Source: Saccharopolyspora erythraea NRRL 2338 (GTDB lineage: Bacteria > Actinomycetota > Actinomycetes > Mycobacteriales > Pseudonocardiaceae). Taken from it: a DNA stretch of 64,000 nucleotides. A model generated the notes under the pieces. It was not told the DNA's origin and did not search any database. It saw nothing but the letters and a program-made list of their open reading frames with translations. Location of the stretch: positions 2,655,584-2,719,583 of the forward strand of contig NC_009142.1 in assembly GCF_000062885.1 (NCBI RefSeq), given 5' to 3'. Position numbers and translations under genes: made by a program. This document shows, in pieces, positions 1-64,000 of the stretch; the stretch's first letter is position 1, and each line of letters begins with the position of its first letter.

Positions 1-87
1 GCCCAGCGCGCACAGCGCTTCCCGGCGGCTTTCGTCGGCCGGGTCGAAGTCGCTGAAGGCCAGGCGCCATGGATCGACCGCTGCCAC
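1..87 (-). CDS. GH65 family glycoside hydrolase/phosphorylase, N-terminal fragment
   Basis: Only the first 29 codons lie in the window; the gene runs off the left edge. From a GTG at 87 the frame reads VAAVDPWRLAFSDFDP and continues to REALCALG. This matches the typical N-terminus of GH65 enzymes (maltose, trehalose or kojibiose phosphorylase/hydrolase family), which start with a W-L-x-Y/F-x-x-FDP segment and then REALC-LGNG. In mycobacterial Rv2006 a GH65 domain follows a HAD domain and an OtsB domain in one chain. Here the HAD-OtsB part is a separate gene just upstream, which supports the assignment. The start is uncertain because there is no clear ribosome binding site and the frame is open further upstream. 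The call rests on a short stretch and context. Confidence 0.5.
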   Translation of the reverse strand, partial: MAAVDPWRLAFSDFDPADESRREALCALG

Positions 88-92
88 GACTG

Positions 93-527
93 CTAGTGCG
101 GGGCGCGGACGACGACGACCGGGCAGCGGGCGTGGTGGACGCAGTGCTGGCTGACCGATCCCAGCAGCGCCTCGGTCAGGCCGCCGTGCCCGCGGTTGCC
201 CACGACGAGCAGGTCGGCTTCCTTGTCGCGGGCGGCGTCGAGCAGGGCCCTGGCCGGGTGGGCCTGGGCGACCTCCTTGCTGATCGGAATCGAGGTCTGC
301 CCGCCCACTTCGTTGATCACCTTGTCGAGGTAGCGGGCGGTGGTCGCGGCGAAGTCCTCCAGGCCGGGTACTTCCCAGTTGTAGATCAGCGGCGTGTCCC
401 AGGCCATCAGCGCGGTGACGGAGCCGCGGGTGAGGCCGGCGTGCCACAGCGCCCAGCGCAGCGCTTCCTTGGAGGCTGGTGAGCCGTCAATGCCGACCAC
501 GATCGTGTAGACGCGTTCCTCGGTCAT
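93..527 (-). CDS. Universal stress protein, single domain
   Basis: A 144-residue single UspA domain. The N-terminus has the VVGIDGS strand and loop, and the C-terminus has the ATP-binding G-x2-G-x9-G(S/T) pattern seen as VVGNRGHGG followed by LLGSVSQHCVHHA and CPVVVVR. ATP-binding USPs act as cytosolic stress and dormancy effectors; the exact role is not readable here. ATG 527 is chosen over the in-frame GTG at 533 because GGAGGT lies at a good distance upstream. The start overlaps the 3' end of the HAD-trehalose phosphatase gene by about 40 bp, so the two are probably co-transcribed, with the GH65 gene following. This order (trehalose gene beside a USP) mirrors Rv2005c-Rv2006 of Mycobacterium tuberculosis. 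Confidence 0.93.
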   Translation of the reverse strand: MTEERVYTIVVGIDGSPASKEALRWALWHAGLTRGSVTALMAWDTPLIYNWEVPGLEDFAATTARYLDKVINEVGGQTSIPISKEVAQAHPARALLDAARDKEADLLVVGNRGHGGLTEALLGSVSQHCVHHARCPVVVVRAPH

Positions 528-2103
528 GGTCACCTCCGGTGGTGTGCATCAAGGATGCGACGCGCGTCAGCAGCACGCCCAGCGAGCCGGGGTCGTCGAC
601 GGCGTAGTGCGCCCAGGTGTCGCGGTCGCCGTGCTCGGTGCTGCGCACGACGATGCCCACGCCGGTGGCGGCGACGACACGCAGGGCGTCCTCGTCGGTG
701 AGGTCGTCGCCGGCGTAGAGCACGACCGGTCGGGCCATGCCCGTGGGGTCGAGCCGTTCCAGCAGCCAGCGCAGGGCGCGGCCCTTGTCCCATGCGACGG
801 CGGGCAGCAGTTCGGCCACGAGCCGCCCGTGGGTGAGCGTGATCGACGACGGCGTCACGGCGCGGACTTCGTCGAGCACGTGGGCCACCGCGAAATCTGG
901 GACCTGCCGGTAGTGCACGGCGAGGGCGAACCGCTTGCGTTCCAACACCACTCCCGCCACATCGGACAGTCGGGAGGCGAGGCGAGCTTCGGCTTCGTCG
1001 AGCGCAGGCAGCGCGGTACGGGCGGACGCGTGTGCGAAATGCTCGCCACCGGGGCCGGCGATCTCAAAGCCGTGGCTGCCCGCATACCACAGCCGGTCCA
1101 GACCGACATGGCGGCGAACGTCGTCGAGGTCGCGTCCGCTGAGGACCGCGACCGGGCAGCGGCGGCTCAGCGCGGCGAGCACCTCCCGCGTCGACGCGGG
1201 CAGGATGGCCTCCGCCGGGGTCTCGGCGATGGGCGCGAGCGTGCCGTCGAAGTCGAAGGCCAGCACCGGCCGGCCCGGCAGCAACCGAGGGGCGATCTCG
1301 TCCCAATGCACCCCGGCGCCGGGCACGGTCGACAACGGGCGCGGCCCGCCCCGGGGCTCCGCTGCCGAGACGGCGCGCAGGGTGTCCACGACCACGTCGG
1401 CGCCCACCTGGCGCAGCCGTTGCGGTTCGCCCGTGCGGTCGACGCCGATGGCCAGCGCGAAACCACCGGTCCTGGCCGCTCGGACACCGGCCTCGGAATC
1501 CTCGACCACGACCGCGAAAGCCGGGTCCACATCGAGCAGGCGGGCGGCTTCCAGGAACGTGGCCGGGTCGGGTTTGCCGGCGAGTCCGCGCGCCTCGGCG
1601 AGCACGCCATCGACCCGGGCGTCGAACAGATCACCGATCCCGGCACGTCGCAGCACCTGTGCGCAGTTGCGGCTGGCCGAAACCACCGCGGTGGGCACGT
1701 GAGCCTGGCGCAGCGCCCTCACCAAGGCCACGGCATCGTCGAACACCCGGACTCCGGCCGAATCCAGCTCCTGGCCGAAGTAGTGGTCCTTGAGCGCGGC
1801 CAGACCGTGTGCGGTCGCCTGGCCGTGCTGGTCGCCGGGACGTCCGAGCGGCAGCGTGATGCCCCGGGAGGCGAGGAAGTCGACCACCCCGGCCATCCGG
1901 GGTTTCCCGTCGACGTGGCGGGTGTAGTCCTCACGGGAGAAGGGACGGTGGTCTTCGCCCGCGCGCGGAGGGAGGTGCGCCAGGTACTCGTCGAACAGCC
2001 GGGCCCACGCTGCCGCGTGGACCGATGCGGTGTCGGTGATGACCCCGTCCATGTCGAACAGGACGGCGTGGTGGCGCGCGGGGTCGAGGACGGTGGCGGC
2101 CAT
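487..2103 (-). CDS. Beta-phosphoglucomutase-like HAD domain fused to trehalose-6-phosphate phosphatase
   Basis: A 538-residue protein with two HAD-superfamily domains. Residues about 10-245 form a beta-phosphoglucomutase-like domain (nucleophile motif FDMDG, D17 and D19; later GKPDP and VVVEDSEAGVRAA). Residues about 265-525 form an OtsB-type trehalose-6-phosphate phosphatase (FDFDGTLAPI, LSGRDLDDV, GSHGFEI, AGDDLTDEDAL). The second domain should dephosphorylate trehalose-6-P in the cytosol; the first may isomerise beta-glucose-1-P, a product of GH65 phosphorolysis. Together with the GH65 gene beginning at 87 this equals the three-domain Rv2006 (OtsB1) protein, here split. ATG 2103 is preceded by AGGGAG; longer versions reaching upstream have non-coding character and overlap the divergent gene. 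Trehalose phosphatase activity of Rv2006 itself is disputed, so catalysis is not assured. Confidence 0.9.
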   Translation of the reverse strand: MAATVLDPARHHAVLFDMDGVITDTASVHAAAWARLFDEYLAHLPPRAGEDHRPFSREDYTRHVDGKPRMAGVVDFLASRGITLPLGRPGDQHGQATAHGLAALKDHYFGQELDSAGVRVFDDAVALVRALRQAHVPTAVVSASRNCAQVLRRAGIGDLFDARVDGVLAEARGLAGKPDPATFLEAARLLDVDPAFAVVVEDSEAGVRAARTGGFALAIGVDRTGEPQRLRQVGADVVVDTLRAVSAAEPRGGPRPLSTVPGAGVHWDEIAPRLLPGRPVLAFDFDGTLAPIAETPAEAILPASTREVLAALSRRCPVAVLSGRDLDDVRRHVGLDRLWYAGSHGFEIAGPGGEHFAHASARTALPALDEAEARLASRLSDVAGVVLERKRFALAVHYRQVPDFAVAHVLDEVRAVTPSSITLTHGRLVAELLPAVAWDKGRALRWLLERLDPTGMARPVVLYAGDDLTDEDALRVVAATGVGIVVRSTEHGDRDTWAHYAVDDPGSLGVLLTRVASLMHTTGGDHDRGTRLHDRGRH

Positions 2104-2116
2104 GGCGGCTCCCTGC

Positions 2117-2130
2117 GGGCCTATGGGCTC
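2117..2130. promoter_or_regulatory. Weak DosR/OsdR-like palindrome between divergent genes
   Basis: GGGCCTATGGGCTC lies in the 126-bp divergent region between the trehalose phosphatase gene and the CBS-domain gene. It loosely resembles the DevR/DosR dyad GGGACT-NN-AGTCCC (10 of 14 positions). The location suits a divergent promoter. With this base composition a match of this quality can arise by chance. Confidence 0.18.
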
Positions 2131-2229
2131 TGACGGACATCGCCGCGGCATCGGATGCTGATGTCGCGGGTATACCCCGAGCCCGCGCTTCGTGCGCGCC
2201 GCGGGAACGAGGAAGGGAATCGAGGCCGT

Positions 2230-2670
2230 ATGACCGCCGATGATCCGACACGTACCGGTTCCGGGCCACCGACCGCGCTGGAACTGGCCAGCACACCGGT
2301 CGTGGCGGTCCGGGGTGGTCTGGACGCGATGGACGCGCTGCGCGAGATGTACCGGCACCGGGTCCACCATCTCGCGGTGCTCGGCGACGACACGACCGGT
2401 CTGGTCACCGCTGTTGACCTGCTGTTCGGGGTCGCGGCTCGGCTGCCCGGCGACACCGTGCACGTCGAGGCCCTGTGCCGCAGGCCCGCTCCCGCGGTGG
2501 AAGCCGGCGACGGCATCGCCGTCGCGGCACGCCGGATGATCGAGGCCGGCAGCGACGCGCTGCTCGTCACCGCCGACGACGGTGTGCGGGGCGTGCTGAC
2601 CGCGGTCGACATCGTCCGCGCGGTCGCCGAGCACCGGATCGCCGAGGACGACGACGAGGACGGCCGATGA
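2230..2670 (+). CDS. CBS-domain pair protein
   Basis: A 146-residue soluble protein made of two CBS motifs and little else, ending in an acidic tail (EDDDEDG). Each half shows the usual CBS pattern: a LxxAxxxMxxxxxxxLxV helix-strand and then a GLVTAVDL or GVLTAVDI strand-helix. Such Bateman modules bind adenine nucleotides and sense energy state. The size and setting recall hypoxic response protein 1 (Rv2626c), but sequence resemblance beyond the fold is not obvious. ATG 2230 was chosen because a purine-rich GAGG lies just upstream and earlier in-frame codons read as non-coding. The stop overlaps the ATG of the nitroreductase (ATGA), so the two are translationally coupled. Confidence 0.85.
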   Translation: MTADDPTRTGSGPPTALELASTPVVAVRGGLDAMDALREMYRHRVHHLAVLGDDTTGLVTAVDLLFGVAARLPGDTVHVEALCRRPAPAVEAGDGIAVAARRMIEAGSDALLVTADDGVRGVLTAVDIVRAVAEHRIAEDDDEDGR

Positions 2671-3635
2671 ACGACAGAGCGATTCCGAGCCCCCGCGGCG
2701 GTACCGGACCCGACGACTGGTCGCCGGAAGAGGTCGAGCAGTTGCAGCGAGCGGTGCGGTGCGCGCCGTCGGTGCACAACACGCGGCCGTGGTCGCTGGA
2801 GGTCCACGGCCACCGAGCGGTGCTGAGCCGCCGCACGGACCAGCAGCTCGACCGCCACGACATCACCGGACGGGACCAGCTCATCTCGTGCGGTGCCGCG
2901 CTGACGAACCTGGAGCTGGCCGTGCGCGAAATCGGCTGGGCCGCCACCGCGGAACCCGGCGACTCACCCGAGGTGATCGGTGTGATCCGGGGCGATGACC
3001 GGGCGGAGCCCACGGACCTGGAACGCGCCCGCTACGCCGCGATCGCCCGTCGAACGAGCGATCGCCGTCCCTTCGCACCGCAACCGCTGACCGAGGAGGT
3101 TCGCGCGCACCTGCGCGATGCCGCCGGCGTGCCGCCCGTGCACGCCCAATGGGTGCACGGGCAGCAGAAGGCGCTTCTGCTGGCCCGCTCGCTGCACTTC
3201 GCCGCGCGTGCCTACCACGACGACCGGGAGTACCAGCGCGAGCTGGCGATGTGGACGGTCGCGCCGGGCATGACCGGAGACTTGGGTCTGCGGCACGAAG
3301 CATTGGGGGCGCGAGGCGTGCCCGCGGTCGGCCTGGTGACCTCGACGACGCACCTGCCCGACGAGTCGCGGTTGGCGTCGTGGATCGCGGCCGAGTCCGT
3401 CCTGGTGCTCAGCGCACCCGGTGACCGGCACCGCGCTGCCGTCCGCACCGGGCAGGCGATGCAGACGGCCTGGCTGGACGCGACGTCTGCCGGCCTCGCG
3501 GCTTCGGTGATGACCCAACCTCTGCACCTGCCCGAGGTCGCCCACGCCCTGCGACGGCAACTGGAACTGTCCGGAGAACCCATGGTGATCATGCGGTTCG
3601 GCCACCCGGCAGAACCGGAGGACCCTCCAGACTGA
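2667..3635 (+). CDS. Acg-family nitroreductase-like protein (copy 1)
   Basis: A 322-residue member of the Acg family of divergent nitroreductases (Rv2032, Rv3127 and Rv3131 in M. tuberculosis). Visible hallmarks are APSVHNTRPW near residue 30, a DxxGRDQLISCGAAL segment near residue 75, a TSDRRPF motif in the middle, and a C-terminal half with AGQAMQTAWLDATSAGLAAS-type helices. Structural work on mycobacterial Acg showed an internally duplicated fold whose flavin site is partly closed, so enzymatic reduction is not certain; the family is linked to survival in hypoxia and nitrosative stress. It starts at an ATGA overlap with the CBS gene, and MgtE-like and USP genes follow on the same strand. 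One of three copies in the window. Confidence 0.88.
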   Translation: MNDRAIPSPRGGTGPDDWSPEEVEQLQRAVRCAPSVHNTRPWSLEVHGHRAVLSRRTDQQLDRHDITGRDQLISCGAALTNLELAVREIGWAATAEPGDSPEVIGVIRGDDRAEPTDLERARYAAIARRTSDRRPFAPQPLTEEVRAHLRDAAGVPPVHAQWVHGQQKALLLARSLHFAARAYHDDREYQRELAMWTVAPGMTGDLGLRHEALGARGVPAVGLVTSTTHLPDESRLASWIAAESVLVLSAPGDRHRAAVRTGQAMQTAWLDATSAGLAASVMTQPLHLPEVAHALRRQLELSGEPMVIMRFGHPAEPEDPPD

Positions 3636-3689
3636 GGGCGGACGGATCGCACCGAGTAGCCCACAGCGGCTCAGCACGGAGGAGAACTG

Positions 3690-4676
3690 ATGGGGGAGCC
3701 GGCCCGAGCCGTGGGTGGTCGCGACGTCTTGGGCACCGCGTACCAGCACGCCTCGACGAACGTTCCCCGCGCCGACGCCGGTGACTCGGTCGACCAGGCA
3801 CTGGCCCGGTTGCGCGGGAAGGTGTTCGACAGCGCTTCGGTCCTCGTCGTATGCCGTGGTGAACGGCTGACGGGCCTGATCACGATCGAGCGCGCGCTGG
3901 CCGCCGCACCCGGAACCCCGGTGGTCACGGTGATGGACACCGACCCACCGGTCGTCGCGCCTGGCACCGACCAGGAGCGAGCCGCGTGGGAGGCGGTGCA
4001 CCACCGGGAGTCGGGTCTGGCGGTGGTCGACGATGACGGCCGGTTCCGCGGCCTGATCCCTCCGGAGCGCATGCTGGCGGTGCTGCTCGACGCGCACGAC
4101 CGCGACATGGCGCGGCTCGGTGGCTTCCTCGCCTCGGCGGCCTCGGCACGCACCGCGTCGGTCGAGGGTGTGCTCCGGCGGCTGTGGCACAGGCTTCCCT
4201 GGCTGCTCGTGGGCTTGGCGGGGGCCCTGGTGGCGGCGGTCATCGTGGGTTCGTTCGAGAGCCAGTTGCAGCAGCAGGTCCTCATCGCGTTCTTCGTCCC
4301 GGGCGTGGTCTACATCGCCGACGCGGTGGGAACTCAGACCGAGACGCTGGTGATCCGCGGGTTGTCGGTGGGGGTGGGCATCGCTCGGGTCGCCATGCGC
4401 GAGGTGCTCACCGGTGTCTTGTTGGGGCTGTTGCTGGCCGTGCTGGCGCTGCCGGTGGTGGCGCTGCTGTGGCGCGACCTCGACGTCGCGTTCGCGGTGG
4501 CGGTCGCGCTGGTGCTGGCCTCCTCCATCGCGACGGTCATCGCGATGGCACTGCCGTGGGCCTTCCACCGCTTGGGCAAGGACCCGGCGTTCGGCTCCGG
4601 TCCGCTGGCGACCGTGGTGCAGGACCTTCTGTCGGTGCTCATCTACTTCGTGGTCGCCACGGCGCTGGTCACCTGA
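3690..4676 (+). CDS. MgtE-like divalent cation transporter with CBS pair
   Basis: A 328-residue protein: residues 1-145 form a CBS pair (two GLITIERAL/GLIPPERML strand-helix units) and residues about 165-328 form an MgtE-type membrane domain with about five helices. The signature is a helix pair around PGVVYIADAVGTQTETLVIRGL, matching the MgtE P-x-x-x-x-x-D-GxQ-TxxxRGL pattern. Classical MgtE channels also carry an N-terminal superhelical MgtE_N domain, which is absent here, so this is a short-form Mg2+/Co2+ transporter homologue of the plasma membrane. GGAGGAGA precedes ATG 3690. The CBS module could couple transport to ATP level. It is one of three divalent-cation-type membrane proteins in this island, with the MgtC-like protein and the CtpF-like ATPase. 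Confidence 0.82.
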   Translation: MGEPARAVGGRDVLGTAYQHASTNVPRADAGDSVDQALARLRGKVFDSASVLVVCRGERLTGLITIERALAAAPGTPVVTVMDTDPPVVAPGTDQERAAWEAVHHRESGLAVVDDDGRFRGLIPPERMLAVLLDAHDRDMARLGGFLASAASARTASVEGVLRRLWHRLPWLLVGLAGALVAAVIVGSFESQLQQQVLIAFFVPGVVYIADAVGTQTETLVIRGLSVGVGIARVAMREVLTGVLLGLLLAVLALPVVALLWRDLDVAFAVAVALVLASSIATVIAMALPWAFHRLGKDPAFGSGPLATVVQDLLSVLIYFVVATALVT

Positions 4677-4715
4677 GCGGCCGCCCGGCGAGCCCGGCGG
4701 CAGTGGAGGACACTC

Positions 4716-4729
4716 GGGACCGTCGCCCC
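4716..4729. promoter_or_regulatory. Candidate DosR/OsdR-type box upstream of USP gene
   Basis: GGGACCGTCGCCCC matches a GGGACC-NN-GGTCCC dyad at 10 of 12 defined positions. It ends 54 bp before the GTG of the USP gene at 4784, a typical activator distance. Suggestive only; the regulator gene is not in the window. Confidence 0.28.
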
Positions 4730-4783
4730 TGGGGGGGTGGACGCCATGTCTGCGGCGTCGTCGAGTCCACGGGGAGGACCGCG

Positions 4784-5239
4784 GTGAGCGAGGGTGCGGA
4801 GCGGGTCGTGGTCGGAGTGGACGGTTCGCCAGGTTCCAAGGCGGCACTGGAGTGGGCTCTGCGGTACGCGGACAAGACCGGCGCCCGGATCACGGCAGTG
4901 GCCGCGTGGACCGTACCGATCTACTACGGCGACGTGATGACGCCGCTTCCCCTCGAGGACTTCGGTGACCAAACCGAACGGGGACTCAGCCGGTCCGTCG
5001 AGGAGGTCACCGCAGCGCTGGGGACCGATGTTCCGGTGGAACGCCGCGTCGTCCAGGACATCCCGGCGCGGGCGTTGGTGCGCGCGGCCGAGGGCGCGGA
5101 CCTGCTCGTCGTGGGCAGCCGTGGGCATGGTGGGTTCGTCGGGACGCTGCTGGGCTCGGTCAGCCAGCACTGCGTGCACCACGCCCCGTGCCCGTTGGTC
5201 GTGGTCCGCCCCGCCGAACGGGAGGGCGCTGGGTCCTAG
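4784..5239 (+). CDS. Universal stress protein, single domain
   Basis: A 151-residue single UspA domain: VVVGVDGSPGSK at the N-terminus, VVGSRGHGG and LLGSVSQHCVHHAPCPLVVVR at the C-terminus. The ATP-binding glycine pattern is complete. It is very like the USP at 93-527, including the shared QHCVHHA stretch, which suggests a duplication inside the island. GTG 4784 follows a GGGGAGGACC purine tract. It sits about 100 bp behind the MgtE-like gene, enough for its own promoter, and runs convergently into the nitroreductase gene ending at 5244. The function beyond nucleotide-binding stress response cannot be read from sequence. Confidence 0.92.
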   Translation: MSEGAERVVVGVDGSPGSKAALEWALRYADKTGARITAVAAWTVPIYYGDVMTPLPLEDFGDQTERGLSRSVEEVTAALGTDVPVERRVVQDIPARALVRAAEGADLLVVGSRGHGGFVGTLLGSVSQHCVHHAPCPLVVVRPAEREGAGS

Positions 5240-5243
5240 GTCC

Positions 5244-6242
5244 TCATCGCCGGATGTCGTCGCCGAGCCCGCGCAGGAGGTCCTCGACGGATCGCCGCGG
5301 CGAGGCGGGCGGCCTGCGTCCGGAGGCGGGCCACCCCACCCGCACGGCGAGCTGCGGGTATCCGGCATCGCCCAACACCTCGCGAGCGACGTCCCGGCGC
5401 GTGCGTTCGACCTCGAACGCCTCGCTGAGCGGGCTGGCGGCCAATCCCTCCCGCTCCGCGGTGCACAGCAGCGCTCCCGCCGCCTCGCCTGCACGCAGCT
5501 GGTCCAGGCGGTCATCGGTCGCGGTGCTGATCAGCAGGAGGCTGCCCACGGTGCGCGCCGTCCCGATCTCCTCGTGCGCAGCGCTGACCCTGCCGAAGTC
5601 GCGGATGACGAGATCACCGTATTGCACCCCGTGCTGCGGAGCCGTCGCCTGGGGCATGCCCTCGCCGTGCGCGGAGGCCCGGCCGGTCCAGGCGGCGAGC
5701 TCGTCGCGATAGGCCTGCGACGCACCGTGCACCGCGGCCGCTTTCGCGAAGGCCCGCGCCAAGGCGTACCGCCGGTCGCCGTCGAGCACGGCCACCTCGG
5801 CCCCCGCATGCCGACCGGCTTGCAGGAGCTCGCCCAGCAGAGCGCCGGCCACGGATTCCGGGGCGTACTGGGCTCGGTCGGTGTGCCGGGAGCAAGCGGC
5901 TTGGGCGAGCGCGATCTCTGCCTCGCTCGCCTCCTGCGGGCCGAGAACCTCGACTGTCGCCAGCAAATCGGGCACGTGGGCCCCGGGGAGCCGGCGCACC
6001 CGGACTCGCCAGCCCAGCACGTGCATGGCCAGAACAGCGTGCTGAAGGGCGGCGCCGCAGCTCAGCGTCAGCTCCCGGTCGTGCGGGTCGGTCACCGGCA
6101 GCGACCGCGAACGGTCGACGTGCAGCAACAGGGCGCCGGCTTCGAGCTCGAATCGCCAGGGCTGCACGTTGAACAGGGAAGGAGCGAGGCCGGCCAACCC
6201 CACAGCAGCCCTCAACGTGCCCTCGTCCGGACGTTCGTTCAT
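5244..6242 (-). CDS. Acg-family nitroreductase-like protein (copy 2)
   Basis: A 332-residue Acg-type nitroreductase. It has LAPSLFNVQPWRF near residue 20, DRSRSLPVTDPHDRELTLSCGAAL near residues 42-65 and SRHTDRAQYAP in the middle. The first motif has SLFN where the other two copies have SVHN, so one conserved His is lost. GGGGAGG lies upstream of ATG 6242. Divergent from the kinase/P-loop gene at 6442, with about 200 bp of shared upstream DNA. Family knowledge links these proteins to hypoxia and redox stress; flavin chemistry is unproven. The 3' end is 4 bp from the stop of the convergent USP gene. Confidence 0.86.
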   Translation of the reverse strand: MNERPDEGTLRAAVGLAGLAPSLFNVQPWRFELEAGALLLHVDRSRSLPVTDPHDRELTLSCGAALQHAVLAMHVLGWRVRVRRLPGAHVPDLLATVEVLGPQEASEAEIALAQAACSRHTDRAQYAPESVAGALLGELLQAGRHAGAEVAVLDGDRRYALARAFAKAAAVHGASQAYRDELAAWTGRASAHGEGMPQATAPQHGVQYGDLVIRDFGRVSAAHEEIGTARTVGSLLLISTATDDRLDQLRAGEAAGALLCTAEREGLAASPLSEAFEVERTRRDVAREVLGDAGYPQLAVRVGWPASGRRPPASPRRSVEDLLRGLGDDIRR

Positions 6243-6353
6243 CGGGCCTCCCCCGTTCGGTCTTCAAGCCGAGTCGGCCGGGAACCCACCGGTTTACCCC
6301 CGCCGGTACGGACGAAACCGCTGTCAGTGCCGGCTCACCAGGTCAGCGGTAGG

Positions 6354-6367
6354 TGGCCGTTGGTCCC
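6354..6367. promoter_or_regulatory. Candidate DosR/OsdR-type half-palindrome
   Basis: TGGCCGTTGGTCCC in the divergent region between the nitroreductase (6242, minus) and the kinase/P-loop gene (6442, plus). It matches GGGACC-NN-GGTCCC at 9 of 12 positions, with a perfect right half. Placement 75 bp before the plus-strand start suits regulation. Weak evidence on its own. Confidence 0.22.
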
Positions 6368-6441
6368 TGCCCCGTGAGACTCGCGCGGGGGATGGTTCGG
6401 ATGCACGTGCAAGGCTGTCCGCCCTGGTGGAGGTGACCTGG

Positions 6442-7959
6442 ATGGTTCACGCCGAAGAGGACTCCGGTATCCGCCCCTCGCCCCGGACCTCGACTGACGT
6501 GGGGGCCGCCGGCATCGCGGAAAGCCACTGCGCCGTGGTGGCGTTCATCGGCGACCGCGCCTACAAGGTCAAAAAGCCCGTCGATTTCGGATTCCTCGAC
6601 TTCAGCACCGTGCAGGCGCGGGAAACGGCGTGCCGACGCGAGCTGGAGCTCAACCGCAGACTGGCCCCGGACGTCTACCTGGACCTGTGCCGCGTGCTGG
6701 ACGGTACAGGCGGCACCTGCGACTGGATCGTCGTCATGCGGCGCATGCCCCCGTCACGTCGGCTGTCGGAGCTGGTGCGCACCGGTGCCGACGTGCGGCC
6801 CGACCTGGAGAAGCTCGCCCGGCTGCTCGCCTCGTTCCACAGCACCGCCCGCAGCGGGCCGGACGTCGCCGCCGAGGGACGGGCATCCGCTTTGCGCCGC
6901 CGGTGGGTCGACAACTTCGCCGGTGCGGAGCGGTTCGTCGGCACGGTGCTCGACCGCGGGCAGTTCGACGAGATCGTCGGTCTCGCCCTGGCCTACGTCG
7001 ATGGGCGGGGCCGGCTGCTCGACGAGCGCATCGGCCGCGGCTACGTCGTCGACGGGCACGGCGACCTGCTGGCCGAGGACATCTTCTGCCTGCCCGACGG
7101 GCCCCGGGTGCTGGACTGCCTGGAGTTCGACGACCGCCTGCGCTACGTGGACGGGCTCGACGACGCGGCGTTCCTGGCAATGGACCTCGAACGCCTCGGC
7201 GCACCACGGCTGGCACACCAGTTCCTGCGCTGGTACCGGGAGTTCTCCGGTGCGCAGGTGGCCGACTCGCTCGCACACCACTACACCGCCTACCGGGCGT
7301 TCGTGCGAGCCAAGGTCGCATGCCTGCGCGCGGCGCAGGGGGCGGCGGAAGCGGCCGATGCCGCTCAGCAGCTCAGCGGCATCGCGGTACGGCACCTGCG
7401 TGCCGGCCAGGTCCGGCTGCTGCTCGTCGGAGGCCTGCCCGGGACCGGCAAGACAACCCTCGCCGGTGGCTTGGCGGACCAGCTCGGTGCGGTGCTGCTG
7501 CGCACCGACGTCATCCGCAAGGAAATGCCCGGCGCCGACGACCTGGCCACTCACGCCGGCTACGGCCAGGGGCTCTACAACGGCAGCCAGGTCCACGGCA
7601 CCTACGAGGCGATGCTCACCCGCTGCCGTGCACTGCTCGAGCGAGGCGAGACCGTTGTGCTCGACGCGAGCTGGAGCAGTGCGGGGGAGCGCGAGTCGGC
7701 GCGGTCGATCGCGCAGGACACGCACTCGGCGTTGGCCGAGCTGCGATGCGTCGCGCCGCGGGAGGTCGCCGAAGCGCGTATCGCGGGCCGCTACGGCGAT
7801 GTCTCGGATGCCACAGCCGATGTCGCGGTTGCGATGAGCCGGCACTTCGACGACTGGCCGCAGGCCACCGACGTCGACACCACCCGGCCGCCGGACGAGT
7901 CGGCGCGGGAAGCGCGATCGGCCATCGAAGCCGCGACCTCCCCACCGGCGGTGCTGTGA
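6442..7959 (+). CDS. Rv2004c-like fusion: aminoglycoside-phosphotransferase-type kinase domain plus P-loop ATPase domain
   Basis: A 505-residue two-domain protein. Residues about 25-340 resemble the APH/choline-kinase fold: a lysine-containing strand (YKVKKPVDFGFLD) early and the catalytic-loop-like HGDLLAED near residue 210, then DCLEFDDRLRYVD. Residues about 345-500 form a zeta-toxin/AAA-like P-loop kinase with Walker A GGLPGTGKTTLA, LRTDVIRKEM and VVLDASWSS. Length and domain order match the DosR-regulon protein Rv2004c (498 aa). The substrate is unknown for the family. ATG 6442 is preceded by GGAGGTGA at good spacing. Divergent from the Acg-type gene; the convergent MgtC-like gene follows. 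Confidence 0.87.
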   Translation: MVHAEEDSGIRPSPRTSTDVGAAGIAESHCAVVAFIGDRAYKVKKPVDFGFLDFSTVQARETACRRELELNRRLAPDVYLDLCRVLDGTGGTCDWIVVMRRMPPSRRLSELVRTGADVRPDLEKLARLLASFHSTARSGPDVAAEGRASALRRRWVDNFAGAERFVGTVLDRGQFDEIVGLALAYVDGRGRLLDERIGRGYVVDGHGDLLAEDIFCLPDGPRVLDCLEFDDRLRYVDGLDDAAFLAMDLERLGAPRLAHQFLRWYREFSGAQVADSLAHHYTAYRAFVRAKVACLRAAQGAAEAADAAQQLSGIAVRHLRAGQVRLLLVGGLPGTGKTTLAGGLADQLGAVLLRTDVIRKEMPGADDLATHAGYGQGLYNGSQVHGTYEAMLTRCRALLERGETVVLDASWSSAGERESARSIAQDTHSALAELRCVAPREVAEARIAGRYGDVSDATADVAVAMSRHFDDWPQATDVDTTRPPDESAREARSAIEAATSPPAVL

Positions 7960-7987
7960 CCCCAGGCAGCCGGAGAGGTGGCGCGAG

Positions 7988-9262
7988 TCAATGCGCGGCC
8001 AGAGCGATACCGGCGGCCACCGCTGCTGCGGGCGATATCAGCAGCAGCGCGAGGCGCACCGCGAATCGCGGGCCACCGGCTGCGGCGGCGAGCACGAGTT
8101 TGATCAGCGTGTTGCTGAGCAGGGCAGCGCCGACAGCGAGCACGGCGGTGCCGACGGGGACGACCGCTCCGGCGAGGGCCGCCGCGGCCACCGAGGCCGC
8201 GTGCGCATCGGCGAGTCCGCCCGCGAACGCGGCGGCGAGCACTCCGCGGTCGCCGAGCAGGTCGGCCGCCGCCCTGGTGGCGAGCAGGAGAACGACCAGC
8301 AGGAGGGCGAGCGAGAGCGCGGCCCGCAGCGACAACGGCCGATCCAGGCCGGAGCCGGCCGAAGTCGAGCCGGGATCCGGGAGCGGCTCGTCCTGCCGGT
8401 GGTCGTCGCCGGATCGCCAGAGCATCCACCCCGCTTCGGCAAGTAGCACCACGACCCCCGCCGCGGCGGCGGGCAGCAGCCGGACGGCGACCGCCGGGTT
8501 GGCCACCGCGGTCACCGCGATGAGCTGGACCAGGGTGGCGATGCTCGCGGCCAGCACCGCGGGCAGCACCGCCGCTGGCACGTCGCGCGCGGAGCGGCGT
8601 GCCAGCACGACCGTGGTCGCCGATGCCGAGACGAACCCGCCGAGGAAGCCGACGACGAGCAGGCCCCGGCGTTCACCGAGTGCGCGGGCGGCGACGTAGC
8701 CCGCCCAGCCGATGACCGTGATCGCCACGACCAGCAACCAGATCCTGGAAGGGTTGAGCACCCCGTACGGCCCCATCGCACGGTCCGGCAGCAGCGGGTA
8801 GACCACGAACGCCACGACGAACAGGCGTACGGCGTCGGCGACGTCCTGGTCGGTGACCAGGCGGGTGGCGAACCGCCGCAGTGGTCGTTTGGCGGCCAGC
8901 AGTGCCACCACCGCCACGGCGATCGGGACCGCCCACGTCGGCCGGGTCCAGGACAGCGCGCCCAGCAGCACAGCCGTGATCGCCGCGATTTCCGTGGTCG
9001 CGCCCGCTTCCTCCTCCGCCGACGCCCGCACCGCCAGCACGTACCAGGCGATGACCAGTGCGCTCGCGGCTGCCAGGGCGGTGACCAGCACCGGGATCCC
9101 CAATGCCGCCGATGCCGCGCCCGCCACCGCCAGCAGGGAGAACGTCCGGGAACCTGCCGGCCGGAAGCGCTCTCCGGAGGTGCTGTGCTCGCGTTCCAGG
9201 CCCAGCAGCAACCCGATGGCCAGGGCGGTGGCGAAGTGGATGAGCGCGGTCGTGGTGTCCAC
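7988..9262 (-). CDS. MgtC/SapB - DUF4010 membrane protein
   Basis: A 424-residue polytopic membrane protein with about 11-12 predicted helices. The N-terminal 150 residues carry the MgtC/SapB signature (FATALAIGLLLGLEREHS, a GxRTFSLLA segment, TTEIAAITAVLLGAL). The C-terminal part is a DUF4010-type domain (ERRGLLVVGFLGGFVSASATTV, then after a charged loop near residue 290 GVLAAAFAGGLADAHAAS and LLSNTLIKLVLA). MgtC proteins help survival at low Mg2+ and in host cells by acting on ATP synthase; for this longer form no function is established. The GTG start at 9262 is weakly supported. Its promoter region is shared with the divergent tandem USP gene. Confidence 0.85.
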   Translation of the reverse strand: MDTTTALIHFATALAIGLLLGLEREHSTSGERFRPAGSRTFSLLAVAGAASAALGIPVLVTALAAASALVIAWYVLAVRASAEEEAGATTEIAAITAVLLGALSWTRPTWAVPIAVAVVALLAAKRPLRRFATRLVTDQDVADAVRLFVVAFVVYPLLPDRAMGPYGVLNPSRIWLLVVAITVIGWAGYVAARALGERRGLLVVGFLGGFVSASATTVVLARRSARDVPAAVLPAVLAASIATLVQLIAVTAVANPAVAVRLLPAAAAGVVVLLAEAGWMLWRSGDDHRQDEPLPDPGSTSAGSGLDRPLSLRAALSLALLLVVLLLATRAAADLLGDRGVLAAAFAGGLADAHAASVAAAALAGAVVPVGTAVLAVGAALLSNTLIKLVLAAAAGGPRFAVRLALLLISPAAAVAAGIALAAH

Positions 9263-9467
9263 CGAGGTCCCGCCTTCTCGCCAGGGACGGTGCCGGCGTG
9301 TTCACCGTGCACGCGGCGGTGCCGCGCCGCCAGCCGACCCCGGACGGCTTCTTCGCGATGTGCCGGGAGCCGCGCGATGGCCGTGCCCGTGGGTGCGGGT
9401 TGCGGTGGCCCGGAGCGGCCGTACGGTCGACAGCGAGGCAATGGCGGCGAAGCCACCGGGGGGCGTG

Positions 9468-10340
9468 ATGCGCGAGGTGGTGGGAGTCGACGGCTCCGAG
9501 GTGGCACTGGCCGCCGTGCGCTGGGCGGCGGCCGACGCCGCACTGCACCGGACAACGCTGCGGCTGGTGTGCGCGGCACCGCGCACACCAGGCGAACTCG
9601 GGCCGGAGGCCACACGCCAAGGCACCTCGATGGTCACCGACGAGCGGTTGCGCTGGCTGTCGAAAGCAGCGAGCACGGCGGCGGTCGCGGCCGCAGACCT
9701 GGACATCGAGCAGGAGGTCCGCGAGGGCGACCCCGGAGCGGTGCTGCTGGAGGAGTCCGAGCACGCGCGGCGGCTCGTCGTCGGAACCCGCGGGTTGGGC
9801 GAGTTCACGGGCGTGCAACTGGCGTTGGGGTCGACCGCCGAACTGGTCGCCATGCGGGCCCGGTGCCCCGTGGTGGTCGTTCCGGAGGCGGTGGACCTCG
9901 AGGGGACCGCGCAGCGGCCTGTCATCGTCGGGGTGGACGGGTCCCGCGTCGGGGAGCCGGCGGTCGCGGTGGCCTTCGCGGAAGCCTCGGACCGCCGCGT
10001 GCCGCTCGTGGCCGTGCACGTGTGGAGCGACGTCGCCGTCGACGAGTGGTTCACCGATGACTCCAGGGACTGGGAGTCGATCAGCCAGGCCGAGGAACGG
10101 GTCCTCGCCGAACGGTTGGCGGGTTGGCAGGAGCGCTACCCCGAGGTGCCGGTGCGGCGGGTCGTCGCGCGGGACCGGCCGGTGCGCTACCTGGTCGAGC
10201 ACGGCGCGGAAGGCCAGCTGATCGTCGTGGGAAGCCGCGGCCGGGGGAGCATGACGGGGATGATGCTCGGCTCCACCAGCCGCGCGCTCCTGCACTGCGC
10301 GCCGTGCCCGCTGATGGTGGTGCGCGGTAGCGAGGACTGA
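9468..10340 (+). CDS. Universal stress protein, tandem domains
   Basis: About 290 residues with two UspA domains (roughly 1-140 and 147-290). Domain 1 begins VVGVDGSE and has a degenerate tail (VVGTRGLGEFTG, LALGSTAELVAMRARCPVVVV); domain 2 begins VIVGVDGS and ends VVGSRGRGSMTG, LLGSTSRALLHCAPCPLMVVR with the full ATP-binding pattern. Same layout as Rv2623 and other mycobacterial double USPs. Start ambiguous: ATG 9468 (or GTG 9465) after a GGGGGG tract, or ATG 9441 with the extra peptide MAAKPPGG. Divergent from the MgtC-like gene and convergent with the SpoIIAA-like gene. Confidence 0.91.
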   Translation: MREVVGVDGSEVALAAVRWAAADAALHRTTLRLVCAAPRTPGELGPEATRQGTSMVTDERLRWLSKAASTAAVAAADLDIEQEVREGDPGAVLLEESEHARRLVVGTRGLGEFTGVQLALGSTAELVAMRARCPVVVVPEAVDLEGTAQRPVIVGVDGSRVGEPAVAVAFAEASDRRVPLVAVHVWSDVAVDEWFTDDSRDWESISQAEERVLAERLAGWQERYPEVPVRRVVARDRPVRYLVEHGAEGQLIVVGSRGRGSMTGMMLGSTSRALLHCAPCPLMVVRGSED

Positions 10341-10358
10341 TGCCGGAGCACACCACCG

Positions 10359-11114
10359 TCACGACGATGCTTGGCGGGTACCGGCGGCCCAGGCGATGGC
10401 CTCGTCGAGGTCGTCGTATCCGAAGCGGTTCACCTCGGCCTGCACGAAGTGCTTGGCCAGGTGCGGTACCAGCTCGGCGAGCTTGCTGTCGGCGGCCAGG
10501 GCCACGCGCCCGATGCGCCGGTGGTGGTCGCGGACGAACTTCATGTGCCGCAGGAGACTCGGGAAGTTCTGCCACCCGGGGAACTCGCGGGCGTGGACCA
10601 CCAGACCGTGCAGGTCACCCTGGCGCTCCAGCCACGTGTCCACAGTCACGGCGAGTGCGTCGAAGTCCTGCACCCTCAGCGGCTGTTGCACTTCGACCAC
10701 GACCACGCCGGTTTCGGAGTCGAGGTGGTGGGACACACCGGGGCCTTGCGGGAGCGAGCTCAGCCAGTCGGTCGCTTCGCCGAGCTCGTCGTTGCCGAAC
10801 ACCCGGGTCGGGCAGGACACCAGGAAGCTGCCGAGCCGGCTCAGTTCACGGATCCAGCCGATGTCGGTCACCACGGCGCAGCCGTCGAACAGCTTCAAGG
10901 ACGAGAGACCGACCTTGGTGTCTTCCCAGACCGCGGCCGGGGCGAGCCCCTGGAAGTCCGGGGCGACCTGGTAGAGGAGGCGAATGCGGCGGTTCTCCCG
11001 CCGTGCCGCGTCGATCAGCGGTTCGACGACGGCCTCGTACTCCTCCTTCGTGACCTTTCCACTGGCCTTGACGCCATCGATCCCCTCGGGCATGTTCGCC
11101 AGCTTCTCCAGCAT
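10359..11114 (-). CDS. Tandem SpoIIAA-like (STAS-fold) protein
   Basis: A 251-residue protein with two SpoIIAA-like domains. The first (1-125) reads GVKASGKVTKEEYEAVVEPLIDAA, then RIRLLYQV, a DTKVGLSSLKLFDGCAVVTD strand-helix and ELSRLGSFL. The second (135-251) reads VVVVEVQQPLRVQDFDALAVTVD, HGLVVHAREFPGW, LLRHMKFVRDHHRRIGRVALAAD and HFVQAEVNRFGYDD. Each follows the SpoIIAA-like family used for lipid binding or protein interaction; most homologues have one domain. The second domain is the better preserved. ATG 11114 has GGGAGG seven bases upstream. Lies between two tandem USP genes; no enzymatic residues are expected. The biological role is unknown. Confidence 0.8.
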   Translation of the reverse strand: MLEKLANMPEGIDGVKASGKVTKEEYEAVVEPLIDAARRENRRIRLLYQVAPDFQGLAPAAVWEDTKVGLSSLKLFDGCAVVTDIGWIRELSRLGSFLVSCPTRVFGNDELGEATDWLSSLPQGPGVSHHLDSETGVVVVEVQQPLRVQDFDALAVTVDTWLERQGDLHGLVVHAREFPGWQNFPSLLRHMKFVRDHHRRIGRVALAADSKLAELVPHLAKHFVQAEVNRFGYDDLDEAIAWAAGTRQASS

Positions 11115-11332
11115 GTCCGTGCCTCCCGATCCAGTGCGCGGCCAAGTCCGGCGCGCGTTGGCTGTGCCGGCACAGCGATACCCCGGACCCCGGGCATGGA
11201 TAACCCGTGCGAAAGGCATCCGGGCGGCGAGCGGCGCAGGTGTTCCGCCCGTGACCCGGTTGCGGTGAGGGTGTGCCCGGTTTCCACTGGTGTTCGGGCT
11301 CAGCCGGGGGTGCTGTCGAGTGCGGGGTGTCC

Positions 11333-12166
11333 ATGGTGGGAGATTCGCCGGTGCTGGCCGGTGTGGACGGATCCGAGCAGGCCGTGGTGGCCGCGGAGTG
11401 GGCGGCTGAGGAGGCCGATCTCCGCGGTGCGCCGCTTCGGCTGCTGGCGGTCGGTGACCACCCGGACCGCGAGGAGGAGCTGTGGGAGGCGCTGTCGCAG
11501 GCGGCTGATGGGTGCCGTGCACAACGACCGCGCGTGGAAGTCGTGGAGGAGATCCGCCAAGGGGCCGCGACCTCGGAACTGATCCGGTGTTCCAGTGGTG
11601 CACGGCTGCTGGTGGTGGGCTCGCACGGGCGCGGCCGGGTGGCCGAGACACTGCTGGGGTCGGTCAGCAGGGCGGTGGCGATGCACGCCCGGTGCCCGGT
11701 GGTCGTCGTCCGCGACCGGCGCCGCAGTTTCACGGTCGGCCCCGTGGTGGTCGGCGTGGACGAGTCCGCGCCGAGCCGGGAGGCGCTGCGGTTCGCCTTC
11801 GAGTCCGCCTCGGCACGGCGGGCGAACCTGGTGGCGTTGCACGTGTGGCGACCTGTCCGCGCCGAGTACTCGTGGGTCGACGCGCCCTCCGGGGCCATCT
11901 GGTTCGACCTGGACGACGCTCAGCGCTCCCTGGCCGGTCAGCTGGACGCGGTGCGTGCGTCGTTCCCCGGCGTCGAGGTGCACTCCGAGGTGCGTTACGG
12001 GCATCCGGTGGACGAGCTGACGTCTGCTGCCTCCCACGCCCAGTTGCTCGTCGTCGGCCACCGCGGCGCCGGTGGGTTCGAGCGGCTGCTGCTGGGCTCG
12101 GTCGCCGACGGGGTCCTGCACCACGCCGAGTGCCCGGTCGCCGTCGTCCGCGGCGGTTCCGGGTGA
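11333..12166 (+). CDS. Universal stress protein, tandem domains
   Basis: A 277-residue protein with two UspA domains (about 1-135 and 138-277). Both keep the start strand (VLAGVDGSEQAV; PVVVGVDESAPSR) and the C-terminal ATP loop (VVGSHGRGRVAE, LLGSVSRAVAMHARCPVVVVR; VVGHRGAGGFER, LLGSVADGVLHHAECPVAVVR). ATG 11333 agrees with USP N-termini, with a weak GGGGTG upstream. A nitroreductase gene follows on the same strand after about 100 bp containing two alternative hairpins. The promoter is probably shared with the divergent SpoIIAA-like gene in the 218-bp gap before it. Confidence 0.92.
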   Translation: MVGDSPVLAGVDGSEQAVVAAEWAAEEADLRGAPLRLLAVGDHPDREEELWEALSQAADGCRAQRPRVEVVEEIRQGAATSELIRCSSGARLLVVGSHGRGRVAETLLGSVSRAVAMHARCPVVVVRDRRRSFTVGPVVVGVDESAPSREALRFAFESASARRANLVALHVWRPVRAEYSWVDAPSGAIWFDLDDAQRSLAGQLDAVRASFPGVEVHSEVRYGHPVDELTSAASHAQLLVVGHRGAGGFERLLLGSVADGVLHHAECPVAVVRGGSG

Positions 12167-12206
12167 GAAAGAAGCGCCGCGGCCCCTGCCGATGGCTTTG
12201 TTCCCT

Positions 12207-12246
12207 GGCACCGAGTCCCCGACGCAGGCACGTTGGCGTCGGTGCC
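12207..12246 (+). promoter_or_regulatory. Two mutually exclusive hairpins between USP and nitroreductase genes
   Basis: CCGACGC (12219-12225) pairs perfectly with GCGTCGG (12236-12242) around a 10-nt loop. GGCACCGA (12207-12214) pairs perfectly with TCGGTGCC (12239-12246) around a 24-nt loop. The 3' arms overlap by four bases, so only one stem can form at a time. There is no U-tract, so simple intrinsic termination is not evident. It lies 25 bp before the nitroreductase start and could be an attenuator, a processing site or an operator. Confidence 0.35.
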
Positions 12247-12270
12247 GACCACATCCGTGAGGGGTGTTCG

Positions 12271-13272
12271 ATGACCGGGAGAAGTGAACCGTCGCAGGAG
12301 ACGATGCGTTCGGCGCTGGCACTGGCGTGCCGGGCACCGTCGGTGCACAACAGCCAGCCGTGGCGGTGGAAGCTGGCCGAGCACTCGGTCCAGCTCTACG
12401 CCGACCGTTCACGGCTGCTGCCCGTGCTCGATCCGCTCGGGCGCGAGATGGTGATCAGCTGCGGTGCCGGGCTGCACCACGCGAGGGTGGCGTTCGCGGC
12501 CGAGGGGTGGCGTCCGATCGTGCACCGCGTGCCCAATCCCGCCCAGCCCGACCACCTGGCGTCGATCGAGTTCAGCAGGCTGTCCGAGGTGGACGACGAG
12601 GCGGTGCGGCTCGCCGCGGTCGCCGTCGATCGCCACACGGATCGCAGGCCGTTCCTGCCCGATCCGGTTCCGCCGGACCTGCTCGAGTCACTACGCGTGT
12701 TCGCGCACTCGGCAGGAGCGCGGCTGGTGTTGGTGTCAGACGAGTCCACGCGCAGGGAGGTCGAACTCGCGATCCAGCACGCGGGCTCGGTCGAACGCGC
12801 TCGACCGGAGTACCGCCGGGAACTGGCCGAGTGGAGCGGCACGCACGTGCTGGCGGAGGGAGTTCCCGCGCGCAGCCTGCCGGAGCGGAGTCCGTATCCG
12901 AGGGGGATGGCCGAGCGCGACTTCGGTGAGGTCGCTGAGGGGGAGTTGCCGGTACCGGTGCTCGACGACGGTGCGGTGCTGGCGGTGCTGGCCACCGGGG
13001 GAGACACCGTGTCCGACTGGCTGGGGGCCGGCGAGGCGTTGAGCGCTGTGCTTCTCGCGGCGACGCGCGAGGGACTGGCGACCTGTCCGCTGAGCCAGGT
13101 CAGCGAGGTCGCCGAAGCGCGTGATCAGGTGTGTCGGCAGGTGCTCGGGGGCGCCGGTGTGCCCCAGTTGGTGGTCCGCGTCGGATGGCCGGTGACGGGC
13201 GAGTTCCCCGCCGTGCACACGCACCGCAGGCCGCTGTCGGAGTCGGTCGAGCCCCTGTTCGCGGATCGGTGA
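12271..13272 (+). CDS. Acg-family nitroreductase-like protein (copy 3)
   Basis: A 333-residue Acg-type protein: CRAPSVHNSQPWRW near residue 20, DRSRLLPVLDPLGREMVISCGAGL near residues 45-68, DRHTDRRPFLPDP near 115 and AGEALSAVLLAATREGLATCPLSQ near 265. Closest in motif detail to Rv3131/Rv2032-type proteins. GAGGGG is placed upstream of ATG 12271. Convergent with the PEP synthase gene, 7 bp between stops, no obvious terminator. Together with copies 1 and 2 it makes three divergent Acg genes in 11 kb. Whether it reduces nitro compounds or only sequesters flavin cannot be told. Confidence 0.88.
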   Translation: MTGRSEPSQETMRSALALACRAPSVHNSQPWRWKLAEHSVQLYADRSRLLPVLDPLGREMVISCGAGLHHARVAFAAEGWRPIVHRVPNPAQPDHLASIEFSRLSEVDDEAVRLAAVAVDRHTDRRPFLPDPVPPDLLESLRVFAHSAGARLVLVSDESTRREVELAIQHAGSVERARPEYRRELAEWSGTHVLAEGVPARSLPERSPYPRGMAERDFGEVAEGELPVPVLDDGAVLAVLATGGDTVSDWLGAGEALSAVLLAATREGLATCPLSQVSEVAEARDQVCRQVLGGAGVPQLVVRVGWPVTGEFPAVHTHRRPLSESVEPLFADR

Positions 13273-13279
13273 GGTGCGC

Positions 13280-15574
13280 TCAGGTTCTCGTCCGGGCTGC
13301 CTCCAGGAGCACCCGCCGTTCCGCGCTGTCCACGGTGCGGCGCACCGCGGCGACCGCGTCGGGGTTGACCGAGATCGACGTGATGCCCAGCCGCACGAGG
13401 TGTTCGGCGAACGCGGGATCGCGGGACGGTGCCTGACCGCACAGCGACGAGGTGATGCCCGCGCGGCGGGCAGCGGACACGATGCGCCCGATCGCGTCCA
13501 GAACCGCTGGGTCGCTCTCGTCGAACAGGGGAGCGCACAACTCCGAGTCCCGGTCCACGCCGAGGACGAGCTGGGTGAGGTCGTTGCTGCCTATGGACAC
13601 GCCGTCGATGCCGAGACCGGCGTACACCGGCAGCCAGTACTGCACCGACGGCACCTCGGCCATGACCCAGCGCCGCAGTCCGCGATCCCGGCCCAGGCGG
13701 CTGCGGTCCACCTCCTCGAGGCACTGTTCGAGCTCCCAGCGGGTGCGGACGAAGGGGATCATCAGATGCAGGTTGGGCGTCGCTTCCCGCACGCGCGCCA
13801 GCGCCTCCAGTTCCATGCGGAACAGCGACGGGTCCTGGACGTAGCGGTAGCAGCCGCGGTAGCCGATCATCGGGTTGTCCTCGGTCGGCTCGTGCTCCTC
13901 TCCACCGGTCAGGTGGCGGAACTCGTTGCTGCGGAAGTCCGCCGCCCGGTAGACGACGGGTCGGGGCATGAATGCCCCGGTGATCGACTTCACGGCCGAC
14001 ACCAGAGCGGTGATCGCCCCCTCGCGGCCGTCGCGGGCGAGCACCCGCCCGGGGTGTTCACCGCCGAGCGCGTCGGTCAGCAGGAACTCCGCGCGCAGCA
14101 GCCCGACCCCGTCGACGTCCATGGCGGCCACTTCTCCAGCGCGTTCGGCCATGGCCAGGTTGACGTAGATGCGGGTGGCCAACGACGGTGCCGGGCCGGT
14201 GGCGGCGCTGGGACGTTCTCGCCCCGAAGTGGTGACCGCGGTGGCGGTTTCCTCGGTGACCGTGCCGCTGGAGCCGTCGACGGTCACCCGCATGCCGTCG
14301 TGCAGGTCCTTGGTGGCGCTGCGGGTGCCGACCACGCACGGCAGGCCGAGCTCGCGCGCCACGATCGCCGCGTGGCAGGTCATCCCACCGCTGTCGGTGA
14401 CCAGCGCGGCGGCCTTGCGGATCGCGGGCAGCCAGTCGGGCGCGGTCATGGGAGCCACCAGGACATCGCCGTCGTGCAGGTCACCGGACTCGGCCGGCGT
14501 CCTGATGACCCGCACCGGCCCCGACGCGGTGCCGAAGGAAGCACCAAGACCGGAGGCCAGGGCGGTGCCCTGGGCGCCGTGCTGCTCGTGGGTGGCCAGC
14601 GTGGTGATCGGACGCGACTGCAGCAGCCACAGCTTGCCGTCGCAGATCGCCCACTCGACGTCCTGCGGAGCACCGTAATGCTCTTCCACTCGCACCAGCA
14701 GGCGTCCCAGATCGCGCAGGTCGGCGTCGCCGAGCGTCCGCCGCTCGGCTTCGCCGGTGATCTCGATCCTCCGCTGGTGGCCGCTCTCGTCACGTGCGAT
14801 CTTGTGCGTTTTGTGGCCGATGTTCATGTCCAGCAAGCGGAGGTCGGCTTTGCGGATGGTGTAGGTGTCGGGTTCGACGGCGCCCGACACCACCGACTCG
14901 CCGAGCCCGAAGCTCGCCTCGACCAGCAGCTCCTCGCGCGAGCCCGTCGCCGGGTTCGCGGTGAAGGCCACGCCGGAGGTGTCGGCGTCGACCATCGACT
15001 GCACGATCACCGCCATCGCCGGTGCCTCGCGGACGTCCTGGGCAGCCCGGTAGGCGAGCGCTCGGGGGCTGAACATCGAGGCCCAGCAGTCGACCACCCG
15101 CTCGGCGAGCTCCTCCTGGCCGGTGACGTTGGTGTAGCTGGCGTTGACCCCGGCGAAGGACAGGTGCGGGGCGTCCTCGGCGGTGGCGGAAGAACGGACC
15201 GCAACCCGGTCGTGGTGGTCCAGTTCGGTGTATGCCTTGTCGAGGGCTGTTCTCACCTGTGCGGACACCCCCGCCTGGTGGACCAGGTCCCGCAGCCGGT
15301 CGCTGACCGCGGACAGGCTGTCCGGGTCGTTGACGACTCGGGCCGCCTCGGCGAGCTGCTGATCGAGCTCCCGTTGGATGTCCGCCTCCCGCAGTGAGGT
15401 GCGGAAGGCCTCGACGCTGACCACGAAACCGGGTGGGACCGGGAAGCCGGCGCCCGTCAGCTCACCGAGGTTGGCCCCCTTGCCCCCGGCGACGGGTACG
15501 GCTTTGATATCGATCTCGGTCAGCCACCGGATCCACTCCACCCCCGGCTCTCGTTCGCTCACTTCTGCGCACAT
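13280..15574 (-). CDS. ppsA: Phosphoenolpyruvate synthase
   Basis: A 764-residue PEP synthase (pyruvate, water dikinase), converting pyruvate plus ATP to PEP, AMP and Pi for gluconeogenesis. Domains in order: ATP-grasp N-terminal domain ([22 protein letters not shown]), swivelling His domain with the phospho-histidine motif [14 protein letters not shown], and a C-terminal PEP/pyruvate TIM barrel ending [18 protein letters not shown] and the S-I-S-VNPD pattern. Length is close to the usual 790. The start at ATG 15574 is supported by AAGGAG. An 18-bp near-perfect palindrome lies 65 bp upstream. Its location inside a dormancy-type island suggests a role in carbon rerouting under low oxygen, which is inference. 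Confidence 0.93.
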
Positions 15575-15638
15575 GGTCGTTCGTGCTCCTTCGTCGACGC
15601 CTCGCGCCCATAACGAGTCTCTTCCCGGCACGCTGGAG

Positions 15639-15656
15639 CGGCACGTTGACGTGCCG
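15639..15656. promoter_or_regulatory. 18-bp palindrome upstream of PEP synthase gene
   Basis: CGGCACGT-TG-ACGTGCCG: 8-bp perfect arms around two bases. A direct copy of CGGCACG lies at 15626-15632. It sits between the DUF1918 gene and the PEP synthase start (65 bp upstream). The form fits a dimeric repressor or activator site better than a terminator, as no T-tract follows. Confidence 0.45.
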
Positions 15657-15679
15657 GTGCGTCAGGGCACCCCCCGGGG

Positions 15680-15922
15680 TCACCGTCCGGTCGCGTCGGC
15701 ATGCGATGCGCGCGGAGGAAGCTTCAGGTGGTGGGGAAGGGATTTCTCGGCATGGGTGTCGGGGCCGGGGAAGAACAGGCTGACGTGGCCGTCGTCCAGC
15801 CAGTGGACCATGTACGGGGGTTCTCCGTCCGGGCCGCGCACTTCGGTGATCTGGCCTTTGCGGCGGTGGTCGTCGAGGTGGACGCCTTCGACGATCAGCC
15901 AGTCGCCCACTTGTGCTCGCAT
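15680..15922 (-). CDS. DUF1918 domain small protein
   Basis: An 80-residue protein. The first 60 residues match DUF1918: MRAQVGDWLIVEG, then a charged turn, KGQITEVRGPDGEPPYMVHW and DDGHVSLFFPGPDT. The C-terminal 20 residues are basic and unstructured. The fold is a small SH3-like barrel; function unknown, though mycobacterial members cluster with stress genes. AAGGAG precedes ATG 15922. The gene lies between the phosphoribosyltransferase and PEP synthase genes on the same strand. Confidence 0.88.
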   Translation of the reverse strand: MRAQVGDWLIVEGVHLDDHRRKGQITEVRGPDGEPPYMVHWLDDGHVSLFFPGPDTHAEKSLPHHLKLPPRASHADATGR

Positions 15923-16011
15923 GATCTGCTCCTTCGGCCTGCTGAGGTCAGCCTCGCCACGGCCGGCCGCCGCCGAGTAGGGGACAACGGCCCGGTGTGC
16001 CGCTACTCGTC

Positions 16012-16719
16012 TCAGCGCAGGTCTCGGGATTGCGGAGCACCGCCTGCGCCCGGCGACTGAACGGCGCGGCGGAGCAGCCGGCTCACCTCGGCGTCGCGGA
16101 CCGGGGGGAAGCAGCGGTACGACCGGCTGATGGGCTCGGCCGGACCCACCGTGGCCAGGCACACCTGCTCGTCGGTGACCTCTTCCAGGCGCTCCAGCGC
16201 CTGCGGTGGCGCCACGGGTACGGCCAGCACCACCTCTGCGGCGCCGAGTTCGTGGGCGACGCGGCAGGCGGTGTGCGCGGTGGAGCCGGTCCTGATTCCG
16301 TCGTCGACGACGATCGCCGTTCGCCCCCGCACGTCGGTCCGGGGTCGATTTCCTCGGTAAAGATCGGCGAGCCGGGCGAGTTCGCTTCGGGCGTCGCGTA
16401 CCGCGTCGGCCAGTTCGTCCGCGCCGACGCCGGTGCGCCACAGCACCTCGTCGTCGATGAGGCGGACGTCCTGCTCGCCCACAGCACCCAGGTTGATCTC
16501 CGGGTGGTGTGCGACGTGGAGCTTGCGCACCACGATCACGTCCAACGGGGCCCGCAGCATCCGGGCCGCTTCGAACGCGACCCCGATGCCGCCTCGTGGC
16601 ACGCCCAGCACAACCGGATCCGTCCAGGTGCCCCGGGCCAACCGGTGCCCCAATCGCTGTCCGGCGTCGGTGCGGTCATCGAACACCACCGCCTCGTGGC
16701 AGCCCTCGCCGCTTGTCAT
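16012..16719 (-). CDS. Phosphoribosyltransferase-domain protein (Rv0571c/Rv2030c type)
   Basis: A 235-residue type I phosphoribosyltransferase-fold protein. The PRPP loop is TAIVVDDGIRTGST near residues 135-148, and the N-terminal VVLGVPRGGIGVAFEAAR and VVRKLHVAHHPEINLGAVGE are the family hallmarks of the DosR-regulon proteins Rv0571c and the N-terminal part of Rv2030c. The base or sugar acceptor is unknown. The C-terminal erythromycin-esterase part of Rv2030c is absent. Its ATG overlaps the TGA of the upstream Pup gene (ATGA), so translation is coupled to Pup. No ribosome binding site of its own is needed in that arrangement. Confidence 0.88.
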   Translation of the reverse strand: MTSGEGCHEAVVFDDRTDAGQRLGHRLARGTWTDPVVLGVPRGGIGVAFEAARMLRAPLDVIVVRKLHVAHHPEINLGAVGEQDVRLIDDEVLWRTGVGADELADAVRDARSELARLADLYRGNRPRTDVRGRTAIVVDDGIRTGSTAHTACRVAHELGAAEVVLAVPVAPPQALERLEEVTDEQVCLATVGPAEPISRSYRCFPPVRDAEVSRLLRRAVQSPGAGGAPQSRDLR

Positions 16720-16904
16720 TCGCCGCCCTTCTGGATGTATGAGCGCACGAACTCGACCGCGTTCTCCTCCAGGACCCCGTCGATCTCGTCCAGCAGCTCA
16801 TCTGTGTCGTCGCCGACGGTGGTGTCCCGCGCTCGGCCGGCCGGCGCCGGCTCGGGCGGCTCGTCGTCCTCACGGCCGTGGCGCTTGGGCTTCTCCTGGC
16901 GCAT
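16716..16904 (-). CDS. pup: Prokaryotic ubiquitin-like protein (Pup), orphan or paralogous copy
   Basis: A 62-residue protein with the Pup hallmarks: an acidic, disordered N-terminal half followed by a conserved helix region TDELLDEIDGVLEEN and the C-terminal FVRSYIQKGGE. It ends in Gly-Gly-Glu, so it would not need Dop deamidation before PafA ligates it to lysines of target proteins, marking them for the mycobacterial-type proteasome. Pup genes normally stand between dop and prcBA. Here the gene is coupled by an ATGA overlap to a phosphoribosyltransferase inside a stress island, so it is either a paralogue or a relocated gene. ATG 16904 is preceded by GGGAGGGA; a longer frame upstream lacks support. 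Confidence 0.93.
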   Translation of the reverse strand: MRQEKPKRHGREDDEPPEPAPAGRARDTTVGDDTDELLDEIDGVLEENAVEFVRSYIQKGGE

Positions 16905-17101
16905 TGATCCCTCCCGAGTGCGGATCGGCCACGGCCGAATGGTCGCGACGGCGATCGGGCATGGACAGGGCACTTCGTCACCACGGGGCGCTCGCACTGC
17001 GAGGCCTTCGAACCGTCATACCCGGCGGCCACGGGGCCGGTGTGGAACGCCTCCATCGTTCTCACCCCCGTGCCTCACGTCGAGGAGCATCGAGCCAAGC
17101 G

Positions 17102-17115
17102 GGGACCAAGGACTC
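17102..17115. promoter_or_regulatory. Candidate DosR/OsdR-type box
   Basis: GGGACCAAGGACTC matches GGGACC-NN-GGTCCC at 10 of 12 positions. It lies 60 bp before the SHOCT-domain gene and about 200 bp before the divergent Pup gene. Suggestive but not decisive. Confidence 0.28.
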
Positions 17116-17174
17116 TGGTGCTCAGGAGCGGTGCACTCGAGTCTCTGCATCACAGGCGTCGAAGGTTGGTCGCG

Positions 17175-17426
17175 ATGATGTGGGGTTGTGGGCCCGGCTC
17201 GGCGTGGATGATGTTCGTGCCGGTGATCTGGCTCGTGCTGCTTGGCTTGATCGTGTGGGCTGTTGTCGTGTTGACCCGGGGCGGGGGCCGGTGGCATGAC
17301 CGGCAAGACCGCCCGGACACACCCGAGGACATTCTGCGACGGCGGTTCGCAGCTGGAGAGATCGACGCGGACGCCTTTCGGCAGGCGCGAGAATCATTGG
17401 CCGAGCGGCGTCCGGGATCTTCGTGA
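17175..17426 (+). CDS. Single-pass membrane protein with SHOCT domain
   Basis: An 83-residue protein: one membrane helix near residues 8-34 (MMFVPVIWLVLLGLIVWAV) and a C-terminal SHOCT motif (PEDILRRRFAAGEIDADAF, then an amphipathic tail). SHOCT helices are short oligomerisation modules; the partner is not known. Start is one of two adjacent ATG codons at 17175/17178, with a weak GAAGG upstream. The stop overlaps the start of the next gene (TGATG), giving a two-gene operon of small envelope proteins. Confidence 0.75.
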   Translation: MMWGCGPGSAWMMFVPVIWLVLLGLIVWAVVVLTRGGGRWHDRQDRPDTPEDILRRRFAAGEIDADAFRQARESLAERRPGSS

Positions 17427-18106
17427 TGACCGTACCCGGTGACCGTTGGTTCCCAGCGTCCGTGCTGGTCCTCGCCATTGCGGCTCTGATCGCCTCGATC
17501 GTCTGGGTGGCAGGCGGCGAAGGCCTGCGCGGGTCGCTCGATGGGCCCTGCTGGAGCGGAACGCCCATGACACCAGGCCCAGGTGGGATTGTGCCGAACA
17601 CGCCAGGAGATGGACCAGTGCGCTCCTTCGACGACGCTCGCCGGGCCGCGGACCGGTTCGCACAGCAAAGGGGACTGAGCACCGGGGAGATCATGCAGTT
17701 CAGCGACGGCTACTACGCCGAGCTCCTGGACCCGCACGGCCGTGGCGCCACCGAGATCCTCATCGACCCCACCAGCGGCTTCGTCCGACTGGAGATGGGC
17801 CCGGCAATGATGTGGAACACCACGTACGGGATGATGGCCACTACGCCGCAATCCAGCTTGTCGTCGGTGAGCCCCGACCAAGCGCTGCGGATCGCCGATC
17901 GATGGCTGGCCCAGAACTTTCCCGGCCTGCACGCCGCCGACCCAACTGCGTTCCCCGGCTATTACACTCTGCACACCCTCCGCGGTGATCAGGTCGTCGG
18001 AATGATGTCGGTGAACACGCAGACGGCAGCAGTCTGGTATCACACCTGGCACGGGCAGTTCGTCGCGATGCAGGAAGCTCCTGCCGTGTCCAGCACACCT
18101 GGGTAG
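17426..18106 (+). CDS. Membrane-anchored extracytoplasmic protein of unknown function
   Basis: About 226 residues. One hydrophobic helix (FPASVLVLAIAALIASIVWVAGG, described in pieces as residues 9-31) anchors a presumably exported domain. That domain contains a Met-, Tyr- and Trp-rich stretch (MMWNTTYGMMATT) and a helix-strand repeat pattern SPDQALRIADRWLAQNFP plus GDQVVGMMSVN that resembles PepSY-like folds. Met- and His-rich surface segments could bind copper, but no firm motif is present. Translation starts at a TGATG overlap with the SHOCT gene (GTG 17423 is an alternative). Confidence 0.7.
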   Translation: MTVPGDRWFPASVLVLAIAALIASIVWVAGGEGLRGSLDGPCWSGTPMTPGPGGIVPNTPGDGPVRSFDDARRAADRFAQQRGLSTGEIMQFSDGYYAELLDPHGRGATEILIDPTSGFVRLEMGPAMMWNTTYGMMATTPQSSLSSVSPDQALRIADRWLAQNFPGLHAADPTAFPGYYTLHTLRGDQVVGMMSVNTQTAAVWYHTWHGQFVAMQEAPAVSSTPG

Positions 18107-18556
18107 AGGCCCCGCGGAGTACGTGCTCATGGGCCACGCGCGTGGATTTGGCCATCAACAGCAACAGCATCGGGTCTGCCTCGTTCGTCGTACGAGTCAT
18201 CGGCTTCACGCCACAGCCGCACCCGGCCGTTTCCGGCGGTACGGCGACGTGTGCCTGGCGAGCGAGAAACCAGGGCCGACAAGGTTCGCGTTGGTCGTAG
18301 ACAGGCATTGCGGTGGCGATCACCTGCGCGCAACGGGGAAGACCGCGCCACCGACGCCGGATCTCGACGGTGTGCCAGCGGTTCGGCTGTTCCAGCCGCG
18401 AGCCCCGGCACCCCGGCCTCGCGCGGATTGAGGACGCAAACGACCGAGATCCTCTCGCCAGGTCGAACAGGAAACGTCCCCTGCACTCGGTGTGCCCGAC
18501 GGTCGTGCGCGCTCCACCATGGACCCGTCGCGTGCGATGGATGGAGGCGGAGGGCC
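18107..18556. other. 450-bp stretch without a convincing gene
   Basis: Open frames exist on both strands but none has a ribosome binding site or recognisable domain. The start of the following USP gene is placed at GTG 18557 because the frame upstream of it reads as low-complexity Arg/Ala/Pro. The promoter of the USP gene is expected in the last 150 bp; I see no clear dyad there. Confidence 0.5.
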
Positions 18557-19444
18557 GTGGCGGGACGCAAGCCGGTCGTCGTGGGATTCGACCGTTCCAC
18601 GCGGTCACGCGAGGCCGCCGCCTGGGCGGCGCGGGAGGCGTCGAGCAGGCGACTCCCGCTGCTGCTCACTCACGCGGTCGGGTGGCCGTTCGTGGCGCAG
18701 GCACCCATCCGGGTGGCTGCCGACAACCGTGTTCGGGAACCGCTGCGCGAGATCCTGGAACGCGAACTGGAGCAGATGGTCGCCGCGTGCGAGGAGGTCT
18801 ATCCCGGGCTCGAGGTGCGCGGCGAGCTCGCGTTCGGGGACCCGGTCGAGGTGCTCAGGCGCTTGGCGTCCGATGCGGAACTGCTCGTGCTGGGTGGTCC
18901 GCGTGTCGAGGACGACCTGAGCTTCGTGGGTTCGACCTCGGCCGAACTGCTGTCCCACCGCTCGGGCGTTCCGGTTGTGGTGGTCCGGGGAGGCCGGGTA
19001 CAGCCGGCCTCGTCGGCGCCTGTCGTGGTCGGTGTCGACGGATCGGCGAACAGCGCGCTCGCGATCGGATTCGCATATGACTTCGCCTCCCGCCATGGCG
19101 CCGAGCTGGTGGCCGTGCACGGGTGGAGCGACCTGCTCCCGGATCCGTTCGTGCGGGTGCCGGACTGGGATCGCGTCCGCGAAGACGCACGCACCCAGGC
19201 CGAGGAACTCCTCGCAGAGTCGGTCGCGGGGTGGGCCGAGCGGTATCCCGATGTCTCGGTGCGTCGGGTGTTGACGCCGGACAAGCCTGCTGACGCGCTG
19301 CTGGAGCAGGCCGGGCAGGCGGGTCTGCTGGTCGTGGGTAGCCACGGCCGCGGTCCCGTCCGGCGCACGTTGCTCGGTTCGGTGAGTCACGCCGTGGTCA
19401 ACAGGTCTCCGTGCCCGGTCGCGGTGCTACGCGCACCGAAGTGA
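18557..19444 (+). CDS. Universal stress protein, tandem domains
   Basis: A 295-residue double UspA protein. Domain 1 (VVVGFDRSTRSR, with a degenerate end LVLGGPRVEDDLSFVGS and SGVPVVVVR) lacks the full glycine-rich ATP loop, so it probably does not bind ATP. Domain 2 is complete (VVVGVDGSANS; VVGSHGRGPVRR, LLGSVSHAVVNRSPCPVAVLR). GTG 18557 follows GGAGGCGGAGGG. Convergent with the next USP gene, 10 bp between stops. The loss of the ATP pattern in one half suggests a regulatory or structural role for that half (inference). Confidence 0.91.
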   Translation: MAGRKPVVVGFDRSTRSREAAAWAAREASSRRLPLLLTHAVGWPFVAQAPIRVAADNRVREPLREILERELEQMVAACEEVYPGLEVRGELAFGDPVEVLRRLASDAELLVLGGPRVEDDLSFVGSTSAELLSHRSGVPVVVVRGGRVQPASSAPVVVGVDGSANSALAIGFAYDFASRHGAELVAVHGWSDLLPDPFVRVPDWDRVREDARTQAEELLAESVAGWAERYPDVSVRRVLTPDKPADALLEQAGQAGLLVVGSHGRGPVRRTLLGSVSHAVVNRSPCPVAVLRAPK

Positions 19445-19454
19445 GGCTCTGGCT

Positions 19455-20270
19455 CTACGGCATGCGCACGACGGCCACCGGGCACGGCGCGTGGTGCAGC
19501 ACTCCGGAGGCCACCGAGCCCAGGAACAGTGTTTCGAAGCCCCCGCGACCGCGGTGTCCCACGACGAGCAGCCGCGCGTCACGAGCGGCGTTGGTCAGTG
19601 CCGCGACCGGATGCTCGTGTAGGACGACTTCCCGTGTCCGGACCTGCGGGTGCTGCTCGCGTAGCTGTGCGGTCTGTTCGGTCACCGAGCGTTCGACCTC
19701 CCGCTGGACCTGCTCCGGGTCAGGAGCCGGGATCAGTTCCGTGAGCAGCCCCTCCTCGTGCCATGCCTGCAGCACTACCAGCTCGGCGCTCGTCCGGGCT
19801 GCGGATTCGAAGGCGAACTCGAGTGCTCGCGTGCTGGAGGCTGAACCGTCGACTCCGACGACGACGGGGCCGACGGAGGTCGGGATACTCCTGCGTACGA
19901 CGACCACTGGACAAGCGGCGTGAGTGGCCACCGCCGTGCTCACACCACCGAGCAGGGCGTCGGTGAAGCCGCCGTGGCCTCGGGCGCCCAGGACGAGCAT
20001 CTGGGCGTGTTCGCTCCGGCGCAGCAGTTCCTCGACTGGATGGCCCTCGGCGACCTCGGACACGACCTCGATGCCGGGTTCCTGCGCGGTGCAGGCCCGA
20101 GCCGCCTTCTGCACCGCCTGCTGGGCATACTCCGCCCGGGCGGGATCGTCGTTGACGAGCAACAGGGTCAGGCGGGCGTGTCGCCTCGCCGCCTCCGAAG
20201 TGGCCCACCGGACGGCTTTGAGGGCGTCGTCGGAGCCGTCGACCCCGGCGATGACTGGTCGGTCCGTCAT
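19455..20270 (-). CDS. Universal stress protein, tandem domains
   Basis: A 271-residue double UspA protein: VIAGVDGSDDAL with LVLGARGHGGFTD, LLGGVSTAVATHAACPVVVVR in domain 1; PVVVGVDGSASS with VVGHRGRGGFET, LFLGSVASGVLHHAPCPVAVVR in domain 2. Both ATP loops look intact. ATG 20270 overlaps the stop of the USP gene before it by four bases (ATGA) and is preceded by GAGGAGGAAGG, which lies inside the upstream gene. The pair forms a two-gene USP operon, with the CtpF-like ATPase gene also upstream on this strand after a 98-bp gap. Confidence 0.92.
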   Translation of the reverse strand: MTDRPVIAGVDGSDDALKAVRWATSEAARRHARLTLLLVNDDPARAEYAQQAVQKAARACTAQEPGIEVVSEVAEGHPVEELLRRSEHAQMLVLGARGHGGFTDALLGGVSTAVATHAACPVVVVRRSIPTSVGPVVVGVDGSASSTRALEFAFESAARTSAELVVLQAWHEEGLLTELIPAPDPEQVQREVERSVTEQTAQLREQHPQVRTREVVLHEHPVAALTNAARDARLLVVGHRGRGGFETLFLGSVASGVLHHAPCPVAVVRMP

Positions 20271-21106
20271 CCTTCCTCCTCCTCGGCTACTCCGCCGCGG
20301 AGCACGGCCACCGGGCACGATGCGTGGTGGAGGACGCCTGCGGCGACCGAGCCGAGCATCAGCCCGGCGAATCCTCCTCGCCCACGGTGGCCGACGACCA
20401 GCAGCCGCGCATCACGAGCCACGTCGACGAGTTCGGCCACCGGATGTCCTCGCGGCGTGCTCCTGCGGACCGCGACGTCGGGGTACTGCTCGGTCCGGCC
20501 GTGCAGTCCGTCGGAGAGCTCGCGCTGGGCTTCTTCCCGCAGCGCGATCGCCTCGAAGTTCAGCGTGGGCACGCTCGGGGCGTATCCGACGTCCGGCCAC
20601 ACCCGCACCGCGACCAGCCCGGTGCCGTAGCGGTGGGCGGCGTCGAGGGCGAACCCCAAGGCAAGACGGCTCTGCGGTGAGTTGTCGAGCCCGACGACCA
20701 CAGGACCTGCGGTCGGGCGCCCTCGCACCACGACGACCGGGCCGTGCGCGTGGGTGGCGACCTTGGTGCTGACCGAACCGAGCAGTACCGCGCTCAGACT
20801 GCTTCGCCTGCGCGGTCCCACCACCGTGAGCTGCGCGTCGCCGGACGCGCTGACCAGTTCCTCGGCCGGATTGCCGTGCGGGATCCGCACCGAGATGTCC
20901 AGTACGGGGTGGCGACTCCTCAGCCGGCCCGCGAGCTCAGCGAGCGCCGCGGATGCTTCGGCTTCCTCGGCCGGACCGCGGATGACCCGGATGAGGCACA
21001 GGTTCTGCGCTCGGCGCAGCACGGCCTCGTCGGCGGCCCACGCCGCGGCGTCGGCGGAGTCCGCCGATCCGTCCATCCCCGCCACCAGGCGCGCCTCGAC
21101 CCCCAT
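20267..21106 (-). CDS. Universal stress protein, tandem domains
   Basis: A 279-residue double UspA protein. Domain 1 starts LVAGMDGSADS and has a weakened loop (VVGPRRRSSLSA, LLGSVSTKVATHAHGPVVVVR). Domain 2 starts PVVVGLDNSPQS and ends VVGHRGRGGFAG, LMLGSVAAGVLHHASCPVAVLR. It ends in an acidic EEEEG tail. ATG 21106 follows a GGGGGTGGG tract. The gene lies 98 bp downstream of the CtpF-like ATPase gene on the same strand, mirroring the M. tuberculosis pair Rv1996 (double USP) and Rv1997 (ctpF). Confidence 0.92.
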   Translation of the reverse strand: MGVEARLVAGMDGSADSADAAAWAADEAVLRRAQNLCLIRVIRGPAEEAEASAALAELAGRLRSRHPVLDISVRIPHGNPAEELVSASGDAQLTVVGPRRRSSLSAVLLGSVSTKVATHAHGPVVVVRGRPTAGPVVVGLDNSPQSRLALGFALDAAHRYGTGLVAVRVWPDVGYAPSVPTLNFEAIALREEAQRELSDGLHGRTEQYPDVAVRRSTPRGHPVAELVDVARDARLLVVGHRGRGGFAGLMLGSVAAGVLHHASCPVAVLRGGVAEEEEG

Positions 21107-21204
21107 CGACCCACCCCCATGGGAACGCTGTGTGCGCCGCTATCAGTACTGGGGCGGGCGCGCGCCGGGTACGGCCGCTTGGCCCTTGCGCCCGGGCTGC
21201 CCGG

Positions 21205-23919
<2,715 letters not shown>

Positions 23920-24227
23920 CAGGTCACCTCGTCGCGCGCGATGCCGGCCCGGTACCTACGGAGAGCGGCGTTCGGGACATGGTGGCAGCTGCGGGCGCAT
24001 CGACTCATCAACGTCCCCTGAGCTGAGGTGGTGTTCCTATCCTGCCCGCGCCGCACGCCAGTGGCCAGGGACCGACGTCATGCCGGGCGGGGGCCTGCGG
24101 CTGGCCGAATCGGGAGCGCCGGCGTCCACACATCGGAAGCTTTGGGCCCTCGACAAGCACTTCTCGGTTCGTGTGCTTCACCGCTCGTTTCAGAATGATC
24201 GGCGTGTATGACAGTGGTGGTTGGTGC
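23920..24227. promoter_or_regulatory. Upstream region of the CtpF-like gene
   Basis: About 300 bp without a gene. It contains TTCGGGACATGG at 23971, the left half of a DosR-like dyad with a poor right half, and a second half-site-like GTCCCC about 40 bp further upstream. It should hold the promoter of the P-type ATPase operon. No convincing open frame. Confidence 0.3.
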
Positions 24228-24438
24228 ATGGTCGTGGTGATCGAGGAGTTGGTGCCAGCGGGGTGTGGTCCCGGGTGCAGCCGTTGCTTCCGGCGCGTAC
24301 GGCTCGTCGACGTCGGTAGCCGGGCCGCTTGCCGGTGTTCAAGACCAGGATCACTGGCGGGAGCTGCCCCACGACGGGGCTGAGCAGTCCGAAGCCGCGC
24401 CGGGTGCCTGCCCGCAGCACCCCTGGAAGCCTGAATGA
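24228..24438 (+). pseudogene. Eroded IS5-type transposase N-terminus
   Basis: Read with one frameshift and one stop, this stretch gives EELVPAG / VWSRVQPLLPARTARRRR / stop (24317) / PGRLP, and further on DHWRELPHDG. This is the pattern of IS5/IS4-type transposase N-termini: a helix ending in W-x-x-xxPLLP, an Arg-rich PGRxP segment, and a TGIxWRxLPxxxG block. The rest of the transposase and the terminal repeats are absent. It marks the boundary between the stress island and the envelope redox operon and suggests past insertion or rearrangement. Recognition rests on short motifs. Confidence 0.5.
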
Positions 24439-24592
24439 ACAGCATCCGTGCGCTGTCCCGCACGAGGCAGGTGCTCAGCCACTCCGCAACAAACCCGAGG
24501 GTGAACCCGGCCAGCAGCAGTATCCGCTCGTCGTCGAACAACGGACCTCCGAACCGCACCGCGGGCGGGCCTGCGGACGCCCTGGGCCGGGC
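24439..24592 (-). other. Short minus-strand fragment, possibly decayed membrane gene
   Basis: Minus-strand frame contains a hydrophobic segment (FDDERILLLAGFTLGFVAEW, near 24460-24560) but no start, ribosome binding site or homologous family I can name. It could be the remnant of a membrane gene that once followed the DsbA-like gene. Not a supported gene. Confidence 0.2.
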
Positions 24593-25303
24593 TCACCTCG
24601 CCAGGATGCCGTCGATCTCCGTGCGGAACTGCTTGGAGACCTCGTCGTAGGTCCGCCCCGAAGGCTCGAACAGCTCGCCGTTGATGAAGAAGGTCGGGGT
24701 CCCGTTCACTCCGGCCTTCGCCCCGTCCGACCGGTCCTGCTCGATCTTGGACATGACCTGCGGGGAGGCCATGTCGCGGTGGAACCGCTCCAGGTCCAGG
24801 CCGATCCGCATCGCGAACTCGTCGAACCGCGCCCGCGCCGCCGAGACGTCCTGACTGATGCTGCTCCCGTCTGCGGCCACCGCCCACGACTCGTAGCCGT
24901 CGTAGAGCGCGTGGTACATCTCCCGGTACTTGCCCTGCATCGCCGCGGCTTCCGCGGCCTTGGCCGCCGGCACCGCCAGTGCGTGCACCGGCAGCGGGAA
25001 GTCCCGCGTGACGAAGTCGATCCTGCCGGTGTAGTCCTGCTCCAGCTGCTTGATCACGTTGTCGTAGTAGGAGGCGCACGACGGGCACTGGTAGTCCAGG
25101 AACTCGACCACGGTGACTTTCTCGCCCGGTGCCTCGGTGAGGGTGTTGCTCCCGGGCTTGCGCAGGCTCGCGCCCGACGCGGTGCCGGGTCCGGCGCCGT
25201 GCAACAGCAGCACCCCGCCGATCACGCACACCGCGACGAGCACCACCACGGCCGTGAGAACGGCGTTGATCGAGATTCCGCGCTTCGCGTACTTCTTCGA
25301 CAT
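24593..25303 (-). CDS. DsbA-like thiol:disulfide oxidoreductase, membrane-anchored
   Basis: About 236 residues. Basic N-terminus, one membrane helix (residues about 14-36) and an extracytoplasmic thioredoxin-fold domain of the DsbA/Thioredoxin_4 type. The active site is CPSC (within FLDYQCPSCASYY) and the cis-proline loop reads GVNGTPTFFING. It should oxidise or isomerise cysteines of exported proteins. It closes the seven-gene operon; the Cys pairs in the beta-propeller protein and the Rieske protein of the same operon are possible clients (inference). No VKOR-type partner is visible nearby. ATG 25303 or GTG 25306 can serve as start. Confidence 0.9.
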   Translation of the reverse strand: MSKKYAKRGISINAVLTAVVVLVAVCVIGGVLLLHGAGPGTASGASLRKPGSNTLTEAPGEKVTVVEFLDYQCPSCASYYDNVIKQLEQDYTGRIDFVTRDFPLPVHALAVPAAKAAEAAAMQGKYREMYHALYDGYESWAVAADGSSISQDVSAARARFDEFAMRIGLDLERFHRDMASPQVMSKIEQDRSDGAKAGVNGTPTFFINGELFEPSGRTYDEVSKQFRTEIDGILAR

Positions 25304-25400
25304 CACTCACCACAGTTCGCCAGCTCCGAATGGAGCGCGGGAGGTCCGCGCGGCGCCGGATGGCCTCACCCGGCATCGCGCGGACCCGTTGACATGCGGG

Positions 25401-25829
25401 TCAGGCCGACCCGGTGCGCACCGTTCCTTGCTGATCGAGGTGCACCTGCACCGGAGCGAGCGGCTCCTCGGCGGGGCCGTTGAGCACCTCCCCGGTCGCG
25501 GAGTCGAACTTCGCGCCGTGGCAAGGGCAGTGCAGTTCGGCCTGCGCGACCGAGACCGGGCAGCCCTTGTGCGTGCAGGCGGCCTTGAACGCGCGAACCG
25601 TGCCCGGCTGCGGCTGCGCGACGATGATCTGCTCGTTGTCCGGGCCGGTCACCGAGACCGCGCCGCCGACGGGAATGCCGGACAGCTTCGTCAGAGCCGC
25701 AGCCTCCGGACCCGAGGCCGGCGGCGTGTCCTCCGCCGAGCCGCAGGACGCGAGCGCGAAAACCCCGACACCGCCCGCCGCGCTCACGATCACATCGCGG
25801 CGCCCGAGGACGTTCTTCGCGTTCTCCAT
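25401..25829 (-). CDS. Exported Rieske [2Fe-2S] protein
   Basis: A 142-residue Rieske protein with an N-terminal export signal: GRRDVIVSAAGGVGVFALAS with a twin Arg, then CGS resembling a lipobox, so a Tat-exported lipoprotein is likely. The cluster motif is CTHKGC and CPCHG (C-T-H-x-G-C, then C-x-C-H-G), complete. It is short and free-standing, without the transmembrane anchor of a cytochrome bc1 subunit, so it is probably an electron carrier at the outer face of the membrane. GGAGGAGA precedes ATG 25829. Located between the DUF2231 and DsbA-like genes in one operon. Confidence 0.92.
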   Translation of the reverse strand: MENAKNVLGRRDVIVSAAGGVGVFALASCGSAEDTPPASGPEAAALTKLSGIPVGGAVSVTGPDNEQIIVAQPQPGTVRAFKAACTHKGCPVSVAQAELHCPCHGAKFDSATGEVLNGPAEEPLAPVQVHLDQQGTVRTGSA

Positions 25830-25854
25830 GTCTTCTCCTCCGTTGTCGTGTCCG

Positions 25855-26442
25855 TTACCGGCCGGCGGCGGTGCCGGTCCACACCGCACTGGCTCCCGAC
25901 TCTCCGACCAGGTAGATCTGGGTGACCGATCCGGCGCTGAGCGCGAGCGCGCCGACCACCGCCACTACGGCGACGCCGCGCCGCAGCATCGATCGAAGCT
26001 CCCGACTCTTCCGCCGCTCCCATGTGTCCAGGCCAAACACCAGCAGCGCCCACGCCGCCAGCCCGGTGATCCAGATCAGCAGTCCTTCGGCCAGTTCCTC
26101 GTGCTCTTCGATGAGCGGGGTGAACCGCACTTGCCCGGACAGCCACTCCCCGGATTCGGTGGAGAGTGGAACCGTCGCCAGCGCTACCAGCGCCAGCGCC
26201 GGGGTGAACCAGCTCAGCTTCCGTCGTGCCGCGGGCCAGATCGCGGAAAGCACAAGCGCGAGCGACGCCAGCGGGATGAGCACCACCGGGACGTGCACGA
26301 TCAGGGGGTGGGCGGGCAGTCCGCCGATCGTGGCCGGTCCGAGCCCGGAAGGGGTTCCTCGCGCGGAGGCTGAGGGCGTGACCACCTGGGCCTTGGCGGC
26401 GGAGAGCAGTGTCGTGGCCGCGTATTCGGCGGGACTGCGCAT
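25855..26442 (-). CDS. DUF2231 family membrane protein
   Basis: A 195-residue membrane protein with four predicted helices. The DUF2231 signature GLPAHPLIVHVPVVLIPLA lies at residues 41-59; the two His of HPLIVH suit haem ligation and the domain is often found with cytochromes or Rieske proteins. A second conserved segment is EEHEELAEGLLIWITGLAA. The N-terminal 40 residues are Ala/Thr-rich and exposed. The gene ends 25 bp before the Rieske gene and starts 11 bp after the transglycosylase gene, so co-expression is near certain. A redox role with the Rieske protein is inference. Confidence 0.82.
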   Translation of the reverse strand: MRSPAEYAATTLLSAAKAQVVTPSASARGTPSGLGPATIGGLPAHPLIVHVPVVLIPLASLALVLSAIWPAARRKLSWFTPALALVALATVPLSTESGEWLSGQVRFTPLIEEHEELAEGLLIWITGLAAWALLVFGLDTWERRKSRELRSMLRRGVAVVAVVGALALSAGSVTQIYLVGESGASAVWTGTAAGR

Positions 26443-26453
26443 ATCGAGTCACC

Positions 26454-27578
26454 TCATTCTTCGTCGAGAAGCGCGGGGGCTCGGTCGGTCTTCGCAGGTC
26501 GTGGGGCGGGCGTTGGCGCGAGGTCCCGGAGCGGGCCGGTGAGCCCCGGGACGGCGCCGTTGACGACGTCGACGATCGGGCGCACCAGCGGGATCAGGGC
26601 GGGGTCCTCCGGGGGCGCGGCGGTACCCGGTGGTGGTGGGGGTGGTGTGGACCCGCCGTTGTCCTGCGGCGGCGCGGGTTCCGGTTGTTCGGGAATTGGT
26701 GCGTGTGCGGGTTCGGTGACGGGTGCCGGGCTCGTCACGGCGATCAGTTCGGCCGCGGCGGTGCTTCCCGGCCGGTCCGGTTCCGGCCGCCCGCCCCGCT
26801 CGTAAGCGCGGGCCCAGGCCAGGACCGTTCTGGCGTACTCGTCGGAGTGGTTGTAGCGCAGGACCGCCCGTCGCATCCCGTGCTCGGTGGACAGATCGGA
26901 TCCGTCCGCGCAGAGGTACCGGCCTGCGGCCACCGCGGCGTCGTAGACGTTCTGCGGGTCCACGCGGCCGTCGCCGGAGCCGTCGGCTCCCCAGTTCGCC
27001 CATGTCGACGGGATGAACTGCATGGGACCGGCGGCTCGTGCCCAGCGGGCTCCGTCGCGGATGGCCATGGTCCCGCCGGTGCCGTCCAGTTCCGGGCCGT
27101 AGATCGGGGTGCGCATGTCGCCGTCGGCTGTGACGTCGCCGCTTCGCGCGTGGTGGGACTCGACCCGGCCGATCCCGGCGAGCAGAGACCAGCGCAGGTG
27201 GCAGTCCGGATCGCCGAGCGCTCGCTCCGACTCGGCGCGCTGGTAGGCACGCAGCACCGTGCGCGGGATCCCGAACTCCGTCGACCCGCTTCCGCTCGGC
27301 TGCTCTGGAGCGCGGACCGCGGGCGGCAGGTCCGGCGGGAGTTCGAGGTCGAACGGGGCGGTCGTCACCGATGCGGGCAGGCCGGAGGCGGAGTCGCGTT
27401 CCGAGCGCATGCGTTCGTAGCTGTCCTCCGGCGTCGCGTACACCGCCAGGACGAGCGCACCGGCCAGCACGAGCGATCGGTTCCGGAGGCGTTCGCGGTG
27501 GTTGGTCCCCTCCGCGAGGAACCCGCGGGGGAGTCGGCCGCGCGGGCCCTGTGGCCGGGCTGGTTTCCGGCAGTCCAC
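26454..27578 (-). CDS. Lytic murein transglycosylase-like protein
   Basis: About 374 residues. N-terminal membrane/signal helix (RNRSLVLAGALVLAVYA), a short linker, and an SLT domain at about residues 105-255 with LLAGIGRVESHHARSG (the catalytic Glu is in RVES), GPMQFIPSTWANWGADG and DPQNVYDAAVAAGRYLC. The C-terminal 110 residues are Pro-rich and disordered (about residues 265-345), likely spanning the wall. It should cleave glycan strands of peptidoglycan outside the cell, perhaps to make room for the envelope proteins of this operon (inference). GTG 27578 is chosen because AGGAAGG stands at a proper distance; the frame is open much further upstream but overlaps the PepSY gene. Confidence 0.85.
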   Translation of the reverse strand: MDCRKPARPQGPRGRLPRGFLAEGTNHRERLRNRSLVLAGALVLAVYATPEDSYERMRSERDSASGLPASVTTAPFDLELPPDLPPAVRAPEQPSGSGSTEFGIPRTVLRAYQRAESERALGDPDCHLRWSLLAGIGRVESHHARSGDVTADGDMRTPIYGPELDGTGGTMAIRDGARWARAAGPMQFIPSTWANWGADGSGDGRVDPQNVYDAAVAAGRYLCADGSDLSTEHGMRRAVLRYNHSDEYARTVLAWARAYERGGRPEPDRPGSTAAAELIAVTSPAPVTEPAHAPIPEQPEPAPPQDNGGSTPPPPPPGTAAPPEDPALIPLVRPIVDVVNGAVPGLTGPLRDLAPTPAPRPAKTDRAPALLDEE

Positions 27579-27607
27579 GATCAACCCTTCCTCTCGACGT
27601 TGCGATG

Positions 27608-29410
27608 TCACCCGCGCGCCGCCGCCGCACCCGCGCGCCGCCGCCGCAGCCCGGCGGTGATCACGGCATCGACGAGCACGAACAGCAGCAGGCTCGGCCC
27701 GAACAGCGGCATGGCCCAGCTGAGCGCCGCAACGGACACCAGCGCGGCTGCCAGGACGGGGCGCGGTAGCTGTCGCCACACCGGCGGCGGCAAGGTGGCC
27801 CACCGGCCGCGGTACGGGTTGTGCACCCACCACATCCGGTAGCCCAGGCCGATCAGCACGAGCAGGCCGACGGCGAGGAGCGCGAGCAGGATCTGGTTCG
27901 CCAGGCCGAACAGCGTGCCCGTGTGGAACTCGGCGGCCAGCGTGGTCGCCTTCGCCACCAACGAGAAGTCCTCCCAGCCGACCCGCTCCACCACCTTGCC
28001 GCTGTAGGGGTCGACTGCGACGCGGTCGCGCTGGACCGGGACACCGTTGGAGCGCTCGGCCACGCTGAACACGCCGTCGGCCCCGTGCGGCGGGGTGACG
28101 ACGAGCTCGCCGGTCAGCCCTTCGGCGCGGGCGACCGCCAGCGCCCGGTCGATGCCGATCCGCTCGTCTCCGGCGGACTGCGGGCGCATCGGAGCCGGCT
28201 CGAATTCCGTGGTGTGAGCCGCGAGTTCCACCCCCAGCGAGGGGATGAGCGGCAGCGGGAGGGTCGGCACCGGTGCTGGGGTGCTGTCCGGTGGCGGCGT
28301 GGTCACCGGTGGCGGGACGTCGTCGGCAGGTGGGGCAGGGCTTTCCGGGGGAGGGGGCTGTTCGGTGGTCGTCGGTGGAGCGGGCGGGGGTGTCGGTGCT
28401 GGAGCGTCTGGTGTGGACGTTCGGGTCGGCGCGGGGGGCTCGGGCTCATCCGGCGGTTCCGGTGACGGCGCGGCCGGTTCCTCGGCCGCCGGCTCTTCGG
28501 CGACCGGTATCCGCGGCGCCGGTTCCGGTCGCGGTGCGGGAGTTTGCGGCACGGGCAGTGCGATCCCCGGCGGCTCGGCATCCCGCGTGGGGTCGGCGGG
28601 CAGCTCCACCGGGTCCGACACCAGCGCGTGGTCCCGGAAGTGCGCCGGATCGGCCGCCTGGTCGGCCCTGCCCCCGGCGAATTGTGAGATGCCCAGCCCG
28701 GACAGTCCCAGTGCGAGCAGCCCGACGCCCAGCCACAGCCCGAGCGCTCCGTGCACCGAGCGCAGGCGCATCCACCCCTTCGCCGACCGCGACCACGGCA
28801 CCAGCAGGTCCCGTGTGGTGGGGCCGCGGCGCCCGCGCGGCTGCGCCAGCCACAGCACCAGCCCACCCAGCACGATCAGCGGCAGCCAGGTCGCGGCGAG
28901 CTCCGCGTACACCCGGCCCGGCTCGCCCAGGTGCAGGTTGCTGTGCAGTTCACGCAGCCACATGTTGGCCGGAGTGCGGTGCCCGTCGGTGTTCATCTCG
29001 CCGTTGATGAAGTTGGTGTAAGGGTCGACGAACACCGTCCGGCTCTGCTCGGCGTCCAGGCCTGGCACCGCGAGCTGGACCTGCGTGGTGCGGTCCGGTT
29101 CCGGCGGCGGGATCACCGAGCGCAGCGTGGCCTCCGGATGGGCGTCCAGCGCCGCGCGCACCTGCTCGGACACCGGTGCCGGGATGCCGTCGACCTCGGC
29201 GACGAACAGCTGCGAGCGGTACAGGCTCTCGTGGATCTGCGGGCTGAACACGTAGACCAGCCCGGTCAGTGCCAGGACGACCAGGAACGGCGCGACGACG
29301 ATCCCGGCCAGGAAGTGCACCCGCCGGGACAGCAGTCGCAGCGTGTTCAGCGCGGCGTCGCGCGGCGGGGCCGGTGGACGTGTCTGCTGGTCGGTAGTGG
29401 TCCTGGTCAA
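27608..29410 (-). CDS. PepSY-associated membrane protein with long Pro-rich insertion
   Basis: About 600 residues, PepSY_TM type. A first helix near residues 32-55, a PepSY-like external domain with LRELHSNLHLGEPG, helices with RSVHGALGLWLGVGLLALG, and C-terminal helices after EFHTGTLFGLANQILLAL. The spaced His in the helices are typical of this family of putative ferric/flavin reductases or metal-transport partners. Residues about 270-400 are an extreme Pro/Glu/Thr/Ala tract that splits the second external domain, not usual in the family. The start is TTG 29410 with AAGGAG in place; an ATG at 29455 would overlap the CopCD gene and lacks a binding site. Confidence 0.87.
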   Translation of the reverse strand: MTRTTTDQQTRPPAPPRDAALNTLRLLSRRVHFLAGIVVAPFLVVLALTGLVYVFSPQIHESLYRSQLFVAEVDGIPAPVSEQVRAALDAHPEATLRSVIPPPEPDRTTQVQLAVPGLDAEQSRTVFVDPYTNFINGEMNTDGHRTPANMWLRELHSNLHLGEPGRVYAELAATWLPLIVLGGLVLWLAQPRGRRGPTTRDLLVPWSRSAKGWMRLRSVHGALGLWLGVGLLALGLSGLGISQFAGGRADQAADPAHFRDHALVSDPVELPADPTRDAEPPGIALPVPQTPAPRPEPAPRIPVAEEPAAEEPAAPSPEPPDEPEPPAPTRTSTPDAPAPTPPPAPPTTTEQPPPPESPAPPADDVPPPVTTPPPDSTPAPVPTLPLPLIPSLGVELAAHTTEFEPAPMRPQSAGDERIGIDRALAVARAEGLTGELVVTPPHGADGVFSVAERSNGVPVQRDRVAVDPYSGKVVERVGWEDFSLVAKATTLAAEFHTGTLFGLANQILLALLAVGLLVLIGLGYRMWWVHNPYRGRWATLPPPVWRQLPRPVLAAALVSVAALSWAMPLFGPSLLLFVLVDAVITAGLRRRRAGAAAARG

Positions 29411-29444
29411 GGCGGACTCCTTCGGACGGCGGCCGGATGACCGC

Positions 29445-31199
29445 TCACCGGACATCGAGGGGCTGGGTCACCGTCTGCCGGCTCCCGTCGGGGGCGCGCA
29501 GAGTGAGTGCGAGCTCCCAGTCGCCGTGCCCGGGCACGGTCGCCGTGCCGCGTGAGTAGCCCGGCCCGGCTTCGGTGAGCCGTACCGGGATCGGCGCGCG
29601 GCCGGGCCGGCGCAGTTCCGCGGTCACGGCCACATCGCCGGGACCGCCGCGGACCGAGACGCGGGTGTCCAGGTGCACGCGGTCCGGCCCGTCCGCGCCG
29701 GGCAGCAGGACGAGGTCGACCGCGCCGCTCCCACCGGGCTTGCCGGTGTCGAACGGTAGCCGGAACGGCGGCAGCTGACGGCGCAGCGAGGACGGCGTTG
29801 GCTCGATGCGCTGGGCATGCGCGGTGTGCGGAGGCCGGGTCACGACCAGCAGTGCCGTGGCGATCAGCAGGAGCGCGGCGAGACCGGCGCCTCCGGCGGC
29901 CAGGTTCCGGTAGCGCGTGAGCTCCGGGCTCCGTCGTCTGTCCGCTTTGGACTGGGGTGGCTCGGCTGGGCGTCGGTGCAGCTGGAGGCGCAACACCGCG
30001 ATCGTGCCCGCGAGCAATCCGATCAATGCCAGCAGGCCGATCAGCAGCCAGGTATGCGAAGTGGGTACCGTGCTGTCGGTGCTGTGCCAGAGGTGGTAGA
30101 GCGCGACGAGCGCGAGCGAACCGGCGCACGCTCCGGTCGCGCGGGACCAGCGCGGCACGTAGGTGTGGGGTGCCGAGCGGTCCTTGCCACCTAGCAGCAA
30201 CCAGAGCATTCCCAGCCCGGTCACCGGTACCGCCGCCGACATTAGCAACACGACGTCGACGGCCAGGGACAACGGCGTCAGCTCGGAATGCGGGCGCGCG
30301 AGACTCCAGGTCGCCGCGAGAGCCGCGCCGCAGCCGAGCACCGCACCGCCCCGCAGCGCCCGCTCGCGCTGCCGCTCGGCGGGCGGTGCGGCCATGAGCT
30401 CGACGAGGCCGAGCGTGATCGGCAGGAGCAGCAGCAGCCTGCTCAGCAATCCCGCACCGGTGTCGGACCGCAGCGTCCCCCACAGCAGCTGCGGATCGAA
30501 CGCGTCGCCCAGCGGCACCCACGCCGCGTAGGGCCCGAAGGAGACGAGCACTGCCAGTGTCGAGACCACGACCCCGATCCACGCGCCGGTGACCACGCGT
30601 CGCACGGTCGGCAACACCGCGCCTGCGGGCCAGAGCGCGGCCACGAAGAACGCCGCGCCGATCAGCACGGCCATCGCCGCGACCGCCGCGAAGCGGGCGG
30701 TGGTGTGGAAGGCGGCGATGAACGGGTCGCGGCGGGTTTCGATCTCCGGAGCGCCGGCGGAGGAGGTCGGCTGGAACACGTCGAAGGTGAACGCCCCGCT
30801 GAGCGGTTCCAGGTGTTGTGACGGCAGGGTCCACGCCACGGTGTAGGTGCCGCCGAAACGGGTCTTGGGCATTGGGACGGAGATCGTGTCCGGTCGGTCC
30901 GGTGGGTTCACCGGCCGTCGGAAGACGACCTGCTCCCCGGGCGGGTTGATGATCCGCACGGTGGCCAGGCCGGCGGGGACCGGGCGGTCGAAGGTCAGCT
31001 CCACATCGTCCGGTGACTTGACGGTCTCGGAGTTGCCCGGCGAGGTGGTGCGCAACACGGGGTCACCGGATTGCGCGGGGGTGGAGATCAGCAGCGTGGC
31101 CCAGCAGCCCAATACCACCAGCAGGAGGCCGAGGACCTTGCGGCCCTGCGCCGGGCTTGGCCGGTCGGTCCGCTGCGGGCGTTCGTCGACGATCGTCAC
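29445..31199 (-). CDS. CopC-CopD copper resistance fusion protein with C-terminal FixH/YtkA-like domain
   Basis: About 584 residues. After a signal helix (LGLLLVVLGCWATLLIS) comes a CopC domain (residues about 40-140: RTTSPGNSETVKSPDDVELTF..., then TYTVAWTLPSQHLEPLSGAF), then a CopD membrane domain of eight or so helices (about 160-450), then a last helix and an external YtkA/FixH-like beta domain (about 475-584). Fused CopCD proteins (YcnJ-like) import or bind copper. The N-terminal His usual in mature CopC is not evident (mature end would read near QSGDPVLRT), so the classical Cu(II) site may be altered. GGAGGTGA supports GTG 31199; GTG 31211 is an alternative. Confidence 0.87.
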   Translation of the reverse strand: MTIVDERPQRTDRPSPAQGRKVLGLLLVVLGCWATLLISTPAQSGDPVLRTTSPGNSETVKSPDDVELTFDRPVPAGLATVRIINPPGEQVVFRRPVNPPDRPDTISVPMPKTRFGGTYTVAWTLPSQHLEPLSGAFTFDVFQPTSSAGAPEIETRRDPFIAAFHTTARFAAVAAMAVLIGAAFFVAALWPAGAVLPTVRRVVTGAWIGVVVSTLAVLVSFGPYAAWVPLGDAFDPQLLWGTLRSDTGAGLLSRLLLLLPITLGLVELMAAPPAERQRERALRGGAVLGCGAALAATWSLARPHSELTPLSLAVDVVLLMSAAVPVTGLGMLWLLLGGKDRSAPHTYVPRWSRATGACAGSLALVALYHLWHSTDSTVPTSHTWLLIGLLALIGLLAGTIAVLRLQLHRRPAEPPQSKADRRRSPELTRYRNLAAGGAGLAALLLIATALLVVTRPPHTAHAQRIEPTPSSLRRQLPPFRLPFDTGKPGGSGAVDLVLLPGADGPDRVHLDTRVSVRGGPGDVAVTAELRRPGRAPIPVRLTEAGPGYSRGTATVPGHGDWELALTLRAPDGSRQTVTQPLDVR

Positions 31200-31336
31200 G
31201 GGGATGGTCACCTCCAGACCTCAGGGAGTCCACTGAGGACGTGATGCGCGGATGTGCAGCGAGAAGTTGCGGGGGAGTTCGGCGGGGCGACCGCGGCCGG
31301 GGACCGGGAAGGCCCGGCCCCCGGTCGCGGCTCACC

Positions 31337-33673
31337 TCAGCAGGCGCCCGGAGTGATCGGGTTCAGCTGCTCGCAGGTCAGCATCTCCCGCCACTTGCCC
31401 TGGTTCTGCTGCGCCCAGCCGTTGTAGACCAGCGGAACCGGCAGCACGCCCTGGCCGCCCATACCGGACTGGCCGGTGATGGTGCCGTCCATCTTCGTCT
31501 CCGCGGTCGCATCCATGGTCTTCTGGCCGACGACCGCCGCATCCTCGATGTTGCCGTCCCCGTTGGGATCGACGTCGATGATCTGGATGACGTTCGAGAA
31601 CTTGTTGGACACGTAGCCGTAGTAGCCACCGCCCTGCTTGGCACCGAAGTTGATGCCGTGGCAGCCGGCGGTGCACGGCAGATCCTTCACGACCCTGTCG
31701 GTCTTCGGATCGACCACCGACACCGTCGTGGAGAGCACGTTCGCTCCCAGCAGGGCCTTGCCGTCCGGGCTCACCGGCAGCTGGATCATCAGACCACCGA
31801 ACGGCTTGCCTTGCTTCGGACCGGTCAGCGGGTTGTAGTTCTCCCACAGGTCGATCTGCTTGCTGTGCACCTTCTCGCCGTCCTTGTTGCAGGCGTTGTC
31901 CTTCAGCGAGATGCAGGTGATGCTCTGACCGAGGAAGTCCGCCGTGTACGCCTTGGCGTTGTCCGGGGTCATGCTCGTCGCGATCGGAAGCTGGCCGGTC
32001 TGCTCGGTGCGCACGTTCCCGGAGGCCATGTCGACCACGGAGGCATTGTTGGTCAACGTGTTCGGGGTGATGACCGTCTTCCCGTCGGCACTGGTCCAGT
32101 GCGCGTGCGGGTGCCGGATCTCGCCCGAGGGGCTGACCGTGATCCTCCGGGTGACGTGCGTGCCACCCGGGGCCAGCTCCACGATCTCGTTGCCGGCGTT
32201 GAGCCCGACGATGAGCTCGTCGGTGCCGGGCTTGGTCATCACGTGCGCCGGGTTGTGCCCGACCTGGGTCTGCCGGATGAACCGCCCGGTTTCCCGGTCG
32301 AAGACGTCCACCTTGTCGTCGAACCACTCACTCTGGTAGAGGTACTTGTAGTTCTTGTCCGTCCACATGTTGTGCGGGTTGTTCATGTCGATGCCCGGAG
32401 CACCGATCTTCCGCTCAACCGACCAGTTCTCGGCGTTGATCTTGGTGGCGGACCCGACCTTGTTCTTGCCGGCCCACTCCTCCATCTCGGTGTCGATCCA
32501 GACCTCGCCGACGCCTGGCTTCGGCGGTGCCTTGTCGCCCGGCTTCAGCGTCTTCGGGTACATGAACTTCTTGTCGAAGTAGGCATCCAGGTTCGGGATC
32601 AGCACCGGCTTGCCCGCCGCGTCGTACTGCAGGATCGGTACCGGAGGCTGGATCGGGTTCCAGGTGGTCTCCTCGCCCGGCTTGAACCGCTGCCAGTTGT
32701 TCGGGTTGGTGATGTTGAAGAAGGTGTTCACCAACCGCTGCACGATGTCGGCATTGGACGGAACGGTCAGCCCGTGGGAGTTGACCTGGAGGTTCTTGCC
32801 GAAGTCCAGCCCGATGGTGAGCGGGTCGTCGACGACGACAGCGCCCAGCATGTACGGCGAGATCCGGTCGGCGAACGCGTACAGCCCGGGCTCGGTGAGC
32901 TGGATGGACTGCTCGCCGAAGAACCCGCCCTTGTTGTCGTCGAAGGGGTAGCCCTTCGCACCCTCGGGGGCGATGAGTGCGAACGGGTCGCGCAGCCCCT
33001 CGGACTTGGCCGGGTCGACCCGGAAGTTCACCGTCACCGGCGGGCCCTTGACCGCGAATTGCTGCAGGTCGGTGAGCAGCCCCTGGAGATCGAGCCCGAC
33101 CGGCAGCTCGGCGAGGTTGATCGGCTGATCGGTCGGCATGGCAGCGACCTGTTGGGAGAACCGGCCGATCAGCTTCTCGGCCTCGGCGGCCTTGGCCTTG
33201 GCCTCCGGCCTCTGCGCGCCGATCGTCCGCACCGTCGCCAAGGTGCTGTCCAGGTTGAGCGAGTCGAGCAGGCTCACCCCGGTCTCGCCCAGCTTCGGCG
33301 CGGCCTGCGTGGCTCCCTTCACCAGCCCGGTCAGCGAGTCGGCGATACCCGCGTTGGTCAGGCTCGCGGCCTGAGCCGACGACAGCGCACCACCGCCCAC
33401 GGCACCACCGCCGCCGGCCAGTGTCCCCAGGCGGGGCAGCTCGGCGACCGCGAGCGACTGGCTACCGAACAGGTTGAGCCCGGAGTCGAACCACTTGCCG
33501 TTGTCGTCCTTGATGTCGAAGGTGATCGGCAGCGGGCCAACACCGACCGGTGTCTGGGCCTGAGCAGGTATCACGGCGACCGTCGCCGTGCTGGCCGCCG
33601 CGACCGCCAGGGACAAGGACGCCTTGAGCGCCCTTCTCCCCTTCCGGGATCCCGGTGGAGATTCTGCGGACAT
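31337..33673 (-). CDS. Secreted beta-propeller protein with degenerate cupredoxin-like segment
   Basis: A 778-residue exported protein; signal peptide residues 1-40 (LAVAAASTATVAVIPAQAQ). Residues about 160-270 contain a cupredoxin-like beta segment ending EPGLYAFADRISPYMLGAVVVDDP, which aligns in shape with the copper loop of plastocyanin-type domains but has Ala and Ser where Cys and His are expected. Residues about 400-760 form a YVTN/NHL-like propeller with HPHAHW, CISLKDNAC and LPCTAGCHGINFG. The last gives a C-x3-C-H motif, a possible non-standard haem or metal site. It is Lys/Asn-rich compared with its neighbours. First gene of the operon; GAGG precedes ATG 33673. Enzymatic activity unknown. 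Confidence 0.75.
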   Translation of the reverse strand: MSAESPPGSRKGRRALKASLSLAVAAASTATVAVIPAQAQTPVGVGPLPITFDIKDDNGKWFDSGLNLFGSQSLAVAELPRLGTLAGGGGAVGGGALSSAQAASLTNAGIADSLTGLVKGATQAAPKLGETGVSLLDSLNLDSTLATVRTIGAQRPEAKAKAAEAEKLIGRFSQQVAAMPTDQPINLAELPVGLDLQGLLTDLQQFAVKGPPVTVNFRVDPAKSEGLRDPFALIAPEGAKGYPFDDNKGGFFGEQSIQLTEPGLYAFADRISPYMLGAVVVDDPLTIGLDFGKNLQVNSHGLTVPSNADIVQRLVNTFFNITNPNNWQRFKPGEETTWNPIQPPVPILQYDAAGKPVLIPNLDAYFDKKFMYPKTLKPGDKAPPKPGVGEVWIDTEMEEWAGKNKVGSATKINAENWSVERKIGAPGIDMNNPHNMWTDKNYKYLYQSEWFDDKVDVFDRETGRFIRQTQVGHNPAHVMTKPGTDELIVGLNAGNEIVELAPGGTHVTRRITVSPSGEIRHPHAHWTSADGKTVITPNTLTNNASVVDMASGNVRTEQTGQLPIATSMTPDNAKAYTADFLGQSITCISLKDNACNKDGEKVHSKQIDLWENYNPLTGPKQGKPFGGLMIQLPVSPDGKALLGANVLSTTVSVVDPKTDRVVKDLPCTAGCHGINFGAKQGGGYYGYVSNKFSNVIQIIDVDPNGDGNIEDAAVVGQKTMDATAETKMDGTITGQSGMGGQGVLPVPLVYNGWAQQNQGKWREMLTCEQLNPITPGAC

Positions 33674-34791
33674 GAGGTTCCTCTCTGTTCCGTGCGACCC
33701 TGGAGCCGTCGGTGAAAGCCGCGCGCCGCCGGAGAACTCCGCGCACCTTCGATCCGCGGACCTCTCCAAACCAAACGCGTGGATTTCCGGCCTCGCCGTT
33801 TTTCCGGCGGCACCGTTCGAACGAGTCGAACGACGCAAAGTAGAGCACGGGTTGATCCACTGCGAAAGGAAAGAACGGTTAATCGCGTGTAAAGGCGCCC
33901 TCGCTGCCGGGTTCGCCTTCGCGGTGAAATCGCACTGCGTACTTCGGGCAAATGCTTCCCCTCCGGTGGCATGCAGCGCGCTCGGCACTGGAATTCCGAG
34001 CGTGTTGCAAGGCTCACGCATCCGGTGGATTCCACTTCGTTTCCGGGCAGCGGGACCGAGCGTGATCTGGAGACGGCCCTTCGCCCGCGCGGACGTGCGC
34101 CGTGGTGACGACGGCCTTCCCGTAGCAGGACAGACTCCTCGCGGGCACGATCATGACCTGGCGCATCGACCCAGCGTGGTCCGCTGTTCGCCCTTCCGCG
34201 TTCCTGCATGGCCAAGTCGAACTCACCCGGCAGCATCCCGCGTCAGTGCTCGTGTCGCGTCCGTCTCTGCAACGTCAACGCCGTATCTCGACGGATTAAA
34301 ACTTCCTCTTTCTGGGGCGGGTCCCGGAAGTGATGTCGGCGCGTGAGTGGGCGCCGACCGCGGATACCTGGGTGAAACAGGTGACCGTCGTCGCGTTCTC
34401 CGGCTGGCGGTGAGGCCCAGTTCAAGGCTGCATGAGACAGTGCGGGGCATGTGAACCATTTGGTTCGAGTTCCGCGACGACACGGTCGGAGCAGCCGTCC
34501 GGGGACCTTGCGAAAGCGTCGCCCGAAACCGCTCGCCAGCAGCCACAACGCCTTCTTCGGTAATTGTTGCAGAGTCATGAATTCCAGGTTCAGAAGGTAC
34601 CCATCGGCACCGGATCACTGCTGGCCAGAGGCACGTCCGCTGTGCCACGATGCTGCCCGGCAACGCCGATGCCGCCTTTTCACCGAGAAATTCGCCAAGT
34701 GCGAGCCGGCGATGTCGGTTCCATCCGATCAATCGACGCGAACCCGGTTGCGCTGAGCGACCTGCGCGCCCGCGTGCTGAGGAGGTCCACG
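33674..34791. other. 1.1-kb region without a convincing gene
   Basis: Lower G+C than the surroundings, with no frame that has a ribosome binding site and domain. An A/T-rich spot (GGATTAAAACTTCCTC, near 34294-34309) could hold a promoter element. The region separates the divergently transcribed envelope operon and the ferredoxin reductase gene, and should hold both promoters. It may also contain relics of lost genes. Confidence 0.4.
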
Positions 34792-35760
34792 ATGACCGCG
34801 ACCGTCCTGTCCACGACAGAGGTGGAGCTCGAGGTGGTTCTCGAGCAGAAGGAAGTCATCGCCGACGGGGTGGTGCTGCTGACGTTGCGCCACCCCGGCG
34901 ATGAACCGCTGCCCGAATGGGCACCCGGCGCGCACATCGATCTGTTGCTGCGCGAGAACCTGGTGCGCCAGTACTCGTTGTGCGGAGACCCGGCGAACCG
35001 CGCGGTCTTCCAGGTGGCCGTGCGGCGCGAGCAGGCCGGGCGCGGCGGTTCGGCGCACGTGCACGACGAACTCGCCGCAGGCGATCTGGTCCGCGTGCGC
35101 GGGCCGCGGAACAACTTCCGACTGGTCGAGGCCCCGCGGTACCTGTTCGTCGCAGGGGGGATTGGTATCACCCCTTTGCTACCGATGATCTCCGCCGCCG
35201 AGCAGCGCGGCGCGGACTGGCGGCTGGTCTACGGCGGTCGTACCCAGGCGTCGATGCCGTTCGCCGACGAGCTCGTCGCGCGCTTCGGCGACCGGGTCAG
35301 CCTGCGCCCGGCGGATTCCGGCAGCTCGCTCGAACTGCGGAAACTGCTCAAGCGGCCGGGGCGCGGAACCGCGATCTACTGCTGCGGCCCGGAATCCCTG
35401 CTTGCCGAGGCGGAGAAGCGCTGCCACCGCTGGCGGAGCGCACTGCACGTGGAGCGGTTCGCCGCGGCCGCACCGGCCGACGCGGGCCCGGCCACCGCGT
35501 TCGACGTCGAGCTCGCCCGCTCGGGCATCACCATCCGGGTGCCTGAGAACCGCTCGATCCTGGACGCGGTGGAGGACGCGGGCGCACCAGCGATGTCATC
35601 CTGCCGCGAAGGCATCTGCGGAACCTGCGAGACCAGAGTCCTCGACGGCACGCCGGACCACCGCGACTCGCTGCTGACCGCGTCGGACCGCGCGACGGGC
35701 GAAACGATGATGATCTGCGTGTCGCGGGCATGCGGGAGCCGGCTGGTGCTGGATCTGTAG
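34792..35760 (+). CDS. PDR/VanB-type ferredoxin reductase (FMN, NAD(P)H, 2Fe-2S)
   Basis: A 322-residue single-chain oxidoreductase. Residues about 10-110: flavin-binding barrel with RQYSLCGDP; about 115-225: NAD(P)H domain beginning FVAGGIGITPLLPM and ending with the YCCGPESLL motif; about 235-322: plant-type [2Fe-2S] ferredoxin with CREGICGTCETR and a later C in MMICVSRACG. It passes electrons from NAD(P)H to an oxygenase, typically a Rieske demethylase or a P450. No oxygenase gene is adjacent, so its partner lies elsewhere. AGGAGG is correctly placed before ATG 34792. Stands alone, with 450 bp of non-coding DNA after it. Confidence 0.93.
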   Translation: MTATVLSTTEVELEVVLEQKEVIADGVVLLTLRHPGDEPLPEWAPGAHIDLLLRENLVRQYSLCGDPANRAVFQVAVRREQAGRGGSAHVHDELAAGDLVRVRGPRNNFRLVEAPRYLFVAGGIGITPLLPMISAAEQRGADWRLVYGGRTQASMPFADELVARFGDRVSLRPADSGSSLELRKLLKRPGRGTAIYCCGPESLLAEAEKRCHRWRSALHVERFAAAAPADAGPATAFDVELARSGITIRVPENRSILDAVEDAGAPAMSSCREGICGTCETRVLDGTPDHRDSLLTASDRATGETMMICVSRACGSRLVLDL

Positions 35761-36211
35761 CGCTCGCCGCCTGCCACAGCGGCCCGTCGCTCTCTTCGCG
35801 GCGCGCCGTTCCGGACCGGCACTGCTCCGGAACACGCCCGAGCTCCACGCCGGTTCCGCGTCCGAACAAGTTCCACACGGCGCCCGAGCAGAACTTTCCG
35901 GAATGTTCCGGATCCGTCCAAAGCGGGAAAGCTGAAGTGCGAACGGTTACACCGGAATCACCTTCCGTGACCCGTGATTAACCAAGTCATCAGGTCGTGC
36001 GAGGTACGGTTCTGCCGCTCGTAGACCGACTCCGCCACGCACAACGCGGATGTTCCAGCGAAACGAGAACGTGCGGCGCGGAAACCAGAGGAAAGGCTGC
36101 GTGGAAGGTCACGGATCCTACCGGGCGGTGACCGACCACCGCCCGCTCACGCCCCCGCGCCGGGATTCGCTCATCGCACGGCGCACATCCGATCTCGAGG
36201 AACCGATCACG
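35761..36211. promoter_or_regulatory. Intergenic region with palindrome CCGGAATGTTCCGG
   Basis: A 450-bp gap. CCGGAA-TG-TTCCGG at 35898-35911 is a perfect 6-bp-arm inverted repeat. It could be a weak terminator for the reductase gene or an operator for the helix-turn-helix gene at 36212. Nothing else of note is seen. Confidence 0.35.
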
Positions 36212-37039
36212 ATGGTCAAACGCGACGCACGCGCGCTTTCGCCCGAAGCGCTCGAAGAGTTGCGCAGACGTGCGGTCGCCGCGGTCGAATCGGGCAGTTC
36301 GCAGGCTCAGGTCGCCCACCTGCTCGGCGTCTCGCGGAAAACGGTCGGCGCGTGGGTGCGGGCCTACCGGCGCGGCGGCGAGAGTGCTCTGCGGCCCAGA
36401 CCGCGCGGCCGCCGACCCGGCGACCAACTCGCCCTCACCCCCGCCCAGCAGGCCGCGATGATCAAGGCGATCGTCGCCGGTGCACCGGACCAGTACGGCC
36501 TCGCCCACCGGCTGTGGAACCGGCAGGCCCTGGTCGACCTCGTGCACCGCGAGCACCGCGTGTTGCTCACCCCGGGCACCTCCGGGCAGTACCTGGCGCG
36601 CTGGGGGCTGGTCGACGAGGCGTATCTGAAGACGATGAAGCAGGCCCAGGTGACCGCGGTCGTACCCCGGCGGTCCCGCCTGTTCGGCGAAGACCAGGAG
36701 TGGATTCCCGGCGCGGACGTCTTGTGGCTGGCCTGGACCCGGCCACACGCTCCGGGGCCGGAGAGCACCCGGCGGAACCTCATGACGGGATTCCGCGACT
36801 ACTTCGGCGACGTGCACGTGCTGCAGGTGATCTCCACCCGAGGTGTTGTGTTCTTCCTGGCGCGGGTCGGGCAGTTCACACCGATGCAGGTCGAGCGATT
36901 CGTCGACGCTCTGCTGGGCCAGTTCGGCAGCCCGCTCAACCTGGTCGTCTGCCGCTGGCCGCCGCAATGCGGCGAGATCCTGCGCTCCCGGCCGGCCAGG
37001 CACGCCGGCAAGGTTGCGACGCGCTCGGTCGCCGACTGA
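36212..37039 (+). CDS. IS630-type transposase-derived HTH protein, probably non-catalytic
   Basis: About 275 residues. N-terminal helix-turn-helix of the IS630/Tc1 kind: LRRRAVAAVESGSSQAQVA, LLGVSRKTVGAWVRAYRRGG, then RPRGRRPGDQLALTP and a second winged helix (QALVDLVHREHRVLLTPGT, YLARWGLVD). The following RNase-H-like core is recognisable (ADVLWLAWTRPHAP; GVVFFLARVGQFTPMQVERF; LNLVVCRWPP), but the strand positions that carry Asp in active IS630 enzymes hold other residues (WLAW for the first, VVC for the second). No terminal inverted repeats were found. It may be a domesticated DNA-binding protein or an old remnant kept open. ATG 36212 follows CGAGGAA. Confidence 0.65.
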   Translation: MVKRDARALSPEALEELRRRAVAAVESGSSQAQVAHLLGVSRKTVGAWVRAYRRGGESALRPRPRGRRPGDQLALTPAQQAAMIKAIVAGAPDQYGLAHRLWNRQALVDLVHREHRVLLTPGTSGQYLARWGLVDEAYLKTMKQAQVTAVVPRRSRLFGEDQEWIPGADVLWLAWTRPHAPGPESTRRNLMTGFRDYFGDVHVLQVISTRGVVFFLARVGQFTPMQVERFVDALLGQFGSPLNLVVCRWPPQCGEILRSRPARHAGKVATRSVAD

Positions 37040-37109
37040 CCGCGCACAACGGCGCGGTACCCACCGTCCCCGGGACCCCGGGGCTTGCAATCCAGACGAA
37101 GGAGAGATC

Positions 37110-37889
37110 GTGAAGCTGACTTCCGCCCTGTTCGGCGGTCTGGCCTCGCTCGTGCTCGCGCTGGGCGCACCACCCGCACCGGTCGGCGCCGCGGAGAATC
37201 CGGGCACGCTCGTCGTCGGCGGTGCCCGTGGTTCGGAGCAATACCCGTGGATGGCCTCCCTGCAGCGGGAGGGCAGGCACACCTGCGGCGGCTCGCTGAT
37301 CGCCCAGCGGTGGGTGCTCACCGCCGCGCACTGCGTCCAGGACGCCGCACCGCGCGATCTGGGGCTGCGCATCGGCAGTGCCGACCACACCAGCGGCGGC
37401 ACCCTCGCAGGCGTGGCGACGATCGTCGTGCACCCCTCCTACGCCGCCGGCCAGCCGAATGGCGACCTCGCCTTGGTCGAGCTGGACAGACCTGTTCCGC
37501 AGGAACCGATCCCGATCGCCAAGGCATCGGGGACCGCTGGTACCGAGTCGCGGATCATCGGCTGGGGCCTGACCTGCCCGCTGCGCGGCTGCGGCGAACC
37601 TCCCGCCGAGCTGCAGGAGACCGCAACCCGCGTCGTCGACGACGGAGCGTGCTCGTTGAGCGGAATCGACGGCCCGACCGAGATCTGCACCGGCAGCAAG
37701 GAGCTGCTGTCCGGCAACGCCTGCTTCGGCGACTCCGGCGGCCCGCAGATGGAAGGCGGACCCGACGCGTGGCGGCTCACAGGCGTCACCAGCCGGCTCG
37801 GCGCGGCCGTCCCGGTCTGCGGCGCCGGCCCCTCGATCTACACCGATGCCACCGCCTATCGGGACTGGATCGAGCAGACCGCGCGCTGA
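37110..37889 (+). CDS. Secreted S1 family (chymotrypsin-like) serine protease
   Basis: A 259-residue preproprotein: signal peptide to about residue 27, then a short propeptide and VVGGARGSEQYPWMASLQ as the mature N-terminal region. Catalytic triad visible: His in VLTAAHC, Asp in NGDLALVEL, Ser in CFGDSGGP. The residue six before the Ser (chymotrypsin number 189) is Asn, not the Asp of trypsin, so cleavage after Arg/Lys is not expected to be strict. Three Cys pairs can be formed. AAGGAG before GTG 37110. It follows the IS630-like gene by 70 bp on the same strand. Confidence 0.92.
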   Translation: MKLTSALFGGLASLVLALGAPPAPVGAAENPGTLVVGGARGSEQYPWMASLQREGRHTCGGSLIAQRWVLTAAHCVQDAAPRDLGLRIGSADHTSGGTLAGVATIVVHPSYAAGQPNGDLALVELDRPVPQEPIPIAKASGTAGTESRIIGWGLTCPLRGCGEPPAELQETATRVVDDGACSLSGIDGPTEICTGSKELLSGNACFGDSGGPQMEGGPDAWRLTGVTSRLGAAVPVCGAGPSIYTDATAYRDWIEQTAR

Positions 37890-38195
37890 ACAAGTCTGCA
37901 ATGCCACATCGCACGGGTCTTCCGCTCATCGGCGACCAGGGGCGGCCGGCGGGGCCGGACGATCTGTCCTGGCGGACGGCCGCGATGGCGCCGACGACGT
38001 CGCCGTCAGAGATGAACCAGATGCGGCTCCGGGCTCGCGGGCCTCGGAGTGGTTGGCGTCGCCGGGACTCGTCGGACGGCGTGGAGGCGGCAGGGGACTG
38101 GTGGGGGCAGCCCTGGAGGCGTACGGTGATCGGCGGTGTGCCGGGAAGTCTGGTCGGCGTGTTGTTGACCGGTCTTCTGGATGGAGCATTCGCTG
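37890..38195. other. 306-bp gap
   Basis: No supported gene. A minus-strand frame holds SRIWFISDGDVVGAIAAVR, which has protein-like character, but there is no start signal; it may be a relic. No terminator hairpin with T-tract behind the protease gene. Confidence 0.3.
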
Positions 38196-38645
38196 ATGAG
38201 ATCAGCACGGCTGTTCGCTCGCCTTCGCCGCGCGGTGTTCGCTCGGCATTCGAATCCCTGGAGCGCGTGGTCCCGTTGGTTGACCGCGCCTGTGGTCCTG
38301 GTTCCGGTGTGGACGCGGAGCCGGCGGCACGCCGTGGTCGTCGGCGTGTGGTTCGCGCTCAACCCGGTCGTCTTCCCCGCGCCCGCTGACCAGCGAGCGT
38401 GGGCGACGAGGGCCATGCTGGGTGAGGAGCTGTGGATCGTCGCCCGTCCCAAGGACGCGGCGTTGGCCGTGAACGCCGCGGCCACCGGTGCGGGACTGGT
38501 CGCGCTGGTCGCTGCCAGGCGGCGCCGTCCGGTCCCCGCTGGTGCGGCGACCGTTGCCCAGATGCTGCTGTTGCTCGTGTACTGGGAGCTCATGGCGCGC
38601 TACTTCGAGGCGCACCGCGATGCCGGGGAGGGCTGGTGGAGCTGA
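38196..38645 (+). CDS. DUF6653 family membrane protein
   Basis: A 149-residue protein with three to four hydrophobic helices. The family hallmark RHSNPWSAWSRWLTAP is near residues 17-32, followed by TRSRRHAVVVGVWFALNPVVFPAP and a conserved E-L-W-I-V-A. Function unknown. ATG 38196 has GGAG nine bases upstream (an ATG at 38181 has none). The stop overlaps the start of the broken alpha/beta hydrolase gene, so the two once formed an operon. Confidence 0.75.
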   Translation: MRSARLFARLRRAVFARHSNPWSAWSRWLTAPVVLVPVWTRSRRHAVVVGVWFALNPVVFPAPADQRAWATRAMLGEELWIVARPKDAALAVNAAATGAGLVALVAARRRRPVPAGAATVAQMLLLLVYWELMARYFEAHRDAGEGWWS

Positions 38646-39178
38646 TCTACCGGACCCGGGCGGGACAGCAGGAGATCGCTCGCTGGTGCAGCGATCGGCT
38701 CGACCAGTGGCACATTCCGCACACCCGCCGGATGCTCGCGGTGCGGGGCGTTGCCACACACGTGGTCATGGCCGGAGAGAGCGGTCGCACGGTCGTGTTC
38801 CTTCCGGGCAAGAACTTCAGCGCCGCCACGTGTCTCCCGCTGGCGACCGCGTTGTGCGCGCGTGCCCGGGTCGTCGTCGCAGACCTTCCCGGTCAACCGG
38901 GATTGAGCAGCGCAGAGCGGATTCCGCGGGGTGCTCGACTGCAGTGGTACGGGGGCCAAGCACGTCCGCACCAGCACCGACTCGGGCAAGGCTCGGATCG
39001 GTGCTCGCGACGTGGACCGGTCCGTCCTCGTCGGGGACCCCGACGTGTCACTCCCGGTGCGCGCTCTCGTGCCGGCGGTTCGCGACACCCTCGGGATCGA
39101 GCCGCAGGTCATTTCTTCGGCAGGACATCTGGTGATCGGGGAACAACCCGCTCGGCGCGCGAGCGCACGTCTTGGCTG
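38636..39178 (+). pseudogene. Alpha/beta hydrolase, internally deleted and frameshifted
   Basis: The N-terminal half reads in one frame from GTG 38636: QQEIARWCSDRLDQW, then VVFLPGKNFSAATCLPLA and VVVADLPGQPGLSSAERIPRG, typical of the oxyanion-loop part of alpha/beta hydrolases. Near 38940 this frame loses sense, and the C-terminal part resumes in the +1 frame: TSTDSGKARIGARDVDRSVL, VLVGDPDVSLPVRALVPA, SSAGHLVIGEQPAR. The nucleophile-elbow region (G-H-S-x-G), about 80 residues in intact relatives, is missing between. The result cannot be catalytic. A sequencing error alone would not explain the missing segment. Confidence 0.75.
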
Positions 39179-39258
39179 ACGTGGAAACCGAAGCCTCAGC
39201 GGGCCTTTCACGCGACTTCGAATGCCTGATGGGACGAACATAGGAAGGAAGTGCGAGC

Positions 39259-40125
39259 ATGGACGACCCGGTGGCGCAGACCGCGGTTGGTCCGGTGGCC
39301 ATCGTGGCGATCGACCAGCACGAGGACATCCCGCTCGTGCGGTCCGACGTGGCCTACTGGATGCTCCCGGCGTCGGGGAGGATGATCGCCACGCTCACGA
39401 GCATTCCGCTGGTGCGGCGGTTGGTGGTCAACGCCGCGGAGAAGCGGATTCCGGGCCTGTGGGCGAGCATGCTGTGCCGCAAGCGCTACATCAACGACCA
39501 GATCCGCGGCGCGGTCCGTGCCGGGATCGAGGCGGTGGTGGTCCTGGGGGCGGGGCTGGATGATTGCGCCTACCGCTTGCCGTGGCTGTCGAACATCGTG
39601 GTCTACGAGGTCGACTTGCCGGAGAACATCAGCCGCAAGCGGGCGGTGTTGCAAAGGCTCTACGGCGAGGTGCCGGATCACGTCAGGCTGGTGCCGATCG
39701 ACTTCGAGACCGGTGACCTGAACCAGGTGCTCACCGAACACGGCCATCGGAACGAGGACACGACCGCATTCGTGTGGGAGGCCGTCACGCAGTACCTGAC
39801 CGAGACTGCGGTGCGCCGGACTCTCGGCACCCTCGCTGCGGCCGCGAGCGGCAGCCGACTGGTCTTCACCTATGTGCGCCGGGATTTCCTGGACGGGACG
39901 GAGCTTTATGGTGGGGAGGCGCTGTATCGGGAATACGTCGTCAAGCGCAGGCTGTGGGGCTTCGGGATGGATCCCGACGAGGTCGCCGAGTTCCTGTCCG
40001 AGTACGGCTGGCGGCTGACCGACGACGCCGGCCCGCGCGAGTTCGCCGAACGCTACCTGCACCCGACATGTCGCGAGCTGACCGCGAGCGAGGTGGAACG
40101 CTCGGCCTGTGCCGAGAAGATCTGA
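39259..40125 (+). CDS. SAM-dependent methyltransferase, LCMT/PPM-like (Rv2003c-like)
   Basis: A 288-residue class I methyltransferase of the leucine-carboxyl-methyltransferase-like family common in actinobacteria. SAM loop: VVVLGAGLDDCAYRL near residue 100, VYEVDLPENISRKRAVL next, and DTTAFVWEAVTQYLTE near 175. These are family hallmarks (GxGxD, E-V-D-x-P, W-E-x-x-x-x-Y-L). The size and type fit the DosR-regulon protein Rv2003c (285 aa). Substrate unknown. GAAGGAAG precedes ATG 39259. The next gene (PEP-utilising enzyme) starts 27 bp downstream, so they are probably one operon. Confidence 0.88.
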   Translation: MDDPVAQTAVGPVAIVAIDQHEDIPLVRSDVAYWMLPASGRMIATLTSIPLVRRLVVNAAEKRIPGLWASMLCRKRYINDQIRGAVRAGIEAVVVLGAGLDDCAYRLPWLSNIVVYEVDLPENISRKRAVLQRLYGEVPDHVRLVPIDFETGDLNQVLTEHGHRNEDTTAFVWEAVTQYLTETAVRRTLGTLAAAASGSRLVFTYVRRDFLDGTELYGGEALYREYVVKRRLWGFGMDPDEVAEFLSEYGWRLTDDAGPREFAERYLHPTCRELTASEVERSACAEKI

Positions 40126-40152
40126 CCGCAGGGCAACGGAGGAGGGCCCCGG

Positions 40153-42594
40153 ATGAACGTGATCGCTCTGTCCGAGGTCGACGCGAACATGATCGACCTG
40201 GTGGGCGGCAAGGCTGCCGGACTCGGCGAGCTGATCAAGGCCGGCGAGCGGGTACCGGAGGGATTCTGCCTGACCACCGAGGCCCACAGGTCGGCGCTGA
40301 TCCCGGAGGGCGAGCTCGTCGAGGCCTACAACGGCTTGGGAGCCGGACGTGTCGCCGTCCGGTCCAGTGCCACCGCCGAGGATCTGCCGTTCGCCAGCTT
40401 CGCCGGCCAGCAGGACACCGTTCTCGACGTGCAGGGCGCGGACCAGCTGATCCAGGCTGTGCGCCACTGCTGGGACTCGCTGTGGGGCGAGCGTGCGGTC
40501 GCCTACCGCGAGGCGAACGGGGTCGATCCCGACTCGGTGCACATGGCCGTCGTCGTGCAGCGGATGGTCGATCCGCAGGTGGCCGGGGTGCTGTTCACCG
40601 CCAATCCGATGACCGGCTGCCGCGCCGAGATGGTCGTCGACGCCGCTGCCGGACCGGGTACCGCGGTGGTTGACGGGACCGCGGCTGCCGACCACTACGT
40701 CCTGGCCGGCAGCGCCCCCGCACCACAGCGAGGATGCCTCGACCAGACCCAGCTGGAGGAGCTACGAGCCGCAGGGCTGCGGCTCCAGGAACGTTTCGGG
40801 TCGCCGCAGGACATCGAATGGGCGATCGACGCGGATGGCACGTTGTGGTTGCTGCAGTCCCGGCCGATCACCACGCTGTTCCCGCTGCCGCCTGACACGG
40901 GCCGGCCGTTGCCGCGCGTGTACGTCGAATTCGGGCATCTGCAGGGCATGCTGCGGCCGTTCACGCCGATGGGGATGTCTGCGATGAAGCTCGCGATGGC
41001 GATGTGGTTCCGCGCCTACGGCGCCAAGGTCGACCCGATCGACGGTCCTGGTGGGTTCGTCGACGTGGGTGGTCGCCTCTACGGTGACCTGACCGATCTG
41101 GTGCGCAGTACATGGACCCGCAAGCGCCTGCCGCGATCCATGCAGGTCTACGGGCCGCGGGTGTCGGCAGCGGTCGAGCGCGTGCTCGCGGATCCGCGTT
41201 TCCGCCCGCAGCCCGGTCCGCCGTTCCGCGTGGGGCCCGCGCTCAGGGCGGCGCTGCGGATCACCCCTTCCGCGGTGGCCGGGATCGCTCGGTCACTGGT
41301 GAGCCCGGCCGCGGCCCGGCGCCGTGCGTTCGACGAAGTCGAGGAGATCAAGCGGCAGGCGGCTGCACCGGCAGAGCTCAACACCGCGACCGAGCGGCTC
41401 CGTTTCGTCGAAGAGGTGCAGCGGCTGTTCATGGGGCCGGAAGTGGCGGGCATCCTGTGGCCGTTGGCGACCGGCATGCTGGTGAGCGCAGTGCCCTCCG
41501 GCCTGCTCCGAGGCATCGCCGGCGACGCCGAGTTGGACACCGTTCTCGGCGGCCTTCCGCACAACGTCACCACCGAGATGGACATGGCCCTGTGGCGGCT
41601 CGCGACAGCGGTCCCCGCCGAGCACCGCGAACTGCTGTTGAACACGCCGCCGACCGAGCTGGCCGCCCTGTACCGCCAGGGCACGCTGCCCGATGTCGGG
41701 ATGGCGGAGTTCCTCGGCAGCTACGGGCATCGCGCCGCGGCGGAAGTCGACATCGGTGTGCCGCGCTGGTCCGAGGACCCGGCACCGGTCTTCGCCACGA
41801 TCGCCAACTACCTGCGGACCACCGATCCCGAGCAGTACCCCGACCGGCGGTTCGAACAAGCTGCGGTCAGGGCAGAGGCCAAGATCGACGAGCTGGTGCG
41901 ACGGGCGCGCCGGACCAGACCGATTCGTGGGCGGCTCGTTGGTTTCTTCCTCCGCCGCTCGCGCGAGCTCACGGGCCTGAGGGAGCTGGGGAAGTTCGCC
42001 TGGTTGTACACGCTCGATGCGATGCGCGGCCAACTGCTGCTGATCGGTGCGGAACTCGTCGCGCGCGGGCTGCTCGACCACCCCGACGACATCATGCTTC
42101 TCGAGATCCGCGAAGCCCGTGCCGCGGTGCAGGGCGATGACTTGCGGGAGGTCGTCTCCCACCGCAGAGCCGTTCATGAAAGGGAGTCGCGGCGGCCCAG
42201 GGTTCCGGTCGCCGTGCTCTCCGACGGGACCGAACCGGAAGCACTGACCGCGACCGAGCCGGCTGAGGACGGTGCACTGACGGGGCTGGGGGCGGCGCCG
42301 GGGCAGGTCACCGGTCGAGCGCGAGTGATCCTGGATCCGGCCGGCGCACACATCGAACCGGGCGAGATCCTGGTGGCTCCGACCACTGACCCCGGATGGA
42401 CCCCGTTGTTCATGACGGCTGCGGGCCTGGTCACCGAGACCGGCGCGCCGATGGCGCACGGCCCGACCGTCGCCCGCGAGTACGGCATCCCGGCTGTCAT
42501 CTGCGTCCGCAACGCCGTCAAGGAGATCGAAACAGGCCAGCTGATCACCATCGACGGTGCCGCAGGGACCGTGATCAGGAAGCCGCAGGCATGA
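40153..42594 (+). CDS. Rifampin phosphotransferase-like PEP-utilising enzyme
   Basis: An 813-residue dikinase relative. N-terminal ATP-grasp domain ([35 protein letters not shown]), a long middle helical domain (residues about 300-690) without the TIM barrel of PEP synthase, and a C-terminal swivelling His domain with ETGAPMAHGPTVAREYGIPAV (His near 769). This order (ATP, substrate domain, His) is that of rifampin phosphotransferases, which phosphorylate rifamycins with ATP and water. Known RPHs have a G-G-x-x-x-H-G motif; here it is G-A-P-M-A-H-G, one Gly changed. Substrate may be a rifamycin or another polyketide; resistance is not proven by sequence. GGAGG before ATG 40153. Confidence 0.82.
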   Translation: MNVIALSEVDANMIDLVGGKAAGLGELIKAGERVPEGFCLTTEAHRSALIPEGELVEAYNGLGAGRVAVRSSATAEDLPFASFAGQQDTVLDVQGADQLIQAVRHCWDSLWGERAVAYREANGVDPDSVHMAVVVQRMVDPQVAGVLFTANPMTGCRAEMVVDAAAGPGTAVVDGTAAADHYVLAGSAPAPQRGCLDQTQLEELRAAGLRLQERFGSPQDIEWAIDADGTLWLLQSRPITTLFPLPPDTGRPLPRVYVEFGHLQGMLRPFTPMGMSAMKLAMAMWFRAYGAKVDPIDGPGGFVDVGGRLYGDLTDLVRSTWTRKRLPRSMQVYGPRVSAAVERVLADPRFRPQPGPPFRVGPALRAALRITPSAVAGIARSLVSPAAARRRAFDEVEEIKRQAAAPAELNTATERLRFVEEVQRLFMGPEVAGILWPLATGMLVSAVPSGLLRGIAGDAELDTVLGGLPHNVTTEMDMALWRLATAVPAEHRELLLNTPPTELAALYRQGTLPDVGMAEFLGSYGHRAAAEVDIGVPRWSEDPAPVFATIANYLRTTDPEQYPDRRFEQAAVRAEAKIDELVRRARRTRPIRGRLVGFFLRRSRELTGLRELGKFAWLYTLDAMRGQLLLIGAELVARGLLDHPDDIMLLEIREARAAVQGDDLREVVSHRRAVHERESRRPRVPVAVLSDGTEPEALTATEPAEDGALTGLGAAPGQVTGRARVILDPAGAHIEPGEILVAPTTDPGWTPLFMTAAGLVTETGAPMAHGPTVAREYGIPAVICVRNAVKEIETGQLITIDGAAGTVIRKPQA

Positions 42595-43231
42595 GCCGCG
42601 GCGCGGGGGAGGTGTGTGCCGCGGTGGTCAGCCCGGTCATCGACCGGCAGGTCGACCAGACCCGGCCCGGGCCGCGCTCAGCGCCGGCAGGTAGGTCTCA
42701 TGGTTTTCGTGGAAGGCATCGAGGTAACGACACCGACGACCCGGCCGGAACAGCTTAAGCAGCGACGAACGCAGAAGCCACCCGAAGCCTCCTGGTAAAG
42801 AGCCGTCGATGTTGCTGAGCGCGAACAACCAGACCTTCGTGTAGTTCTCGTTGCGTGTCCGGCCGCGCCTGCGGCCCTGCTCTCCCCGGTGCGGTAGTTC
42901 GAAAACACCGGGGTCGTACTCGAGTGCATCCCCTTGCTGTGGACCGAACGGACGTATGCCTTCGCAGACGGCTCTGGGCCCGCCGGGCTTGTTCGCATCG
43001 GTCCCGCGACGCACACTGGTGGGGGCATCGCTGTCGTGCGACTTGTGGTCGATGCTCTGGGAGTAGCCGTCAGCATGGGCGATCGGATCACCTTGATGAT
43101 CTCGCGGTGCTTCGGAGCAACGCGAAGATTCTCACCCCGACCGGCGCGCTCGAGACACTCGGATCCGGTGCCTTGAACTCCGGCTATCCCTACCCTGCGA
43201 AACATTCATCCCTGAATCGGAGACGATCACG
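42595..43231. other. 640-bp gap with possible decayed minus-strand gene
   Basis: No supported gene. A minus-strand frame (about 42640-43014) contains YTKVWLFALSNIDGSLPGGF and YLDAFHENHETYLPAL, which have protein-like composition but match no family I can name, and no start signal. G+C at third positions is lower than in neighbouring genes, as in decaying sequence. The promoter of the GH15 gene should lie near its end. Confidence 0.3.
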
Positions 43232-45054
43232 GTGCGTCCGCTGCAGGAGTACGGCCTGCTCGGCAACACCCGTACGGCCGCCCTGGTCGCTTCGGACGGC
43301 ACGATCGATTGGCTGTGCTTTCCGCGGTTCGACTCGGGTGCCTGCTTCGCCGCCCTCCTGGGCGAGCCCCGCCACGGCCGTTGGGCATTGGCTCCGCGGG
43401 GCTCATCCAGCACCGTTGGGCGCGCTTACAGACAGGACAGCCTCGTACTGGAAACCCGCATGGCATGCGCCGCCGGCGAGATGCGCATCGTGGACTGCAT
43501 GCACATTCGCGACTTCCACGCCGACTTGGTACGACGCGTGGAGGGGGTGCGCGGGCGCGTGCCGATGCGCATGGTCTTCAACCCGCGCTTCGATTACGGC
43601 AGCGTCATCCCGTGGATCCGGGTAGAGAGGCATCGGCTCCACGCACTCGCAGGACCCGACCACCTCACGCTGGATACCGACCTGGAACTGGAGGTGCATG
43701 ACAGCGCGGTCTCTTGCGAGTTCAGCGTTGCCGAGGGCAGTTGCGTCGATCTGCGGCTGGCGTGGACCCCCTCGGCGCAACAACCTCCCGAGCGGATCGA
43801 CGTCGGAGATGCGATCGACGAAACGACGCGCTGGTGGCAGGACTGGGCCTCCCGGTGCCGTTACCGAGGGGAGTACCGGGAGGCGGTCTTGCGATCGCTC
43901 ATCACGCTCAAGGCGCTCACGTATGCACCGAGCGGGGGCATCATCGCGGCGCCCACCACATCGCTGCCGGAGGAGCTCGGCGGAGTGCGCAACGGGGACT
44001 ACCGCTTCTGCTGGATACGCGATGCCACGTTCACCCTCATGGCACTGCTCTCCGCTGGCTATGTCCAAGAAGCACGGCAGTGGCGCGAGTGGCTGTTGCG
44101 TGCGGTGGCCGGCAGTCCGAGGCAACTGCAGATCATGTACGGCCTGGATGGCGAGCGAAGGATGCCGGAATTCGAACTGGGCTGGTTGCCCGGGTACGCG
44201 GGGTCTCGTCCGGTGCAGGTGGGCAACGAGGCGGCAAGTCAGTTCCAGTTGGACGTTTTCGGCGAGCTCATGGACGCGTTGCACCTATCCCGCACGAACG
44301 GGATCCCGCCCGATCCGGACGCGTGGCGGGTGCAACGCACGCTGATGGACTTCCTCGAGTCGAACTGGACCGAACCCGACAACGGGATCTGGGAGATGCG
44401 GGGTCCACGACGGCACTTCACGCACTCCAAGGTGATGGCGTGGGCAGCCATCGACCGAGCGATCAAGGACTCGTTGACCTTCCGCTTTCCCGGGCCGATC
44501 GACCGGTGGAAGCGGATGCGCGCCGACATCTTCGACGAGGTGTGCGAGAAGGGATACGACGTCGCCCGCAGCACGTTCACCCAGTACTTCGGTTCCCGAT
44601 CGCTCGACGCGGCGGTGCTCACGCTTCCCGACGTCGGATTCCTGGCCGCAGAGGACGATCGAATGCGTGGCACCGTGGCCGCCGTCGAACGCGAAACCAC
44701 CTTTGCGAGCACGGCCTCGTGCGGCGCTACTCCACGGGCCGCGAATCGCGCCGCATCGACGGTCTGCCGCCAGGCGAGGGCTCCTTCATCGCATGTACGT
44801 TCTGGCTGGCCGACAACTACGCCCAGCGTGGCGACACCGCTCGCGGCCGTGCCGTGTTCGAGAAGGTGCTCGCTTTGCGCAACGACCTCGGATTGCTCGC
44901 CGAACAGTACTCCTACGAGGACGGCTCGTCCCTCGGCAACTTCCCGCAGGCGCTGTCGCACATCGCCCTCATCAACACGGCGCTCAACCTCATGGCACGA
45001 CCGGGCTCAGAAGGCGAACGCTCCACGTCGAGGTATCCAACGAGCCTTCCATAG
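43232..45054 (+). pseudogene. GH15 glucoamylase/trehalase-like gene with a frameshift near 44700
   Basis: From GTG 43232 to about 44700 the product is a clear GH15 enzyme: N-terminal super-sandwich domain (YGLLGNTRTAALVASDGTID, CFPRFDSGACF) and the start of the (alpha/alpha)6 barrel (LPEELGGVRNGDYRFCWIRD, ELGWLPGYAGSRPVQVGN). Around CCACCTTTGCGAG (44697-44709) the true frame moves: the rest (LVRRYSTGRESRRIDGLP, FWLADNYAQRGD, LLAEQYSYEDGSSLGNFPQA) is intact in the other frame to 45054. One missing base explains it. The second part carries the catalytic base Glu (in LLAEQ), so the unshifted 608-residue product would be dead. Mutation, assembly error or programmed frameshift are possible. Family: glucan or trehalose hydrolysis. 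Confidence 0.85.
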
Positions 45055-45197
45055 GTGAGAGTGGGCCACCGGGGCTCCTTGGACGGGCCGATGGTGTACC
45101 CCGGGGTGGCCAGGGTATTCCGGAACCACCGCCGGCAGTGGGGTTGCCGATGGTGGTGCGTTTCTGCTGCTGCTCGACAGCACAGGATCGAGGACTC

Positions 45198-45944
45198 ATG
45201 TGCGCCTCCGATGAACGTTCTCCCCAGGGTGGACGCGCCGGCCTGCTCATGTTGCTCGTGTTCGCCGCCGCAGCGGTCACGTTCCTCGCCATGTCCGTGC
45301 TGGCACTGGTTGTTGCCGCACTCAGTGGCTACGCGGTGCCGGGCGGGGCCGTGCCAGCCGCACCGTTGCTCGTGGCACTCTCGGTTCCCGGCGTGCTGGC
45401 CGCTCTGGTGGCACTTGCGGGTACCGCAGCGTTCGGAGCAGGCCCGCGTACAGGCCGGATCACGCGTGAACTCGCCGTATGCTGGCGCTGGCGAGCTGTC
45501 GGTCACGGTCTGCTCATCGGAGTGGCCGGACTCGTGCTGACGCTGCCCGCCGCAGTGCTGTGGGCTCAATGGGTGGGGCCGGCCCAGGCCGAATCCGCTC
45601 TCGGCGAGGTTTTCCATGGCAGGCAGTTCGGGATACCCGTGGCGGTGGCCGGCTTCCTGGTGGTGTGGCTGCTCGCGCCCATCTACGAGGAAGTGCTCTT
45701 CCGCGGTGTTCTGTGGCGTGCGTTCGAGCACTGGCGGTGGAACATGTGGGGAATCCTGGCCGTCACGACCGTGATCTTCTCCCTCTCGCACCTGGAGCCG
45801 CTGCGTGCTCCGCTGCTCGCTGTCGTTTCGATTCCGGTAGGGCTGGCTCGCCTGCTGACCGGCAATCTGCTCGGATCCATAGTCGCCCACCAGGTGAACA
45901 ACTTGTTGCCGGCGTTGTTCGTGTTTCTGTTGTCCTCGGAGTGA
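45198..45944 (+). CDS. CPBP family intramembrane glutamic endopeptidase
   Basis: A 248-residue membrane protein with about seven helices. The CPBP (Abi) motifs are complete: EEVLFRGVLWRAFEHW (E-E-x-x-x-R), FSLSHLEP (H), and VAHQVNNLLPA (H-x-x-x-N) in the last helices. It belongs to the same superfamily as Rce1 and bacteriocin-immunity proteases; the substrate is not known. GAGG is placed before ATG 45198. It lies 140 bp behind the GH15 frame, on the same strand, and is followed by 240 bp of non-coding DNA. Confidence 0.88.
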   Translation: MCASDERSPQGGRAGLLMLLVFAAAAVTFLAMSVLALVVAALSGYAVPGGAVPAAPLLVALSVPGVLAALVALAGTAAFGAGPRTGRITRELAVCWRWRAVGHGLLIGVAGLVLTLPAAVLWAQWVGPAQAESALGEVFHGRQFGIPVAVAGFLVVWLLAPIYEEVLFRGVLWRAFEHWRWNMWGILAVTTVIFSLSHLEPLRAPLLAVVSIPVGLARLLTGNLLGSIVAHQVNNLLPALFVFLLSSE

Positions 45945-46120
45945 TGGCATGGCCGTGCGCTCCGTCCCGCGCCCCAACGAAATGCCTCCTACTGCGCCGG
46001 GATCCGGGTCTTTTCCGCTAGCGCGAAGCGCGTGCAGTCGGCACTTTCCAGCCGAGTTTTAACACGAGCCCCACAGCCGCACCAGTTCCCTCTGACGGAA
46101 TCGTGATCTCACTTCACCGA

Positions 46121-46133
46121 CGTGGTAACCACG
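46121..46133. promoter_or_regulatory. 13-bp palindrome upstream of HtrA-like gene
   Basis: CGTGGT-A-ACCACG, perfect 6-bp arms with one central base, 50 bp before the preferred start (GTG 46185). A plausible operator. The alternative start GTG 46122 would put it inside the coding sequence. Confidence 0.35.
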
Positions 46134-46184
46134 ACACACTGGGTCGACCGGTTTGGACGTGCCGCTCGCGGGTACCAGGAAAGG

Positions 46185-47189
46185 GTGACCAGGTACTTGT
46201 CAGCGTCTCTACTGCTTGTCTGGCTTCTTGCGATCTCGTCGGGCTGCACTGCCGAGCCCCACAACACCACGCCACCTGCCCCTCAACAAGAGCTTCAGAG
46301 TGCTGACCTGCCCGCCGTCGTCGAGCGGTCTGCGCCGAGCGTGGTCACCGTGAGTGCCGGACAGAGCATGGGGAGTGGAGTCGCGTACCGCGACAACATC
46401 GTTCTGACCAACGCGCACGTGGTGGGGGACAAAGCTCAGGTGGAGATCATCCTCGCCGACGCCACTCGCACCCCAGGCCAGGTTCTGGCCACCGACACCG
46501 TCACGGACCTCGCAGTGGTGCGCACAGAACGCACCGGTCTGCCGCAGATCCACTACCGCACTGAACTGCCTCGCCCGGGTGAAACCGTCATCGCCATCGG
46601 AAGCCCGCTCGGATTCGAGAACACCGTCACAGCCGGCGTCGTCTCGGGACTGCACCGCGAAATCCCCGGATCTGCCAAGCAGACCGAAGCCCTCGTCGAT
46701 CTCATCCAGACCGACGCCTCGATCTCACCTGGGAACTCCGGCGGTGCACTGCTCAACACCCGTGGAGAAGTAGTCGGGATCAACAATGCCTACATGAAGC
46801 CGATCACCGGAGCGGTCTCCATCGGCTTCGCCATACCCACCTCCACCGCAGTGGACGTCGCAGACCAGCTCCTGGAACACGGCAAAGCGACCCATGCCTA
46901 CATCGGTGCGTCACTCGGACGTGTCACTTCAGCACTGGACACCCGACTCGGACTGCCCGTCGACCACGGCGCGATCGTCCTCGCAGTGGATCCGGGCGGA
47001 CCAGCCGCTACCGCCGGAATCCAGCCGGGTGATGTGATCGTGCAGTTCGCGGACAAGCCGGTGCGGACGGTCGAGGACCTGCTGGGCCACATGCGCGGCA
47101 CGGAACCGGGCCAGAACGTGCGAACGACAGTGATCCGCCAGAACCAGGAGCAACAGCTCACCGTCACAATCGGCCAACAGTCCGACTGA
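46185..47189 (+). CDS. HtrA/DegP-like S1C serine protease, lipoprotein
   Basis: About 334 residues. Lipoprotein signal: VTRYLSASLLLVWLLAISSGC with the lipobox Cys in SSGC. Protease domain with the triad His in LTNAHVVG, Asp in DTVTDLAVVR and Ser in ISPGNSGGALLN; one PDZ domain at the end (AIVLAVDPGGPAATAGIQPGDVI, in parts at about 275-330). It should degrade misfolded proteins at the outer face of the membrane, or act in signalling. The GTG at 46185 gives a normal-length signal peptide, with AGGAAAGG at hand; GTG 46122 would add 21 residues. Confidence 0.9.
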   Translation: MTRYLSASLLLVWLLAISSGCTAEPHNTTPPAPQQELQSADLPAVVERSAPSVVTVSAGQSMGSGVAYRDNIVLTNAHVVGDKAQVEIILADATRTPGQVLATDTVTDLAVVRTERTGLPQIHYRTELPRPGETVIAIGSPLGFENTVTAGVVSGLHREIPGSAKQTEALVDLIQTDASISPGNSGGALLNTRGEVVGINNAYMKPITGAVSIGFAIPTSTAVDVADQLLEHGKATHAYIGASLGRVTSALDTRLGLPVDHGAIVLAVDPGGPAATAGIQPGDVIVQFADKPVRTVEDLLGHMRGTEPGQNVRTTVIRQNQEQQLTVTIGQQSD

Positions 47190-47495
47190 CCCAACAACTC
47201 GGCCACGGCTGCCTGTCGAGTATCGATGTACCCCGGATAGAAGAGCATCCGACAAGTGGTGGTGCGGGCTGGGCCACGGTTGTTCCCCCGCTCGGGGCGG
47301 ACCTCTCCGGTGGTGAGGCAGGGCAGCGGCTATCTCTCGTGTTCGTAGGCCGTGATACCGCCGAGGCCCGCTCGTCTCAGCGGCGGGCGTTGGTTTGCCC
47401 GGGCTTGGCGAGCAATGACGGGTTCCACAGATTGCGCCCCAGCAGCGAGCTTGCATTCGCTGCTCGGCGGGCATGAGCGGGCGTAACCTGTATCA
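47190..47495. other. Gap upstream of BCCT gene
   Basis: About 300 bp with no gene supported on either strand. Several short G/C inverted repeats but no T-tract terminator. Promoter for the transporter gene is expected near its end. Confidence 0.4.
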
Positions 47496-47511
47496 GGAGA
47501 GTGTCCTCTCC
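47496..47511. promoter_or_regulatory. Inverted repeat upstream of BCCT gene
   Basis: GGAGAG-TGTC-CTCTCC, perfect 6-bp arms with a 4-base spacer, ending 38 bp before ATG 47550. A possible operator or leader hairpin for osmotic control of the transporter. Confidence 0.35.
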
Positions 47512-47549
47512 CGCGAACTGCTCGGATCCCGTGCGGGACGGTGATTCAC

Positions 47550-49202
47550 ATGATGCGCGAGTACGTGCGGACGCACACCAATCCTCCGGTGTTTCTGGTT
47601 TCGGGTGCGATCGCCGTGGCATTCGTGTTGTGGGGTGTGCTCGCGCCGGGCCATGTCTCGGCGGTGGCGGGTGCTGCCAACAGCTTCATCACGACGTACT
47701 TCGAGTGGCTGTACATCATCGCCGGAACGTTCTTCCTGGTCTTCGTCGTCGTTTTGATGGTCAGCCGGTACGGAGCGGTCAAGTTGGGGCCGCCGGACTC
47801 GACTCCGGAGTACAGCAATCTCGCGTGGTTCGCGATGTTGTTCACCGCGGGGATGGGCATCGGTCTCGTCTTCTACGCAGTGAGCGAACCCGTCACCCAC
47901 TTCCTGACCCCGCCGACAGGGCCGTCCAGGACCGCCGGCGCCGCCGAGAACGCGATGAGCTACACGTTCTTCCACTGGGGGCTGCATCCCTGGGCGATCT
48001 ACATCGTTCTGGGGCTGGCGCTCGGGTATTTCGCGTTCCGCCGCGGTTTGCCCTTGCGCCCGGCGGCTGCCCTGTACCCGTTGCTCGGGGAGCGGATCGA
48101 CGGCTGGATGGGGAACCTGGTCGACATCCTCGCCGTGTTCGGCACCCTGTTCGGACTGGCCACCTCGCTGGGAATCGGCGGTCAGCAGGTGGGGGCCGGG
48201 GTGAGTGCGCTGACCGGTGTCACCAACACGACCACGCTGCAGGTGATCCTCGTGCTGGGCATCACGACGATCGCCGTCGTATCGGTGATGCTGGGCATCG
48301 ACAGAGGCATCCGGCGGCTTTCGCTAGCCAACCTGTGGCTGGCCTTCGGGTTGATGCTGTTCGTGTTCTTCTCCGGTCCGTCCCTTGACCTGCTCAACAC
48401 CGTGGCCGCCAACCTCGGACACTACCTGCAGGGCCTCGCAGGCCTGAGCCTGCAGACGTTCCCCGGCGACAGCGCGGCGCAGGAGTGGCAGGCGTCCTGG
48501 ACCCTGTTCTACTGGGGCTGGTGGATCTCCTGGTCTCCGTTCGTCGGCATGTTCATCGCCCGCATCTCCTACGGTCGCACCATCCGCGCCTTCATCGTCG
48601 GAACTCTGCTCGCGCCGGTCGGTGCGTCGATGGTGTGGCTCACCGTCTTCGGCAATTCCGCTTTGAAGCTGCTTCTGGCCGACCCGAACAACCCGCTTGC
48701 GGAAGCGAGCTCGGAGTCGGCGCTGTTCGTGCTTCTCAAGCAACTACCGGTGGCCGAGGTCCTCGCGCTCGCGGCGTCGGTCGTGGCCATCCTCGTAGTG
48801 GTGTTGTTCTTCGCGACCTCCTCGGATTCGGGATCGTTGGTGGTAGACATCCTCACCAACGGCGGCGACCCCCACCCGAGGTGGCAGCAGAGGCTGTTCT
48901 GGGCAGTGCTGGAAGGTGTGATCGCGGCGGTGCTGCTGCTCGCCGGCGGCGCACGCGGCAGTGACGCCCTGAGCGCGCTGCAAACGGCATCGATCGTTGC
49001 CGGGTTGCCGTTCTGCATCGTTCTCATGTTCCTGTGCTTGGGCTTGGTTCGCGGCTTGCGAACCGAACGGCTGACGTCTGTCGTTCCGCAGCCACCACAG
49101 CCGCTTGAAGACCTGCGTCGCAGTGCGCAGCGCCGCGCTCGGCAGCCGCGGGGCCCGCATCCGGCCGGTGGGCAGCCGCCCTCCTCGCCGAGTGCGTCCT
49201 GA
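47550..49202 (+). CDS. BCCT family osmolyte (betaine/carnitine/choline) transporter
   Basis: About 550 residues, 12 helices. Family landmarks: LFTAGMGIGLVFYAVSEPV (the glycine-rich stretch of helix 3, as in BetP), TLFYWGWWISWSPFVGMF (the Trp box of helix 8) and ARISYGRTIRAFIVGTLLAP. It takes up compatible solutes with Na+ or H+. The tail after residue 510 is short and Pro/Arg-rich, without the long osmosensory C-terminal helix of BetP, so osmotic activation may differ. ATG 47550 or GTG 47541 start; GGTGAT upstream resembles the 3' half of a Shine-Dalgarno sequence. Confidence 0.92.
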   Translation: MMREYVRTHTNPPVFLVSGAIAVAFVLWGVLAPGHVSAVAGAANSFITTYFEWLYIIAGTFFLVFVVVLMVSRYGAVKLGPPDSTPEYSNLAWFAMLFTAGMGIGLVFYAVSEPVTHFLTPPTGPSRTAGAAENAMSYTFFHWGLHPWAIYIVLGLALGYFAFRRGLPLRPAAALYPLLGERIDGWMGNLVDILAVFGTLFGLATSLGIGGQQVGAGVSALTGVTNTTTLQVILVLGITTIAVVSVMLGIDRGIRRLSLANLWLAFGLMLFVFFSGPSLDLLNTVAANLGHYLQGLAGLSLQTFPGDSAAQEWQASWTLFYWGWWISWSPFVGMFIARISYGRTIRAFIVGTLLAPVGASMVWLTVFGNSALKLLLADPNNPLAEASSESALFVLLKQLPVAEVLALAASVVAILVVVLFFATSSDSGSLVVDILTNGGDPHPRWQQRLFWAVLEGVIAAVLLLAGGARGSDALSALQTASIVAGLPFCIVLMFLCLGLVRGLRTERLTSVVPQPPQPLEDLRRSAQRRARQPRGPHPAGGQPPSSPSAS

Positions 49203-49338
49203 ACGAATTCGCCTTCCGGGGCGCGTATTCACGGACTCGCGGGCGTACGGGTTCGCGCCTGTGTTCACCGCAGGTGCTCCGGGCTCGACCGGGAGTGAAA
49301 CCGACTCGCAGGCCCGTTGTTCTCGTGCGCAGCCAGCT

Positions 49339-49617
49339 TCACCTGCTTCCGGGAGTTTTGCCGAACAGCCAGTAGAGCCAGCAGAACGCGCCGATCCCGA
49401 GTGCGGAGCCGATGAAGACCAGGACCGGCACCGCCAGGACGCCCCCGATCATCACGAACAACGCCCCGACGAGGCCGGCGGAGGTGAGTGAGCGAGCTTC
49501 CCGGTCCTTCGCGGGCACGGCCGGTGCCGCGCGAACGAAGGCTGCGAGTCCCGGGTCGTTGGCCTCGAACCAGAGCTCGATTTCCCGCAGCCGTCGCCGC
49601 TCGTACCGCTTCAGCAT
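49339..49617 (-). CDS. DUF3040 small membrane protein (copy 1)
   Basis: A 92-residue protein: an N-terminal basic helix of DUF3040 (MLKRYERRRLREIELWFEAN, then DPGLAAF) followed by two membrane helices. Function unknown. It follows the LapA-like gene by about 50 bp on the same strand; the same two-gene order recurs at 53985-54670 with clear sequence similarity (shared YERRRLREIE-WFEANDPGLAA), so the pair has been duplicated. Confidence 0.83.
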   Translation of the reverse strand: MLKRYERRRLREIELWFEANDPGLAAFVRAAPAVPAKDREARSLTSAGLVGALFVMIGGVLAVPVLVFIGSALGIGAFCWLYWLFGKTPGSR

Positions 49618-49669
49618 GACGACCTCGCACGCTGATGATGCAGATCGGGTGCGCCTTGGCACTCCCGGC

Positions 49670-50026
49670 TCAGTGCTGTGCGGTTCCCCGCGTCCGTGCG
49701 GCGCCTCGCAGTTGCAGGATGCGTGCGGTCGCGACGAGCGCGATCAGCAGCGCGCCACCGAGCGCCGCGAACAGCATCGCGATGCCCAGCGCCAGGGTGC
49801 TTTGGATCCAGAGGAAGTGGACGGTGACGCCTGCGGGATTCTGCATGATGAACACGAGCAGGAACGCCAGCACGATCGCGGCGACGACGACCGCGGCCCA
49901 CAGACCACTGACACGTGTGCGTCCGACCTGTCGCGAGCGGACGCTCGGGTTCTCCGGTGTGGCGGGGCCGGATTCTCCCACGACCCTGTGCTGGCGGATG
50001 TCGTTGAGACGGTCATTGCGTTCCAT
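49670..50026 (-). CDS. LapA-domain (DUF1049) membrane protein (copy 1)
   Basis: A 118-residue protein: a polar N-terminal 45 residues, then two membrane helices with the LapA pattern, VLAFLLVFIMQNPAGVTVHF and LGIAMLFAALGGALLIALVA, and the tail ARILQLRG. The QN-x-x-x-V-x-V-x-F stretch is the family hallmark. These proteins are envelope components of unclear function. AAGGAA before ATG 50026 (an earlier ATG at 50035 lacks spacing). Element A of the repeated TTGC/GCAA motif lies about 110 bp upstream. Confidence 0.85.
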   Translation of the reverse strand: MERNDRLNDIRQHRVVGESGPATPENPSVRSRQVGRTRVSGLWAAVVVAAIVLAFLLVFIMQNPAGVTVHFLWIQSTLALGIAMLFAALGGALLIALVATARILQLRGAARTRGTAQH

Positions 50027-50134
50027 GACGACCATTCCTTCTTGTGCTGTCGGTCTCCGAACTCTTTGCTTGTACCGTCACCGACCGGCAGTCGCCGTCG
50101 GTCGTGCTGTGGCGGCTCTTCGCGGGTACCGGCA

Positions 50135-50153
50135 ATAGCTTGTAGCTGTGCAA
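50135..50153 (-). promoter_or_regulatory. TTGC...GCAA-type element A
   Basis: On the minus strand TTGCACAGCTACAAGCTAT, the least symmetric member of the repeated element. Its flank (AGTCGGCGtcCAT on the minus strand) aligns with that of element C at 55401. Upstream of the LapA-like gene. Confidence 0.4.
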
Positions 50154-50329
50154 GAAAGCATGGACGCCGACTGAAGTGCATCGCAACGAGCACCACCGGC
50201 TGTGTTGGACGCTTCTCGTTGCATCCTCACGGCAAAGTACGACCGGTGTCGAGGCCTGGGTCAACTCGGCATTCGGGCGAGGAGAGGGTGGATGAACCTC
50301 GCTGTGGAGGATGTGGCGGACTCCGCTGC
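50154..50329. other. Short gap between LapA and SPFH genes
   Basis: Less than 200 bp between element A and the stop of the SPFH gene. Nothing further recognised. Confidence 0.3.
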
Positions 50330-51436
50330 TCAGCTTCCTTCGCGGCGCGGCATGGGCTGCGTCGGGAGCATGGGTTCTGCGTTACGTCGGGCAGGCGTGA
50401 TATCCGGTTGGGAGTCGGGTGTCGTGATGTGTCGAGTGGCGTCGGCTTGGGCCGCATCGGCGACCGCCTCCGCGGCTTCCTCAGCCGCGTGAGCCGCGTC
50501 CTCGTCCGCGCGCGTCCCCAGTTCGTCGGACGAGGTTTCGCGGATGGCCCCCGACTTCGGCAGGGACTCGGTGAACGCACGGGATACTCCGTGCAGGGCC
50601 GATGTGACCTCGCTGGGAATGACCCAGAACGTGCTTCCCGGCCCCTGAGCGAGTTGCGGCAGCACGCTGAGGTACTGATAAGCGAGGAGCTTGGGGTCGG
50701 GGTCGTTGCGGTGGACCGCCTGGAACACCTGGTCGATTGCTCGGGACTGGCCTTCGGCTTTGAGGATCTCGGCGGACCTGCCTCCCTCGGCCCGCAGGAC
50801 CGCGGCTTGCTTGTCACCTTCGGCGGTGAGGATCTGGGACTGGCGTTGACCTTCGGCCCCGAGGATCGCGGCGCGCTTGTCGCGCTCGGCGCGCATCTGC
50901 TTTTCCATCGCTTCCTTGATGGTGTGTGGCGGGTCGATGGCCTTGATCTCCACCCGGTTGACGCGCAGTCCCCATTTGCCGGTGGCGTCGTCGAGAACGC
51001 CTCGGAGCTGGCTGTTGATCGTGTCGCGGGAGGTGAGCGTGCGTTCGAGGTCCATCGAGCCGACGACATTGCGCAACGTGGTCACCGTCAGTTGCTCGAC
51101 GGCCTGCAGGTAACTGGCGATCTCGTAGGCGGCGGCGCGTGGATCGGTCACCTGGAAGTACAGCACCGTGTCGATCTCGACGACGAGGTTGTCCTCGGTG
51201 ATGACGGGCTGCGGCGGGAACGAGACGACCTGTTCACGCAGATCGATCTTGGGGTGGACGTGGTCGACGTAGGGGATGACGAAGTTCAGGCCCGGGCGCA
51301 GCGTGCGGTGGTAGCGGCCGAGCCGCTCCACGTTGCGAGCCCGTGCCTGCGGAACGATCCGCACCGCTCGGATCACGGTGAAGACGGCGAGCAATGCGAT
51401 GAGCACACCTGCGATCAGCGCGGCCGAGATTTCCAT
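50330..51436 (-). CDS. SPFH/Band-7 (stomatin-like) membrane protein
   Basis: About 368 residues: an N-terminal membrane helix, a complete SPFH domain (VERLGRYHRTLRPGLNFVIP; DLREQVVSFPPQPVITEDN; VVGSMDLERTLTSRD; GVRVNRVEIK-type strand), a long coiled-coil tail (residues about 180-250, Ala/Glu-rich) and a disordered end. Such proteins make rings and organise membrane microdomains together with NfeD partners. Its ATG 51436 lies two bases after the stop of the NfeD-like gene, with GGAG upstream, so the two are strictly coupled. Confidence 0.92.
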   Translation of the reverse strand: MEISAALIAGVLIALLAVFTVIRAVRIVPQARARNVERLGRYHRTLRPGLNFVIPYVDHVHPKIDLREQVVSFPPQPVITEDNLVVEIDTVLYFQVTDPRAAAYEIASYLQAVEQLTVTTLRNVVGSMDLERTLTSRDTINSQLRGVLDDATGKWGLRVNRVEIKAIDPPHTIKEAMEKQMRAERDKRAAILGAEGQRQSQILTAEGDKQAAVLRAEGGRSAEILKAEGQSRAIDQVFQAVHRNDPDPKLLAYQYLSVLPQLAQGPGSTFWVIPSEVTSALHGVSRAFTESLPKSGAIRETSSDELGTRADEDAAHAAEEAAEAVADAAQADATRHITTPDSQPDITPARRNAEPMLPTQPMPRREGS

Positions 51437-51438
51437 GG

Positions 51439-51870
51439 TCACTCCCGTGGGTAGACGATGGCGGTGGATCCGCTGATCTGCAGGACGTCGACGGTCGTGC
51501 CTTCAGGGATGACCACGGTTTCGTCGAAGCTGTGGGCCGTCCATTCCTCACCGTCGAGACGGATCCGGCCGTCCCACGCGGTCACCTCTCGGACGGTGTA
51601 GGCGGACTTGCCGATGAGCGCGTCGACGCCGAAGCGCTGGGTTTGGGGGCCGACCATGTGCCGTGCCGCGACGGGCCGCACCAGCAGGACGCTCGCCGCG
51701 GAGGCCAGGGCGAAGACCACGAGCTGCACGGGCAGCGGCACACCGAGCGCCGCGAGCCCGGCTGTGATCAGGGCGGCACCGCCCAGCAGTCCGAGCGCCG
51801 CGGTCAGAGTGAAGATCTCCGCGACGCCGAGCGCGACGGCGAGCAACAGCCAGACGAGCCACGCGTCCAT
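51439..51870 (-). CDS. NfeD-like membrane protein (short form)
   Basis: A 143-residue NfeD short form: membrane helices at about residues 4-70 (LLAVALGVAEIFTLTAALGL and following), then an OB-fold domain (LIGKSAYTVREV-type strand, W-x-G-RIRLDGEEW, GTTVDVLQISGSTAIV). It lacks the ClpP-like protease domain of long forms. It should pair with the SPFH protein encoded next. GGAGGAGG stands before ATG 51870. Element B of the repeated motif lies 23 bp upstream of the start. Confidence 0.9.
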   Translation of the reverse strand: MDAWLVWLLLAVALGVAEIFTLTAALGLLGGAALITAGLAALGVPLPVQLVVFALASAASVLLVRPVAARHMVGPQTQRFGVDALIGKSAYTVREVTAWDGRIRLDGEEWTAHSFDETVVIPEGTTVDVLQISGSTAIVYPRE

Positions 51871-51892
51871 GTTCGAGCCTCCTCCCCGACGG

Positions 51893-51913
51893 GTTGCCAG
51901 GCAGACCTTGCAA
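51893..51913 (-). promoter_or_regulatory. TTGC...GCAA-type element B
   Basis: On the minus strand TTGCAAGGTCTGCCTGGCAAC: TTGC/GCAA arms with a 12-base spacer, longer than in the other copies. Directly upstream of the NfeD-SPFH operon. Confidence 0.4.
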
Positions 51914-52141
51914 GGAGGATGTGCTGCACCGCTGCGGTAAACAAGTGTGCTTTTCGGCCAATTGAGCGCTGCCCTCGTTTCCGGATACCTGCAATCAGCG
52001 AGCACGCCGTATCGGTGGTCCACCAAGGAAGCGTGCGAGTGGCGGCTCCGGTGCCGCGCCGCGACTACGCGAGTCAGCGCCTGGTCATTCCGAGGCCACC
52101 TCAGGGTGACGGCTGGGACACTCGCCGCGCCGAAGCGTGGC

Positions 52142-53284
52142 TCACCCGGCCCAGTCGAGGAGTCGTGCCCCGAGGACGGCGGCTTGCAGGGTGAACCGCT
52201 GGGTGGGTTCAGTCGCCGAGTACCCGCTGAGGGTCCGCACCCGGTCGAGGCGGTAGGACACCGCTCGCACGCTCAGGTTCAGCTGATCGGCGGCAGCCTG
52301 GATCGTGCCCCGGTCGAAGTAGGCCGCGAGTGTCTCGATCAGCGGTGCGGCACCACCCCGTGCGCTCTGCAAGGGCGCCAGTACCGTCGCGATGAGGTCC
52401 TCGATCGCGGCGCGGTCCCGCAGCAGCACCTGGAAGACGAGGAAGTCGGTTGATCGGACGACGCGGTCGCGGAAATCGAGTCGGGTGGCGAAGTCGACGC
52501 TGGCGCGGGCCTCCTCGTAGGAGCGGAGCGCTCCTCCCGGGCCGGGGTGGGCGCGTCCGATGCCGACGCGCCATTCACGGTCGGCCGGTAGGGCCTTGGC
52601 GGCCTGGCGGGCGAGCTCGGTGGCAGCCTGCGGCAGAGTGCTGGGAGCGATGCAGACGAACACGCCGTCCTTGGTCGTGAACAACAGCTGCCCGGTGCCG
52701 AATCGCTGGAGCAGGACGGTCTCCACGTCATGCAGGACGTGGGTCGTCTCGTCGATCGGTTCGTCGCTTTTGACGATCGAGACGATGTGCGCCTCGGCGA
52801 GACGGAGCCCGAACCGCTGGGCGCGTTCGGCAAGACTGCCGGGGTCGCCGCGGCCGTAGAAGAGGTCGTCGATGAACTCGCGCCGGGCGGCCTCCTCCTG
52901 CCGTAACGCCAGGTGGTGTGCGTCTTCGTACCCCTCTGTCACCGCGACGATGGCGTCGTTGACCGCTCGAAGGCCGGCGTCGACGCCCCGTGGCGGCTTG
53001 GGCTTGGTCGCCGGCGCGGGTCCGGCTCGCTGCCACGTGGTGCGGGTGGCGGAGAGGTACAGCTCGAGCAGTGCGCGGAGTGCGACGCCGCCTTCGGCCG
53101 CTAGACGCCCCGCTTCGCGGCAGGCTGCGAGTTCGTGGGCGCTCAGCTTCCGGCCGGTGGACAGCACGCCGCTGAGCATCTTCGGGTAGCCCGCGAGGAA
53201 TGGATCATCGGGGGCGTTCTTGCGTGCCCCGCTTGCGGAGGCTCCGGGGCGCGGCGAGTGCGGCCCGCGCACTGCGCTGCTCAT
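52142..53284 (-). CDS. PucR/CdaR-type transcriptional regulator
   Basis: About 380 residues. N-terminal helical sensory region, a middle GGDEF-like-fold region (residues about 165-275, without catalytic motif) and a C-terminal PucR HTH_30 domain: IETLAAYFDRGTIQAAADQLNLSVRAVSYRLDRV. This order is typical of actinobacterial PucR-family activators. Ligand unknown. GGGGAG precedes ATG 53284. Divergent from the MarR gene; a TTGC/GCAA element lies between them. The regulator is a candidate reader of the repeated element. Confidence 0.88.
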   Translation of the reverse strand: MSSAVRGPHSPRPGASASGARKNAPDDPFLAGYPKMLSGVLSTGRKLSAHELAACREAGRLAAEGGVALRALLELYLSATRTTWQRAGPAPATKPKPPRGVDAGLRAVNDAIVAVTEGYEDAHHLALRQEEAARREFIDDLFYGRGDPGSLAERAQRFGLRLAEAHIVSIVKSDEPIDETTHVLHDVETVLLQRFGTGQLLFTTKDGVFVCIAPSTLPQAATELARQAAKALPADREWRVGIGRAHPGPGGALRSYEEARASVDFATRLDFRDRVVRSTDFLVFQVLLRDRAAIEDLIATVLAPLQSARGGAAPLIETLAAYFDRGTIQAAADQLNLSVRAVSYRLDRVRTLSGYSATEPTQRFTLQAAVLGARLLDWAG

Positions 53285-53303
53285 GAGCGCTCCCCTTCGG
53301 GTC

Positions 53304-53321
53304 TTGCGGGCGATGCGCAAC
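53304..53321 (+). promoter_or_regulatory. TTGC...GCAA-type element E
   Basis: TTGCGGGCGATGCGCAAC, arms TTGCG/CGCAA, in the divergent region between the PucR gene (starts 53284) and the MarR gene (53415). Followed by GAAGTG, identical to the flank of element G at 62128. Confidence 0.45.
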
Positions 53322-53414
53322 GAAGTGGTGCCTGTCCAGGCTCGATTGTGTCACGGCGCGGGTGGTGCCAGCATCTATTCGCAGGCTGCGCGCAAGTGGC
53401 CGGACGGAGTAATC

Positions 53415-53975
53415 GTGCCCAAGTTGCCTTCAGCTTCCGATGCGACGGGAGACCCGGTCGCGAATGCGTTCCAGGCCGTCGGACGAGCGATGATCGCTGT
53501 CACCACGCGCAGCCTCGCCGGCTTGGACAGCGACGTCACCCTCCCGCAGTACCGTGCGCTGGTGTCCCTGGTCTCGCTTGGTCCGCAGCGCACGAGCGAC
53601 CTCGCTCAGGAATTGGGTGTCGCCATCTCCACCGCGACGCGGCTGGCCGACAGGCTGGTCTCGAAGGGCCTGGTGACCCGCAGCAGGCACAAAGGCGATC
53701 TTCGGGTGACCTGGTTGGCACTCACCAGTGCGGGTAAGGCGTTGTTGGGAGAGGCGATGCGGCTGCGGCGCGCGGAGATCAGCAAGCTGGCGAGTGCGGC
53801 TTCGGCCGCCACCGGGCACGAGGAGGAGTTGGCTGCGGCGCTCAACGCCTTCGCGGAGGCGGCCCGCGAGCCCGTCGATGCCGAATGGTGGAGCAGGTGG
53901 AGGCAGTGCGACGACGCGGTCGACGGAGTAGTCGTCGCTGACGGCAACACGGGATCGAAACCACGTTCGAGTTGA
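53415..53975 (+). CDS. MarR family transcriptional regulator
   Basis: About 186 residues with a winged helix domain: LPQYRALVSLVSLGPQRTSD, LAQELGVAISTATRLADRLV, KGLVTRSRHKGDLRVTWLAL and dimerisation helices before and after. MarR proteins usually repress neighbouring genes and respond to small phenolic or oxidised ligands. The GTG at 53415 follows CGGAG at six bases. The element at 53304-53321 is a likely operator for this gene. The stop is about 10 bp from the end of the convergent DUF3040 gene. Confidence 0.9.
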   Translation: MPKLPSASDATGDPVANAFQAVGRAMIAVTTRSLAGLDSDVTLPQYRALVSLVSLGPQRTSDLAQELGVAISTATRLADRLVSKGLVTRSRHKGDLRVTWLALTSAGKALLGEAMRLRRAEISKLASAASAATGHEEELAAALNAFAEAAREPVDAEWWSRWRQCDDAVDGVVVADGNTGSKPRSS

Positions 53976-53984
53976 CCCCGGCTG

Positions 53985-54281
53985 CTACCACATCTGAGGG
54001 TGCTCGTGCGGGGAGCCCTGGTCTCCCCGCGAGCCGTAGCGCCATGACAGCCCACCGATACCCAGAGTCACGCCGGTGAAGATCAGGACCGGCGCACTCA
54101 GCACCACGCCGAGTACGAACAGCGCAACACCGGTGACGATGGCTGCTGTGGTCAGGAAGGGCCATCGGTCCGGCGGCCACCTCGCCGGAGCGGTGCCGAC
54201 GTAGGCGGCCAGTCCGGGGTCGTTGGCTTCGAACCAGTACTCGATCTCTCGCAGCCGGCGCCGCTCGTACCAGCTCAGCAT
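53985..54281 (-). CDS. DUF3040 small membrane protein (copy 2)
   Basis: A 98-residue protein, paralogue of 49339-49617: same N-terminal basic helix (WYERRRLREIEYWFEANDPG) and two membrane helices (VTGVALFVLGVVLSAPVLIF). The C-terminus differs (polar, His/Pro-rich). Function unknown. Second gene of the duplicated LapA-DUF3040 pair. Confidence 0.83.
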   Translation of the reverse strand: MLSWYERRRLREIEYWFEANDPGLAAYVGTAPARWPPDRWPFLTTAAIVTGVALFVLGVVLSAPVLIFTGVTLGIGGLSWRYGSRGDQGSPHEHPQMW

Positions 54282-54316
54282 GGCTGTTCTCCCGCCATGG
54301 TGCGTTTCGGCCGGGT

Positions 54317-54670
54317 TCAGGTCCCCTGGCCGCGGTTGCTGCGCACTGCTCCGCGCAGTTGCAGGATCCGCGCCGTGGCCACGAGTGCGATCAGAAGTGC
54401 TCCTGCGATCGCGGCGAAGAGCATCGCCACACCCAACGCCATGCTGCCCTGCGTGGTCAGGAATCGGACCGTGACGGTCGCGGGATTTTGCAGGATGAAG
54501 ACGAGCAGGAGCCCCAGCACGCCGGCGGCGACGACGACCGCGAGCCACAGGGCTCCAACGCGGGTGCGCGTGCCAGCAGGTGCGTCGGGACCCACTCCCT
54601 CGACGGTAGGACCGGGTTCGCCCATGTTCCCGCTGGTTTTCTGGCGGTCGGGCTGCTCTTCGCGCTTCAT
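54317..54670 (-). CDS. LapA-domain (DUF1049) membrane protein (copy 2)
   Basis: A 117-residue paralogue of 49670-50026: polar N-terminus, then GLLLVFILQNPATVTVRFL and LGVAMLFAAIAGALLIALVA with the same ARILQLRG tail. GAGGAA before ATG 54670. It starts 17 bp after the ligase-like gene, so the three genes (ligase-like, LapA, DUF3040) probably form one operon driven from element C. Confidence 0.85.
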   Translation of the reverse strand: MKREEQPDRQKTSGNMGEPGPTVEGVGPDAPAGTRTRVGALWLAVVVAAGVLGLLLVFILQNPATVTVRFLTTQGSMALGVAMLFAAIAGALLIALVATARILQLRGAVRSNRGQGT

Positions 54671-54687
54671 GGCAACCATTCCTCGCT

Positions 54688-55341
54688 TCACACCGCTTGC
54701 GGTGTGCGGTTCTGCCGGAGATCACTCGTGGGCCGATCCTCGTCAGTCGGTGACCGGCCGTCGACGGTTTCGACCCACTCCGGGGACCGCTGACCTGGCC
54801 GGTACGGCGAATCCAGGTGCTTGGCGACGACTCCCGTGAACCGGTGGTCCCTTGCCATGGCCTGCACTTGCTCAGCCGCGCCGTCGCGGAAGTGCGGCGG
54901 CACGAGCACGCGCGGTGGCCAGTACAGCCCGAGTCCGGCCAGAACGGAGCGGCGCTTCCGGTACGTATGGGAGAGGAAGTCGTTGCCGTTCAAGGAAAGC
55001 AGGTCGAACACGACATAGGCCAGAGATCTGCCGGCGGAGCGCACGTGCCACGGCAGGTCCACGTCAGCGCCCACAGCGCGCGGGAACGTGCTGGGCGGTT
55101 GCTGGGTGACTGCGACGATCATCCCGTCGAGGACCATCTCCCGGTCACGGCTGAACGCCCGCAGCACGGTGAGCTCGGGATAGTGGGCCGTGATGGGCTG
55201 CTGGGCACCATCGACGAGTTGAACCGCGCCCTCGCTCACCCGAGCGAGGCATCGCAGCCCGCTCCAGCGGAACTCGTAAGCCCATTCCGATCCGTTCGGT
55301 GACGATCCGCTGATCGGTAGCATCGGTGCGATCAATGTCAT
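54688..55341 (-). CDS. Catalytically dead ATP-dependent DNA ligase-like protein
   Basis: A 217-residue protein corresponding to the adenylation domain of LigD/LigC-type ligases. Recognisable: WAYEFRWSGLRCLARV (motif I region), LDGMIVAV (motif III-like), YVVFDLLSLNGND, and VVAKHLDSPYRPGQRSPEWV (motif IV-V). The catalytic K-x-D-G is replaced by R-W-S-G, so the lysine that accepts AMP is Arg and the Asp is Ser. The OB-fold domain is absent. It cannot seal nicks by the known mechanism; it might bind DNA or nucleotides. Homologues of similar short length seem to be under selection, since the frame is clean. ATG 55341 is the first start with a frame. Confidence 0.8.
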   Translation of the reverse strand: MTLIAPMLPISGSSPNGSEWAYEFRWSGLRCLARVSEGAVQLVDGAQQPITAHYPELTVLRAFSRDREMVLDGMIVAVTQQPPSTFPRAVGADVDLPWHVRSAGRSLAYVVFDLLSLNGNDFLSHTYRKRRSVLAGLGLYWPPRVLVPPHFRDGAAEQVQAMARDHRFTGVVAKHLDSPYRPGQRSPEWVETVDGRSPTDEDRPTSDLRQNRTPQAV

Positions 55342-55400
55342 TCACCTCCCGCCTGCACGAACCCGTTTCACCCGGTCGCGCAAAACGTAGGATTTCCGCA

Positions 55401-55419
55401 GTTGCTTGCATCCCTGCAA
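55401..55419 (-). promoter_or_regulatory. TTGC...GCAA-type element C
   Basis: Minus strand TTGCAGGGATGCAAGCAAC; contains the perfect inner dyad TTGCA-TCCC-TGCAA on the plus strand (55406-55419). It lies 60 bp upstream of the ligase-like gene start. Best preserved copy together with D. Confidence 0.5.
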
Positions 55420-55538
55420 GGAAAGGATGTGCGCCGACTAGCCAGGGGAGCAAGGACAGTTCTCGGCCGTTTTGCGCTTGCTACGTTGCACGGTTCCGGC
55501 AATGCCCATGCAATGCAGAGCTACCGATGAGCGCCTTC

Positions 55539-56429
55539 CTATGTGAACGGAATCGCATCGAGCACCCTGAGTACGTCGCCGTGGCCGCAGCCTGCCGGGG
55601 TTCCCGGCTCCAGTTGGCCGTGGACCGCCACGCGGGCACCGGGATGCACCACGGCAGGGTCGCCGTCGAGGAGGATGTAGGCGCGGCCGCGTTCGGAGAG
55701 CAGCAGGCAGCCCGGTTCGGCGCCCTGTTCGACCGTCCCGACGACGGAGATCTTCCACTGATCGGTGGGTGGTTGCGTCGGGTCGGGCGTGGGTGTCGTG
55801 GGCGCCGGTGCCGTGCGGCACGGTGGTGCAGGTGGCGCGTCGCCGTCTCGTGTTGCCTGCACCTTCGCGTCTATCGTCGTTCGACCGGCGCGTTCGAAGG
55901 TGAGCGTCAGCGGGAAGGTGGTTCCCGGACGGACCAGCGTCGACAGGTCGCTGATCTCCAGGTGGTAGGGGGCGCCGCCTGTGCGCTGGCCCGGAGCGTT
56001 CGGGACCGATCCTTCGGGTAGCAGTGGGATCCGGTCGACTCGCTCGTAGGTTCCGTCGCACTCCCGGTCCCAGAGCATCTGCACCTGCTTGGCGTGCGGG
56101 CTTTCCACCTCGACGAGCGCATCGGGCGCTTGAGCCTGGTTGAACAGCATCAACTTCGCTGTGGCGGTTTCACCGGGCTGGTAAGGATCTTCGGTCGCAG
56201 CGAGGTGGACGTTGCGCAGCAAGACGTCGCCGACCCGGGCGTTGCTCCCGACAGTGTTGCTGTCGATCACCTCTTGCGGGTTTCCGCACCCGGCTGCTGT
56301 GAGAACCGCCAGCAGTGCCATCGCGAGTGGCCGTCGCGGAAGCCAGCGCAGGCAGGGGTGGCGAACCAAGGCATTCGCGTGATTGCTCGATCGCCGTGGA
56401 TTTGCATCGAGCGAGTGCTGCGTGGGCAA
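55539..56429 (-). CDS. PCuAC-like lipoprotein
   Basis: About 296 residues from TTG 56429 (GGGAG upstream); a shorter start is possible. Lipoprotein signal: RRPLAMALLAVLTAAGC. Residues about 60-210 resemble the DR1885/PCuAC copper chaperone fold: VLLRNVHLAATEDPYQPGET, APYHLEISDLSTLVRPGTTF and PLTLTFERAGRTTIDAKV. The Met residues of the H-x-M copper site are not conserved, so copper binding is uncertain. A Pro/Thr linker leads to a second small beta domain (residues about 225-296) with two Cys. Envelope protein of unknown role. Confidence 0.72.
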   Translation of the reverse strand: MPTQHSLDANPRRSSNHANALVRHPCLRWLPRRPLAMALLAVLTAAGCGNPQEVIDSNTVGSNARVGDVLLRNVHLAATEDPYQPGETATAKLMLFNQAQAPDALVEVESPHAKQVQMLWDRECDGTYERVDRIPLLPEGSVPNAPGQRTGGAPYHLEISDLSTLVRPGTTFPLTLTFERAGRTTIDAKVQATRDGDAPPAPPCRTAPAPTTPTPDPTQPPTDQWKISVVGTVEQGAEPGCLLLSERGRAYILLDGDPAVVHPGARVAVHGQLEPGTPAGCGHGDVLRVLDAIPFT

Positions 56430-56441
56430 TGCTTCTCCCGA

Positions 56442-56744
56442 TTACGGACCGCGGTCGTGACGCGTGGTGGTGCTTTCCGGAGCGCCGCTTTCGCAAAACT
56501 CATGCGCGCGGAACCGAAGATGTACGCGCGCTTCCACGCAGTACGGGCAGAAGTGCGGCCCGAACGACCACGCCCAGCCCCGCCAGCCCTCGCGGTGCAG
56601 CTCCCGCCACAGCTGAGGCCAACGGTCTGGCACACCGTTGGAACTGTGCAGCGAGTGCCCGCACCCGTCGCAGACGACCTTGAAGGACGTCCGTTCGCCC
56701 GAGCGCCGCCACTTGGTCATCCGAGTGTGTGGAACAACAGTCAA
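56442..56744 (-). CDS. Small zinc-ribbon protein
   Basis: About 100 residues, from TTG 56744 with GGAGGGG at a good distance (ATG 56720 is an alternative). Zinc ribbon: VCDGCGHSLHSS and, 30 residues on, HFCPYCVEARVH, giving two C-x2-C knuckles. Between lie Trp-rich helices (RWPQLWRELHREGWRGWAW). No known function. Element D of the repeated motif lies about 110 bp upstream. Confidence 0.7.
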   Translation of the reverse strand: MTVVPHTRMTKWRRSGERTSFKVVCDGCGHSLHSSNGVPDRWPQLWRELHREGWRGWAWSFGPHFCPYCVEARVHLRFRAHEFCESGAPESTTTRHDRGP

Positions 56745-56853
56745 CGCAACCCCTCCGGTTACCGGCCGGCTGGACCTGGATGGACTTCGACGGGTCTCGA
56801 CCGGCTGTGCGGGTCCGCACGTCAACCACGTGCCGTGCCTGCCTAGGTAAAGA

Positions 56854-56872
56854 GTTGTTTGCAACCTTGCAA
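56854..56872 (-). promoter_or_regulatory. TTGC...GCAA-type element D
   Basis: Minus strand TTGCAAGGTTGCAAACAAC; plus strand inner dyad TTGCA-ACCT-TGCAA (56859-56872), same geometry as element C. Upstream of the zinc-ribbon gene; preceded on the plus strand by CCTAGGTAAAG. Confidence 0.5.
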
Positions 56873-56937
56873 TGAAATGGTCAAGCCCGGTGCGCTGCTC
56901 TGCAATTGCGGTTTTCGGCTGGCTTCGGTCTGGGTGC

Positions 56938-56955
56938 TTGCATCAGTTCGGCAAG
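56938..56955 (+). promoter_or_regulatory. TTGC...GCAA-type element F
   Basis: TTGCATCAGTTCGGCAAG, spacing nine as in elements E and G; 13 of 17 positions equal to G. Located about 130 bp before the CrcB-like gene. Confidence 0.35.
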
Positions 56956-57087
56956 GTTTCGGACTGCGCTCCGCGCGTGGAACGTGAACGAGTTTCGGTG
57001 TAGCCACTCGATGAGTTGGTTCCCGGTGGCCGAGCAGGCGTGGGACTTTGTCGGGTGCTTGAGTCGGTGCTGGTCACGGACGTGGCT

Positions 57088-57495
57088 GTGAGTGACGCCG
57101 AATCAGCGCTGGACGGTGCGATGACAAGTACGGTCGCCATGCTCCTCGGGGGCGCGCTCGGGGTGCTCCTGCGGATGATGATCCGACGCTCGTGGCAGAA
57201 CGGTACGAGTCCGTTTCGCTGGGGAGCGTTCGCGATCACTGCTGGCGGCGCGCTGGCGCTCGGTGTGCTGGCCGGGCTCGCGCTGACCGTGGTGCATCCG
57301 GGCCAGGCGCGCAGTGCGTTGAGCATCGGGGCGAGCAGTGCGCTGTTCACCTACTGCGTGTTCAACGCGAGCACCTTGCACCTCCTCGCACGCGCAGGTG
57401 ATCGATCATCCGTGGTCGCCGCACTCGTGCACGCGTTCGTCGGCTTCGCCGCAGCGGTTCCGGGGGTGCTCGCGGGTATGTCGCTCGTCGGCTAA
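57088..57495 (+). CDS. CrcB-like small membrane protein with altered motifs
   Basis: About 135 residues, four helices, with the CrcB (Fluc fluoride channel) layout: MLLGGALGVLLRMMIRR, FRWGAFAITAGGALALGVLA, LSIGASSALFTYCVFNAST and a last helix. Fluc proteins have a conserved Asn in helix 2 (V-N-x-x-G) and a T-x-F-S-T-F helix break; here these read T-A-G-G and F-T-Y-C-V-F-N. The pore residues are therefore not those of known fluoride exporters, and no fluoride riboswitch is visible. Start uncertain (GTG 57088 or ATG 57121). The stop overlaps the MMPL gene end by four bases, convergent. Confidence 0.6.
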   Translation: MSDAESALDGAMTSTVAMLLGGALGVLLRMMIRRSWQNGTSPFRWGAFAITAGGALALGVLAGLALTVVHPGQARSALSIGASSALFTYCVFNASTLHLLARAGDRSSVVAALVHAFVGFAAAVPGVLAGMSLVG

Positions 57496-59678
57496 TGGTC
57501 TTTCTCCGCGTTTTCCTCCAGCTTGCGCCCGGCCTCCAGCGTCATCAGTGCGGGAACGAGCCAGGACCGCACGACGAAGACGTCCAGGACCACGCCTACG
57601 CCCAAGGCGAAGGCGAGTTCGCGGAACTGCGCCAGGGGCACCAGCGCGACGAGTCCGAAGCTGGCCGCCAGTGCCAAGCCCGCGGCGGTGATCGCTCGCC
57701 TGGACCGCGGGATCGCGACGACGAGTGCTTCTCGCATCGGGCGGTTGCGCGACTCCGCCCGCACGTAGCCGACGCTGAAGATGCTGTAGTCGGAGCCGAG
57801 GGAGATCAGCAGCGCGCCCGCGGCGAACGGCACGAAGAAGACGATGCCCTGCTCCTCGGTCGCGTGTTCGAAGAACAGCGTGGTCAGGCCGAGGACGGCG
57901 GCCAGCGACAGGAAGCTGGCCGCGAGCAGGTAGAGCGGGGCGACCACGGCCCGCAGGAACAGCACGAGGAGCAGCAGGTCGACCAGTGCGATGACCACGG
58001 CCACGCGGACCACGTCGGGGCGCGTGCTCTCGACCAGCGAGAGCCCCAGCGCGGTGTCGCCGGCGTAGGAGACCGACGCGCCGCCCAGGTCGGACGCGGC
58101 GAGCAACTCCGGCATCCGGCCTTCGAGGCGGCGCAGGTCCGCGACCGCCTCGGCGCCCAGCGGGTCGGCGTCGAGGACCGCCAGGTATCGGGCGGCGCCA
58201 CCGTCGGGTGCCAGGAAGAGCCCGGCCTCCTGCCTGAGCTGCGGGGGGAGCGTGAAGTCCTGCGGTCCGAGCACTCTGGCCACGCCGGGTTGGCGGCCGA
58301 TCTCGCTTTGCAGCGCGCTGAGCGGACCGGCGTCGGAGGCGATCCCCGGCCGGTTCAGGATGATCTCCGTCGGTGACAGCACGCCTGGTCCGAAGCCGTC
58401 GGCGGCGGCCTGCCACGCCACCCGGACCGGGTTGTCGCGGGGGAGGGAGGTCATCGGGGAGAACGACTCGCGCAGGTCTCGCAGCGGCAGGGCTGCCAGG
58501 ACCAGCAGAGCGGTGATCGCCACCGCGACGAATGCGGCGACCCAGCGGCGGGTGAGCAACCGGACCATTCGCCCCGCGTCGTCGTCCTGCCCGTCGCCGC
58601 CCGGTCGAGGAGGCAGGGGCCAGAACACCGCACGGCCGAGAACCGCGAGCAGCGCGGGCACCAGCGTGACCGAGATCAGCAGCGCCATGAGCACGGTGAC
58701 GGCCAGGCCCGGGCCGAAAGCGCGGAACATCGTCGTCTCCGCCGCGACCAAGGCGAGAACGCCGCCGGCCACGGTCGCACCTGCGACGAGCACGATCGGC
58801 AGGTACTCCACCGTCGTCGCGCGGGCGGCCGTGTGGCGGTCGTCCCCGTGGGCGAGCCCGCGCTGCATCCCGGCGAGGAAGAAGATCGAGTAGTCGGTGG
58901 CGACGCCGAGCGAGAGCGCGACCAGAACGGGCTCCAGTTGCGCGGGTGCGCTGAAACCGGTCAGCTCGGCGCCTGCTCCCACCACCCGTGCGGTCAGCAG
59001 GTAGGTCACCGCAGCGGTGAGCAGGGTGACCGCGGGTGCCAGCACCGACCTGAAGGTCACTCCGACGATGAGGGCGACCACGGCGACCGAACCGATCTCG
59101 ACCCACCGCACGTTGTTGCGCACGATCGTGGTCTGCTCGGCCTGCAACGGCGCGGTACCGGTCACACCCACCAGGTGGTCTCCGGGGCGGTCGATGTCGG
59201 ACGCGTACTGGTGCGCGGCCTCGGTCTGCTTGCCGAAGTCGGCGGCGGGGTCGGTGAACAGGTAAGTCACCGCGGTGGTCGCCGCACCGCCACCGGCTCC
59301 GAGCTCCGGCCGGTTGATCACCGGCAGCGCCAGTCGAACGCCGGACGTCGTCGTGCCCTGCAGCGACTCCTTGTTCACGGCCAGCGCGCGCAGCACCACG
59401 CGGGCCTGGGCGTAGGGGTTCAGACCGTCCGGGTCGTGCTGCACGACTGCCACGCGCGTCAACAGCGGCATCCGGAACCGCTGCACGGCCTCGATCTGCG
59501 CGCTGATCGCCTCCGACTCCGTACCGACCACCCCCGCCAGGCCACCGGAGCCGTGCCCGAGCGGCGGCAGGAAGCTCATCACGGCGTACACGAGCCCGGC
59601 CACGCCCGCGAGCACGAGCCAGCGCCCCCGCACCACAACGGCCGCGTAGCGGTTCGCCCAGGACCTTCCGCCCGCCAC
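57492..59678 (-). CDS. MMPL/RND family transporter
   Basis: A 728-residue transporter with two repeats, each one helix, an external loop domain and five helices. Landmarks: VEIGSVAVVALIVGVTFRSV, PVLVALSLGVATDYSIFFLAG (with the GxxxDY proton-relay type motif) in the first half, and ALLISLGSDYSIFSVGYVRA in the second. MMPL proteins export lipids or siderophores in actinobacteria, driven by protons. Its C-terminal tail is short. The next gene upstream (59685) ends six bases before its start, so they form an operon; the function of the pair may be lipid export (inference). Confidence 0.92.
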   Translation of the reverse strand: MAGGRSWANRYAAVVVRGRWLVLAGVAGLVYAVMSFLPPLGHGSGGLAGVVGTESEAISAQIEAVQRFRMPLLTRVAVVQHDPDGLNPYAQARVVLRALAVNKESLQGTTTSGVRLALPVINRPELGAGGGAATTAVTYLFTDPAADFGKQTEAAHQYASDIDRPGDHLVGVTGTAPLQAEQTTIVRNNVRWVEIGSVAVVALIVGVTFRSVLAPAVTLLTAAVTYLLTARVVGAGAELTGFSAPAQLEPVLVALSLGVATDYSIFFLAGMQRGLAHGDDRHTAARATTVEYLPIVLVAGATVAGGVLALVAAETTMFRAFGPGLAVTVLMALLISVTLVPALLAVLGRAVFWPLPPRPGGDGQDDDAGRMVRLLTRRWVAAFVAVAITALLVLAALPLRDLRESFSPMTSLPRDNPVRVAWQAAADGFGPGVLSPTEIILNRPGIASDAGPLSALQSEIGRQPGVARVLGPQDFTLPPQLRQEAGLFLAPDGGAARYLAVLDADPLGAEAVADLRRLEGRMPELLAASDLGGASVSYAGDTALGLSLVESTRPDVVRVAVVIALVDLLLLVLFLRAVVAPLYLLAASFLSLAAVLGLTTLFFEHATEEQGIVFFVPFAAGALLISLGSDYSIFSVGYVRAESRNRPMREALVVAIPRSRRAITAAGLALAASFGLVALVPLAQFRELAFALGVGVVLDVFVVRSWLVPALMTLEAGRKLEENAEKDH

Positions 59679-59684
59679 GGCGGC

Positions 59685-60350
59685 TCAGCTCCCGGGATGC
59701 TGCGAAGGCCCCGCGCCGGGGGCTGCCCAGTTTTCGGGCGGCCGGATACCGAGCCGGCGCAGCTCGGCCTCGGCGAGCTGCTGATGGCGGCCTTCGGCGA
59801 GGTCCCGCCAGGGGGAGCGCGTGATTTGCCGCAGCTCCTCGAACGGCAGCCGGGCGAGCGCGCACCATGCGAGCTGCTCCACCAGCATCGGGTCGGCAGG
59901 CCCGTCCAGCCGGCCTGCGAGCTTCGCGAGTGCCCGCATCCGCAGGATGCGGAAAGGCAGGTAGATCAGGGCCAACGGCACGAGGCCGACGAGCGCGACG
60001 GCCACGCCGACGACCACCGCCAGAACGCGGATGTTCGAGCGCACCCGTACCGCTTCCGCGTGGACACTGGTGGCGGTCGCCTGGATGCTGTCGGCCAGGC
60101 GTGCGATCTCGTCCCCGATCAACGGGAGAACGCGCACCATCGAAAGCCCTCGCCCGGCCTGGTCCAACGCCGAGGAAGCGTCGAACAGGCTGGCACTGAG
60201 CCGGGACAGCGCCCACAGCTGCACTGCCACGAGCACTCCGAGCGCGACGAACAACGCCGCGATCAACGCAGCGGCGATGTCGAACCTCCGGACCGCCCGG
60301 TGGTCGAGAAGCAACGCCGGTTCCACGGCACGCGACACAAGCCCCACCAT
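59685..60350 (-). CDS. Two-helix membrane protein of unknown function, MMPL partner
   Basis: About 221 residues: two membrane helices (residues about 24-48 and 105-130) enclosing an external helical region (ALDQAGRGLSMVRVLPLIGD, then an amphipathic helix with VHAEAVRVRSNIRV), and a cytosolic tail (about 85 residues). No enzymatic motif. Genes of this type stand before MMPL-like transporters in several actinobacteria, so an accessory role is likely (inference). The start is put at ATG 60350; upstream extensions overlap the divergent gene. Confidence 0.65.
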   Translation of the reverse strand: MVGLVSRAVEPALLLDHRAVRRFDIAAALIAALFVALGVLVAVQLWALSRLSASLFDASSALDQAGRGLSMVRVLPLIGDEIARLADSIQATATSVHAEAVRVRSNIRVLAVVVGVAVALVGLVPLALIYLPFRILRMRALAKLAGRLDGPADPMLVEQLAWCALARLPFEELRQITRSPWRDLAEGRHQQLAEAELRRLGIRPPENWAAPGAGPSQHPGS

Positions 60351-60417
60351 GCCAACTCGCCGCCGTGGCCGCGACCTGTCAGGCTCGCACGAAATGGCTG
60401 GTAACCAGGAGTCCGAA

Positions 60418-60786
60418 GTGCCCGGCCGCCGCAGCATGGCGCGTCGTCGATGGACCGTGGCCTCGGTGGTCCTCGCTCTCACCGCAGGCTTCAGCGGCGG
60501 TTACGCACTCCACGCCATCAGCGTGCCGCCGCGAACCCACCCACCGGCGGCCAGCACGCCGCCGCCGGTGGTCAGCCCGTCGCCCGCGCCCACCGACGTG
60601 CCGTGCTCGGCGGCTGCCGATGCGGGTCGGGAGCTCATACCTCGGATGCACCGCGCGGCCGAGGCCATCGGCAATCTGGATCCGCGGGCCCTCCAGCAGG
60701 TACTCGACGAGATCGAGCAGATCCAGACCCGGCTGGAGGAGGCGGTGCGCGAGTGTCGGCGAGCATGCGCGGAAGCCGGACCTTGA
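60418..60786 (+). CDS. Small single-pass membrane protein
   Basis: About 122 residues: basic start (GRRSMARRRW), a membrane helix (VASVVLALTAGFSGGYAL), a Pro/Ser-rich linker, and an external helical domain (AEAIGNLDPRALQQVLDEIE, then LEEAVRECRRAC) with three Cys. GTG 60418 follows AGGAG at six bases. Divergent from the two-helix protein gene and convergent with the Rip3-like gene. Function unknown. Confidence 0.68.
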   Translation: MPGRRSMARRRWTVASVVLALTAGFSGGYALHAISVPPRTHPPAASTPPPVVSPSPAPTDVPCSAAADAGRELIPRMHRAAEAIGNLDPRALQQVLDEIEQIQTRLEEAVRECRRACAEAGP

Positions 60787-60807
60787 TTTGCCTCCGTAGC
60801 AGCCCGA

Positions 60808-62007
60808 TCACCGAGGGGGCTGGCCCGGGTACCACCAGCCGGGTGGAGGAGTGGGCCGTCCAGACTCCGCGGTGGAGGCACCGGGAACCGGGAGGTGCAG
60901 TCCTCGTTCCTCGGCGGCGCGGCTGATGTCCGACGGCGCGACGATCCCGACGAGTTCGTCCTCTGCGAGGACGAGAACGCGCCCCTCGGCTTCCTCGCTC
61001 AGCCTGGGCAGCAGTGCTGTCAACGGCTCCTCGGGGGCGGCGGTGGCGATGCATTCGGTCGGCCGCGCGACACGGTGCAGTGCTGTCGTGCCCCATTCCG
61101 GCTGCGGTACCGCGCTGATGTCGCGGCCGGCGATCACCCCGCCGATGCGCCCGGTGGGATCGAGGACGGGACAGATGGTGCGGCTGCGTGATGGGGCTGT
61201 TCGGAGGAACTGCTCGATGGTCAGATTCCCGTCGACCGCGGCAACGGGGTGGGACATCACGTCGCGCACCCGGATGCCGGCGAGCGCCGCGCCGGCTCGC
61301 GCCTGCCGTTCCTCGGTCATGGCCGCGGCTGCGATGAACATGCCGAGCAGCACCCACCACAGTCCGGCGGTCGACTCGATGATCAACTGCACGATTCCGC
61401 CGAGAACCAGTAGATAGCTGAGACCGAGACCGGCCCGTGCCGACCACAGGGCGGCTCTGTACCGGTCGCCGCGCCACCGCCAGAGCACCGCACGCAACAC
61501 ACGGCCACCGTCGAGCGGTGCTGCGGGCAAGAGGTTGAACAGCGCCAGGAGCAGGTTCAGCAAAGTCATGTAGCCGAGCACCGCCATCACCAGCTCCGGC
61601 GCCCCGACCACATACGCGGACCACGCCAACGCCCCGAACGCGACCGCCAGCGCGGCGCTCGCGGTCGGGCCGACGATCGCGATGCGGAGGTCGGCTCCGG
61701 GGCTTCTGGCTTCGTCGCGCAGCCGTGCGACGCCGCCGAGCAGCCACAGCGTGATGCCTTCGACCGCCACCCCGTTCCTGCGCGCCACGACGGCGTGGGC
61801 GAGCTCGTGACCCAGCAGCGAGCACACCAGCAGTCCCGAGGCAGCTATTCCGGCGACGGTGTAGGCGATCTGGGAATGCCCGGGGTACACGGCCGGGAAC
61901 CGGTAGCCGGCCAGAGCGAACACGATCACCACGACGATGCCCGCGACGCTCCAGTGCAGCCCGACGCGGATACCCGCGATGCGTCCCAACGGGATGTTTG
62001 CGTTCAT
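60808..62007 (-). CDS. Site-2 (M50) intramembrane metalloprotease with CBS pair, Rip3-like
   Basis: A 399-residue protein. Membrane part residues 1-225 with the zinc site HELAH (in [16 protein letters not shown]) and [15 protein letters not shown]; cytosolic part residues about 240-365 with two CBS motifs ([40 protein letters not shown]). Domain order and length are those of Rv2625c (Rip3, 393 aa) of the DosR regulon. It should cleave single-pass membrane proteins, tuned by nucleotide binding. GAGGTG precedes ATG 62007. It is separated by 37 kb from the main stress island. Confidence 0.92.
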
Positions 62008-62320
62008 GTCGGCACCTCGACCCTGCGGCGAGCCCCGGCCCTGGAGTCCAGTGTGCCTCAGGCGGGAGCGTGGTGGGCACCGTTCGACGTCAGGCCGCCG
62101 CCCAGTCCTGGTCTGCGGGCGTCGTGATTGCAGAACATCGGCAACGAAGTGTCGGTGGCTTGTGCACGTTTCGGCTCTGTCCGCCGGGCGCCCGGCTGCG
62201 AGACCATCACCGGAGCAACGGCCCGACGGTCGGAACAGGAGGTCTCTCGGGCGACTGCGTCCGTTCCCGCCCTTGCCGCGGCCCGCTTCACGTTGTCCAG
62301 TGACGATCCAGGAGACTGGC
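62008..62320. promoter_or_regulatory. Divergent promoter region of Rip3-like and NhaA genes
   Basis: A 313-bp gap. CTGGAGTCCAG at 62041-62051 is an 11-bp palindrome 34 bp upstream of the Rip3-like start. Element G of the repeated motif stands at 62128-62145. No gene in it. Confidence 0.45.
62128..62145 (+). promoter_or_regulatory. TTGC...GCAA-type element G
   Basis: TTGCAGAACATCGGCAAC followed by GAAGTG, sharing the 11-base string GCAACGAAGTG with element E before the MarR gene. Upstream of nhaA by about 175 bp. Confidence 0.45.
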
Positions 62321-63583
62321 GTGGCAGACGACGAAACACGTGGTGCCGAACGATCGACGGCGCGACGCTTGTTTCCCCGGCTGTCGCAACTGGAAACCCG
62401 GACGATCGCGGAGATCCTGCGCACCGAGACGGCCGGAGGCGCAGTGCTGATCGTTGCGGCTGTGCTCGCCATGGTCTGGGCCAACTCGCCCTGGGCGCAG
62501 TCCTACGGAACCGTGACCGGCTTCGTCCCGTGGCCAGGTGGCGAACCGGTCGGTCTGGATCTCAACATCAGGCACTGGGCCTCCGATGGGCTGTTGGCGG
62601 TTTTCTTCTTCGTCGTGGGGCTGGAGCTCAAGCGCGAGTTCGTAGCCGGCGATCTCCGCAATCCGCAACGCGCCGCGGTCCCGATCGTGGCGGCGGTCAG
62701 CGGGATGGCGGTCCCGGCTGTCGTCTACACCGCCATCAACCTCCACGCAGGTGCAGACGCGTTGCGGGGGTGGGCGATACCGGTCGCCACCGACATCGCG
62801 TTCGCGCTGGCCGTTCTCGCGGTGATCGGTTCGCACCTTCCGAGTGCGCTACGCGCGTTTCTGCTCACGCTCGCGGTCGTCGACGATCTACTGGCGATCG
62901 CGGTGATAGCGGTGTTCTACACCGAGTCCGTGAACGTCGTGGCTCTGTTGTCGGCACTGCTGCCGATCGCCGCGTTCGCGTTGTTGGTGCAGCTCCGCAA
63001 GACGTGGTGGTGGGCCCTGCTGCCCCTGGCCCTGGCGACTTGGGGATTGGTCCATGCCTCGGGGGTGCACGCCACGATCGCCGGAGTGCTGCTCGCTTTC
63101 ACCGTTCCGGTACTCCAACGTCGTGGACGCCCAGGCTTGGCGGAGCGGCTTGAGCACGTGTGGCGGCCCGTTTCGGCGGGCGTGGCTGTGCCGTTGTTCG
63201 CGTTGTTCGTCGCGGGAGTGTCACTGCGTGGGGGAGCGGTCGCAGCCGCCCTTGCGGATCCCGTTGCGATCGGCGTTGTCGCGGGCCTGGTGCTGGGCAA
63301 GCTGGTCGGCGTGTTCGGGGCGACGTTCGCGATGGCCAAGTTCACCCGGGCAACGCTCGACGAGGATCTTTCGTGGCTCGATGTCGCCGGCCTGGCACTG
63401 TTGACCGGCATCGGTTTCACCGTCGCACTGCTCGTCGGCGACCTGGCCTTCGGATCCGGTAGCGAGCGTGGTGAGCACGTCACCTTCGCCGTTCTCGCAG
63501 CGTCCTTCCTCGCGGCTTGCCTGGCGTCGGTGGTGCTGTGCGCGCGCAACGCGGCCCACAAGCGGGTCCGCGGGCCCCACTGA
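62321..63583 (+). CDS. nhaA: Na+/H+ antiporter NhaA
   Basis: About 420 residues, 11-12 helices. Family landmarks: ANSPWAQSY near the first helix, [35 protein letters not shown] and [18 protein letters not shown] with the paired Asp that bind Na+/H+; [15 protein letters not shown] at the end. It exports Na+ in exchange for protons. GTG 62321 after AGGAG. The length is slightly above the 390 of E. coli NhaA because of the N-terminal extension. Confidence 0.94.
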
Positions 63584-63891
63584 GCCTGCGATGACGGTGA
63601 TCGAACGATTCCGCAAGCCCTCAGAGCGAAGGTGCGGCGGTATGTTCGGCGGGTCGGCCTGTCACGGGGGTCGTGATCGGAGGCACTCCGGCGAGAGTGC
63701 GTGACGGCCAGGACGGCCGGTGACCCACGGTTGAGGACGCGCATCCGGACTTCGCGCCACTGGTGCTACTTCGTCGCGTACGGGAACGGCGCATATGCGA
63801 GGCCGCGACAAAGCCTGTTGATCCGCCCGGCGGGCGATGTGAGTCCGAAGTGTGACGTGATGCTCCCCGCGTCGTCACAGGGCGGAAAAAC
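63584..63891. other. Gap between NhaA and the window-edge gene
   Basis: About 300 bp with no supported gene. CGCCC-GGC-GGGCG (63825-63837) is a small inverted repeat. It may hold 5' debris of the MFS-like gene. Confidence 0.35.
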
Positions 63892-64000
63892 ATGTTCGTC
63901 GGCGCCGTCGGCGACCGGATCGGCTGGCGCCGCATCGTGACGATCTTCGGTACCTTCGGCTGCGCGGTGGCCACACTGATCCTCTACTACGTGCCGCTGG
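63892..64000 (+). CDS. MFS transporter-like fragment at window edge
   Basis: From ATG 63892 the frame reads FVGAVGDRIGWRRIVTIF and on through a hydrophobic helix to the edge. G-x-x-x-D-R-x-G-x-R-R is the loop 2-3 signature of major facilitator transporters. In intact members about 60-80 residues (two helices) precede it, but the frame is closed by a stop 36 bases upstream. Either the 5' end has decayed or shifted, or this is the loop of another family. The rest lies outside the window. Confidence 0.4.
   Translation, partial: MFVGAVGDRIGWRRIVTIFGTFGCAVATLILYYVPL

Follow-up and report, generated by a model that had tools for sequence, protein, structure and literature searches.

What use could a bacterium have for a second gene encoding Pup, the small protein tag that is the bacterial counterpart of ubiquitin and that is disordered when free? 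The question is raised by a gene of Saccharopolyspora erythraea that lies among stress genes in a 64,000-nucleotide stretch of its DNA (the window, to which all coordinates below refer unless a locus is named). The gene occupies positions 16716-16904 of the minus strand, including the stop codon; the sequence upstream of its ATG start is GGGAGGGATCA, and it encodes 62 amino acids with the C-terminus KGGE, the PupE form. We assign it from its Pfam match, its translation, and its placement in a tree with non-canonical Pups of the same genus group.

The window gene is a real second Pup. Its product matches Pfam Pup (PF05639) at 74.9 bits (E 1e-20), above the curated cut-off of 27, and NCBIfam pupylate_cterm (TIGR03687) at 63.1 bits (cut-off 41.45), and its KGGE end agrees with the GG[E/Q] C-terminal criterion for Pup. 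Because it shares 65-69% identity across residues 1-62 with its nearest homologues from other genomes and its reading frame is unbroken, it is not a chance open frame. Pup chains of solved structures align over its whole length, and its C-terminal half is Pup-like throughout. Ahead of the conserved helix, the window Pup diverges (RARDTTV versus approximately QDRRDEL in relatives), and its branch in the tree is long. The initial annotation of this DNA had correctly given the coordinates, a Pup of the FVRSYIQKGGE type, and an ATGA overlap with the following gene; the strand, which it left unstated, is minus for both genes.

That annotation had also proposed that this Pup might be a second one, and a search of the one-contig genome (8,212,805 bases) bears this out, with two Pup matches. 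The other pup stands in canonical order, between a Pup_ligase-family gene (dop) and a pair of proteasome-subunit genes, and another Pup_ligase-family gene (pafA) follows downstream, so that PafA and Dop are both encoded at that locus, the labels dop and pafA being taken from gene order. The idea that the window gene is a relocated housekeeping copy is ruled out by this separate dop-pup-proteasome locus. In the 64-kb window, Dop, PrcB, and PrcA gave no tblastn match (E 1e-6), which places the window pup outside the housekeeping dop/prcBA setting. The two Pups share family, length, conserved helix, and GG[E/Q] end. Unlike the canonical pup, however, the window gene does not adjoin dop or proteasome genes and has a putative dormancy-type box upstream, and its product reads VRSYIQ rather than VRAYVQ and ends in Glu, whereas the canonical Pup of the same genome ends in Gln (KGGQ).

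Extra Pups are common in Saccharopolyspora and rare elsewhere. In the family, Pup is present in 384 of 390 genomes and is found two or more times in 28 of the 390, one of these 28 (G216) being multi-Pup by the family search with one match by protein search. Genus group g36 (Saccharopolyspora), with 22 genomes, accounts for 18 of the 28; its members include S. spinosa, S. ipomoeae, S. indica, and S. hirsuta. Outside the family, two Pups were found in 1 of 318 genomes from other families of the order and in 0 of 180 from other orders of the class. Among named genomes, the best 80 of 547 confirmed loci comprise 76 canonical loci and 4 without dop/prc matches, all 4 from Saccharopolyspora. Several single cases may be added. 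In the draft genome G318, both Pups (L086 and L100) lie at proteasome loci, one on a 3.7-kb contig, and contamination may be involved. In G359, a member of g36, there are six Pup matches (L015, L066, L067, L076, L078, and L095), and one of them, with a broken C-terminus, lies about 20 kb from an intact one. Three extra Pups (L083:6690-6875, L088:9853-10038, and L096:9894-10082) end in KNGQ, not KGGQ.

One account of such a gene would be that it is an equivalent extra copy that raises only the supply of Pup, its island and its box reflecting the place where it landed. The Pup-like C-terminal half would fit this account, as would copy numbers of 1 to 6 in a single genus group and the fact that a genus-mate (G373) manages with one Pup; the DNA of that genome matches window positions 12000-21500 without the stretch holding the second pup and the following gene, except for matches to its own canonical pup. 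But the extra Pups differ as a group from the canonical ones. VRSY is found in all 15 Pups that are preceded by a dormancy-type box (box-type Pups, below) and in 14 of the 22 other non-canonical Pups, whereas 53 of 54 canonical rows, counted without merging those from the same gene, have VRAY, and a tree of 60 Pups keeps the canonical set apart (94/87). We thus regard a role in dosage alone as unlikely.

In the same tree, which is built on 64 columns and in which many forks are unresolved, the window Pup, 11 box-type Pups, and L073 form one clade (95/82), and nine others are grouped (87/89). Three Pups, L095 and L099 with broken or frame-changed ends and the distant L098, are absent from the tree but retained when the classes are counted. 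The box-type Pups L093 and L097 stand apart; since they lie outside the clade of the window Pup, the tree suggests that dormancy-box wiring may have arisen more than once. Glu is the commoner C-terminal state in the clade of the window Pup (9 of 13) and is no rule for stress Pups. A GGE end is shared by the window Pup and the 8 Pups closest to it; these occur in 7 genomes, in all of which the canonical Pup ends in GGQ. Within the clade, L070, L071, and L079 are Gln-ended and L073 is also GGQ, and a GGQ end is found in 6 of the 15 box-type Pups. In S. ipomoeae, the arrangement is reversed, with a canonical Pup in GGE and an extra Pup in GGQ.

The surroundings of the window pup suit a function in stress. 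The initial annotation had rightly placed it in a stress island. The genes around it encode universal stress proteins, nitroreductases, a DUF1918 protein, a PEP-synthase-like enzyme, and a cation ATPase, and genes of the universal stress protein, nitroreductase, and PPDK types are company typical of the OsdR and DevR regulons (PMC5069765). On one side of pup lie genes for a universal stress protein (11351..12166, plus strand; cluster C0, whose representative is Pfam Usp), a nitroreductase-family protein (12271..13272, plus; Pfam Nitroreductase, 75.6 bits), an enzyme like PEP synthase or pyruvate phosphate dikinase (13280..15574, minus; Pfam PPDK_N, PEP-utilizers, and PEP-utilizers_C), and the DUF1918 protein (15680..15922, minus; 97.2 bits). 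On the other side is a divergent gene for a short membrane or SHOCT-like protein (17175..17426, plus; SHOCT E 0.00019 and 21.5 bits, under the curated cut-off of 27; cluster C8, found in 5 loci). Between the latter gene and pup, 19 codons at 17000-17056 on the minus strand (MEAFHTGPVAAGYDGSKAS) are likely what is left of the 5' end of a universal stress protein gene. Their best blastp-short match (E 0.026, versus E 0.091 for the best of 20 shuffles) is the N-terminus of the universal stress protein whose gene immediately precedes the L067 pup in the same orientation, and the window remnant is in the same place. Farther off, positions 6427-7959 encode a 510-residue protein with an AAA_33 or zeta-toxin-like P-loop domain, with a dormancy-type box 56 bases upstream. 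A comparison of neighbours up to 8 genes from pup in 37 non-canonical and 4 canonical loci, with genes in the fetched loci called by a simple custom script, found universal stress proteins at 12 of the 37 non-canonical loci (the window included) versus 0 of the 4 canonical loci; nitroreductases were near pup in 8 of the loci compared, and SHOCT-like proteins in 5. In the clade of the window Pup, 9 of 13 have a universal stress protein nearby, with none near L062, L064, L065, and L068.

An OsdR/DevR-like palindrome lies ahead of most of the 13 Pups of this clade, with the consensus GGGCCGATCGGCCCT at 91 to 170 bases before the start in the other genomes. DevR/DosR is a dormancy regulator whose Streptomyces counterpart, OsdR, has, in excerpts of a paper on it, the binding consensus AGGGCCGATCGGCCCT and predicted sites before universal stress protein, nitroreductase, and pyruvate phosphate dikinase genes (PMC5069765). 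We made a matrix from ten sites upstream of such Pups, all from other genomes, and a second version with the sites cut unaltered from the loci. Applied to the window, it places a box (GTGACGAAGTGCCCTGT) at 16965..16981 on the minus strand, 60 bases before the pup start codon. With the first version this box scores 13.4 and ranks first in the window; with the unaltered sites it scores 13.3 and ranks second, just below a site inside a gene (2117). Further boxes precede the SHOCT-like gene at 17175 (17102..17118, plus, 56 bases before it; score 11.6-12.0), the DUF1918 gene (15977..15993, minus, 54 bases before it; 11.4-11.8), a universal-stress-protein-like gene at 4784 (4716..4732, plus; 12.4-12.8), the gene at 6427 (6354..6370, plus; 11.9-12.0), and a universal stress protein gene at 20267-21106 (21169..21185, minus; 11.7-12.0). 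A site like these also lies 61 bases before a gene just beyond the window (L107).

The case for the motif rests on placement and on other genomes and not on counts, because simple pattern counts show no excess. The matrix has 8 hits in the window and equally 8 in one shuffled copy. The strict DosR pattern GGGACNNNNGTCCC, with 1 mismatch allowed, has 5 matches in the window versus 6.8 expected, and GGGMCNNNNGKCCC occurs 120 times per strand in the whole genome versus 279 times for the reversed control. The window box is a poor palindrome, and the best match of the published OsdR 16-mer upstream of the window pup, 12 of 16 at -28, lies at another place than the matrix site and is not outstanding. 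As to placement, 6 of the 8 top matrix hits in the window, the pup box included, lie 45-70 bases before start codons, a number reached by 0 of 1000 column-permuted matrices; the result is the same with the unaltered sites and for the best 5, 8, 12, and 20 hits, and when the test is loosened to placement between genes, the real matrix is equalled by 1 or 2 permutations in 1000. As to other genomes, with the pups and their boxes excluded, 18 distinct sites scoring at least 13 precede the 266 genes of 16 island loci, versus 1 before the 410 genes of 22 other loci (15 versus 1 with the first matrix version), the island loci having been chosen by us and including L073, the pup of which lacks a clear box. 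Matches of at least 12 of 16 to the published consensus within 200 bases are found for 14 of 37 non-canonical Pups (including the -28 match in the window, which is distinct from its matrix site), 1 of 76 canonical Pups, and 66 of 1850 shuffles. The division of non-canonical Pups into those with a box (15) and those without (22) was set after the upstream sequences had been viewed, so comparisons between these classes are descriptive, and the permutation test in the window and the other island genes are the more independent tests of the box.

A stress-specific Pup had been one of the two readings offered by the initial annotation, and the island setting and the placement of the dormancy-type box lend it support. 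We consider it probable that the window Pup is a dormancy Pup of an OsdR/DevR regulon, made directly in the ligatable Glu form. From the sequences we infer the following course of events. At low oxygen or during growth arrest, an OsdR-like response regulator would bind the box before pup and induce the gene together with those for universal stress proteins and nitroreductases. The Glu-ended product could then be ligated by PafA with no prior deamidation by Dop, as had been suggested from its terminal residue and as would fit the account of PupE in the excerpts of a 2012 review (PMC3511204). Because the Dop step would not be needed, tagging capacity would rise quickly, while the housekeeping PupQ would meanwhile depend on Dop. 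The conjugates would presumably take the same Mpa/ARC-proteasome route.

A second Pup is in itself not new, because the same review, in the parts available to us, already reports the presence of two pup genes, PupQ and PupE, in some organisms, which is exactly the combination in S. erythraea, and names S. erythraea as having duplicated parts of the pupylation system (PMC3511204). Those parts do not mention the position, the regulon, or the promoter of the second gene. They also describe the Pup of Corynebacterium, which, like the window Pup, is made directly with Glu, but which is the Pup of a pafA-linked locus, in contrast to an extra copy in a stress island (PMC3511204). The OsdR study has in common with the window a similar box consensus, the distance to start codons, and the universal stress protein, nitroreductase, and pyruvate phosphate dikinase genes. 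In the excerpts, its Table 1 lists no pup, and proteasome genes appear once, among downregulated genes where the osdR mutant is discussed (PMC5069765). The S. erythraea PafA homologue is treated in a 2008 paper, as seen in its excerpts (PMC2588565). A 2021 review on pupylation in stress makes no mention of Saccharopolyspora, PupE, two pup genes, duplication, hypoxia, or DosR (PMC8223512), and the word pup does not occur in a 2013 article about targeted degradation at the metabolic switch of S. erythraea (PMC3610266). Among the titles and abstract openings searched in the open-access literature, none concerned a copy of Pup belonging to a dormancy or sigma-B regulon. What is new here is how the extra Pups are wired and their expansion in one genus.

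The fate of the conjugates could also differ from that just outlined. In this alternative, the window Pup would be ligated yet poorly recognized by the proteasomal ATPase, and would mark or store proteins in dormancy. Within the window Pup, the residues preceding the conserved helix are the most altered, and they fall in the segment of Pup present in entry 3m91, which we take to be the complex of Pup with Mpa. The 8 closest relatives, however, retain the DRR-type stretch, so drift confined to a single lineage may account for the change, and we consider a separate fate distinctly improbable.

The gene that follows pup (16012..16719, minus) encodes a 235-amino acid protein with a phosphoribosyltransferase domain (Pfam Pribosyltran, 49.7 bits, cut-off 26.3), and its start overlaps the pup stop, minus-strand bases 16719-16716 reading ATGA, in which TGA ends pup and ATG begins the phosphoribosyltransferase gene. 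The initial annotation saw here a possible functional link between Pup and ribose metabolism, to be judged accidental if homologues showed no conserved adjacency. Joint action, with the phosphoribosyltransferase tagged or regulating, is very improbable, for although the overlap suggests joint translation in the window and three other loci (L070, L071, and L078) have a phosphoribosyltransferase within 2 genes of pup, these three genes lie upstream on the opposite strand, and in none of the other 36 non-canonical loci that were fetched does a match follow pup (tblastn, E of 1e-6 or lower). A functional link is thus rejected for want of conserved adjacency, and by the annotation's own standard the coupling looks accidental; the phosphoribosyltransferase gene would be a plain island gene that became coupled to pup in the lineage of the window.

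If the window Pup is a dormancy Pup as we favor, it may be one of several kinds. Using a pattern that we take to be of the sigma-B type (G[TA]T, 13-18 bases, GGGTA), we found a promoter beginning 58 to 82 bases upstream of the start codon in 12 of the 22 non-canonical Pups classed as lacking a box, in 0 of 15 box-type Pups, in 3 of 76 canonical Pups, in 10 of 2200 shuffles, and before 44 of 711 other genes. The Pups with this promoter (L074-L076, L080, L081, L084, L085, L087-L089, L092, and L096) are at other loci than the dormancy-box Pups. Some of the Pups without a box are neighboured by SpoIIE-GAF and HATPase_c_2 proteins. It is conceivable, though we put it somewhat below an even chance, that in Saccharopolyspora and near relatives Pup is a set of isoforms, comprising dormancy-box Pups (often pre-activated PupE), sigma-B-type Pups, and a dop-linked housekeeper. 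In that case the timing of tagging, and perhaps its targets, would depend on which isoform is used and, with it, on whether Dop is required.

More broadly, these sequences suggest that some bacteria may keep a separate, ready-to-use Pup for hard times. A pup under a dormancy box beside a Dop-dependent housekeeper would make state-dependent switching of pupylation directly testable in a non-pathogenic antibiotic producer. There is also a warning for pupylomes based on trypsin. Lysine precedes GGE in each of the two S. erythraea tags, and both would leave GGE on the modified lysine, so such data would be blind to which tag had been attached.

Finally, a response regulator gene (L071:10301-10984) lies directly downstream of the extra pup of S. 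indica. Its product has two relatives in the S. erythraea genome, 56 and 54% identical, the next being 41% identical, and these two, encoded at genome positions 176860-177477 and 3847160-3847780, are candidate OsdR-like regulators. One of them is encoded 1.5 kb from a GAF-HisKA_3-HATPase kinase gene, near genes that we read as cytochrome bd oxidase and hsp20.
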